Origin: a bacterium
GTDB lineage: Bacteria > Chloroflexota > Dormibacteria > Aeolococcales > Aeolococcaceae
Direction of reading: 5' to 3'
Assembly: GCA_021847925.1 (NCBI GenBank)
Contig: JAJZNI010000091.1
Span: forward strand, 1-41,485
DNA length: 41,485 bases
Made by a program: the position numbers and the translations under genes. The first letter of the stretch is position 1. Each line of letters opens with the position of its first letter. A model generated the notes under the pieces. That model worked only from the letters and a program-made list of their open reading frames with translations. It had not been told where the DNA came from and searched no databases. This document shows, in pieces, positions 1 through 41,485 of this stretch.

Positions 1-2
1 CC

Positions 3-398
3 GCCGCGGCGGGACTGGAGCCCCTGGGGTGGTGGCTCGCGGCGGCCGACTCGGCCGCCGATCACCCGTACCTCGCGACCGTTCCCGCGGCCGCCATCGA
101 GCGGGCCCTGGCGAGGACCCGCGGGCGGGTGACCCTGGACCGGCTGGACCTCCTCGAGATCAACGAGGCGTTCGCCGCCGTGGCGATCACCTCGACCAGG
201 ATGCTGGAGGCCGACCCGGAGCGGGTCAACGTCAACGGCGGCGCGATCGCTGTCGGGCACCCCATCGGGGCCACCGGGGCGCGCATCCTGATGACCCTGG
301 TGTACGAGCTCGGCAGGCGGGGCGGTGGTCACGGCGCGGCCGGCATCTGCAGCGGGACCGCGCAGGGCGAGGCGACCGTGGTCCGAGTCGGGGGCTGA
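3..398 (+). CDS. Acetyl-CoA acetyltransferase (thiolase), C-terminal part
   Basis: This is the 3' end of a thiolase gene; the 5' part, including the first catalytic Cys, lies outside the window. The reading frame is open from the first bases. Visible thiolase C-domain motifs are INEAFAAV, the NGGAIAVGHPIGATGAR block with the catalytic His, and a C-terminal Cys in GICSGTAQGEA, which occupies the place of the usual CxGGGxG. The family condenses or cleaves acyl-CoA with CoA. Together with the acyl-CoA dehydrogenase at 3497 it suggests beta-oxidation or degradation of branched acyl chains. It converges on the CLC gene 43 nt downstream. Confidence 0.9.
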   Translation, partial: AAAGLEPLGWWLAAADSAADHPYLATVPAAAIERALARTRGRVTLDRLDLLEINEAFAAVAITSTRMLEADPERVNVNGGAIAVGHPIGATGARILMTLVYELGRRGGGHGAAGICSGTAQGEATVVRVGG

Positions 399-400
399 CG

Positions 401-416
401 GGCCGGGAGCCCGGCC
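401..416. terminator. Inverted repeat between convergent genes
   Basis: GGCCGG and CCGGCC flank a 4-nt GAGC loop, 2 nt after the thiolase stop and before the CLC stop at 442. There is no T-tract. The position between convergent genes makes a bidirectional terminator plausible; this is inference. Confidence 0.4.
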
Positions 417-441
417 GGGGAGCCGCACCCCCGCAGCGGGG

Positions 442-2778
442 TCAGCCACCCTCCGGATCGTCCGCCGCCTCCACGACGGTGCGGCCCTCCCTCTCCCCCT
501 CGCCGGGGTCCGCCTCCGCCAACGGCGCCGCCGCCCCGTGGCCCGGAGCGCGGGACGTGCCCCCCGGCCTCTGCCCCCCCTCGCCGCGTGGTGGAGGAGC
601 GCCGCCCCCACGCGGCGCCAGGAGGATGACCCGCTCGCCCGCGCGGAGGATCAGGTCCCCTCGGGGGGGCACCAGCTCGCGCCCCTCGGTGGCCGCCACC
701 ACCACGCAACCGTCGGGCCAGGGGATGTCGCCGAGCCGCTTTCCGAGCCCCGGAGAGTGCGCTTCGATCCTGATCTCGACCGTGGAGTAGCCGTCCAGCG
801 GGCTGGTCGGCGTGTGCACCCGGGCCTGCGGGTCCGAGACGGCGAACTCCGCGACCAGGGCCCCCTTCTCCGACTCGCGGGCCTGGCTGGTGAGCTGGCG
901 GGCCATCGCCTCGAGCACGTTGCGACGGGTGATCCAGCCGCGCAGCCGGAGCCGGTCCGGAGAGAGCACCGGAAGCCCGACGCGGCCGAACATGTTGATC
1001 TGGCGGAGGGCCAGGTCCAGCGTCTCGTCGGAGAGCATCGCCTGAGGGCGTTGCTCGTCGGTGAGCGTGCCCACCAGCTCGGCCCAGCGCTCGCGGGTCA
1101 CCGGCTCGGGTGCCGCCTCGCCGCCGTCCGCCGCCGCGGCGGACGCGGCCGCCTGCACCTCCTCCCGGGAGACCGGCTGCATGACGTCGTGCACCCTGAG
1201 CGTCTGCAGCAGGCTGGTCGGCTTGGGGCGGTCGATGTCGATGCCCCGGCGCAGCAGCTTGGTGGTGTAGATGCTCCCGTAGCTGAGGCGCTTGGACACC
1301 GCGGCCGCGACGCCCACCGCCAGCATCACCGCCACCGTGAGCCCGTAGTTGCCCGTCATCTCGATCACGCTCGCCGTCGCCGTGAGGGGCGCCTGCGCCG
1401 CGGATCCAAACACCGCTCCCATGGCCACCACCGCGAAGACCGCGGGCGCGCCGGCACCCGGGCCGAAGACGCGCTCCACCAGCAGCCCGAACAGCATCCC
1501 TCCCATGGCCCCGGTGAACAGCGACGGCGCGAAGACGCCTCCGGAGCCGCCGATGGAGAGGGTGAGGCTCGCCGCCACGATCTTGCCGAGCATCAGCACG
1601 GCCAGCAGCCAGAGCACGACGTTGCCGGAGATGGCCCTGTCCATCACCGGGTACCCGACCCCGTAGAGCTGGGGGACGGCGAGCAGGAGGAGGCCGAGGG
1701 CCACGCCGCCCACCGCCGGGCGGGCCCACTCGGGGCGCCCCCGCCAGATCACGTCGACGACGTCCTCGAACCTGTACAGCACGGTCTTGAACCCCCCGCC
1801 CACCACTCCGGCGGCCAGCCCCAGGACCAGGATCAGGAGGTAGATCCCGGGGTTGGAGATGCCGAGGTCGTGGGGGATGGCGGTGAAGAAGGGCGGCGAG
1901 CCGAAGAAGGCCCGGCTCACCAGGTTGGCGGTGACCGAGGAGAGGATGCAGGCGACGATCGCATCCAGGGAGAACTCGCGGAGCACGATCTCGAAGCCGA
2001 AGAAGAGCCCGGTGATCGGCGCGTTGAAGGTGGCCGAGATGCCGCCCGCGGCCCCGCAGGCGACGATGATGCGGAGCTTGGTCTCCGACATCTGGACGAC
2101 CTGTCCCAGCGTCGAGGCCAGCGCGGAACCGATCTGGACGATCGGCCCCTCGCGTCCCACCGAACCTCCGGTCCCCAGGCACATGGCCGACGCGAAGGCC
2201 TTGACGAGGGTGACCTGGGGCCGGATCCGGCCGCCGTTCTCGGCCACCGCCACCATCACCTCGGGGACGCCGTGGCCACGCGCCTCGGGAGCGAACCGGG
2301 TGATGAACGGCCCGTAGAGGAGCCCTCCGAGGACGGGGACGAGGACGATGAACCAGACCCCGAGCCACGGGAGGTGCGGGCTGGGGATCCGGCCCTGCTG
2401 GCCGAACTCCTGGTACCCGGTGGCGAGCCAGGTGAACTCGAAGATCAGGTAGCGGAAGCCCACCGCGCCGAAGCCGGCCCCGATCCCGACCACCAGCGCC
2501 ATGGCGGCGAGGCCCAGCCGCGAGCCGCGGAACCAGGTCGAGATGCCGCGGGCGATGCTGCCGGCGACGCCCCTCTGCAGCGGGGTGCGCAGCCACTCGG
2601 AGCTCGCGAAGCGGAGCGGGATCTCCTCGCCCAGGCGGAGCAGCTCGCGAAGGCGGTCCGTACCGGCCCAGTGCAGGGGCCGGGCCTCCTCGCTGCGCAG
2701 CCACGCGAGCAGGCGCCGGCCGAGCGAGGGGCGCGGCGCCTCCGGCCCTCCTCCCTCCGCGCCGCCGCCGGCCCTCAC
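442..2778 (-). CDS. CLC-type chloride channel/transporter with CBS and TrkA-C-like tail
   Basis: This encodes a 778-aa membrane anion channel or exchanger of the CLC family. Motif 1 reads GHGVPEV where E. coli ClC-ec1 has GSGIPE. The gating-glutamate motif GREGP is intact (Glu210), and GGVFAPSLFTGA is present. Aligned on FNAP, the proton-pathway position E203 of ClC-ec1 is Ile264, next to Glu263. After about ten helices come a CBS-pair region (near VHDVMQPV) and a TrkA-C/RCK-C-like domain (near ELVPPRGDLILRAGERVILLA), then a disordered Gly/Pro tail. The GTG start at 2778 overlaps the tetR stop by 4 nt (GTGA), so the two genes form one transcription unit and TetR probably controls it. A long open antisense frame here is a GC-bias shadow. 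Confidence 0.9.
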   Translation of the reverse strand: MRAGGGAEGGGPEAPRPSLGRRLLAWLRSEEARPLHWAGTDRLRELLRLGEEIPLRFASSEWLRTPLQRGVAGSIARGISTWFRGSRLGLAAMALVVGIGAGFGAVGFRYLIFEFTWLATGYQEFGQQGRIPSPHLPWLGVWFIVLVPVLGGLLYGPFITRFAPEARGHGVPEVMVAVAENGGRIRPQVTLVKAFASAMCLGTGGSVGREGPIVQIGSALASTLGQVVQMSETKLRIIVACGAAGGISATFNAPITGLFFGFEIVLREFSLDAIVACILSSVTANLVSRAFFGSPPFFTAIPHDLGISNPGIYLLILVLGLAAGVVGGGFKTVLYRFEDVVDVIWRGRPEWARPAVGGVALGLLLLAVPQLYGVGYPVMDRAISGNVVLWLLAVLMLGKIVAASLTLSIGGSGGVFAPSLFTGAMGGMLFGLLVERVFGPGAGAPAVFAVVAMGAVFGSAAQAPLTATASVIEMTGNYGLTVAVMLAVGVAAAVSKRLSYGSIYTTKLLRRGIDIDRPKPTSLLQTLRVHDVMQPVSREEVQAAASAAAADGGEAAPEPVTRERWAELVGTLTDEQRPQAMLSDETLDLALRQINMFGRVGLPVLSPDRLRLRGWITRRNVLEAMARQLTSQARESEKGALVAEFAVSDPQARVHTPTSPLDGYSTVEIRIEAHSPGLGKRLGDIPWPDGCVVVAATEGRELVPPRGDLILRAGERVILLAPRGGGAPPPRGEGGQRPGGTSRAPGHGAAAPLAEADPGEGEREGRTVVEAADDPEGG
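582..617. repeat. 10-bp inverted repeat inside the CLC gene
   Basis: CGCCGCGTGG (582-591) and CCACGCGGCG (608-617) are perfect complements with a 16-nt spacer. They encode part of the Gly/Pro-rich C-terminal tail. They could form an mRNA hairpin near the end of the transcript. Confidence 0.45.
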
Positions 2779-3371
2779 CGCGTCCGCACCCCTGCCAGCA
2801 GGGCGTCCATCGCGCGGCCGACGTTGGCCCACTGGAAGCCGGTCTCGTCGAGGGCCCGGTGGAGCATGAGGCCGTCGTTGAGGGCGAGCAGGATCGAGGC
2901 CAGGGCGTTGGCGGGCAGGTCGGCCACCTCGCCGGACGCCATCGCCTCCTCCACCCAGCGGCGGAGCACGCGGCGGTTGCGCTCCACCGCCGCGCTCAGC
3001 CGCGCCCGGATCTCCGGGTCGGTGAGGGCGACGGCCCAGAGGTCGGCGAGCACCTGGGTCCGCAGCGGGTCCCCGGCTCGCTCGAGCATCCAGCGCGTCA
3101 GCCTGCGGAGGCGCTCCGTGCCCTGCGGGTGGCGGCGTTCGAGGGCCTCCGTCATGGCCTGCACGGCGGCGGCGTCGTCCTCGATCAGCGCCTCCATCAG
3201 CGCCCGCTTCGAGGCGAAGTGGGCGTAGAAGGCCCCCTTGCTCAAACCCGCCTCGTCGCACACGTCGTCCACGGTCATGTCGCGCCACCCCTGGGCGGAG
3301 GCCCTCCTCCAGGCGGCGGTGACGAAGGTGCGCTGGCGAGCCGTGCGAGTCGTCTCGCGCAACCTCGGCAT
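2775..3371 (-). CDS. TetR-family transcriptional regulator
   Basis: This 198-aa protein has an N-terminal TetR DNA-binding domain: the helix-turn-helix is at about residues 33-55 and ends in the typical GLSKGAFYAHFASKRAL. A helical ligand-binding C-domain follows. The ATG at 3371 is preferred over upstream GTG/TTG codons because a TATCCT hexamer ends 8 nt before it, as in other promoters of this window. The gene overlaps the start of the CLC gene and is divergent from the acyl-CoA dehydrogenase. A partial palindrome, ACTGACCAGT, lies in the promoter region at 3397-3406 and is a candidate operator. The ligand is unknown. Control of both flanking units is inference. Confidence 0.9.
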   Translation of the reverse strand: MPRLRETTRTARQRTFVTAAWRRASAQGWRDMTVDDVCDEAGLSKGAFYAHFASKRALMEALIEDDAAAVQAMTEALERRHPQGTERLRRLTRWMLERAGDPLRTQVLADLWAVALTDPEIRARLSAAVERNRRVLRRWVEEAMASGEVADLPANALASILLALNDGLMLHRALDETGFQWANVGRAMDALLAGVRTR

Positions 3372-3379
3372 CCCCGCAC

Positions 3380-3385
3380 AGGATA
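3380..3385 (-). promoter_or_regulatory. Leaderless-type -10 of tetR
   Basis: TATCCT on the minus strand, 8 nt upstream of the ATG at 3371. Confidence 0.45.
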
Positions 3386-3396
3386 TCACCAAAAAG

Positions 3397-3406
3397 ACTG
3401 ACCAGT
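3397..3406. promoter_or_regulatory. Candidate TetR operator
   Basis: ACTGACCAGT, an ACTG/CAGT inverted repeat, sits in the tetR-acd intergenic region at the expected -35/spacer position of tetR. It lies in one of the few AT-richer stretches here. Binding by the adjacent TetR protein is inferred from position. Confidence 0.4.
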
Positions 3407-3484
3407 ACGTTTATCTCGGGTCGCCGGGGAAGCGCCGGCGCCCGCCTCGGCCCGGCGGGGTCCGCGTGACGGGCTCCGCCATGT

Positions 3485-3490
3485 CAGAGT
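3485..3490 (+). promoter_or_regulatory. Leaderless-type -10 of the acyl-CoA dehydrogenase gene
   Basis: CAGAGT, 6 nt before the GTG at 3497. Almost the same TCAGANT box precedes meaB at 9045. Confidence 0.4.
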
Positions 3491-3496
3491 CAGGCC

Positions 3497-4672
3497 GTGG
3501 ACCTGGGTCTCAGCGAGGACCAGCTGTCGATCCGCGCCGCCCTGCGTGAGCTGGCGCGCACGAGGATCGCGCCCCGGGCCCGGGAGGTCGACGAGACCGG
3601 TGCCTTCCCCTGGGACTACGTCGAGCTGTTTCGCGGCCACGACGTCTTCGCCATCCCGTTCCCGGCCGAGCACGGAGGGCTGGGGGGCGATGCGCTGACC
3701 CTCGCGCTCGCCGTCGAGGAGCTGGCCCGGGTCGACACCACCGCCTCGCTCATCCTCGCGGTGCAGGCGCTCGGCTCCTACCCCATCACGCTCGCGGGGA
3801 GCGCCGAGCAGCGGCGGCGCCTGCTCCCCGACCTGGCGAGCGGCGCCCGGCTCGCCGCGTACGCCCTCAGCGAGCCAGGCGCGGGGAGCGACCCCGCCGG
3901 GATGGAGACGCGCGCGGAGCGTCGCGACGACGGCTACGTCATCACCGGGACCAAGACGTGGATATCGGGGGGAGGCGTCGCCGACACCATCACCGTGTTC
4001 GCCAAGACCGATCCCGGCGCGGGGGCGTCGGGGGTCTCGGCCTTCGTCCTCGAGGACGCGCGGAGCGCGCCCGGTCTCAGCGCGTCCACCATCCACGGCA
4101 AGCTGGGCATCCGCGGGAGCAACACCGCCGAGCTGCGCTTCGAAGGGGTCGCCGTGCCGGAGGCCAACCGCCTCGGGGCCGAGGGCGAGGGGCTCCGGAT
4201 CGCCCTCCGCGTCCTGGACCGCTCCCGTCCGGGGATCGCCGCCCAGGCCGTCGGCATCGCCCAGGGCGCCCTGGACTGCGCCGTGGACTACGCCCGCGAG
4301 CGCCGCCAGTTCGGGCGGCCCATCGCCGAGTTCCAGGCGATCCAGTTCATGCTCGCCGACATGGATGCGCAGATCCAGGCCGCGCGTGCCGTCACCCACC
4401 TCGCCTGCCGCATGATCGACGCCGGGGCCGACGGCACGACCAGGGTGGCGGCGATCGCGAAGCTCGTGGCCAGCGACACGGCGATGCGGGTGACCACGGA
4501 TGCCGTCCAGGTCCTGGGCGGCTACGGCTATGTCAGCGACTTCCCGGTCGAGCGGATGATGCGCGATGCCAAGATCACCCAGATCTACGAGGGCACCAAC
4601 CAGATCCAGCGCCTGGTGATCGCGCGTGCCCTGCTGGGCGAGCGGGGAGCGGGAGGACGTTCCTCATCCTGA
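3497..4672 (+). CDS. Acyl-CoA dehydrogenase
   Basis: A full-length (391 aa) FAD-dependent acyl-CoA dehydrogenase that introduces the alpha,beta double bond in an acyl-CoA and passes electrons to ETF. The order is N-terminal helical domain, middle beta domain (YALSEPGAGSD for FAD/substrate contacts, WISGG), then C-terminal helical domain. The catalytic base is Glu365 in IYEGTNQIQ, and ARERRQFGRPI and QVLGGYGY are typical family blocks. The GTG start at 3497 gives the normal MDLGLSEDQ N-terminus. Which chain (short or branched) it prefers cannot be read from the sequence. It is divergent from tetR, which may regulate it. Confidence 0.95.
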   Translation: MDLGLSEDQLSIRAALRELARTRIAPRAREVDETGAFPWDYVELFRGHDVFAIPFPAEHGGLGGDALTLALAVEELARVDTTASLILAVQALGSYPITLAGSAEQRRRLLPDLASGARLAAYALSEPGAGSDPAGMETRAERRDDGYVITGTKTWISGGGVADTITVFAKTDPGAGASGVSAFVLEDARSAPGLSASTIHGKLGIRGSNTAELRFEGVAVPEANRLGAEGEGLRIALRVLDRSRPGIAAQAVGIAQGALDCAVDYARERRQFGRPIAEFQAIQFMLADMDAQIQAARAVTHLACRMIDAGADGTTRVAAIAKLVASDTAMRVTTDAVQVLGGYGYVSDFPVERMMRDAKITQIYEGTNQIQRLVIARALLGERGAGGRSSS

Positions 4673-4778
4673 GCATCCGGCGGTTGCGAGACGGTCTCGC
4701 CCATCTCCTCGCCACCACGCTGGATCCTCACCAGGGCGGCGCCGGCCGTCAACCCTCACCGGGCGGGGCCTGATCACG

Positions 4779-4799
4779 CGGGACCCGGGCCGGGTCCCG
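4779..4799 (+). terminator. Hairpin downstream of the acyl-CoA dehydrogenase gene
   Basis: CGGGACCC and GGGTCCCG form a perfect 8-bp stem with a 5-nt loop, about 105 nt after the stop. There is no T-tract. Confidence 0.4.
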
Positions 4800-4870
4800 A
4801 CCGCGACCGGGGCGGAGGTCATCGATCAGAGGGCGGCATGGCCGCTGCAGCAGCCCGGTGGTTCGCGGCA

Positions 4871-4876
4871 TACTCT
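4871..4876 (+). promoter_or_regulatory. Candidate -10 of pfk
   Basis: TACTCT hexamer. With the TTG start at 5005 it implies a leader of about 120 nt, unlike the leaderless genes of this window. Confidence 0.3.
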
Positions 4877-5004
4877 GGAGACCCCGCGACGGCGGTCGCC
4901 TCATCCAGCCCCGGTTCGGCGGCGCCGCGCACGGGATGCTCGTCGCCCTCGGGTCCACCGAGCACGATGCCTTCGACCATCAGCCGGGGCACGGGAGCCA
5001 GGCA

Positions 5005-6039
5005 TTGCGGATCGGGATTCTCACCGGGGGTGGTGACGCCCCAGGGCTCAACGCGGCCATTCGTGGTGTGGGCCGGCGCGCCCTCGCCCACGGAGATACC
5101 GTCATTGGTGTCAAGAACGGGTGGGCGGGACTGATCGGTGACGGCGACTACATGGAGCTGGACCGGCGCGCCTTCTCGGGCATCCTTCAGCTCGGCGGCA
5201 CCGTGCTGGGCAGCTCCCGGACCAATCCCATGAAGCGCGAGGGGGGCCGTGAGGAGGTCCTCCGCAACCTGGGCCGGGCCGAGCTCGACGCCCTGGTCGC
5301 CATCGGCGGCGACGACACGCTCTCCGTCGCCGCCTGGCTGGCCGAGCACGGCGGCCCGGTGGTCGGCGTGCCCAAGACGATGGACAACGACCTCTCCGTC
5401 ACCGACTACTGCATCGGCTTCGACACCGCGGTGAGCCGGGTCGCGGAGGCCGTCGACCGGCTGCACACGACCGCCGCCGCCCACCACCGGGTGATGGTGG
5501 TCGAGGTCATGGGTCGCGACACCGGCTGGGTCGCGCTCATGGGTGGCATCGCGGGCGGTGCCGACCTCGTCCTCATCCCCGAGATCAGGGTGAGCCTGGA
5601 CGAGGTGCTGGAGCGCCTCCAGAGGCGTCTCCGCAGCGGCAGCGACTTCTCGATCATCGTGGTCGCCGAGGGTGTGGAGATGGAGGGCGTCACCGACAAG
5701 GAGGCGGCCGGGGGCAAGCGCGACGCCTTCGGCCACGTCCAGCTCAGCAAGCGCGGCGTCGGCGAGACGCTCGCGGAGCTGATCGAGGAGCGCCTCGGCC
5801 ACGAGACCCGCACGACGGTGCTGGGCCACACCCAGCGGGGCGGCACGCCGTCGGCCTACGACCGGATCTGGGCCACCCGGGTGGGCGTGGCCGCCTTCGA
5901 CCTGGTGCTCCAGAAGAGCTGGGGGATGATGCCCGTGGTCCGCAACGGCGCGGTGGAGACGGCCCCGATCGCCGACGTCGTCGCCGAGCAGCGCAGGGTC
6001 CCCCAGGAGCTGTACGAGCTGGCCAAGGTCTTCTACTGA
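5005..6039 (+). CDS. 6-phosphofructokinase, PPi-dependent type by signature residues
   Basis: A 344-aa phosphofructokinase that converts fructose 6-phosphate to fructose 1,6-bisphosphate. The TTG start is chosen because it yields the family's normal N-terminus MRIGILTGGGDAPGLN, with a GGGAG ribosome-binding site 7 nt upstream. The ATG at 4936 would add 23 unrelated residues. Numbering coincides with E. coli PfkA: position 104 is Asp (GGDD) instead of Gly, and position 124 is Lys (PKTMDND) instead of Gly. These two residues are the established determinants of pyrophosphate use. The catalytic Asp of MDND is intact. The enzyme is therefore probably PPi-dependent and reversible; the donor is inferred from residues, not shown. 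Confidence 0.9.
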   Translation: MRIGILTGGGDAPGLNAAIRGVGRRALAHGDTVIGVKNGWAGLIGDGDYMELDRRAFSGILQLGGTVLGSSRTNPMKREGGREEVLRNLGRAELDALVAIGGDDTLSVAAWLAEHGGPVVGVPKTMDNDLSVTDYCIGFDTAVSRVAEAVDRLHTTAAAHHRVMVVEVMGRDTGWVALMGGIAGGADLVLIPEIRVSLDEVLERLQRRLRSGSDFSIIVVAEGVEMEGVTDKEAAGGKRDAFGHVQLSKRGVGETLAELIEERLGHETRTTVLGHTQRGGTPSAYDRIWATRVGVAAFDLVLQKSWGMMPVVRNGAVETAPIADVVAEQRRVPQELYELAKVFY

Positions 6040-6119
6040 GGTCCCTCCGGCCGGGCGCCGGCGAGCCGGGGCCGCCCTGTCCGAAATCGGCGAGCGCGCG
6101 GCGCGGGGTGCCGCGCACC

Positions 6120-7643
6120 ATGGCATCCGTGGACGACACCGGGAGCCGCTACCGCGCCGTGGCCAGCCGTGACCGCCGCTTCGAGGGGCGGTTCGTCGTC
6201 GCGGTCACCTCGACGGGGGTCTACTGCCGCGTCGGCTGCCCCTCCCGCACCCCGCGCCGGGAGAACGTGCGCTTCTACCCGACCGCGGCGGCGGCCGAGG
6301 CGGCCGGATTCCGGCCCTGCCGGCGCTGCCACCCCGAGGAGGGGGCCGCGTCCGGGGACGGCATGGTGGGCCGGGCCCTCGCGCTCATCGCCTCCGGTGC
6401 GGTGGACGGGGAGGGGGTTGCGGGGACGGCCCGCCGCCTGGGGGTGAGCCCGCGCACCCTGCATCGCCGCCTCGCCGCGGAGGTCGGCGCCCGGCCGGCC
6501 CTGCTCGCCCGCAGCCGCCGCGTGCAGACCGCCCATGCCCTCATCACCCGGACGGCCCTGCCCTTCACCGAGATTGCCTTCGCCGCAGGGTTCAACTCCC
6601 TGCGCAGCTTCAACGAGGCGATTCGCACCGAGCTCGGCGCCTCCCCCGGCCGGCTGCGGCGGACGGGCGCGGGGGGCGAGCCGGCACCCGCCGGCGGCGG
6701 AGCGACCCCGCCGCCGGCGGGCTGGGTGACCCTGCGCCTGGCGGCCCGGTCGCCCTTCGCGGCCGCCCCGCTCCTCGCCTTCCTCGCGGTGCGCGCCCTC
6801 CCCGGGGTCGAGGAGGGGGATGGAGCCACCTACGCCCGATCCCTGCGCACCCGGCATGGCTGCGCCCTGGTGCGCCTGGCGCCCGAGGGGGCCCACGTCG
6901 CGCTCCGCGCCCGCCTCGACGACCTGCGCGACCTGGAGGAGGTGGTGCGCCGCTCACGCCGCCTCCTCGATCTCGAGGTGGACCCCGCCGCCGTGGACGC
7001 GTGCCTGTCCGGCGACCGGCTCCTCGCTCCCCTGGTCGCGGCGGCCCCGGGGCTGCGGGTGCCACGCAGCGCCGAGCCCTTCGAGACCGCGGTCCGCACC
7101 GTGATCGGCCAGCAGGTGTCCGTGCCCGGCGCCCGCACCATCGCGGGCCGGCTGGCGGGCCGGTACGGCACCGCGCTCAGCGAGCCGTCGGGCGCGGTGA
7201 CCCGTCTCTTCCCCGGCCCGGAGCGGCTCGCCGGCGCCGACCTCGACGGCCTCGGGCTCACCCGGGCCCGCGCCGCCTCCATCCGCGCCCTGAGCCGCGC
7301 GGTGGTGGCGGGCGACCTGGACCTCGAGAGCGGCCCTCCCGACGAGGTGGATGCCGTCCTGAGCCGCCTGCCGGGGTTCGGTCCCTGGACACGCTCCGCC
7401 ATCCTGATGCGGGCGTGCGCCGATCCCGATGCCCTCCCGACCTCCGACCTCGGCCTGCGCCGCGCCCTGGAGCGCCTCGGGCAGCCGTCCGACCCTCGCA
7501 GCCTCTCCCGTCACGCCGAGCGATGGCGTCCCTGGCGCAGCTACGCCACCATGCATCTCTGGAACAGCGTCGCGGCGCATCCCGCGCCCCGGCGGCGCAC
7601 GCCGGCGGCGAGCGCCGTCCCCACCACGGAGCCAGGCCCATGA
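6120..7643 (+). CDS. Ada-type regulator fused to AlkA DNA-3-methyladenine glycosylase
   Basis: A 507-aa fusion. Residues about 5-75 are the Ada zinc domain with Cys36, Cys40, Cys67 and Cys70 at exactly the spacing of Ada C38/C42/C69/C72; Cys36 is the methylphosphotriester acceptor. Residues about 85-180 are an AraC-type DNA-binding domain. After a Pro/Gly linker come the AlkA N-domain (about 200-280) and a helix-hairpin-helix glycosylase domain (LSRLPGFGPWTRSA) with catalytic Asp443 in LPTSDLG. The protein should sense alkylated phosphate backbone, activate transcription and excise 3-methyladenine. GTG at 6108 is an alternative in-frame start. The stop overlaps ogt (ATGA), so sensor, glycosylase and methyltransferase are co-expressed. 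Confidence 0.93.
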   Translation: MASVDDTGSRYRAVASRDRRFEGRFVVAVTSTGVYCRVGCPSRTPRRENVRFYPTAAAAEAAGFRPCRRCHPEEGAASGDGMVGRALALIASGAVDGEGVAGTARRLGVSPRTLHRRLAAEVGARPALLARSRRVQTAHALITRTALPFTEIAFAAGFNSLRSFNEAIRTELGASPGRLRRTGAGGEPAPAGGGATPPPAGWVTLRLAARSPFAAAPLLAFLAVRALPGVEEGDGATYARSLRTRHGCALVRLAPEGAHVALRARLDDLRDLEEVVRRSRRLLDLEVDPAAVDACLSGDRLLAPLVAAAPGLRVPRSAEPFETAVRTVIGQQVSVPGARTIAGRLAGRYGTALSEPSGAVTRLFPGPERLAGADLDGLGLTRARAASIRALSRAVVAGDLDLESGPPDEVDAVLSRLPGFGPWTRSAILMRACADPDALPTSDLGLRRALERLGQPSDPRSLSRHAERWRPWRSYATMHLWNSVAAHPAPRRRTPAASAVPTTEPGP

Positions 7644-8167
7644 CCTACACCGCCTGCACCCTGACCATCCCCTTCGGGGTCTTCACCGTCATCGCCGAGG
7701 GAGACCTCGTGGTCGCCGGCGGCTTCAGCGCCGACGTCACGTCCCTGCGCCCCCGGCTCCCCGACCCCACCGCCGCGATCTCCGTCCGTGACGGCATGGG
7801 CGACACCTCCACGGCCCTCGCCGCCTACTTCGACGGCGACGTGACCGCGATCGATGCGCTCCCCGTGCGCGCCGAGGGGAGCCCGGTGATGCGCCGCCTC
7901 TGGGCGGAGCTGCGACGCATCCCGGCCGGCGAGGTGCGCAGCTACGCCGAGCTCGGAGGGGGCCGGCGCCACGCGCGCGTCGCGGGGGCGGCCTGCGCGC
8001 GCAATCCCATCCCGCTGGTCATCCCCTGCCACCGGGTGGTGCGTTCCGATGGCGGCCTGGGAGGCTTCGGCTGGGGGCTCCCGATCAAGACCTGGCTGCT
8101 CGACCATGAGCGGGCGGCCACCGGGAGGGAGGGGCACGAGCGGCGGCCCGCGTCCGCCGGGGGGTGA
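7640..8167 (+). CDS. ogt: Methylated-DNA--protein-cysteine methyltransferase
   Basis: A 175-aa O6-alkylguanine-DNA alkyltransferase that accepts the alkyl group on Cys130 in the IPCHRVV motif and is consumed by the reaction. The C-terminal domain has the usual RIPAGEVRSYAEL, ARVAGAACARNPIPL and GGLGGFGWGLPIK blocks. The N-terminal domain is short and poorly conserved. Its ATG overlaps the stop of the Ada-AlkA gene by 4 nt, so the pair acts as a two-gene alkylation-repair operon, in effect a split Ada system. It converges on the methyltransferase gene ending at 8172. Confidence 0.95.
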   Translation: MTYTACTLTIPFGVFTVIAEGDLVVAGGFSADVTSLRPRLPDPTAAISVRDGMGDTSTALAAYFDGDVTAIDALPVRAEGSPVMRRLWAELRRIPAGEVRSYAELGGGRRHARVAGAACARNPIPLVIPCHRVVRSDGGLGGFGWGLPIKTWLLDHERAATGREGHERRPASAGG

Positions 8168-8171
8168 CCGC

Positions 8172-8906
8172 CTACCAGATCCCGGGGATGAGCCGCGCGG
8201 TGTGCCGTGCCCAGCCCGCCCACTCCGGCAGCGTCCCCGCCAGCAGGGTGTCCTCGTAGGCGACGCGCATGATCTGCAGCGCGCAGAAGGCGGCGACCAT
8301 CGCCAGGGGCAGCAGGTTCAGCCGCGGCACCAGCCGGGTGAGGGCGCAGAGGATCTCGAAGAGGTAGAGCGGGTGGCGCACGACGCGGTAGGGCCCGCGG
8401 GTCACCAGGCGGCGGGCCGCCGGGAAGATGCCGAAGGAGCGGCCCAGGCTGAGCAGGGCCCACACCTCCCCGACCGTTGCCCCGAGCAGGATCAGTGAGC
8501 TGACCGCGCCCGCCCAGGCGGGAAGGGTGGCGAGCCGGGCTCCCTCCGGCAGCAGGGCGAGTCCGAGGAGCATGGTGGTCGCGACGAACGCGACCATGCG
8601 GGGCAGCAGGCGCCTCTCCGCCACGCTCGGTCGGGGCCGGACCACGAAGAGCACCACCGGGATCAGGCAGAACGCCGCGTACAGGCTCTCCCAGGCCGGG
8701 CCGGAGATGACGCCCAGCAGCCCACCGGAGGGGTGCTCCACCTGGGCGGCGATCTGGTTCAGGACGATCATCCCGAGCACGGCGAAGAGCGCCGCCGGGA
8801 GCACCCGTCCGAAGACCAGGTAGCGGACGTCGTCGCGGCGTCCGGCCGTGAGGCGCCCGGCGGGGCGGGAGTCCCCGACGGGGACGGCGGCGATCCGACC
8901 GCTCAT
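8172..8906 (-). CDS. Membrane methyltransferase of the isoprenylcysteine carboxyl methyltransferase family
   Basis: A 244-aa polytopic membrane protein with five or so hydrophobic segments. The C-terminal signature [17 protein letters not shown] is the S-adenosylmethionine-binding motif shared by ICMT and PEMT-like methyltransferases. Bacterial members methylate unknown small molecules or lipids, so no substrate can be named. The ATG at 8906 has a GATACT box 6 nt upstream, consistent with a leaderless transcript divergent from meaB. Confidence 0.8.
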
Positions 8907-8912
8907 CCCGCG

Positions 8913-8918
8913 AGTATC
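8913..8918 (-). promoter_or_regulatory. Leaderless-type -10 of the ICMT-like gene
   Basis: GATACT on the minus strand, 6 nt before the ATG at 8906. Confidence 0.45.
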
Positions 8919-9031
8919 GGGCCGCGCCCCCACCGCGCCCGGCCGCCGCGACCGACCCGTCACCGCCCGGCGATCCCGGGGTCGCGGTCCCGAGCCGCCC
9001 CATCCACGGGGTCGCGGCGCCCGCCGCGTGT

Positions 9032-9037
9032 CAGACT
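9032..9037 (+). promoter_or_regulatory. Leaderless-type -10 of meaB
   Basis: CAGACT, 7 nt before the GTG at 9045; near-identical to the box before the acyl-CoA dehydrogenase gene. Confidence 0.4.
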
Positions 9038-9044
9038 GCGGCCC

Positions 9045-9980
9045 GTGGCCGAGCCGCTGGCCGAGAGGCTTCTCGCCGGTGACGTCCGGGCCCTGGCGCG
9101 TGCCATCCGGATGGTGGAGGACCGCGACCCCGGGGTGCCCGCCCTGGTGCGCGCGGTGCGGCGGGGCGGCACCGCGCTGGCCGCGATCGGCATCACCGGG
9201 CCGCCGGGGAGCGGCAAGTCCACCGTGTGCGACCAGCTGATCGGCCGCTGGCGGGAACGGGGGGAGAGCGTCGCGGTGCTCGCCGTCGACCCCTCCAGCC
9301 CCTTCAGCGGAGGTGCCCTGCTCGGGGACCGCGTGAGGATGCAGCGGCACGCCGGGGACCCCGGCGTCTACATCCGCTCCATGGCGGCGCGCGGCCACCT
9401 GGGCGGGCTGGCGCTGGCCACGCGCGAGGCCGTCCGCCTGCTCGCCGCCGCGGGCTGGAGCAGGTGCCTGCTGGAGACCGTGGGCGTGGGCCAATCCGAG
9501 CTGGAGGTCATGCGCACCGCGGACACCACGGTGGTGGTCGTCACGCCGGCGGCGGGGGATGCGGTTCAGATCATGAAGGCCGGGATCCTGGAGATCGCCG
9601 ACGTGTTCGCCGTGAACAAGGCCGACCTCCCCGGAGCCGCCCGGGTGGGGCGCGAGCTGCGCGAGATGGTCGCGCAGAGCCGGCCGGCCGGGGCCTGGTC
9701 GCCTCCGGTGGTCGAGGTGACGGCCACCACCGGCGCCGGGGTGGATGGGCTGGTTGCCGCCATCGACTCGCACCGCGAGGTCCTCGAGGCCGCGGGGGAG
9801 CTGCGGCGCCGCCGCGCCGAGCGCCTGCGCGCCGAGGTCGAGGCGATCGTGGTCGAGCGCGCCGCGGAGCGGGTGCGCCGGGCGATCGCCGGGGGCACAA
9901 TGGAGCTCGACGAGAGTGCGGACCCCGCCGGGGTCGATCCCTATTCGCTCGCCGACCGGGTCCTGGACTGGAAGGGGTAG
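9045..9980 (+). CDS. meaB: MeaB/ArgK-type G-protein chaperone of an acyl-CoA mutase
   Basis: A 311-aa SIMIBI-class GTPase that guards and reloads B12-dependent acyl-CoA mutases. The P-loop GPPGSGKST is at about residues 52-60, followed by [19 protein letters not shown], the [11 protein letters not shown] switch and the NKADL guanine-specificity motif. Length and order match MeaB. The GTG start at 9045 gives the expected short N-terminus. It lies 2 nt upstream of the mutase gene, so the pair is one operon, as usual for this chaperone. Confidence 0.93.
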
Positions 9981-9982
9981 CC

Positions 9983-11677
9983 ATGGCCGTGACACCGCGA
10001 GCCGCGGAGGGGAGCAGCCGGGCCGGTCCCGGGGGACGGCTGCCGAGCCGGAGCCCGGGGCCCTGTCACGGCGGGCATGCCGGCCCACCGCGCGTCCCCC
10101 CCGACACCCTGGGCGGGATCCCCCTCGCCCCCGTCTATGGACCCGCCGACGCCTCCGGCCGCGACGTCGCTCGCGAGCTGCCGCCCCCGGGCGCCTACCC
10201 ATACACCCGTGGCATCCATCCCACGATGTACCGGGGACGGCTCTGGACCATGCGCCAGTTCGCGGGCTACGGGAGCGCGGAGCAGACCAACCGGCGCTAT
10301 CGCTTCCTGCTCGACCAGGGCGAGACGGGGCTGTCGGTCGCCTTCGACATGCCGACGCTCATGGGTCGGGACTCCGACGAGCCCGAGTCCCGGGGCGAGG
10401 TCGGACGCTGCGGGGTCGCCATCGACTCCGTCGAGGACATGCTGCAGCTCTTCGAGGGCATCGACCTCGGGGAGGTGACCACCTCCATGACCATCAACGG
10501 CCCGGCCATCGTCCTCTTCGCCATGTACCTGGCCGCCGGAGAGGCGCAGGGCGTGCCGGTCGCGCGCCTCGGCGGCACCCTTCAGAACGACATCCTGAAG
10601 GAGTACATCGCCCAGAAGGAGTACATCTACCCGATCCGGGAGTCGATGCGGATCGTGACCGACGTCGTCGCCTTCTGCACCCGCGAGATGCCGCGCTACA
10701 ACCCGATCTCGGTGAGCGGTTACCACATCCGTGAGGCGGGCAGCACCGCGGCGCAGGAGCTGGCCTTCACCCTCGCCGACGGGTTCGCCTACGTGGAGGC
10801 GGGGATCGCCGCCGGGATGCGCGTCGACGACTTCGCTCCGCGCCTCTCCTTCTTCTTCAACAGCCACATCGACTTCTTCGAGGAGATCGCCAAGTACCGG
10901 GCGGCGCGGAGGATCTGGGCGCGGCGCATGCGCGAGCGCTACGGGGCGAGGGACGAGAGGTCGTGGAAGCTCCGCTTCCACACCCAGACCGCGGGTTGCT
11001 CGCTGACCGCCCAGCAGGTCGAGAACAACGTGGCGAGGACCGCCGTCGAGGCGCTCGCCGCGGTCCTCGGAGGCACCCAGTCGCTGCACACCAACGCCAT
11101 GGACGAGGTGCTCGCCCTTCCGACCGAGCGCGCCGCCCAGGTGGCGCTGCGCACCCAGCAGATCCTCGCCTACGAGACGGGGGTGGCCTCGGTCGCCGAC
11201 CCGCTCGCCGGCGCATGGTTCGTCGAGGACCTCACCGACCGCATGGAGCGGGCCGCGGAGGAGCTGCTGGAGGCGGTGGAGCAGCGCGGCGGCATGGTCG
11301 CCGCCGTCGAGGACGGCTACCCGCAGCGTCAGATCGCCGACGCGTCCTTCCGCTACCAGCGCCAGCTCGAGAGCGGCGAGCGCGTGGTGGTCGGGGTGAG
11401 CGCCTTCACCGAGGAGGCGGAGGGCCCGCCCCCGGAAACCCTGGTGATCGGGCCGGAGGTCGAGCGCGACCAGGCCCGCCGTCTCAGCGACCTGCGCCGC
11501 AGGCGCGACGCGGAGAGCGTCCGCAACCGCCTCGACGACCTCGCCCGGGCCGCCGTCGCGGGGGAGAACCTGGTGCCACCGGTGCTCGACTGCGTCCGCG
11601 CCCGAGCCACCGAGGGTGAGATCGTCGCCGCCCTCCGGACCGTGCTCGGCACCTACCGCGAGTCGCCGGTGTTCTGA
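9983..11677 (+). CDS. Acyl-CoA mutase large subunit, isobutyryl-CoA mutase-like
   Basis: A 564-aa substrate-binding TIM-barrel subunit of the methylmalonyl-CoA mutase superfamily, without the cobalamin domain, which must come from a separate small subunit not in this window. The catalytic His (His248 in SGYH) is conserved. The residues that hold the methylmalonyl carboxylate are replaced: Phe93 stands for Tyr89 and Gln211 for Arg207 of P. shermanii MCM, with identical spacing of 118. Phe plus Gln is the known pattern of isobutyryl-CoA mutase; 2-hydroxyisobutyryl-CoA mutase has Ile plus Gln. The likely reaction is isobutyryl-CoA to n-butyryl-CoA. The last 25 nt overlap the convergent secreted-protein gene. 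Confidence 0.9.
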
Positions 11678-12651
11678 GCGCCGTCCGCGGGGCCGGTCGA
11701 GCTCGACCGGCCGTCCCGGAGGCTGGCCCGGGTGAGCCTCCTGCCCCGGCGCGACGCGACCGCGATGGCGAGCGCCAGCAGCGCGTCCGCGACCAGGACG
11801 AAGGCGGCGATCTGGGGCGCACCGCCCAGCTGGACCCCGCCCACCAGGGGGATCGGGCCGATCTGGGGGACGCCCGCGACGGCGGAGGGGGGAGCCGCAC
11901 CGCCCGCCGAGCCGGCATGGGCCGGTCCCGGCGCCGGCAGTGGCGCCGGAGTGGACGGTGGGGCCGATCGGGCGAGGACGCTCGCCGGGACCGGTGCGCG
12001 CGGCGCGGGCGCTGGCGGGGCGGGTGGGCGAGGCGTGGGCGCCGGCGGGGACGGAGGCGCCACCGGCGGCGGGGCCACGCTGACCTCGAGCCGTGCCCGC
12101 AGCGTTCCGAGCCCGGCGCCGGCCCCGCGGCAGCGGGCCGAGACGGTCTGCGTCCCCGCCGCCACGACACCCAGGTCCACGGTGGCCTGGCCCTGCGCGC
12201 CGAACGCCGCCCGTGCCACCGCGACCCCGTCGAGCTCGAGGACGACCGGGTCCTGCGCCACGCAGCCGCCGCCGGTCACGGCGACGGTCACCGTCAGCGA
12301 GGCACCGGCCTCGAGCGGCCCCGGTGAGGTGGTGAGCACCAGGGAGGCGGGGGCACGTCCTGCCCGCTCGCCCGCCGTCCCGCGTCCCCGGTCGTCACCG
12401 TCCCCCCGGTCCCGGTCGGCACCGTCTCCCCGGTCCCGGTCGGGGTGATCGGACGGACCCGAACCCTGCGCCCCCGGGCCGCGGGGCGTCCTCCCGCCCT
12501 GGGCACCGTCCCCGCCGCGGTGGGCGCTCTGTCCGGGAGGATCGCCCCGTGCGGCCGCCAGGGCGGCCGCCGGCGCCGCGAACACGGCGGCGACCGCCAG
12601 CGCCGCCGCCACCACGAGCCACCGGATGCGCGCTCCCCGGATCGATCCCAT
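11653..12651 (-). CDS. Secreted, membrane-anchored Ig-like protein with Pro-rich stalk
   Basis: A 332-aa protein of unknown function. A signal peptide or N-terminal anchor spans residues 1-33. An Asp/Arg/Gly low-complexity stretch (about 67-90) comes from a 24-bp DNA repeat. A beta-rich, Ig-like domain (about 101-192) has two cysteines (130, 174) that could form a disulfide. A Pro/Ala-rich stalk (193-260) leads to a C-terminal membrane helix (281-300) followed by RRGRR. This layout is that of a cell-surface protein held at its C-terminus. A TACTCT box lies 9 nt before the ATG at 12651. The 3' end overlaps the mutase gene by 25 nt. Confidence 0.75.
11691..11712. terminator. Perfect 22-nt palindrome after the mutase stop
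   Basis: Arms GGCCGGTCG and CGACCGGCC flank AGCT, so a 9-bp stem with a 4-nt loop can form 13 nt after the mutase stop. It lies inside the 3' coding part of the convergent secreted-protein gene. It is the strongest hairpin seen in the window and a plausible terminator for the meaB-mutase operon. Confidence 0.55.
12404..12443 (-). repeat. 24-bp-period tandem repeat encoding Asp/Arg/Gly
   Basis: The 16-mer CCCCGGTCCCGGTCGG occurs at 12404-12419 and again at 12428-12443. It encodes the DRDRGDG segments of the secreted protein. Confidence 0.6.
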
Positions 12652-12660
12652 CACACGTCG

Positions 12661-12666
12661 AGAGTA
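12661..12666 (-). promoter_or_regulatory. Leaderless-type -10 of the secreted-protein gene
   Basis: TACTCT on the minus strand, 9 nt before the ATG at 12651. Confidence 0.45.
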
Positions 12667-12710
12667 GGACGGATGGGATCGCCACGCGAGCACCCGCGGC
12701 CCGCGAACCG

Positions 12711-12726
12711 ATCACATTCCTGTGAT
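12711..12726. promoter_or_regulatory. ATCACA-N4-TGTGAT inverted repeat
   Basis: A perfect 6-bp inverted repeat around TTCC, in an AT-richer island between the histidine kinase stop and the secreted-protein promoter. Its centre is roughly 65 nt upstream of the predicted start, a position typical of an activator site. It could also be a weak hairpin after the kinase gene. Confidence 0.35.
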
Positions 12727-12765
12727 GACGTCGCGCCCCGCCACCGGAGCGTCACCGCCCCGTGG

Positions 12766-15144
12766 TCAGGGCGTCGCCCGCGAGCGCCGGTGGGCCGTGA
12801 GGTCGATCCGCCGCTCGGTGTCGTCATCGTCCGCCGCGGCCGGGGCGCAGGGCCAGTCGAGGGTGACCGCGGTGCCGGCCCCGAGCGCGCTCCGCAGCCG
12901 GACGGTCGCGCCGTGGGCCTCGGCCAGCACCTTGACCAGGGCCAGGCCCACGCCCATCCCGCCGTAGGCGCGCGTCCCCCCGCTGTCCACCTGGAAGAAG
13001 CGCTCGAAGACGCGCTCGTGCAGCGCCGGGTCGATGCCGATCCCGGTGTCGCTCACGGTGATGGCGCAGCGACTCCCCAGGGCCACCTCCTGAGCCGTGA
13101 TCGAGACCTCGCCGCCCTCGCGGGTGAACTTGACGGCGTTGTCGAGCAGGCAGCGCAGGACCTGGCGCAGCCGCTCGGGGTCGGCGTCGAGCTCGACGCC
13201 CTCGGGCAGCTCCGTGCGCAGGCGCACGGTGAGGCCGCGCGGGTGGCGGCGGGCGACGTCCCCGATGGCGTCGCGGACCGCGTCGGTGAGCCTCACCCGG
13301 CCGCGCTGCACCCGCAGGCTGTCGGCGCTCACGAGCGAGAGGTCGATCATGGTCTCCAGCATGTCGGCGAGCTGGTTGGCGGCCAGCTCGATGTTGTCGA
13401 GGAGGCCGAGCTTCTTCCGTTCGTCGGCGTCTCCCCACACCATCCGGATCAGCTCCAGGTGGCCGAGGACGGCGGTGAGGGGGGTGCGCAGCTCGTGCTG
13501 GGCCGTCGCGAGGAAGTCGGATTTCATCTCGTCCAGCTCGCGCAGCCGGCGCACCGTCTCGCGCTCGCCCTCGAAGAGGCGGGTGTTCTCCAGGGCGACG
13601 GCGGCGTTGTTGGCGACCGCCGAGAGGGCGCGGGCGTCCGCATCGGAGAGGGGGAGGGTGGAGGTCACGACCATGGCTCCGCGCACCTCCCCCTGGTACG
13701 ACATGGGGAGGGCCAGGGAGGACCAGCGGGTGCCGCTGCCGCGGTCACCGAAGCGTGCCGCCCGGCCGGCGAGGAGCTTCGCGAGCACGCGCTCCGGCAG
13801 CACCGGCTCGGGGAGCCGCCCCGGCCCACCCGCGCGAAGGCGCAGGGCGTCACCGTCACGGGCGAGGATCCAGGCCCGTGCCTCGGGCCCGGCGATGCTC
13901 GCCGCGGCGCCGCAGACGGCGCTCTCCAGGCTGGAGACGCCCGCCGTGGTGGTGGTGAGGGCCCGGGAGACCTCCTCCAGGCGCGTGACGGCATGGTCGA
14001 CGTGGCGGACGTTGCTCTCGATCTGGACGCGCATGCGGTTGACCTGCTCGGCCAGCACCCCCAGCTCGTCGCGCGAGCTGACCGGGATGTCCGAGGAGTA
14101 ATCGCCATCCGCGATCCGGGCGACGCCCGCCGAGAGCTGCGCCACCGGGCGGCGGACGAAGCGGTTGACGAAGAGCAGCACCAGGAGCCACGTGACCAGC
14201 AGGGCCGTGAGCGCGAGCCACACCACGGTCAGCTCGTCGGCGGTCTGCCCGGCGGTGTAGAGGGAGAGCGGCGTCTCCACGCCGACGTAGACCGCCGGCG
14301 GTCCGGGTGCGGAGGCGAGGCCCTGGAGCGCGATCGCGGTCGAGCCCGCGCGGGGGAGGGACGCGAAGCCCGACGCGGCCGCCGCGGACCCGCCCAGGGC
14401 TCCGGCGACCTGTGCCGGGAGGGACCCGGTCGCGATCGAGGGCCGGTCGGCGCTCCCGCCCAGCACCTGCAGCGCCGCGCCTTGGCGGTTGAGGGCCAGG
14501 ACGGGGGTGTAGCCGGATCCGAGCGCCCCCACCAATCGAAGCAACTGATTCGACAGCGGCATGCTGTAGACGACCGCGCCGAGCACGCGGCCACCGCTCG
14601 CGCGCACCGGCGCGGCGAAGTCGTAGACGGCCGTGCCGGGCGCGATGATGTCGATGCTCTCGCTCCCGCTGCCGGCCAGCGCCCGGCGGACCGCGGGCAG
14701 GCGGCCGCTGACGCCCGGGACGCGGGTGTCGCCCCCGGTGGCCAGCACGGCGCCGCCGGCGTCCACCACCGCGACCTGCTCGTCGGGCAGGGTGGTCGCG
14801 ACCGCGGTGCTCCCCTGGAGCAGGGCGCCGACCGCGCCGGCCGGGTGGGATGAGCCCAGCGCCGCCGCCATCTCGGGCAGGCCGGCGACACGGGCGGCGG
14901 CGAAGCGCGCCTGGGGAGCGGAGACCTGCAGCACCAGCTCCGCGAACGCCTGGGCCCGGCTCCTCGCGTTCGACAGGGCGTTGCTGCGGGCCTGCTGGTC
15001 CTGGCTGACGAGCAGGAAGGCGCTGATCCCGGCGATGATCGCGAGCGAGAGCAGGAAGCCGCCGAGAAGCAGCCGGGTGGCGAAGGTGACGCGCGGCCGG
15101 CGGAGGCGGGGGCGGGGGAGCCGCCACGGGTGGGCGCGGGCCAT
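12766..15144 (-). CDS. Sensor histidine kinase with extracellular sensor, HAMP and GAF domains
   Basis: A 792-aa membrane kinase. A first membrane helix lies near residues 20-45. A large extracytoplasmic sensor region of roughly 250 residues (Cache-like by position) ends at a second helix (VVWLALTALLVTWLLVLLF). HAMP (RRPVAQLSAGVARIADGDY), a GAF-like domain, HisKA with phospho-acceptor His550 in AQHELRTPL, and HATPase_c (LLDNAVKFT, DTGIGI, GVGLAL) follow. No response regulator gene is adjacent, so it is an orphan kinase here. The signal is unknown. The start at 15144 has a TACGCT box 9 nt upstream; the gene is divergent from the pyr operon. Confidence 0.92.
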   Translation of the reverse strand: MARAHPWRLPRPRLRRPRVTFATRLLLGGFLLSLAIIAGISAFLLVSQDQQARSNALSNARSRAQAFAELVLQVSAPQARFAAARVAGLPEMAAALGSSHPAGAVGALLQGSTAVATTLPDEQVAVVDAGGAVLATGGDTRVPGVSGRLPAVRRALAGSGSESIDIIAPGTAVYDFAAPVRASGGRVLGAVVYSMPLSNQLLRLVGALGSGYTPVLALNRQGAALQVLGGSADRPSIATGSLPAQVAGALGGSAAAASGFASLPRAGSTAIALQGLASAPGPPAVYVGVETPLSLYTAGQTADELTVVWLALTALLVTWLLVLLFVNRFVRRPVAQLSAGVARIADGDYSSDIPVSSRDELGVLAEQVNRMRVQIESNVRHVDHAVTRLEEVSRALTTTTAGVSSLESAVCGAAASIAGPEARAWILARDGDALRLRAGGPGRLPEPVLPERVLAKLLAGRAARFGDRGSGTRWSSLALPMSYQGEVRGAMVVTSTLPLSDADARALSAVANNAAVALENTRLFEGERETVRRLRELDEMKSDFLATAQHELRTPLTAVLGHLELIRMVWGDADERKKLGLLDNIELAANQLADMLETMIDLSLVSADSLRVQRGRVRLTDAVRDAIGDVARRHPRGLTVRLRTELPEGVELDADPERLRQVLRCLLDNAVKFTREGGEVSITAQEVALGSRCAITVSDTGIGIDPALHERVFERFFQVDSGGTRAYGGMGVGLALVKVLAEAHGATVRLRSALGAGTAVTLDWPCAPAAADDDDTERRIDLTAHRRSRATP

Positions 15145-15153
15145 GGTGCTGCG

Positions 15154-15159
15154 AGCGTA
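15154..15159 (-). promoter_or_regulatory. Leaderless-type -10 of the histidine kinase gene
   Basis: TACGCT on the minus strand, 9 nt before the ATG at 15144. Confidence 0.45.
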
Positions 15160-15229
15160 GGCCGAGGGTCGCGGGTCCGCCACCCTCTTGACGCGACCGT
15201 TACGGGGCCCGGGGGAGAGGGGGGCGACC

Positions 15230-15238
15230 TGCTACACT
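15230..15238 (+). promoter_or_regulatory. Extended -10 promoter of the pyr operon
   Basis: TGC followed by TACACT is an extended -10 element. It would start a leader of about 100 nt before pyrB. The same TGCTA pattern precedes apt and the aldo/keto reductase gene. Confidence 0.45.
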
Positions 15239-15262
15239 TCGCGGCCGAAGGATCCACTTCAA

Positions 15263-15282
15263 GCAGGTCCCGTGAGGCCCGC
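15263..15282 (+). promoter_or_regulatory. PyrR-binding motif in the pyr leader RNA
   Basis: AGGTCCCGTGAGGCC (15265-15279) fits the known PyrR binding-loop consensus (ARUCCNGNGAGGYU). Flanking bases (GC at 15263-15264, GC at 15281-15282) can pair below it. The operon encodes its own PyrR, so UMP-dependent feedback on leader RNA is expected. Confidence 0.65.
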
Positions 15283-15291
15283 AAGGGGATC

Positions 15292-15312
15292 GGCGCCGCA
15301 TCGCGCGGTGCC
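15292..15312 (+). promoter_or_regulatory. Hairpin in the pyr leader
   Basis: GGCGCCGC and GCGGTGCC pair over 8 bp (one G-U) around ATCGC, just downstream of the PyrR motif. There is no T-tract, so whether it terminates transcription or affects translation of pyrB is open. Confidence 0.4.
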
Positions 15313-15347
15313 CCGAGCGGCCGTTCACGAGCGCGCGGAGGGCACCG

Positions 15348-16277
15348 ATGGTGACGCTGGCCACGCAGCCGCGGCGGCTGGAGCACGTCCTCTCCAGCGA
15401 CCAGTTCGATCGCGGGCTCCTGGAGGACGTGTTCGCCCGGGCGGACGCCCTCGCCGGCCGCCGCGACACGCGCCTGGCCGGGCGGATCATGGCGACCCTC
15501 TTCTACGAGCCGTCCACGCGAACCCGGCTCAGCTTCGAGTCCGCGATGCTCCGCCTCGGCGGGGCCGTGATCGGCACCGAGGCGGCCCGCGAGTTCTCCA
15601 GCGCGATCAAGGGGGAGACCCTGGAGGACACCATCCGCATGGTGTCCCAGTACGCCGACGTGATCGTGCTCCGCCACGACCAGGCGGGCGCGGCGGCCCG
15701 GGCCGCAGCGGTCGCCTCGGTCGCCGTCGTCAACGCCGGGGACGGGCCCGGCGAGCATCCCACCCAGGCGCTGCTCGATCTCTACACCATCCGATCCGAG
15801 CTGGGCTCCGCCGACGGCGTCCACATCGCCTTCTGCGGCGACCTGCGCTTCGGCCGCACCGTCCACTCGCTGGCCCAGCTCCTGCGCCTCCACGAGGGGG
15901 TGAGGATGACCTTCGTCGCCCCCGAGGTGGTCCAGGTGGGCTCCGATCTCCAGGCGCGGCTGGCCGCCGCCGGCGTGCCCTTCCGCCTCACCGACCGTCT
16001 CGACGAGGTGATCTCGACGGTGGACGTCGTCTACCAGACCCGCGTCCAGAAGGAGCGCTTCACGGACCTCGACGACTTCGAGGCGGCGCGGAGGTCGATC
16101 CGCATCGACCGTGCGGTGATGCGCGCCCTCCCCCGGCGCGCCATCGTGATGCACCCGCTGCCGCGGGTCGACGAGATCGCCACCGAGGTGGACGAGGACC
16201 CCCGGGCCGCCTACTTCCGCCAGGCGCGCAACGGCGTCGCGATCCGCATGGCCGTGCTGGACCTCCTGCTCGGATGA
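15348..16277 (+). CDS. pyrB: Aspartate carbamoyltransferase, catalytic subunit
   Basis: A 309-aa ATCase that joins carbamoyl phosphate and aspartate to form carbamoyl aspartate, the committed pyrimidine step. The carbamoyl-phosphate site PSTRTR is at residues 55-60, with GEHPTQALLDLYT and MHPLPRVDEI further on. The length is normal for class B/C catalytic chains. No pyrI regulatory chain is present. GGAGGG lies 5 nt before the ATG at 15348. It is the first gene of the operon and its stop overlaps pyrR (ATGA). Confidence 0.96.
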   Translation: MVTLATQPRRLEHVLSSDQFDRGLLEDVFARADALAGRRDTRLAGRIMATLFYEPSTRTRLSFESAMLRLGGAVIGTEAAREFSSAIKGETLEDTIRMVSQYADVIVLRHDQAGAAARAAAVASVAVVNAGDGPGEHPTQALLDLYTIRSELGSADGVHIAFCGDLRFGRTVHSLAQLLRLHEGVRMTFVAPEVVQVGSDLQARLAAAGVPFRLTDRLDEVISTVDVVYQTRVQKERFTDLDDFEAARRSIRIDRAVMRALPRRAIVMHPLPRVDEIATEVDEDPRAAYFRQARNGVAIRMAVLDLLLG

Positions 16278-16906
16278 CGGCGCTGCAGCCCCCGAGCCCG
16301 GCGGCCCCCGCCCACGTCCTGGACGGGCAGGGCATCGACCGGGTGCTCACCCGGCTCGCCCACGAGATCCGCGAGCATCACCCCGAGGACTTCGCCCGCG
16401 TCGTCATCGCCGGGATCCGGGAGGGCGGCGTCGTGGTGGCCCGGGAGCTGGCACTCCGCCTCGGCGCCATGTGGCGGCACGACGTCCCCCTGGTCGCCCT
16501 CGACGTCTCCGGGTTCCGCGACGACCGCCCCCGCCAGCCCGCGCCCTTCCGGGCCTGGGAGGTCCTGGCCGGCGATCCCCCGCCGGGGCCCTCGGAGGCC
16601 GCGGCGCGGCCCCGCGAGCACCCCCGCCCCTCTGCCGCGGAGGGACCGGACGGCATGGTCGTGGTCCTCGTCGACGACGTGATCCAGACCGGGCGCACCA
16701 TGCGCGCCGCCTTCGACCTGGTCGCCTCGCGCGGGCGGCCGGCCGCGATCGAGATGGCCGTTCTCGTGGACCGGGGCGGGCGGGAGGTCCCGGTCCGGCC
16801 CAACCACGTGGGCAGGAACCTCCCCGTCGCGCCCGCGGATTGGGTGGAGATCCGCTTCGGCCCCGGCACCGGGGAGCCCGGGATCTTCGTGGTGCCCGGA
16901 CGATGA
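16274..16906 (+). CDS. pyrR: PyrR regulator / uracil phosphoribosyltransferase
   Basis: A 210-aa PyrR. The PRPP loop VLVDDVIQTGRT is at residues 131-142, and LVDRGGREVPVRPNHVGRN is the family's RNA-binding/active-site block. PyrR binds pyr leader RNA when UMP is high, and a matching RNA motif lies in this operon's leader. The protein is longer than the usual ~180 aa because of a Pro/Ala-rich insertion at about residues 90-127, just before the PRPP loop, in the region of the flexible hood. It sits second, after pyrB, rather than first as is common. It overlaps both neighbours by 4 nt. Confidence 0.93.
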   Translation: MTALQPPSPAAPAHVLDGQGIDRVLTRLAHEIREHHPEDFARVVIAGIREGGVVVARELALRLGAMWRHDVPLVALDVSGFRDDRPRQPAPFRAWEVLAGDPPPGPSEAAARPREHPRPSAAEGPDGMVVVLVDDVIQTGRTMRAAFDLVASRGRPAAIEMAVLVDRGGREVPVRPNHVGRNLPVAPADWVEIRFGPGTGEPGIFVVPGR

Positions 16907-18248
16907 ACTGCATCCTGCGCGGGGTCCGCGTCATCGACCCCCTCGCCCGCCGCGACGCCCCGGGCCAGGACGTCTGGCTGAGCGAGGGCCGGATCATCGC
17001 CATCTACAAGCACATGGGCGAGGGTTCGCTCCCCGTGATCGACCTCACCCCTGCGTCCGGCCACGCTCCGGTCATCCTCTGTCCCGGCTTCATCGACATC
17101 CACACCCACCTGCGCGAGCCCGGTGACGAGGGTGCGGAGACGCTGCACAGCGGTTCGCAGGCCGCCGCCGCGGGCGGCTTCACGCAGGTCGTGGCGATGG
17201 CCAACACCGTGCCCCCCGTCGACACCCCGGAACGGGTGAAGGAGGCCACCTTCCGGGCCGTGGCCGCGTCGGTGCAGGTGCTGACCGGATGCGCCCTGAC
17301 CCGGGGGCTGCAGGGCGCGGAGCTGGTCGACCTCGAGGAATGCGCCGCCGCCGGCGCGGCCGCCTTCTCGGACGACGGCCGCAACGCCCTCTCCCCGCGC
17401 CTGCTCAGCGAGGCGATCGTGCGAGCGGCGCCGCTGCGCCGGCCCATCCTGGTCCACCCCGAGGACGAGGAGCTCCTCGCCCAGGTGAACAACGTGCAGG
17501 GCCCCGTGAACCGCTGCTCGCTTCGCCCGGTGGAGGCCGAGGCCCGGGCGGTCGGCTACGCGCTGCGCGCCCTCACCCACGCGGGGCGCGGCCACGTGCA
17601 CCTGCAGCATCTCTCCGCGGCCGCGTCGGTCGAGATGGTGCGGCGGGCCAAGGAGGAGGGGGCGACCGTCACGGCCGAGGCCACCCCCCACCACCTCTCG
17701 ATGTGGCTGCCGATGGCGACCGAGCCGGACCCGCCCGCGCTGCGCAAGGTCAACCCGCCGCTGCGCACGGACCGCGACCGCGAGGCGCTCGTGCAGGCGC
17801 TGCGTGACGGCGTCATCGACTGCGTGGCGACCGACCACGCTCCCCACCGCGTCGAGGAGAAGACGCTCCCCTACGACGACGCGGCACCGGGCATGATCGG
17901 CCTCGAGCTGGCGCTCGCCGTCTGCATCACGCTGGGTGGGATGGGGGGGGATTGGGTGCCCACCCTGGTCGAGCGGCTCACCCTGGGCCCCTACCGGGTT
18001 CTCGGCCCGGGCGCGGGGATTCGGGAGCCGCGGCTGCGCATCGGGGAGGCGGCCACCTGCGTCCTCTTCGACCCCGAGGCGGAGTGGACGGTCGAGCCCT
18101 CGCACCTGCGTTCGACCTCCCAGAACACCCCGCTCCTCGGAGCCAAGCTCCGGGGCCGCGTGCTGATGACCCTGGTCGACGGGGCGCTGGTCCACCACGA
18201 CCGGCAGAGGCTGCCCTGGCCGGTGGCCGCGCCCTCGGAGCCGGCATC

Positions 18249-18252
<4 letters not shown>
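16903..18252 (+). CDS. pyrC: Dihydroorotase, class I
   Basis: A 449-aa zinc amidohydrolase that cyclises carbamoyl aspartate to dihydroorotate. Metal ligands are His67 and His69 in DIHTHLREPG, with an Asp in FSDDGRN (157-158) where class II enzymes have carboxylated Lys. The HPEDEEL, EATPHHL and ATDHAPH blocks complete the site. This is typical of the Bacillus-like class I enzyme. The ATG overlaps the pyrR stop, and the stop overlaps the GTG start of carAB (GTGA). Confidence 0.96.
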
Positions 18253-22756
<4,504 letters not shown>

Positions 22757-22760
<4 letters not shown>

Positions 22761-23650
22761 CCGGACCGCCCGGCACCGAGCTGCTCTCCGATCTCGGGCG
22801 GGCACGCGACGAGGTGGGCGAGGTCCTGGAGGTCCAGCTCCTGGGCGGCGGTCTGGTCGAGATCACGGCACGCCTGCCGCACCTGGCGGCGACCGCCCGC
22901 CCCGGCGAGTTCGCCCAGCTGCGTGCCTGGCAGGGCGTGGAGCCGCTGCTGCGCCGGCCCTTCAGCGTGGCGTGGACCGAGGGCGATCGCTGCGCCTTCG
23001 TGCTGGAGGCCGTGGGCAGCGGGACCCGGATGCTGGTGGCGCTGCGCCCCGGCGACGCCCTCCGGTCCCTGGGCCCGCTCGGCAACGGCTTCGGGTTCGA
23101 CCCCTGCCCCGCGCGGGCCCTGGTGGTGAGCGGCGGGCTGGGATGCGCGCCCTTCCCGCTTCTGGTGCGCGCGCTCCGCCGCGCCGGATGCCCGGATGTG
23201 ACGGTGCTGAGCGGTGCTGCGACAGGGGCCCGGCTCTACCCCGCGGAGCGCTTCCGGCGCGGTGACGGGGGGGTCGCGGTGCTCGAGGCCACCGACGACG
23301 GCAGCCGCGGGCACCGGGGCCGGGTCACCGACCTGGTCGCCTCCCGCTGCGACGCCGCCACCATCGTGTACGCGTGCGGCCCCAACGTGATGCTGGCGGC
23401 GCTGGCGAGCACCCTCGCCGGGCTCGCCGGCCCGCCGCGGCGCGCGGAGGTCTCCCTGGAGGCGCCCATGGGGTGCGGCTTCGGCACCTGCCTCGGCTGC
23501 GCGCTCCCCGTGGTCGCCGGCGGCGGCCCCGACGCCCCTCGGGAGCACGGGACTGCGTGGGCGCTCTGCTGCCGCAGCGGGCCGGTGATGGAGGTGTCCC
23601 GGGTGGCCTGGCCCGAGCTGCTCGCGCTGCCTCCGGCGCACGTCGCATGA
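22757..23650 (+). CDS. pyrK: Dihydroorotate dehydrogenase electron-transfer subunit
   Basis: A 297-aa FAD and 2Fe-2S protein that passes electrons from PyrD to NAD+. The FAD-binding RRPFS is near residue 67, and an NAD-binding fold starts near ALVVSGGLGCAPF. The iron-sulfur ligands are Cys240, Cys245, Cys248 and Cys271 or Cys272. It overlaps carAB and pyrD by 4 nt each. Its presence fits the class 1B PyrD encoded next. Confidence 0.95.
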
Positions 23651-24603
23651 CGGGCGGCCACCCCGACCTGAGCGTGGACCTGGGCCGGGGGCTGGTCCTG
23701 CCCAACCCGGTGGGGCTGGCCAGCGGCACCGCGGGCTACGGCTTCGAGCTCCGCCGTCTGATCGACATCGACCGCCTCGGCGCCCTCTTCACCAAGGGGA
23801 CCACCCTCCGGCCGCGCCCGGGAAATCCACCTCCCCGCGTGGCGGAGGTGAGGGGCGGCATGCTCAACTCGATCGGTCTGCACAACCCCGGTGTGGAGCA
23901 CGTCGCGGCCGTGTACGCGCCCGAGTTTGCCCGCTGGAGCGTGCCCGTCGTGGTGAACGTCGCCGGGGGCAGCGTCGACGACTACCTGCTCTGCCTGCGC
24001 CGGCTCGAGGACGCCCCCGGGATCGCCGGCTATGAGCTGAACATCTCCTGCCCCAACATCGAGGGTGGCATGGACTACGGCCAGGACGCCGCCGCCGCCG
24101 CGCGGCTGGTCGCGGCCGCGCGAGCGCTCACCTCCCGGCACCTGATGGTCAAGCTCAGCCCCAACGTGACCGACATCGCCGAGGTGGCCCGGGCGGTGGC
24201 CGGGGCGGGAGCGGACTCGGTCTCCGCCGTCAACACCTTCGTCGGGATGAAGGTGCACCGCGGCATTCGCGCGCCGGTGCTTCCCGGCCGCGGCACCGGG
24301 GGGCTGAGCGGGCCGGCCATCAAGCCCCTCGGTCTCGCCGCCGTCGCCCGGGTCCGCGCCGCGGTGAGGATCCCCGTGATCGGGGTGGGCGGGATCATGG
24401 ACGCCGGCGACGCCGTCGAGTACATGATCGCGGGCGCGGACGCGGTCCAGGTGGGGACCGCCACCTTCGTCGACCCCGGGGCGGCGCTGGCCGTCCTCGA
24501 CGGGCTGAGGGATGCCGCCCCCGGTCTGAGGGCGCGGCCGGCCGCCGCGCTTCGTGGCGGGACGGTGCCCCCTGCAGGTGTCGAACCCGCGTCAACCGGT
24601 TAA
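23647..24603 (+). CDS. pyrD: Dihydroorotate dehydrogenase, class 1B
   Basis: A 318-aa FMN enzyme that oxidises dihydroorotate to orotate, working with PyrK and NAD+. The catalytic base is Cys135 in ELNISCPN, the mark of class 1 enzymes; GVGGIMDAGDAVEYMIAGA binds FMN phosphate. The conserved fold ends near LAVLDGLRDA. The last 20 or so residues are an unconserved tail whose codons run into the antisense tRNA-Lys gene. The TAA stop (24601-24603) lies in the tRNA anticodon loop. It is the last gene of the operon; pyrE and pyrF are not in this window. Confidence 0.95.
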   Translation: MTGGHPDLSVDLGRGLVLPNPVGLASGTAGYGFELRRLIDIDRLGALFTKGTTLRPRPGNPPPRVAEVRGGMLNSIGLHNPGVEHVAAVYAPEFARWSVPVVVNVAGGSVDDYLLCLRRLEDAPGIAGYELNISCPNIEGGMDYGQDAAAAARLVAAARALTSRHLMVKLSPNVTDIAEVARAVAGAGADSVSAVNTFVGMKVHRGIRAPVLPGRGTGGLSGPAIKPLGLAAVARVRAAVRIPVIGVGGIMDAGDAVEYMIAGADAVQVGTATFVDPGAALAVLDGLRDAAPGLRARPAAALRGGTVPPAGVEPASTG

Positions 24604-24636
24604 AAGCCGGCTGCTCTACCGTTGAGCTAAGGGGGC
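24566..24636 (-). tRNA. tRNA-Lys(UUU)
   Basis: A complete 71-nt cloverleaf on the minus strand. The acceptor GCCCCCT pairs with AGGGGGC, the D arm is GCTC/GAGC, the anticodon arm is GCCGG-CTTTTAA-CCGGT with anticodon TTT (24602-24604), the variable loop has 4 nt, and the T arm has loop TTCGACA. The discriminator is A and CCA is not encoded. The 3' half overlaps pyrD antisense by 38 nt. A CATAAT box lies 24 nt upstream. Confidence 0.93.
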
Positions 24637-24656
24637 GTCACCCCGGGCATCGAGAT

Positions 24657-24669
24657 CGCCATTATGGCG
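24657..24669. promoter_or_regulatory. Palindromic bidirectional -10 element between tRNA-Lys and plsC
   Basis: CGCCAT-T-ATGGCG is a 13-nt palindrome. On the plus strand it gives CATTAT ending 6 nt before the plsC GTG. On the minus strand it gives CATAAT 24 nt before the tRNA-Lys gene. One symmetric element could therefore serve both divergent transcripts. Confidence 0.45.
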
Positions 24670-24671
24670 GC

Positions 24672-25436
24672 GTGCCAGCTCCGGTCCCCGGCTTCCCCGC
24701 TCGCTTCCCGGTCCGGGAGGACGGGATCCGCCCCTGGCGCTACCGGCTCGTCTCGGGCTTCTGGCGCGCCCTCCTGCGGGCGCTCTTCCTGGGCCGCCTC
24801 CACATCGAGGGCACCGACCGGGTCCCCTCCGCCGGGCCGCTGATCGTGGCCTCCAACCACATCAGCAACTGGGACGGGATCGTCTACGGCTCCTTCTTCC
24901 CCGGCACCCTCTTTGCCATCGTGAAGCGCGAGCTCTTCCGCCCAGCGCCGATGGCCTGGCTTCTCGCGGGGTGCAACTGCTTCCCCGTCGACCGCGGAGC
25001 GGCCGACCGCCGCGCTCTTCGGATCAGCCTCGACCTCCTTCGCCACGGCCGCCGCCTCCTCGTCTTCGTCGAGGGCCATCGCTCCCGGGCGGGCATGGGG
25101 GCCGCCGAGGCCGGCGCCGGTTTCCTGGTCCGCCGCACCGGGGCCCGCGTCCTCCCGGTCGCGATCTGGGGCACCGAGCGGGCCCTCCACCGGCGGTGGG
25201 GCCTGCTCCCGCGGCGCGGGCACATACGGGTCCGCTACGGACGGCCGGTGACCGTCACCGGGAGCACCGACCACGAGGTGGCGGACGCCATCGCCGCCAG
25301 GGTCGCCGTGCTCCTGCCTCCGGAGTATCGGGGGATCCATGCGGCCGCTGCCGAGCTCGTCGACGAGCCGGCTCCCCGTCCGCGGCCCCCTAGGCTCGAC
25401 GCGAGCGCGCCCCCTCGGTCTTCTCCGCGCTGCTGA
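24672..25436 (+). CDS. plsC: 1-acyl-glycerol-3-phosphate acyltransferase family protein
   Basis: A 254-aa PlsC-type acyltransferase that probably acylates lysophosphatidic acid in phospholipid synthesis. The catalytic HX4D motif is NHISNWD (His63, Asp68). The glycerophosphate-binding motif is EGHRS (134-138) in place of the usual EGTRS, and LPVAIWGTE follows. No long hydrophobic anchor is obvious beyond the N-terminal amphipathic part. The C-terminal 25 or so residues are Pro/Arg-rich and their codons overlap the convergent acidic-linker gene by 47 nt. The GTG start at 24672 is supported by a leaderless-type -10. Confidence 0.88.
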   Translation: MPAPVPGFPARFPVREDGIRPWRYRLVSGFWRALLRALFLGRLHIEGTDRVPSAGPLIVASNHISNWDGIVYGSFFPGTLFAIVKRELFRPAPMAWLLAGCNCFPVDRGAADRRALRISLDLLRHGRRLLVFVEGHRSRAGMGAAEAGAGFLVRRTGARVLPVAIWGTERALHRRWGLLPRRGHIRVRYGRPVTVTGSTDHEVADAIAARVAVLLPPEYRGIHAAAAELVDEPAPRPRPPRLDASAPPRSSPRC

Positions 25437-25911
25437 GGCACGTGAAGGCCACCACCTCCTTGGTGTCCGGCGCGATGTCGAAGCGGACGATCGCCGTCTG
25501 GCTCAGCACGGTCTCCACCCTCCCCGTCGCCCCGACCGGGTAGTTGCCGATCGGGGTGCCCGTGCGCGGCCGGGTGTTCTGGATCAGGATCACCCGCTCT
25601 CCGACGGCGAAGGGGGGCGGGGGTTCCTCGCGAGCGCTGGGTGGGCGTCCGGGCTGCGGCCGGACCGGAGGCCGGAGCGGCGGTCCCGCCACCGCCTCCT
25701 CCTCGTCCTCGTCCTCGTCATCCACCTCGGCCTCGACCTCGACCTCGGCCTCGACCTCGACCTCGACCTCGATCAGCTCGGGGTCGGCGTCAGCCACGAG
25801 CTCGACGTCCGGGTCCTCGGGGTCGTCCCCCGCCTCGTCGTCCACCACGAGGTCGTCGGGCTCGTCGTCGGGGGCGCCCCCCGGGATCACCTCGTCACGC
25901 TGTCCGGGCAT
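25390..25911 (-). CDS. Hypothetical protein: acidic linker plus C-terminal beta-barrel-like domain
   Basis: A 173-aa protein that I do not recognise. Residues 1-75 are extremely acidic, with an alternating EVEVEAEV block and a run of D/E. Residues 76-100 are Pro-rich. Residues 100-165 (from FAVGERVILI to VVAFTCLSS) form a compact, beta-rich, KOW/SH3-like module. The ATG at 25911 is chosen because GAGGAA lies just upstream; the frame is open further but without support. The 3' end overlaps plsC. The acidic, intrinsically disordered N-terminus could mimic nucleic acid or bind a basic partner; this is speculation. Confidence 0.65.
   Translation of the reverse strand: MPGQRDEVIPGGAPDDEPDDLVVDDEAGDDPEDPDVELVADADPELIEVEVEVEAEVEVEAEVDDEDEDEEEAVAGPPLRPPVRPQPGRPPSAREEPPPPFAVGERVILIQNTRPRTGTPIGNYPVGATGRVETVLSQTAIVRFDIAPDTKEVVAFTCLSSAEKTEGARSRRA
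25695..25773 (-). repeat. Simple 6-bp repeat tract (CTCGAC/CTCGGC)
   Basis: Degenerate tandem hexamers, preceded by CTCGTC triplet-type repeats, encode the EVEV/DEDE acidic run. Such tracts expand and contract easily. Confidence 0.65.
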
Positions 25912-26054
25912 GCTTCCTCGCACCTGGCCGTGGCCGCCCTCATCTCCTGAGACTGCGAGGATACTGCCTGGCCGGGGGCAGGGCGCCCGCGGCAACCGGG
26001 GCCGCCGCCCCTCCGCCCCCCGCGATCACGGGCAGGCCCGCCGGCACCGCACCC

Positions 26055-26060
26055 TAGAAT
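26055..26060 (+). promoter_or_regulatory. Leaderless-type -10 of the GT2 gene
   Basis: TAGAAT, 8 nt before the ATG at 26069. Confidence 0.5.
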
Positions 26061-26068
26061 CCGGGCAG

Positions 26069-27592
26069 ATGGCGGTACGCACGTGGCCGGCGCTCTCCCC
26101 CGGAGCCCAGCGGCGCATCCTCGAGATCATTCCCGGAGCGCTCACCTGGACGGTCCTGCTCATCCCCCTGGTCGCCGCGTTCATCCTCCGGCTCAACGAC
26201 CCCGCCGACCTCTGGATCCTCGGCATCGGCGCGGTGCTCCTGGACGCCTACTTCTTCCTGCGCGCCGCGGTGACCGTGTACTGGGTGTGGCGAACGCTGG
26301 CGGAGCTGCGCCGCGTGGAGGCCGTGGACTGGTGGGAGGAGTGCCGGCGCCTGGAGACCCGGGAGGGCTCCCCTCGCCCCGACCAGATCACCCACTGCGC
26401 TCTCATCCCCACCTACACCGAGCGCTACGAGGTGCTCCGGGCCACGGTCCAGGCGCTCGTCGATCAGAACTACCCGCGCGAGCTCAAGGTGTGCGCGATC
26501 ATCACCCGGACCACCGACACCCAGGGCATCGAGAACGTCATCCGGCTGCGGGATGAGCTCGGTCACCACTTCCGGGCCTTCATCCACATTCGCGACCCCC
26601 TGCTCCCCGGGATCGTGGTCGGCAAGTCGGCGGCCATGTCGTACGGCGGCCCGGTCCTGCGGCGGCACTGCGACGACCTCGGGCTCGACCCGTCGCGGAC
26701 CATGGTGACCGACCTGGACTCCGACTTCCGCCTCCACCCCCAGTACTTCGCGTACGTCACCTGGAACATGCTCCAGGCGGAGCACCGTCTCACCACCATC
26801 TGGCAGCCGATCCCGGTGTTCCTGAACAACCTGTGGCGGGTCCCCGCCGCCATCCGGGTGTCGGCGAGCATGTCGACGCAGTGGCAGATGTTCCTGCACC
26901 AGCACCCCGACCGCCTGGTGATGTTCTCCTCGTACACCATGCCGATGAAGCTGCTGAGCGAGGTGGGGTACTGGGACAACGACGTCATCCCCGAGGACTC
27001 CCGCTTCTTCTGGAAGGCGTTCTTCCACTACGGGGAGAGGCTGCGGGTGATGCCCGCCTTCCTGCCGGTGTACGGCGACGCCCCCCGGGCTCGCGACTAT
27101 GCGTCGACACACGCCAGCCAGTACAACCAGATCAAGCGCTGGGCATGGGGGGCGACCGACATCCCCTACGTGTCGGTGCGCCTCCTCCGCCATCCCGAGA
27201 TCCCCCTGCGGCTCAGGCTGCGGCGCTTCCGCCATCTGGTGCTCAATCACGTCGCGTGGGCCACTCTGCCCCTCCTCGTCTTCCTCGGCGGCTGGCTCCC
27301 GGCGCTCGTGGACCTGGACTACAGCCTCTCGCCGACGGCGGCCATCCTCGGCCTCATGACCACGGTGATCCTCACCTTTGCGCTCACCAACACCGTGGTC
27401 CTGATCATGGTCGACCGCGCCATGTGTCCCAGGCCGGCGGAATGGCCATGGTGGCGCCGCCTCTACTCCGACCTCCAGCTCTTCCTCAGCCCCATCGTCG
27501 GGCTGGCGCTCTCCGTGATCCCCGCCCTGGAGGCTCAGACGCGCCTCATGTTCGGCGCCTACATCGAGTACAAGGTCACGGAGAAGGAGTGA
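26069..27592 (+). CDS. Membrane glycosyltransferase, family 2
   Basis: A 507-aa polytopic GT2 enzyme. Two membrane helices (about 21-41 and 48-70) precede a cytosolic GT-A domain with the nucleotide-sugar motif TDLDSD (214-219), the acceptor motif EDS (309-311) and QIKRW (354-358), the Q(x)xRW signature of processive GT2 enzymes. Three C-terminal helices follow (about 395-413, 424-446, 469-488). It probably polymerises or transfers a sugar at the membrane; neither donor nor acceptor can be named. It converges with the glycosidase gene (6-nt gap), a pairing that hints at a common glycan but is not proof. Confidence 0.88.
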   Translation: MAVRTWPALSPGAQRRILEIIPGALTWTVLLIPLVAAFILRLNDPADLWILGIGAVLLDAYFFLRAAVTVYWVWRTLAELRRVEAVDWWEECRRLETREGSPRPDQITHCALIPTYTERYEVLRATVQALVDQNYPRELKVCAIITRTTDTQGIENVIRLRDELGHHFRAFIHIRDPLLPGIVVGKSAAMSYGGPVLRRHCDDLGLDPSRTMVTDLDSDFRLHPQYFAYVTWNMLQAEHRLTTIWQPIPVFLNNLWRVPAAIRVSASMSTQWQMFLHQHPDRLVMFSSYTMPMKLLSEVGYWDNDVIPEDSRFFWKAFFHYGERLRVMPAFLPVYGDAPRARDYASTHASQYNQIKRWAWGATDIPYVSVRLLRHPEIPLRLRLRRFRHLVLNHVAWATLPLLVFLGGWLPALVDLDYSLSPTAAILGLMTTVILTFALTNTVVLIMVDRAMCPRPAEWPWWRRLYSDLQLFLSPIVGLALSVIPALEAQTRLMFGAYIEYKVTEKE

Positions 27593-27598
27593 CCCTCA

Positions 27599-28891
27599 TC
27601 AGATCGTGACCGGGGTGCCGCGGATCACCTCGATCGCGAGCAGGTAGGTGCCGGCGCTCCAGCTCTGTCCCGGGGCGCCTCCGGGCTCGCCGGTGGCGGC
27701 GTCGATCCACTCGTGGAACCCCCAGCCGGAGGCCGGCCCGGAGCTGAGCCGGTTGGCGGCGCTCACGCGGGCCAGGGCGGAGCGGGCGGCCTCGGCCATC
27801 CCCACCCGGTGCAGCGCGACGGCGTGCAGGGCGCCGATGAAGGGCCAGACGCCGCCGTTGTGGTACCTCCCCGGCGGGGTGCGCCAGCGCGGGTCCTGGT
27901 ACGGCTCGAGGTCGCGCCGGTACATCCCCCAGCGGTCGCCGGCCTCGAAGCTTCGCGTGTAGGTGCGCATGGGGTACGGCCGCGCCGCCGGGCTCGCGTC
28001 GAGGCCCTCCATGATCCGGCGGGCGCGCTCCGGGGTCGGGATGCCGTAGAGGACGGCGAGGACATTGCCCAGCACGTCGCATTCGTCCACGTAGCGGCCG
28101 CCGTCGACGTGGGAGAGGTAGTGCCAGCGGTCGGCTCGCATCGCGGCGCGCCGGGCCGCCGGGCCGATCGGGTGCGGGAAGCCGGGCGCCGCCGGGCCCG
28201 TGCCGCGGAGGGCGAGGTGTGCCCCGGCACGGCCCGGGCCCGCGAGCAGCTCCCCATGGTCGCCGCCCGGCTCCGGCCAGAGCAGGAGATCGATCTTGCG
28301 GCGCAGCAGCGCCGCGCGCTCCCGCCAGCGCTGCGACGCCCGGGTGTCGAGGCGGGCCATGCCCTCGAGGGCGCGGTGGTACAGGACGTTGACGTAGAGC
28401 AGCTTGCCGGCCCGCTGCAGGGTGGAGTCCATCCAGTCTCCCCCGGCCGGCGAGTCGATCAGGGTGAACTGGTTCGCATCCTGGCACTCCAGCCACCGCA
28501 TGGCCCGGCGCAGGTGCGGCAGCAGGCGCCGCTCCAGGGACGGATCGGGCCAGGCCCGGAGGTGCTGATCCGCCGCCACGACGTAGAGGCAGGTCGCGTC
28601 GGTGCAGCCCGCCTCGTGGAAGTCCCCGTGGCGGCGCCCCGGCCACCAGGTGTTGGGGATCTGTCCGGGGCGCGACTGGAGCCGCGCCAGGCCGAGGAGG
28701 CTGCGCGCCACCGCCGCCGCCACCATCGCGTCGGCGGTCGCGTGGGCGCCGAGGGCGGCGAAGGCGACGTCCCGGGTCCAGACCGCCGCGTAGTGGGGGA
28801 GCTCGGCCGATGCCAGCAGCCCCTGGGGGCTTGCCCCCGCGCGCAGGACGTCCAGCGCCCGGGTGCGGCCCTCCGCCAGCTCGTCCGGCAG
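27599..28891 (-). CDS. (alpha/alpha)6-barrel glycosidase, amylo-1,6-glucosidase/neutral-invertase type; start codon uncertain
   Basis: A six-hairpin glycosidase-like protein; the blocks IPNTWWPGRRHGDFHEAGCTDAT and RYHNGGVWPFIGALH are typical of amylo-alpha-1,6-glucosidase and neutral-invertase relatives. The first in-frame ATG (28726) gives 375 aa but would cut off the conserved segment HYAAVWTRDVAFAALGA encoded just upstream. That upstream frame is open to a stop at 29078-29080, yet contains no ATG, GTG or TTG. A CTG at 28891 (or 28879) is the best-placed start and would give about 430 aa. Alternatives are a frameshift in the G/C runs near 28900-29000 or a 5'-truncated gene. The substrate is unknown. 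Confidence 0.75.
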   Translation of the reverse strand: MPDELAEGRTRALDVLRAGASPQGLLASAELPHYAAVWTRDVAFAALGAHATADAMVAAAVARSLLGLARLQSRPGQIPNTWWPGRRHGDFHEAGCTDATCLYVVAADQHLRAWPDPSLERRLLPHLRRAMRWLECQDANQFTLIDSPAGGDWMDSTLQRAGKLLYVNVLYHRALEGMARLDTRASQRWRERAALLRRKIDLLLWPEPGGDHGELLAGPGRAGAHLALRGTGPAAPGFPHPIGPAARRAAMRADRWHYLSHVDGGRYVDECDVLGNVLAVLYGIPTPERARRIMEGLDASPAARPYPMRTYTRSFEAGDRWGMYRRDLEPYQDPRWRTPPGRYHNGGVWPFIGALHAVALHRVGMAEAARSALARVSAANRLSSGPASGWGFHEWIDAATGEPGGAPGQSWSAGTYLLAIEVIRGTPVTI

Positions 28892-29015
28892 CGTCCCGCC
28901 CCCGGGGGCCGCGCTCGTCCGAGGCGGCCCGGCGGCCTCGGCCCCGGCGTTCGCAGGGGGAGGGGAGGGGTCCGCCCCCCGCGACGGGCCCCTCCCGGGG
29001 GCGCGCCGCCCTCGC
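28892..29015. other. Gap between glycosidase and repeat-protein genes
   Basis: Very GC-rich spacer with several G and C homopolymers. There is no start codon for the glycosidase frame, no hairpin with a T-tract and no recognisable gene. Confidence 0.5.
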
Positions 29016-29615
29016 TCAGCTCTCGTTGCCGGTCTCGGCGTGGAAGTGGTCGGAGACCTGCTGCCAGGAGGCGGCGTTCACCTTGCCGGGGAGGGGGGTG
29101 TTGCCGTCGAAGTAGCGGATCTGGCCGGTCTCGGTGTTGCGGTACTCACCGGGGCTCACGAGCGTCCCGGGCGCGAAGCGGACGCCCCCGGCGTGGCTCG
29201 AGACCTGGTCGGGCATCCGGCGCCGCCCCTCGGCCGCCTCCCCGGGGTGGAAATGGTCGGAGACCTGCTGCCAGGCGGCGGCGTTGCTCTTGCCGGGGAG
29301 CGGCGTGTTGCCGTCGAAGAAGCGCACCTGGCCGGTCACCGTGTTGCGGTACTCGCCCGGGCTCACGGCGCTGCCGGGCCCGAAGCGGACCCCCCCAGCG
29401 TGGGTCGAGACCTGGTCGGGCATGTGGTGCCGCCCCTCGGCGCCCCCCTCGGTCGCGTGGAAGTGGTCGGAGATCTGCTGCCAGGAGGCGGCGTTCACCT
29501 TGCCGGGGAGGGGGGTGTTGCCGTCGAAGTAGCGGATCTGGCCGGTTTCCGTGTTGCGGTACTCACCGGGGCTCACGACCGTCCCGGGAGCGAAGCGCAC
29601 ACCGTGCTTGGGCAT
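29016..29615 (-). CDS. Triple-repeat protein of unknown function
   Basis: A 199-aa protein made of three tandem units: residues 1-64, 65-133 and 134-199. Each has the pattern RFxPGTxVSPGEYRNT, then TGQxRxFDGNTPLPGK, then NAAxWQQxSDHFH. There is no signal peptide or membrane segment. The unit resembles small YjzC-like proteins (FxPGT...GxY...W) only weakly. Units 1 and 3 are almost identical in DNA while unit 2 has diverged. AGGAGG lies 5 nt before the ATG at 29615. It follows trpS by 39 nt on the same strand and may be co-transcribed. I cannot assign a function. Confidence 0.75.
   Translation of the reverse strand: MPKHGVRFAPGTVVSPGEYRNTETGQIRYFDGNTPLPGKVNAASWQQISDHFHATEGGAEGRHHMPDQVSTHAGGVRFGPGSAVSPGEYRNTVTGQVRFFDGNTPLPGKSNAAAWQQVSDHFHPGEAAEGRRRMPDQVSSHAGGVRFAPGTLVSPGEYRNTETGQIRYFDGNTPLPGKVNAASWQQVSDHFHAETGNES
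29019..29615 (-). repeat. Three tandem ~195-bp coding repeats
   Basis: The units are 29424-29615, 29217-29423 and 29019-29216. The first and third differ at about 5 positions over ~140 nt of their common core, with one identical run of over 60 nt. The middle unit differs from both at many more positions. Confidence 0.8.
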
Positions 29616-29654
29616 GGTCGCCTCCTCACCTCACCCGTGGGAAGGGTGACGCCA

Positions 29655-30713
29655 TCAGTCTAGCCCGGCCGGCGCGGGTTGCCCGTGGCCGAGTCCGCAG
29701 GCGGCACGCGCCGCGTCCAGGGTCTCGCGGGCGGCGCCCCGTGCCCGATCCGCCCCCGCGGCCAGCACCTCCCACACCGTGCCGGGCCGCGCCTCCAGCT
29801 CGGCGCGGCGCTCGCGCATGGGGGCGAAGTGGTCGGCGATCGCGCTCGCCAGCCAGCGCTTGACGTCGACGCAGCCCGTGCGGGCCTCGCGCTCTCCCTC
29901 CCAGATCCCCTCCCAGCGGTCGGGGCTGAAGAAGCGATGCAGGGCACAGACGTTGCAGCGCTCGGGATGACCGCGATCCGTGCGCCGCGGCCGCTCCACA
30001 TCGGTGACCATGGTCATCACGGTGCGGCGGATCTGCTCCGGGCTGTCCAGGATGCCGATGGTGTTGCCCCGGCTCTTGCTCATCTTGGAGACGCCGTCCG
30101 TCCCCATGACGCGGGGGGTCTCGGTGAACAGCCCCTCCGGTTCAGGAAACACCTGGCCAAAGCGCCCGTTGAACCGTCGGGCGATCTCGCGGGTCAGCTC
30201 GATGTGCGGCGCCTGGTCCTCCCCGACCGGAACGCGGTCGGCGCGCGGGAGCAGGATGTCGGCGGCCTGGAGCACGGGGTAGCCGAGCAGTCCGTAGTTG
30301 ATGTTCTCTGGATACTGCTCCAATCTCTCCTTGTAGCTGGGCACGCGCTCCAGCCAGCCCAGCGGGGTTGCCATCGAGAGCAGCAGGTGCAGCTCGGCGA
30401 CCTCGGGGACGTCGGACTGCAGGAAGATGACCGACCGCTCGGGATCGAGGCCGGCGGCCAGCCAGTCCATCACCATCTCGGCGATCGCGGGACGGATCGT
30501 CGCCGGGTCGGTGACGGTGGTCAGGGAATGGTAGTCGGCGACGAAGAAGGTGCAGTCGTACCGGTCCTGCAGCGCAACCCAGTTGCGCAGCGCGCCCAGG
30601 TAGTTGCCCAGGTGCATCCTCCCGGTGGGCTGCATCCCGCTCAGGACCCGGAGGCGCCGCGCCGGCGCGGGCGCCGCGGCGTCCGCGGAGGGAGCGGCGC
30701 TGGGTTCCACCAT
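29655..30713 (-). CDS. trpS: Tryptophan--tRNA ligase
   Basis: A 352-aa class Ic synthetase that charges tRNA-Trp. The HIGH-type motif is TGRMHLGN (30-37), the KMSKS loop is residues 210-214, and GYPVLQAADILL is a Trp-pocket block. The N-terminal ~20 residues are an Ala/Pro-rich extension. The ATG at 30713 is preferred because a TACAAT hexamer ends 9 nt upstream; the longer open frame upstream has no family similarity. No T-box leader is visible, and the short or absent leader leaves no room for one. Confidence 0.95.
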   Translation of the reverse strand: MVEPSAAPSADAAAPAPARRLRVLSGMQPTGRMHLGNYLGALRNWVALQDRYDCTFFVADYHSLTTVTDPATIRPAIAEMVMDWLAAGLDPERSVIFLQSDVPEVAELHLLLSMATPLGWLERVPSYKERLEQYPENINYGLLGYPVLQAADILLPRADRVPVGEDQAPHIELTREIARRFNGRFGQVFPEPEGLFTETPRVMGTDGVSKMSKSRGNTIGILDSPEQIRRTVMTMVTDVERPRRTDRGHPERCNVCALHRFFSPDRWEGIWEGEREARTGCVDVKRWLASAIADHFAPMRERRAELEARPGTVWEVLAAGADRARGAARETLDAARAACGLGHGQPAPAGLD

Positions 30714-30722
30714 GGGGCAGCG

Positions 30723-30728
30723 ATTGTA
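30723..30728 (-). promoter_or_regulatory. Leaderless-type -10 of trpS
   Basis: TACAAT on the minus strand, 9 nt before the ATG at 30713; the best -10 match in the window. Confidence 0.55.
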
Positions 30729-30791
30729 TTCGCTCACCGGCCCCGCCCGGTCCCGGCCCGCCGCGGCGGACCTCGCCGCGCCGCCACCCCC

Positions 30792-30800
30792 TGCTACGGT
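30792..30800 (+). promoter_or_regulatory. Extended -10 of the aldo/keto reductase gene
   Basis: TGC-TACGGT, 49 nt before the ATG. This gene has a leader and a strong AGGAGG ribosome-binding site at 30837-30842. Confidence 0.35.
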
Positions 30801-30849
30801 GGGGGGCCGGCGGGGCCCGAGCCGGGGACCCGCGCCAGGAGGCTGGGTG

Positions 30850-31875
30850 ATGGGATTGCGGCGGAGGCGGCTCGGCAGCGACGGGCCCGAGATCAGCGAG
30901 GTGGGATTCGGTGCCTGGGCCCTGGGTGGCGGCGGCTGGTCCTTCTCGTGGGGCGGGCAGGACGACGCGGCGTCGGTGGCGGCGATCCGGCACGCCGTCG
31001 AGCTCGGGGTGAGCTGGGTGGACACCGCCGCCGCCTACGGCCTCGGGCACTCCGAGGAGGTGGTGGGGCGGGCGCTGGCGGGGATGCCCGCGGCGGATCG
31101 CCCGCTGGTGTTCAGCAAGTGCGGGCTGAGCTGGGACGTGGAGCGACCGATGGTGCCCGCCAGCCGGGTGCTCACCCCGGAGGCCATCCGCCGGGGCTGT
31201 GAGGACTCGCTGAGCCGCCTGGGCGTCGAGGTCATCGACCTCCTCCAGTTCCACTGGCCCGATGAGACCGGCGTCCCCGTGGAGGAGAGCTGGGCGGCGA
31301 TGCTCGACCTGCGCCGCCAGGGCAAGGTGCGCTGGTGCGGCGTGTCCAACTTCGACGTCCCCCTGCTGAAGCGATGCGAGGCGGTGGGGCACGTCGACGC
31401 GCTCCAACCCCCGTTCTCGCTGGTCAACCGCCGTGCCGCCCAGGAGCTGCTCCCCTGGTGCGCCGCCCACGGCACGGGCGTCATCGTCTACAGCCCCATG
31501 CAGTCGGGGCTGCTGACCGACACCTTCACCGCGGAGCGGGTGCGCTCGCTCCCCCCCGATGATTGGCGGACGCGCAGTGCGGACTTCACCGCCCCCTACC
31601 TGGAGCGCAACCTGGCACTCCGCGACGCGCTCCGCCCCGTCGCCGCCCGCCACGGCGTGACGGTGAGCGCCGTCGCCGTCGCCTGGACGCTCAGCTTCCC
31701 GGCGGTCACCGGGGCGATCGTGGGCGCCCGCTCGCCGGCCCAGGTCGACGGCTGGATCGGGGCGGCGAGCCTCACGCTCGATTCCGCCGATCTCGACGAG
31801 ATCGCCTCGGCCGTCGAGCGGACCGGCGCGGGTGCGGGCCCGGTGCACCCCCTGCCGGAGGCCGGGCGCGTCTGA
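30850..31875 (+). CDS. Aldo/keto reductase
   Basis: A 341-aa NAD(P)H-dependent TIM-barrel oxidoreductase. The catalytic tetrad is complete: Asp58, Tyr63, Lys90 and His135 (FHWPD). The C-terminal GAIVGARSPAQVDGW is the cofactor-phosphate loop. Such enzymes reduce aldehydes, ketones or sugars; the substrate is not readable. AGGAGG precedes the ATG at 30850. It is divergent from trpS and convergent with the glycosyltransferase operon. Confidence 0.92.
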   Translation: MGLRRRRLGSDGPEISEVGFGAWALGGGGWSFSWGGQDDAASVAAIRHAVELGVSWVDTAAAYGLGHSEEVVGRALAGMPAADRPLVFSKCGLSWDVERPMVPASRVLTPEAIRRGCEDSLSRLGVEVIDLLQFHWPDETGVPVEESWAAMLDLRRQGKVRWCGVSNFDVPLLKRCEAVGHVDALQPPFSLVNRRAAQELLPWCAAHGTGVIVYSPMQSGLLTDTFTAERVRSLPPDDWRTRSADFTAPYLERNLALRDALRPVAARHGVTVSAVAVAWTLSFPAVTGAIVGARSPAQVDGWIGAASLTLDSADLDEIASAVERTGAGAGPVHPLPEAGRV

Positions 31876-31903
31876 CCGCATCCCCGCCCCACGGCGCGCC
31901 GCC

Positions 31904-31921
31904 GGGCGCCCCACGGCGCCC
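31904..31921. terminator. Inverted repeat between convergent genes
   Basis: GGGCGCC and GGCGCCC form a perfect 7-bp stem around CCAC. It lies between the aldo/keto reductase stop and the GT4 stop (whose TAG begins at 31923), so it could end both transcripts. There is no T-tract. Confidence 0.45.
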
Positions 31922-33069
31922 TACGGCGCCCCCGGCCCCGCGAGCGGCTCTCCGAGAACCTCCTCGTAGACGCTGAGGGTGCGGCGCGCGGCCGCGGTCC
32001 AGGTGAATCGGGCGGCCTGCTCCAGTCCCAGGCGCCGGCGTCGCGCGCGCTCCTCGGGGTCGCTCAAGAGGCGCGCGAGGGCATCACCGAGAGCCCGGCG
32101 GTCGCCGTCGGGGACGAGCACCGCGGCCTCTCCCGCGACCTCCGGCAGCGAGCTGTTGGCGAAGGCCACCGCCACGGCGCCGCAGCCCATGGCCTCCAGC
32201 AGGGGCAGGCCGAACCCCTCGTACGCCGTGGGGAAGACGAAGGCCGCCGCCCCCGTGTACAGGGCCGGCAGGTCGGCGTCGCCGACGAAGCCGAGGTCGC
32301 GGCCGTGGCCGCCGAGCAGGGCGAGCTGGGCGCGCACCGAGGGCTGGAAGATCCCCTGGTTGCCGGCCACCACGAGGTCGACGTCGTGGTCGCGGCGCAG
32401 CCGCCGCGTGACCGCCACCAGGTGGGGGAGGCCCTTGCGCGGTTCGAAGGTCCCGACCCCGAGCAGGTACGGCCGGACCAGACCGAAGCGGCGCCGCATC
32501 GCCGCCACGGTGTCCTCGGTGGCGGGGCGGCAGCCGGGTCGCAGGCCGTGGGGAACGACGTGGATGCGGTCCTCGGCGACGCCGGCCCCCCGGATGCAGT
32601 CCAGCGCCGTGGCCCGGCTCGGCGTGATGACGGCATCCGCGCGGCGGATCAGCCGCATCCCCGGCCGGCGCAGGAGCCGCGACCGCCACGAGTACCCGGG
32701 GAGCAGGAAGGGGATGAGGTCGTGGACCGTCACCACGACGGGCATCGCCGACCGGAGCGGCTGTCCCTGCTCCACCGCGTGGTAGAGGAGCGCCCGGGAC
32801 CGGCGCAGCGCCAGAGCGACCAGCACGGGATCGGCGAGCACCTGGGCGCGGCGCTCCAGGCGGGGGACCCGCGCGCCGGCGGGGATGGCCGTCTCGCCCT
32901 CCCGCGTCCGGATCCGCGCCCCGGTGCCGCCGCCGCTGCCGAGGAGGGACACCCGGTCGAGCACGCCGATCTCGGCCATCCCGCCGAGAAGGCCGCGCAG
33001 GTAGGTGCCGATGCCGCGTCCCGCCGAATCCCCCTGGAGGGGGCGGCCGTCGATCAGGATGGGCCTCAT
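31921..33069 (-). CDS. Glycosyltransferase, family 4 (GT-B fold)
   Basis: A 382-aa GT4 retaining glycosyltransferase, mannosyltransferase-like. N-terminal acceptor domain RGIGTYLRGLLGGM; nucleotide-sugar domain with GVGTFEPRKGLPHL, VAGNQG and the EGFGLPLLEAMGCG donor motif. It probably adds a sugar to a lipid-linked intermediate in the cytoplasm before export by the Wzm/Wzt system of the same operon. The ATG overlaps the stop of the preceding glycosyltransferase gene by 4 nt; it is the last gene of the operon. Confidence 0.92.
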   Translation of the reverse strand: MRPILIDGRPLQGDSAGRGIGTYLRGLLGGMAEIGVLDRVSLLGSGGGTGARIRTREGETAIPAGARVPRLERRAQVLADPVLVALALRRSRALLYHAVEQGQPLRSAMPVVVTVHDLIPFLLPGYSWRSRLLRRPGMRLIRRADAVITPSRATALDCIRGAGVAEDRIHVVPHGLRPGCRPATEDTVAAMRRRFGLVRPYLLGVGTFEPRKGLPHLVAVTRRLRRDHDVDLVVAGNQGIFQPSVRAQLALLGGHGRDLGFVGDADLPALYTGAAAFVFPTAYEGFGLPLLEAMGCGAVAVAFANSSLPEVAGEAAVLVPDGDRRALGDALARLLSDPEERARRRRLGLEQAARFTWTAAARRTLSVYEEVLGEPLAGPGAP

Positions 33070-34310
33070 CGCGTCCTGCTCGCCCGGGCCCGCGCTGCCT
33101 GGCGCCCGCCGGCCCCGGCGGCGGCGATCAGCCCCTCGAGACGCTGGACCACCGCGTTCCAGCGGTAACCGAGGGCCACGAAGGTCCGCCCCGCCTCGCC
33201 GCGGCGGCGTGCCTCGTCCGGGTCCTCCAGGAGCCGGGCCGCCGCCCCCGCCAGGGATTCGGGGGAGGTGAAGAGCAGGGCGCCGCCGCTCCGCTCCGCC
33301 TGGCCCGCGAGCACCGGCGAGCCCGCGTTGAGCAGGCAGGGGCGGCCGCAGGCCCAGGCTTCGAGCGCCACCAGCGAGAGGCTCTCCAGGTGGCTCGGGA
33401 CCACCAGGGCCTCGGCTCCCGCCAGCGCGGACCAGCGCTCCTCGTCGCCGACCCAGCCCAGGGGCACCACCCCCTCCGACGCCGCGGTGGTCGCCCCGGC
33501 GTCTCCGATGAGAACCAGGGACACCTCCGGGTGGCGCTCCCGGAGCAGGGCGTGGCCGCGGAGCAGGAGGTCCACACCCTTGCCCGGGGTGAGCCGTCCC
33601 GCGTAGAGGAGGTACCGCCCCAGCCCGTGCCGAGCTCGGAAGCCCTCCGGGTCGGTGAGTGGCGGGGGGTCGATCGCCGCATTGCCGACGGCATGGGGGC
33701 GCCGGGCCGCCACCGGGTGTGCCTCCTCCAGGAGGGAGCGCTCCTCCTCGGTCGCGTACCAGAGCGCATCCGCCGCCTCCACCAGCCGGCCCACGGCGCG
33801 CAGGCGCAGCGCCGGCTCGTCATGGGCCGCGGGCACCAGGATGCGCGGCGACGGGGTCGCGGGCAGCCCCCGCAGCGCCGGATGGTAGAGGTAGGGCATG
33901 AAGAGGGTCGGGCGGCTCGCCGCGGTGGCCAGGGACCGCACCAGGCCGGGAGCGAAGGGGCCCTGGGCGAGGAGCCACAGGGCCTCCGGCCGCAGCGGCG
34001 GGGGCAGTCGGAAGACCGCTCGGCTCAGATGGTGGAAGGCGACCGGGCGGCGCCGTGCCAGCACGGGGAAGCGGCGCACGCGAACCGCCCCGTCGAGGTC
34101 GTCGCCGGGCGCGAACGCGGCCGCCCAGGTGCCCTCGTCACCGGCGGTGGTGGTCCAGACGGAGACCGCCCATCGGCGCGCGGTGAGCGCGTGGGCGAGC
34201 CGGCGCATCAGCAGCTCGGAGCCTCCGTTCACACCAGCGCCGTAGCGCGGCACGACGATGCGCAGCCGCCGCCCCGCCGGGGCGGCCGCGGGCCCGGCGG
34301 TCTCGCTCAC
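33066..34310 (-). CDS. Glycosyltransferase, family 4 (GT-B fold)
   Basis: A 414-aa GT-B enzyme. It begins with IVVPRYGAGVNGGSELLMRRLAHAL, the usual GT4 acceptor-domain opening. The donor domain has LLYAGRLTPGKGVDLL, LIGDAG and SHLESLSLVALEAWACG, in which the second Glu of the EX7E-type motif lies in VALEAW. It is probably a second transferase for the exported polysaccharide. The GTG start at 34310 overlaps the stop of the methyltransferase gene (GTGA). The longer open frame upstream is a shadow. Confidence 0.9.
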   Translation of the reverse strand: MSETAGPAAAPAGRRLRIVVPRYGAGVNGGSELLMRRLAHALTARRWAVSVWTTTAGDEGTWAAAFAPGDDLDGAVRVRRFPVLARRRPVAFHHLSRAVFRLPPPLRPEALWLLAQGPFAPGLVRSLATAASRPTLFMPYLYHPALRGLPATPSPRILVPAAHDEPALRLRAVGRLVEAADALWYATEEERSLLEEAHPVAARRPHAVGNAAIDPPPLTDPEGFRARHGLGRYLLYAGRLTPGKGVDLLLRGHALLRERHPEVSLVLIGDAGATTAASEGVVPLGWVGDEERWSALAGAEALVVPSHLESLSLVALEAWACGRPCLLNAGSPVLAGQAERSGGALLFTSPESLAGAAARLLEDPDEARRRGEAGRTFVALGYRWNAVVQRLEGLIAAAGAGGRQAARARASRTR

Positions 34311-35650
34311 ACGCCTGAGCGAGACGGCTCGGCCCCGACGGCGTGGCCGGCCACCCGGGCCGGACGCCCGCCCTCCTCGTCCCGGTACCAGTCGGCGCGG
34401 CTGAGCGGCAGCCCCGACCCTCCGCGCGCATCCTGGCGCACGGCCAGGATCTGGTGGACGGAGATCGAGCCCAGCTCGAAACCGGCCCGGCTCCCGCTCA
34501 TGTACAGGCGCCACACCCGCGCCCGCTGGCTGCCCACCAGCCGGATCGCCTCATTCCACGCCGCGTCGAGCCGCTCGACCCAGGCCCGCAGGGTGAGCGC
34601 GTAGTGCTCCCGCAGGCTCTCGACGTCGCGGACCTCGAGCCCCGCCCGCTGCAGGGCGCTGGCCATCGCTCCGACCTCCTGAAGCCGCCCGTCGGGGAAC
34701 ACGAAGCTCGAGATGAAGGGCCCGCTCCCCCCCGACCCCGGCCGCGCGGTGATCCCGTGGATGAGCGCGCGGCCGCCGGGTCGCAGCAGCCGGAAGACGG
34801 TGTCGCTGTAGCGTGGCATCCCCCGCGGGCCGACGTGCTCGACCATGCCCACGCTCGCCACCGCGTCGAAGGGCTGCGGCAGGGGGTCGCGGTAATCGGC
34901 CAGGCGGATCTCGGCCCGTCCCTCCAGCCCCAGCTCGCGCACCCGCCGGGCGGCCCAGCGTGCCTGCGCCGGGCTGGTGGTGATGCCGGTGGCGCGCGCC
35001 CCGTGGTGCTGCGCGGCGTGGAACACCAGCGATCCCCAGCCGCAGCCGATGTCGAGCAGCCTCTCCCCGGGGCGCAGTCGCAGCTTGCGGCAGACCAGGT
35101 CGAGCTTGGCCTCCTGGGCGGCGTCCAGGTCCTGCCGGGGGTCCGCGAAGACGGCGCACGAGTAGGTCATGGTCCGGCCGAGGAACAGACGGTAGAACTC
35201 GGCCGGCTGGTCGTAGTGGTGGCGGATGGCCTCCCGATCGCGGCGCGTCGTGTGCACCCGGCCGCGGAGCCGCGCCTCCACCGGGAGCCCGCGGGGGTCC
35301 GGACGGGCGCCGAGCGCGAGCGCGGCGGCGACCAGACCGGGAACCAGGCGGGCCATCCTGCCGGCTCTGAGCTCGTTGGTCTGGGCGAGGAATGCGTGCA
35401 GCCCGTCCACGTCGATGCTCCCCTCGACGTAGGCTCGCCCGAAGCCGCGCTCCGGGAGGTCGCCGATCAGGCGATCCAGCCCGCGCCGGCTGCGGAACCT
35501 GAGGACGAATCGCGCCGTCTCAGCCACGCCCGCGCCGCGGCCGTCCCAGAGCTCGAGGCGCCACCGCTCCGACCGCCAGGCCTCGGAGAGGAGGCGGAAG
35601 AGCCGCTCCACCTGGCCGGACCGCATCACCGCGGTCTCAGGTCCCGGCAT
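34307..35650 (-). CDS. Cyclopropane-fatty-acyl-phospholipid synthase family methyltransferase
   Basis: A 447-aa SAM-dependent enzyme of the CFA synthase family, which adds a methylene bridge or methyl group to unsaturated acyl chains of membrane lipids. The N-terminal lipid-binding domain is followed by the SAM fold (LDIGCGWGSL, 200-208). The bicarbonate-site residues of E. coli Cfa all have counterparts: Cys165, Glu271, His298, Ile300 and Tyr350. The ATG at 35650 overlaps wzt by 14 nt; the ATG at 35626 is an alternative without overlap. Its place between an exporter and two glycosyltransferases is unusual. It could modify the lipid anchor of the glycan, or merely be co-regulated. Confidence 0.9.
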   Translation of the reverse strand: MPGPETAVMRSGQVERLFRLLSEAWRSERWRLELWDGRGAGVAETARFVLRFRSRRGLDRLIGDLPERGFGRAYVEGSIDVDGLHAFLAQTNELRAGRMARLVPGLVAAALALGARPDPRGLPVEARLRGRVHTTRRDREAIRHHYDQPAEFYRLFLGRTMTYSCAVFADPRQDLDAAQEAKLDLVCRKLRLRPGERLLDIGCGWGSLVFHAAQHHGARATGITTSPAQARWAARRVRELGLEGRAEIRLADYRDPLPQPFDAVASVGMVEHVGPRGMPRYSDTVFRLLRPGGRALIHGITARPGSGGSGPFISSFVFPDGRLQEVGAMASALQRAGLEVRDVESLREHYALTLRAWVERLDAAWNEAIRLVGSQRARVWRLYMSGSRAGFELGSISVHQILAVRQDARGGSGLPLSRADWYRDEEGGRPARVAGHAVGAEPSRSGV

Positions 35651-36923
35651 CGCCGCTCCCGGTCCCCGACCGCACCGCGATGTCGGAGAAACCGGCCACC
35701 GCCGAGTCCCGGGGGACCACCGACCACGTACCGCCCGGGGAGATCAGGCCCTGGCCAGGCTGGGTGTCGACGACGCGGAAGAGAACCGCTCGATCGATGT
35801 GATCGTACGCAGACTGTCCCCGGCGCTCGCGCAACTCGACGTTGACACGGTAGCCGCCCTTGCGGAGGGGCAAGCGCGCCAGGTCGTAGCGGATCACCCC
35901 GGCACCGCTCTGGGAGGCGAGGCCCGCATTCCCGTACTGGGTGACCGGCAGGCTCTCCTCGCTGACGAGGGTGCCGTCGTTGCGCACGATCCACAGCACG
36001 CACAGAAAGTCGGCGATGGCCATGTTCTTGATCTCGTACGCGATCTCGACGCGCACATGGCTGCCGGTGAGCGGGTGCAGGTCCTCGACTCCGGTCTCGC
36101 CCAGCAGACGGACCCCTCCGATGAGCACCTCGCGCGTGCCCCATCGCTCGATCTGCTCCCCGACCTTGCGGCTGTCGCCGGCGCTCACGCCGATGGAGCC
36201 GCGGTAGGTCGCCGTGATCTCAGTGGGGGCCCCGTCTGCCACGAGGCGTCCCTGATCCAGCAGGATGGCGCGGTCGCAGTATCGGTTCACGGTCCCGAGG
36301 TCGTGGGTGACGAAGACGATCGTCCGCCCCTCGCGCTTGTACCGTTTGAAGGTGTCGAAGCACTTCTGCTGGAAGGCTGCGTCGCCGACGGCCAGCACCT
36401 CGTCCATCATGAGGATCTCGGCGTGCGCTTGGATGGCCAGGGCGAAAGCCAGCCGGACCTCCATGCCGGTGGAGAAGTTCTTGAGCTTGTGGTCGACGAA
36501 TTGCTCGAGCTCCGCAAAGCCGATCACGTCGTCGAAGCGTCGCCGCAGCTCCGCCCGCCCGAGACCCAGGATGGCGCCGCTCAGGAAGACGTTCTCCCGG
36601 GCGGTCAGCTCGGGGTTGAAGCCGACGCCGAGCTCGAGGAAGGGGGAGATGTTGCCCTTGATGCTGACCCTGCCGCCATCTGGCTGGTAGATGTGCGCCA
36701 GCACCTTGAGGAGGGTGCTCTTGCCTGACCCGTTGTGACCGATGATCCCTATGAATTGGCCCTCCGGTACGTCGAAGGACACGTCCCTGAGCGCCTCCAG
36801 GATGCGGAAGCGTGACGCAGCCCGTGGGTGGGTGACACGGTGCTTGAGCGTCGAGCTCCGGTCCAGGGGGATACGGAAGCGCTTGTAGAGGTTCTCGACG
36901 TGGATGGCGTGGTCGGTGCTCAT
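35637..36923 (-). CDS. wzt: Polysaccharide ABC transporter ATP-binding protein (Wzt type)
   Basis: A 428-aa ATPase of an ABC-2 polysaccharide or teichoic-acid exporter. Walker A is GHNGSGKST (62-70), the signature is FSTGM (150-154) and Walker B is ILMMDE (170-175). The C-terminal extension from about residue 265 is a beta-sandwich of the Wzt C-domain type, which in O-antigen exporters reads the terminal cap of the glycan. It lies 2 nt after the permease gene. Presence of this domain suggests export of a finished, capped chain. Confidence 0.93.
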   Translation of the reverse strand: MSTDHAIHVENLYKRFRIPLDRSSTLKHRVTHPRAASRFRILEALRDVSFDVPEGQFIGIIGHNGSGKSTLLKVLAHIYQPDGGRVSIKGNISPFLELGVGFNPELTARENVFLSGAILGLGRAELRRRFDDVIGFAELEQFVDHKLKNFSTGMEVRLAFALAIQAHAEILMMDEVLAVGDAAFQQKCFDTFKRYKREGRTIVFVTHDLGTVNRYCDRAILLDQGRLVADGAPTEITATYRGSIGVSAGDSRKVGEQIERWGTREVLIGGVRLLGETGVEDLHPLTGSHVRVEIAYEIKNMAIADFLCVLWIVRNDGTLVSEESLPVTQYGNAGLASQSGAGVIRYDLARLPLRKGGYRVNVELRERRGQSAYDHIDRAVLFRVVDTQPGQGLISPGGTWSVVPRDSAVAGFSDIAVRSGTGSGDAGT

Positions 36924-36925
36924 CT

Positions 36926-37885
36926 CTACAGGTTCTGGGCGAAGTAGCGCGACCGGGCGCGGTACGTCAGGGCACCCGCACCGAAGATCACCATGACCAG
37001 TGCATAGGGGGCCAGGGCGTCCCACGATGCGTTCAGAGGGTGCACCTGGCCGACCGCCGCGAGATGACCCGTGACGACCGAGAAGGTCCACGGTGCGACC
37101 GGGGTCACGAGCGCATGGCGGAGGTCCTCGATCACCTGCATGATGGGGTTGGCGGCGACGATGTCGACGACCCACGTGAACTTCGCAGGCAGGGCGTGTG
37201 CGGGGATGGAGCTGGTGGTGACCACGGCGGCGAAGTGGGCCCGTTGCAGCACATACGTGAGGCTGAACATCACGCCTGAGCCATAGAAGAGCAGGTTCGT
37301 GAAGACCTCCCAGAGGTGGCCAACATCGTGAAACTGGACATGGAGGGAGGCGAGGAAGAAGGCGATGCCCAGGGCGAGGACGTACAGCTCGATGAGCAGC
37401 GGTATGGCCGCCAGGCTCTGCACGCCCAGACTTATCTGCCCGATCGCGGCGCCGATGACTATCACCAGGGACAGGTTGATGACAAACGTGAACAGCGAGG
37501 TGAACGACGCCGCGACCACCAGGATCGAGCGGGGGAAGTACGCCTTGCGGATGAGGCCGGCGCTTCCGGCCACGGCCCCCATCGCGGTGGCGGTGCACTC
37601 GGAGAAGAAGGTCCAGACCACGATCCCGAGGAGAATCTGAATCCCGTAATGGGGCGTGCCGTCGTTGACGTGGAACAGGTCCACGAAGATCACGTAGGTG
37701 ATCCCGAAGTACATCGCCGGCTTGAGCAGCGACCAGACGTAGCCCAGGATGGACTGGGTGTAGCGCAGCTTGAACTGGCTGATCGCCAGCTCGAGGGTCA
37801 GGTGCCAGTAGTGGCGCAGCGAACCGGTCGCGCTGGCGGGCTCGATCCCGGACGGCGGGATGGCCTCAGCGGTGGCGGCGGACAC
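36926..37885 (-). CDS. wzm: Polysaccharide ABC transporter permease (Wzm type)
   Basis: A 319-aa ABC-2-type permease with six predicted membrane helices after a cytosolic N-terminus. FKLRYTQSILGYVWSLLKPAMYFG is the conserved first-helix block, and PIMQVIEDLRH is the usual pre-helix 5 block. With Wzt it exports undecaprenyl- or lipid-linked glycans. It is the first gene of the five-gene operon. GTG at 37885 is used; no good ribosome-binding site is seen. A TACAAT box lies 60 nt upstream (37946-37951). Confidence 0.92.
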   Translation of the reverse strand: MSAATAEAIPPSGIEPASATGSLRHYWHLTLELAISQFKLRYTQSILGYVWSLLKPAMYFGITYVIFVDLFHVNDGTPHYGIQILLGIVVWTFFSECTATAMGAVAGSAGLIRKAYFPRSILVVAASFTSLFTFVINLSLVIVIGAAIGQISLGVQSLAAIPLLIELYVLALGIAFFLASLHVQFHDVGHLWEVFTNLLFYGSGVMFSLTYVLQRAHFAAVVTTSSIPAHALPAKFTWVVDIVAANPIMQVIEDLRHALVTPVAPWTFSVVTGHLAAVGQVHPLNASWDALAPYALVMVIFGAGALTYRARSRYFAQNL

Positions 37886-37945
37886 GGTGCGAGCGCAAGG
37901 AGGCGTTCAGAGCCGGTGGAGCGTTGCGGCCTCGTGCACCCGGCC

Positions 37946-37951
37946 ATTGTA
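37946..37951 (-). promoter_or_regulatory. Candidate -10 of the export operon
   Basis: TACAAT on the minus strand. A 10-codon frame (GTG at 37939 to TGA at 37907) begins 6 nt downstream, and wzm starts 60 nt downstream. Confidence 0.45.
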
Positions 37952-37975
37952 GCCATCGCGCCGCTCCTCCCCGGC

Positions 37976-37984
37976 TGCTAGGAT
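37976..37984 (+). promoter_or_regulatory. Extended, leaderless-type -10 of apt
   Basis: TGC-TAGGAT, 10 nt before the ATG at 37995. Confidence 0.5.
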
Positions 37985-37994
37985 TCCGGCGCGG

Positions 37995-38564
37995 ATGACC
38001 GAGCCGTCCGGAGACGCCACGAGTCCCGCTGGGGAAGCGGAGCCCCTCGCCGGGCGCCTCCGGGCCCTGATCCGGGACATTCCCGACTTCCCCCGCTCGG
38101 GGGTGCTCTTCCGGGACATCACCACGCTGCTGCGGGATGCGCAGGCCTTCCGTGCCGCCCTCGACGCCCTGGCCGGCGCCTATCGCGACGCCGGGGTGGA
38201 GGTGGTGGTGGGCATCGAGTCGCGCGGTTTCGTGCTGGGCGGAGCTCTCGCCTACCTCCTCGGCACCGGCTTCGTGCCCGTGCGCAAACAGGGCAAGCTG
38301 CCCTATCGGACCATATCCGCCGAGTATTCGCTCGAGTATGGGGAGGCGGTCCTGGAGGTCCACTCCGACGCCATCACCCCCGGCCAGCGGGTGCTCATCG
38401 TCGACGATCTGCTCGCCACCGGAGGCACGGCGAAGGCCACCGCGAGCCTGGTCGAGCGGCTGGGCGGCGTGGTGGTCGGCATCGCCTTCCTCATCGAGCT
38501 CTCCGGTCTGCCCGGCTCCGCGGCGCTGGGGGACCGTCCCCACGTCTCCCTGGTCCGCTTCTGA
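37995..38564 (+). CDS. apt: Adenine phosphoribosyltransferase
   Basis: A 189-aa purine salvage enzyme that makes AMP from adenine and PRPP. IPDFPRSGVLFRDITTLL and GIESRGFVLG are family blocks; VLIVDDLLATGGTAKA binds PRPP; the flexible loop is VRKQGKLPYRTISAEYSLEYG. The first ~20 residues are a variable extension. It is followed by ahcY on the same strand, a sensible link because adenosine from SAH hydrolysis can be routed to adenine and AMP. ahcY has its own promoter-like box. Confidence 0.96.
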   Translation: MTEPSGDATSPAGEAEPLAGRLRALIRDIPDFPRSGVLFRDITTLLRDAQAFRAALDALAGAYRDAGVEVVVGIESRGFVLGGALAYLLGTGFVPVRKQGKLPYRTISAEYSLEYGEAVLEVHSDAITPGQRVLIVDDLLATGGTAKATASLVERLGGVVVGIAFLIELSGLPGSAALGDRPHVSLVRF

Positions 38565-38621
38565 GGCCCCCGCGAGGCTCAGCCACAGAGGTGGCCGGAG
38601 CCCGCGCCACCGCTCAGCGCC

Positions 38622-38627
38622 TACCAT
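38622..38627 (+). promoter_or_regulatory. Leaderless-type -10 of ahcY
   Basis: TACCAT, 9 nt before the ATG at 38637. Confidence 0.45.
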
Positions 38628-38636
38628 GCCGGGCTG

Positions 38637-39911
38637 ATGACCACCACCCCCGCCTCGAGCGACGTCGCCGACCTGAGCCTCGCCGGTGAGGGCGACCGGC
38701 TGATCTCCTGGGCGGCCCGGGAGATGCCCGTCCTGCGCCTGATCCGCGAGCGCTTCGAGCGTGAGAAGCCTCTCCGGGGGCTGCGCCTCGGGGCCTGCCT
38801 GCACGTGACCAGCGAGACCGCCAACCTGGCCATCACGCTGCGTGCCGGAGGCGCCGACGTCCGCCTCTGCGCCAGCAACCCGCTCTCCACCCAGGACGCG
38901 GTGGCCGCCGCCCTCACCGCCGACCACGGGATCCCCACCTTCGCGGTGCGGGGCGAGGACAGCGTGCGCTACTTCGAGCACGTGAACGCCGTGCTGGACC
39001 ACCGCCCCCACCTCACCATGGACGATGGCGCCGACCTGGTCGCCGAGCTCCACAAGAGCCGGTCCGAGCTGATCCCCGAGGTGCTGGCCGGGACCGAGGA
39101 GACCACCACCGGCGTGATCCGCCTGCGGGCCATGGCGGCGGCCGGAGCCCTGCGCTTTCCCATCGTGGCCGTCAACGAGGCCATGACCAAGCACATGTTC
39201 GACAATCGCTACGGCACCGGGCAGAGCACCCTGGACGGTCTGATCCGTGCCACCAACGTGCTGATCGCCGGCAAGACCGTGGTGGTGTGCGGCTACGGGT
39301 GGTGCGGCCGCGGGCTCGCCCTGCGGGCCGCGGGACTGGGCGCCCACGTGGTGGTCACCGAGGTGAACCCGGTGCGCGCGCTGGAGGCGGTGATGGACGG
39401 CTACCGGGTGATGCCCCTCATCGAGGCGGCTCCCCAGGCCGATTTCGTGGTCACCGTCACCGGCGACATCAACGTCGTCGACCGCCACCACTTCGAGGCG
39501 ATGAAGGACGGCTGCATCGTCGCCAACAGCGGTCACTTCAACGACGAGATCAACCTGGCGGCGCTGGACGAGATGTCGACCGGCGTCGACCAGCCTCGTC
39601 CCAGCGTGGAGGCCTACCGGCTGCGCGACGGGCGGACGCTGCACGTCCTCGCCCAGGGGCGCCTGGTCAACCTCGCGGCGGCCGAGGGGCACCCCGCGGC
39701 CGTGATGGACATGTCCTTCGCCAACCAGGCGCTCTGCGCCGAGTACGTGGCCCGGCACCACGAGGAGCTCGAGCCCCGGGTCTACGACGTTCCCCTCGAC
39801 ATCGACGGCGAGGTGGCCGCTCTCAAGCTGCGCGCCATGGGGGTCGGCATCGACACCCTCACCGAGGAGCAGCGTCGCTACCTGGCCTCGTGGGAATCGG
39901 GCACGAGCTGA
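38637..39911 (+). CDS. ahcY: Adenosylhomocysteinase
   Basis: A 424-aa NAD-dependent enzyme that hydrolyses S-adenosylhomocysteine to homocysteine and adenosine. Blocks include [45 protein letters not shown], the NAD-binding [15 protein letters not shown] and NSGHFNDEI. The C-terminus ([19 protein letters not shown]) lacks the HYRY ending of the canonical type and matches the shorter archaeal/thermophile-like class. It would clear the SAH made by SAM-dependent enzymes such as the CFA-type methyltransferase across the divergent promoter. Confidence 0.96.
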
Positions 39912-39960
39912 GCCACCGCGATACGGTGTGCGCCGAGGTGACCGCCAGAGGAGAGAAGCG

Positions 39961-41286
39961 TTGACGCCAGCCACCGGAGCCCTGCCCCCGTCCCCGCCCC
40001 AGCCCGGCATCACCACCCTGTCCAACGGGGTGACCCTGCTCAACGCCCCCTCGGCGAGCCGCAACGTCGGCGTGTTCCTGATCGTGCGCGCCGGGTCGCG
40101 CGACGAGACCGAGGAGACCGCCGGCCTCGCTCATTACCTGGAGCACATGTTCTTCAAGGGCACGGAGCGCCGGCCGACCACGCGCCAGATCACCCGCGAG
40201 ATCGACCGGCTCGGGGCGGCGACCAACGCCTACACCGACACCGAGGAGGTGGGCTACTACGCCGAGGGCCCCGCGACCGCGATGGTCCAGCTCGCCGACA
40301 TCATCTGCGACATGCTGAGCCGCCCCCTCTTCGCGGTCGAGGAGGTGGAGCGCGAGCGCAACGTGGTGCTCCAGGAGCTCTCCGCGCGCCTCGCCGACCC
40401 CGACGGATGGATCTGGGACCGCCTGGGCACGGTCACGTTCGGGGGCGGGCAGTCGCTCTCCTGGTCGGCGGCGGGCTTCCCGCGGGTCGTCGAGAGGGCC
40501 ACGCGCGACCAGCTCGTCGAGTATCACCGCGCCTTCTACGCTCCCACGGCGATGTGTCTCACCGTGGCCGGCGGGGCCAGCCTCGCGCCGGAGCAGGCGG
40601 AGACGCTCCTGCGGGACATCCCCAGCGCCGCGCCCCGGCCGCGCGAGGCGGCCCGCTGGGGGCAGGGCGAGCGATTCACCGGGAACGTGCGCCCGCTCAC
40701 CCCGAGCGAGGAGCCGCAGACCAAGATGGTCCTGGCCATCCCCGGGATCCCCTCCCTGGACGAGCAGCGGACGGCGCTCTCGGTCATGGCGTTCATCCTC
40801 GGGGGCGGGATGTCGTCCCGCCTCTTCCACACCGTGCGGGAGCGCAACGGCCTGGCCTATGCGATCTTCGCCCACCACGAGGCGCTGGAGGACGCCGGGG
40901 TCTTCGCCATCGCCACCGCGACCCGGCCGAAGGATGCGGCCAAGGCGGTGCGGCTCTCGTTCCGCGAGCTGCGCAAGCTCGCCGACCGGGGGGTGCCGCA
41001 GAGCGAGCTGGCCGCTGCGAAGTCGGCGATGATCGGGCGCATGCTCCGCTCCACCGAGACGGCCATGGCGAGCGCCCGCTTCTACGCCACCCGCTGGCGC
41101 TCCCGGCTTCCCCTCGAGACCCCCGACGAGCGCGCCGCGGCCGTGGCCCGGGTCGGCGCGGCGGAGGTGCAGGCCGTGGCCCGGCGGATCGCGGACGGCA
41201 TCGCCCAGGTCCGGCTCGCCTTCGTCGGCCCCGAGGAGCAGGGCGATGCCCTCATCCAGGCGGCCCTGGACGGCGGCGCGGCGTAG
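39961..41286 (+). CDS. M16-family zinc peptidase
   Basis: A 441-aa inverzincin of the processing-peptidase/PqqL-like family. The inverted zinc motif HXXEH is HYLEH (58-62), with the third ligand Glu in VVLQELSARLAD. The C-terminal M16C domain contains GGGMSSRLFHTVRERNGLAY, the R/Y block that contacts substrate. It is a single-module protein of the usual ~430 aa. The TTG start at 39961 is chosen because GGAG lies 7 nt upstream; GTG at 39928 would add 11 residues. The natural substrate is unknown. Confidence 0.93.
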   Translation: MTPATGALPPSPPQPGITTLSNGVTLLNAPSASRNVGVFLIVRAGSRDETEETAGLAHYLEHMFFKGTERRPTTRQITREIDRLGAATNAYTDTEEVGYYAEGPATAMVQLADIICDMLSRPLFAVEEVERERNVVLQELSARLADPDGWIWDRLGTVTFGGGQSLSWSAAGFPRVVERATRDQLVEYHRAFYAPTAMCLTVAGGASLAPEQAETLLRDIPSAAPRPREAARWGQGERFTGNVRPLTPSEEPQTKMVLAIPGIPSLDEQRTALSVMAFILGGGMSSRLFHTVRERNGLAYAIFAHHEALEDAGVFAIATATRPKDAAKAVRLSFRELRKLADRGVPQSELAAAKSAMIGRMLRSTETAMASARFYATRWRSRLPLETPDERAAAVARVGAAEVQAVARRIADGIAQVRLAFVGPEEQGDALIQAALDGGAA

Positions 41287-41287
41287 A

Positions 41288-41306
41288 GCCCGGGGGGGGG
41301 CCGGGC
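41288..41306 (+). terminator. Hairpin with G9 run after the M16 gene
   Basis: GCCCGG and CCGGGC pair around a loop of seven G (nine consecutive G in total), just after the stop. No T-tract. Confidence 0.35.
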
Positions 41307-41424
41307 CAGTCCTCCGACAGTTCGTCCGGCTGACCCGGCGGCTGGAGCTGGCTCAACGGGACCTCCCGGCCGGACTGGAGAAAATCCTCCCCAGGTAGGC
41401 GGTACCTGAGTATGATTTCCTTCC
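41307..41424. other. Intergenic region upstream of the last gene
   Basis: No gene seen. An imperfect hairpin (CTGGAG with CTCCCCAG around AAAATC, about 41374-41393) precedes a TATGAT box at 41411-41416. Confidence 0.4.
41411..41416 (+). promoter_or_regulatory. Leaderless-type -10 of the last gene
   Basis: TATGAT, 8 nt before the ATG at 41425. Confidence 0.5.
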
Positions 41425-41485
41425 ATGAGGACGGCAGGAGCCCCCGATCTCCGGGAGCAGCTGGGTGACACGTTCACCTACGGCG
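41425..41485 (+). CDS. 5' end of an unidentified gene, cut by the window edge
   Basis: An open frame of 20 codons begins MRTAGAPDLREQLGD and runs off the end. Support comes from the TATGAT box at the spacing seen for other genes here. It is too short to identify. Confidence 0.5.
   Translation, partial: MRTAGAPDLREQLGDTFTYG

Follow-up and report, generated by a model that had tools for sequence, protein, structure and literature searches.

A gene in the Dormibacteria contig examined here (the window, all 41,485 nucleotides of JAJZNI010000091.1) encodes a protein made of three repeats, the outer two nearly identical. It raises three connected questions: what the repeated unit is, how the array acquired its present form, and what such a protein might do for the cell.

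A gene built from three modules

The gene lies between trpS and a glycoside hydrolase gene (Table 1). A first-pass annotation had remarked on its spacing of 39 nt behind trpS and on its strong ribosome-binding site, and both observations are borne out: the gap runs from the trpS stop (29655) to the ATG (29615), and the ATG is preceded by GAGGAGG in a good Shine-Dalgarno context. The reading frame is a genuine gene rather than a product of chance, because 15 of the 32 genomes from its Dormibacteria family contain homologues and because pN/pS at orthologous units is 0.09-0.16, indicating purifying selection.

Table 1. Features of the module gene and its neighbours in the window
Feature	Coordinates	Strand	Remarks
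trpS (tryptophanyl-tRNA synthetase)	29655..30713	minus	upstream; PF00579 7.6e-69; start codon of our choosing
Shine-Dalgarno region	29616..29629	minus	GTGAGGAGGCGACC; read from sequence, 5' of ATG
Three-module protein gene	29016..29615	minus	199 aa; ATG start; calculated pI 6.6; 21 kDa
Module 1	29457..29603	minus	49 aa, GVRFAPGTVVSPGEYRN...SDHFH; profile match 7.1e-33
Linker 1	29394..29456	minus	low AlphaFold confidence; MPDQVS motif
Module 2 (diverged copy)	29247..29393	minus	profile match 7.8e-30
Linker 2	29187..29246	minus	low AlphaFold confidence; MPDQVS motif
Module 3	29040..29186	minus	profile match 1.1e-32; 95% nt identity to module 1
Glycoside hydrolase (GDE_C / MGH1-like)	27599..28891	minus	downstream of module gene; start ambiguous

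The protein contains three in-register copies with start-to-start distances of 207 and 210 nt. The earlier description of three copies of a module of about 65 residues is thus right as to number and needs correction as to size: the period is 69-70 aa, and it consists of a conserved module of 49 aa, whose boundaries were taken from profile matches, and a linker of 20-21 aa. The conserved motifs of the module are G-E-Y-R-N-x-x-T-G, Y-F-D-G, L-P-G-x-x-N and W-x-Q-x-S-D-H. In both linkers the MPDQVS motif stands ahead of the next module and recalls the protein's own N-terminus, MPKH; these motifs are possibly fossils of a duplicated start.

The fold of the module is predicted. An AlphaFold model of a single module gives a three-stranded β module (pLDDT 81, pTM 0.62) with strands at 13-17, 23-26 and 41-45, and in the full-length model this set of strands recurs three times, the linkers (54-77 and 121-144) falling below pLDDT 50. 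Confidence between modules is low in the full-length model (pTM 0.26), which shows no defined packing, and packing between modules is possible. Comparison of structures with the PDB (Foldseek) returned no significant match, the best being rubrerythrin with an E-value of 0.77. In a viral structure library the top match is annotated as a YjzC-like protein (probability 0.85, TM 0.57, 24% identity), at a likewise non-significant E-value of 0.33.

A family confined to one lineage

The 15 genomes with homologues represent 7 of the 14 genera of the family, with E-values down to 1e-35. Homologues also occur in ten public contigs, all of them titled Dormibacterota in various spellings or with genera such as Aeolococcus, Amunia and Changshengia; we confirmed that Aeolococcus lies within Candidatus Dormibacteria. 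Among 110 genomes of the class there were no further homologues beyond weak matches judged to be chance, and on reading, the weak matches at the class level (L076-L080) and at the phylum level (L099-L110) were dismissed as chance or as lying in the wrong frame. A sample of 400 genomes of the phylum yielded one distant open reading frame of 72 aa with a single module (L020/L056), found at an E-value of 6.4e-7 by a profile that did not include it; in the reverse search its best other matches were Dormibacteria modules, down to 2.1e-5. The plasmids, phages and viral contigs searched held no convincing relative. The domain family is thus real and lineage-restricted, occurring almost only in one Dormibacteria family.

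The number of units in relatives is two or three per protein. It is two in all five loci of genus g10, the sister of the window genus (g1), and three in all four loci of g4, including one (L012) whose third unit is broken by a run of N; g9 has proteins with three units and with two, g3 and g6 have two, and g228, like the window, has three. In the genera for which several genomes were available (g10 and g4) the number of units does not vary, so the array is not an unstable one.

How the outer units came to be alike

That units 1 and 3 differ at about 5 positions in some 140 nt while unit 2 is clearly diverged had been noted before, and our counts agree: codons 3-49 of units 1 and 3 show 5 mismatches in 141 nt, and unit 2, compared over its first 50 codons, has 25 nt differences from unit 1 and 22 from unit 3. 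Synonymous distance is 0.16 between units 1 and 3 and 0.44 and 0.34 for the other two pairs, values that rest on about 35 synonymous sites and are therefore rough. Eighteen of 24 informative sites group unit 1 with unit 3 (binomial p = 3.6e-5, under a one-third null that assumes equal rates), and the two units do share the most recent common ancestry. Fast decay of unit 2 as the cause of the likeness is ruled out by the synonymous distances, because at such sites it is unit 2 that lies nearest to the sister genus (0.33-0.53 to g10 unit 2).

The suggestion that recent gene conversion or block duplication was responsible therefore survives in part. That units 1 and 3 share a more recent ancestor stands; a preference for conversion over duplication does not, and the two are not separable because no bounded conversion tract was seen between units 1 and 3 (run test p = 0.19), leaving homogenisation by such a tract unsupported. 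"Recent", moreover, holds only in a relative sense, as some 5 of 35 synonymous sites already distinguish the two units. The three units of the window are mutually closer than the two units of g10 are to each other (0.75-0.90). Seventeen sites distinguish the two units of g10; at 13 of them the window units are identical to one another, with 7 of one type and 6 of the other, a pattern that fits homogenisation in the window lineage, though changes in g10 could have produced it too. Because the units within g4 and within g10 cluster by position in the tree, the arrays of these genera predate the species split and are stable.

Genomic neighbourhood and fusion partners

The order trpS, module gene, glycoside hydrolase was found only in the window genus and in g10, where all five loci keep it. 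Elsewhere the start of a GNAT acetyltransferase gene overlaps the stop of the module gene (L004), and other genera have as neighbours glycine-cleavage genes in L050, an aminotransferase in L054 and, in L055, a large protein that looks exported; these products were assigned partly by Pfam scan and otherwise by reading of the sequences. No constant gene partner across genera emerged in the loci compared, and linkage to trpS, local to two genera, was rejected by synteny as a clue to function. Homology to the hydrolase reaches upstream of its first listed ATG (28726), over 28727-28891 of the minus strand of the window, where no earlier in-frame ATG, GTG or TTG is listed, so that its start or frame is ambiguous. 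Further along the window, a minus-strand reading frame (25390-25995) carries a hyperacidic tract of E/D/V repeats and ends in a part that looks KOW/SH3-like; it sits opposite the upstream end of a glycosyltransferase reading frame.

Fusions to other domains, all of them in genus g9, are of two kinds. One open frame (L051:5269-6870, genome G231), a possible fusion, has two universal stress protein (Usp) domains followed by three modules (PF00582 3.3e-37, in two stretches), and another (L057, genome G404), on a contig that begins inside the gene, joins a Usp-like part to two modules. Within the Usp-module frames lies an internal ATG accompanied by a Shine-Dalgarno-like sequence, from which the modules might also be translated on their own. 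In the second kind two modules precede a SnoaL-like domain (L030/L052, 8987-9853 in L052; PF12680, SnoaL_2, 1.5e-10); a similar frame that ends earlier (L053:7694-8413) was recognised by reading, the Pfam scan having covered the L052 protein. Genomes G231 and G404 each carry, as a second gene, one with two modules and a SnoaL-like domain.

Discussion

Overall, we believe that the protein is best regarded, at a tentative probability of roughly 0.45, as a soluble, multivalent β-module adaptor of the cytosol, drawn from an undescribed and lineage-restricted family of small domains; this reading draws on the conserved motifs, the modular β fold, the flexible linkers, the two or three copies and the stress-related and SnoaL-like fusions. 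Each 49-aa module would fold independently into a small three-stranded β domain, and flexible linkers would make of the whole a protein of the "beads on a string" kind, probably located in the cytosol. Every module would then offer the same conserved surface to one kind of ligand, the two or three copies would confer avidity, and multivalent binding would be the most likely mode of working. The fusions to Usp and SnoaL-like domains suggest that the module may be appended to enzymes or stress sensors to target or regulate them. Duplication or conversion would have homogenised units 1 and 3, most likely once the lineage had separated from the sister genus.

Several other explanations bear on parts of this picture. 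An assembly artefact is very improbable as the source of the count of three or of the likeness between units 1 and 3: the contig does come from a draft genome of 188 contigs and 87% completeness, but three units are also found in independent genera, and collapse or expansion is unlikely because the longest exact internal repeat is only 72 nt and differences peculiar to single copies occur in units and linkers alike. A carbohydrate-binding module in the service of the neighbouring glycoside hydrolase would account for the gene order kept in the window genus and its sister and for many weak structural matches to GH31 enzymes; we consider it unlikely, however, since the hydrolase does not adjoin the module gene in other genera and the GH31 matches have E-values above 1. 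We give almost no credence to a fragment or derivative of the metal-independent (iota) carbonic anhydrase, although NF047901 matches the whole protein at 1.1e-7 over three stretches and a 57-column collinear alignment can be made to PDB entry 7c5v (E about 0.3-0.5). The low E-value arises because three sub-threshold copies are summed: one unit alone reaches just 0.05-0.08, only 4 of 18 family units are matched at all (best 0.018), and the 31.5 bits summed over the three stretches, covering about 33 of 205 positions, fall so far below the equivalog cut-off of 350 that membership fails.

Of a different nature is the proposal, a real if still tentative possibility, that the module is a diverged YjzC-like (PF14168) member, tandemly repeated in Dormibacteria, and perhaps akin, though cysteine-free, to zinc-ribbon or rubredoxin-like folds; it concerns ancestry and is compatible with multivalent binding. 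YjzC was picked for its sequence pattern, and the profile comparison preceded the structure match in the viral library, which together with the rubrerythrin match points weakly the same way. When the module profile was aligned to a YjzC alignment, whose sequences come from Chloroflexota-type genomes and from Firmicutes plasmids, the two were collinear over columns 4-44 (P 0.0017); 1 of 200 column shuffles in one set and 0 of 500 in another scored as high. Against this, the HHalign probability is only 15%, neither Foldseek E-value is significant, and PF14168 (gathering cut-off 25 bits) gave no match at E <= 10 to the protein or to single units, and none in the source genome. The metal-binding CxxC-type knuckles of rubredoxins and zinc ribbons, of which two are needed, were not found: no module of the window contains a cysteine, and homologues have at most one per module. 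We therefore treat the weak similarity as a lead and not as membership. A fuller scenario, in which a cysteine-free descendant of YjzC-like or zinc-ribbon-like proteins became a mobile tandem binding module, attached to Usp domains and evolving by repeated homogenisation of its units within one Dormibacteria family, strikes us as rather doubtful.

The protein defines a domain that none of the searched databases names; its boundaries are exact, its fusion partners are at hand and its size (21 kDa) is tractable, and it could offer a first handle both on YjzC-like proteins and on the stress-related proteins of an uncultured soil lineage. A literature search on YjzC and on these genera yielded nothing useful, and to our knowledge no function is established for YjzC itself.

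Comparison with known domain families

The first-pass annotation had assigned the module no function, and the searches accord with this: Pfam, NCBIfam and the PDB gave the module no significant match, to a well-characterised family or otherwise, and sequence searches of Pfam, NCBIfam, PHROGs and the PDB returned only sub-threshold matches for it. As no searched database names it, the module represents an undescribed, lineage-specific domain family; as a repeat protein, its architecture is otherwise of an ordinary, familiar style. A hairpin, GTPAPSGTYRVMVSGRxVY, in small Streptomyces phage proteins encoded between MuF-like and major capsid genes (L118:356-541, L119:356-541) resembles the first half of the module over 24 columns; it was picked by the search, so that its P-value is no fair test, and was set aside.

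Three named families share features with the module. With DUF2510 (PF10708) it has in common a short hairpin resembling G-x-Y-x-x-x-x-x-G-x-x-R-Y-x-D-G, but the match spans only 10-12 residues of the 35-position model, leaves the LPG...W half uncovered, and stays below the 24-bit cut-off (17.1 bits for the protein and 19.3 bits for the best homologue; E 0.001-0.02). With iota carbonic anhydrase (7c5v) one stretch shares the order F-x-P, SP, R-T, YF-x-G, SW-x-V, a sub-threshold likeness that covers a small part of the enzyme domain. YjzC resembles the module in size, at about 55-60 residues, and in weak profile and structure similarity; whereas the YjzC homologues examined are mostly single-domain proteins with other insert lengths, the two have in common an order that runs from F-x-PG near the start through G-x-Y, a glycine turn and G..LP to a late W.
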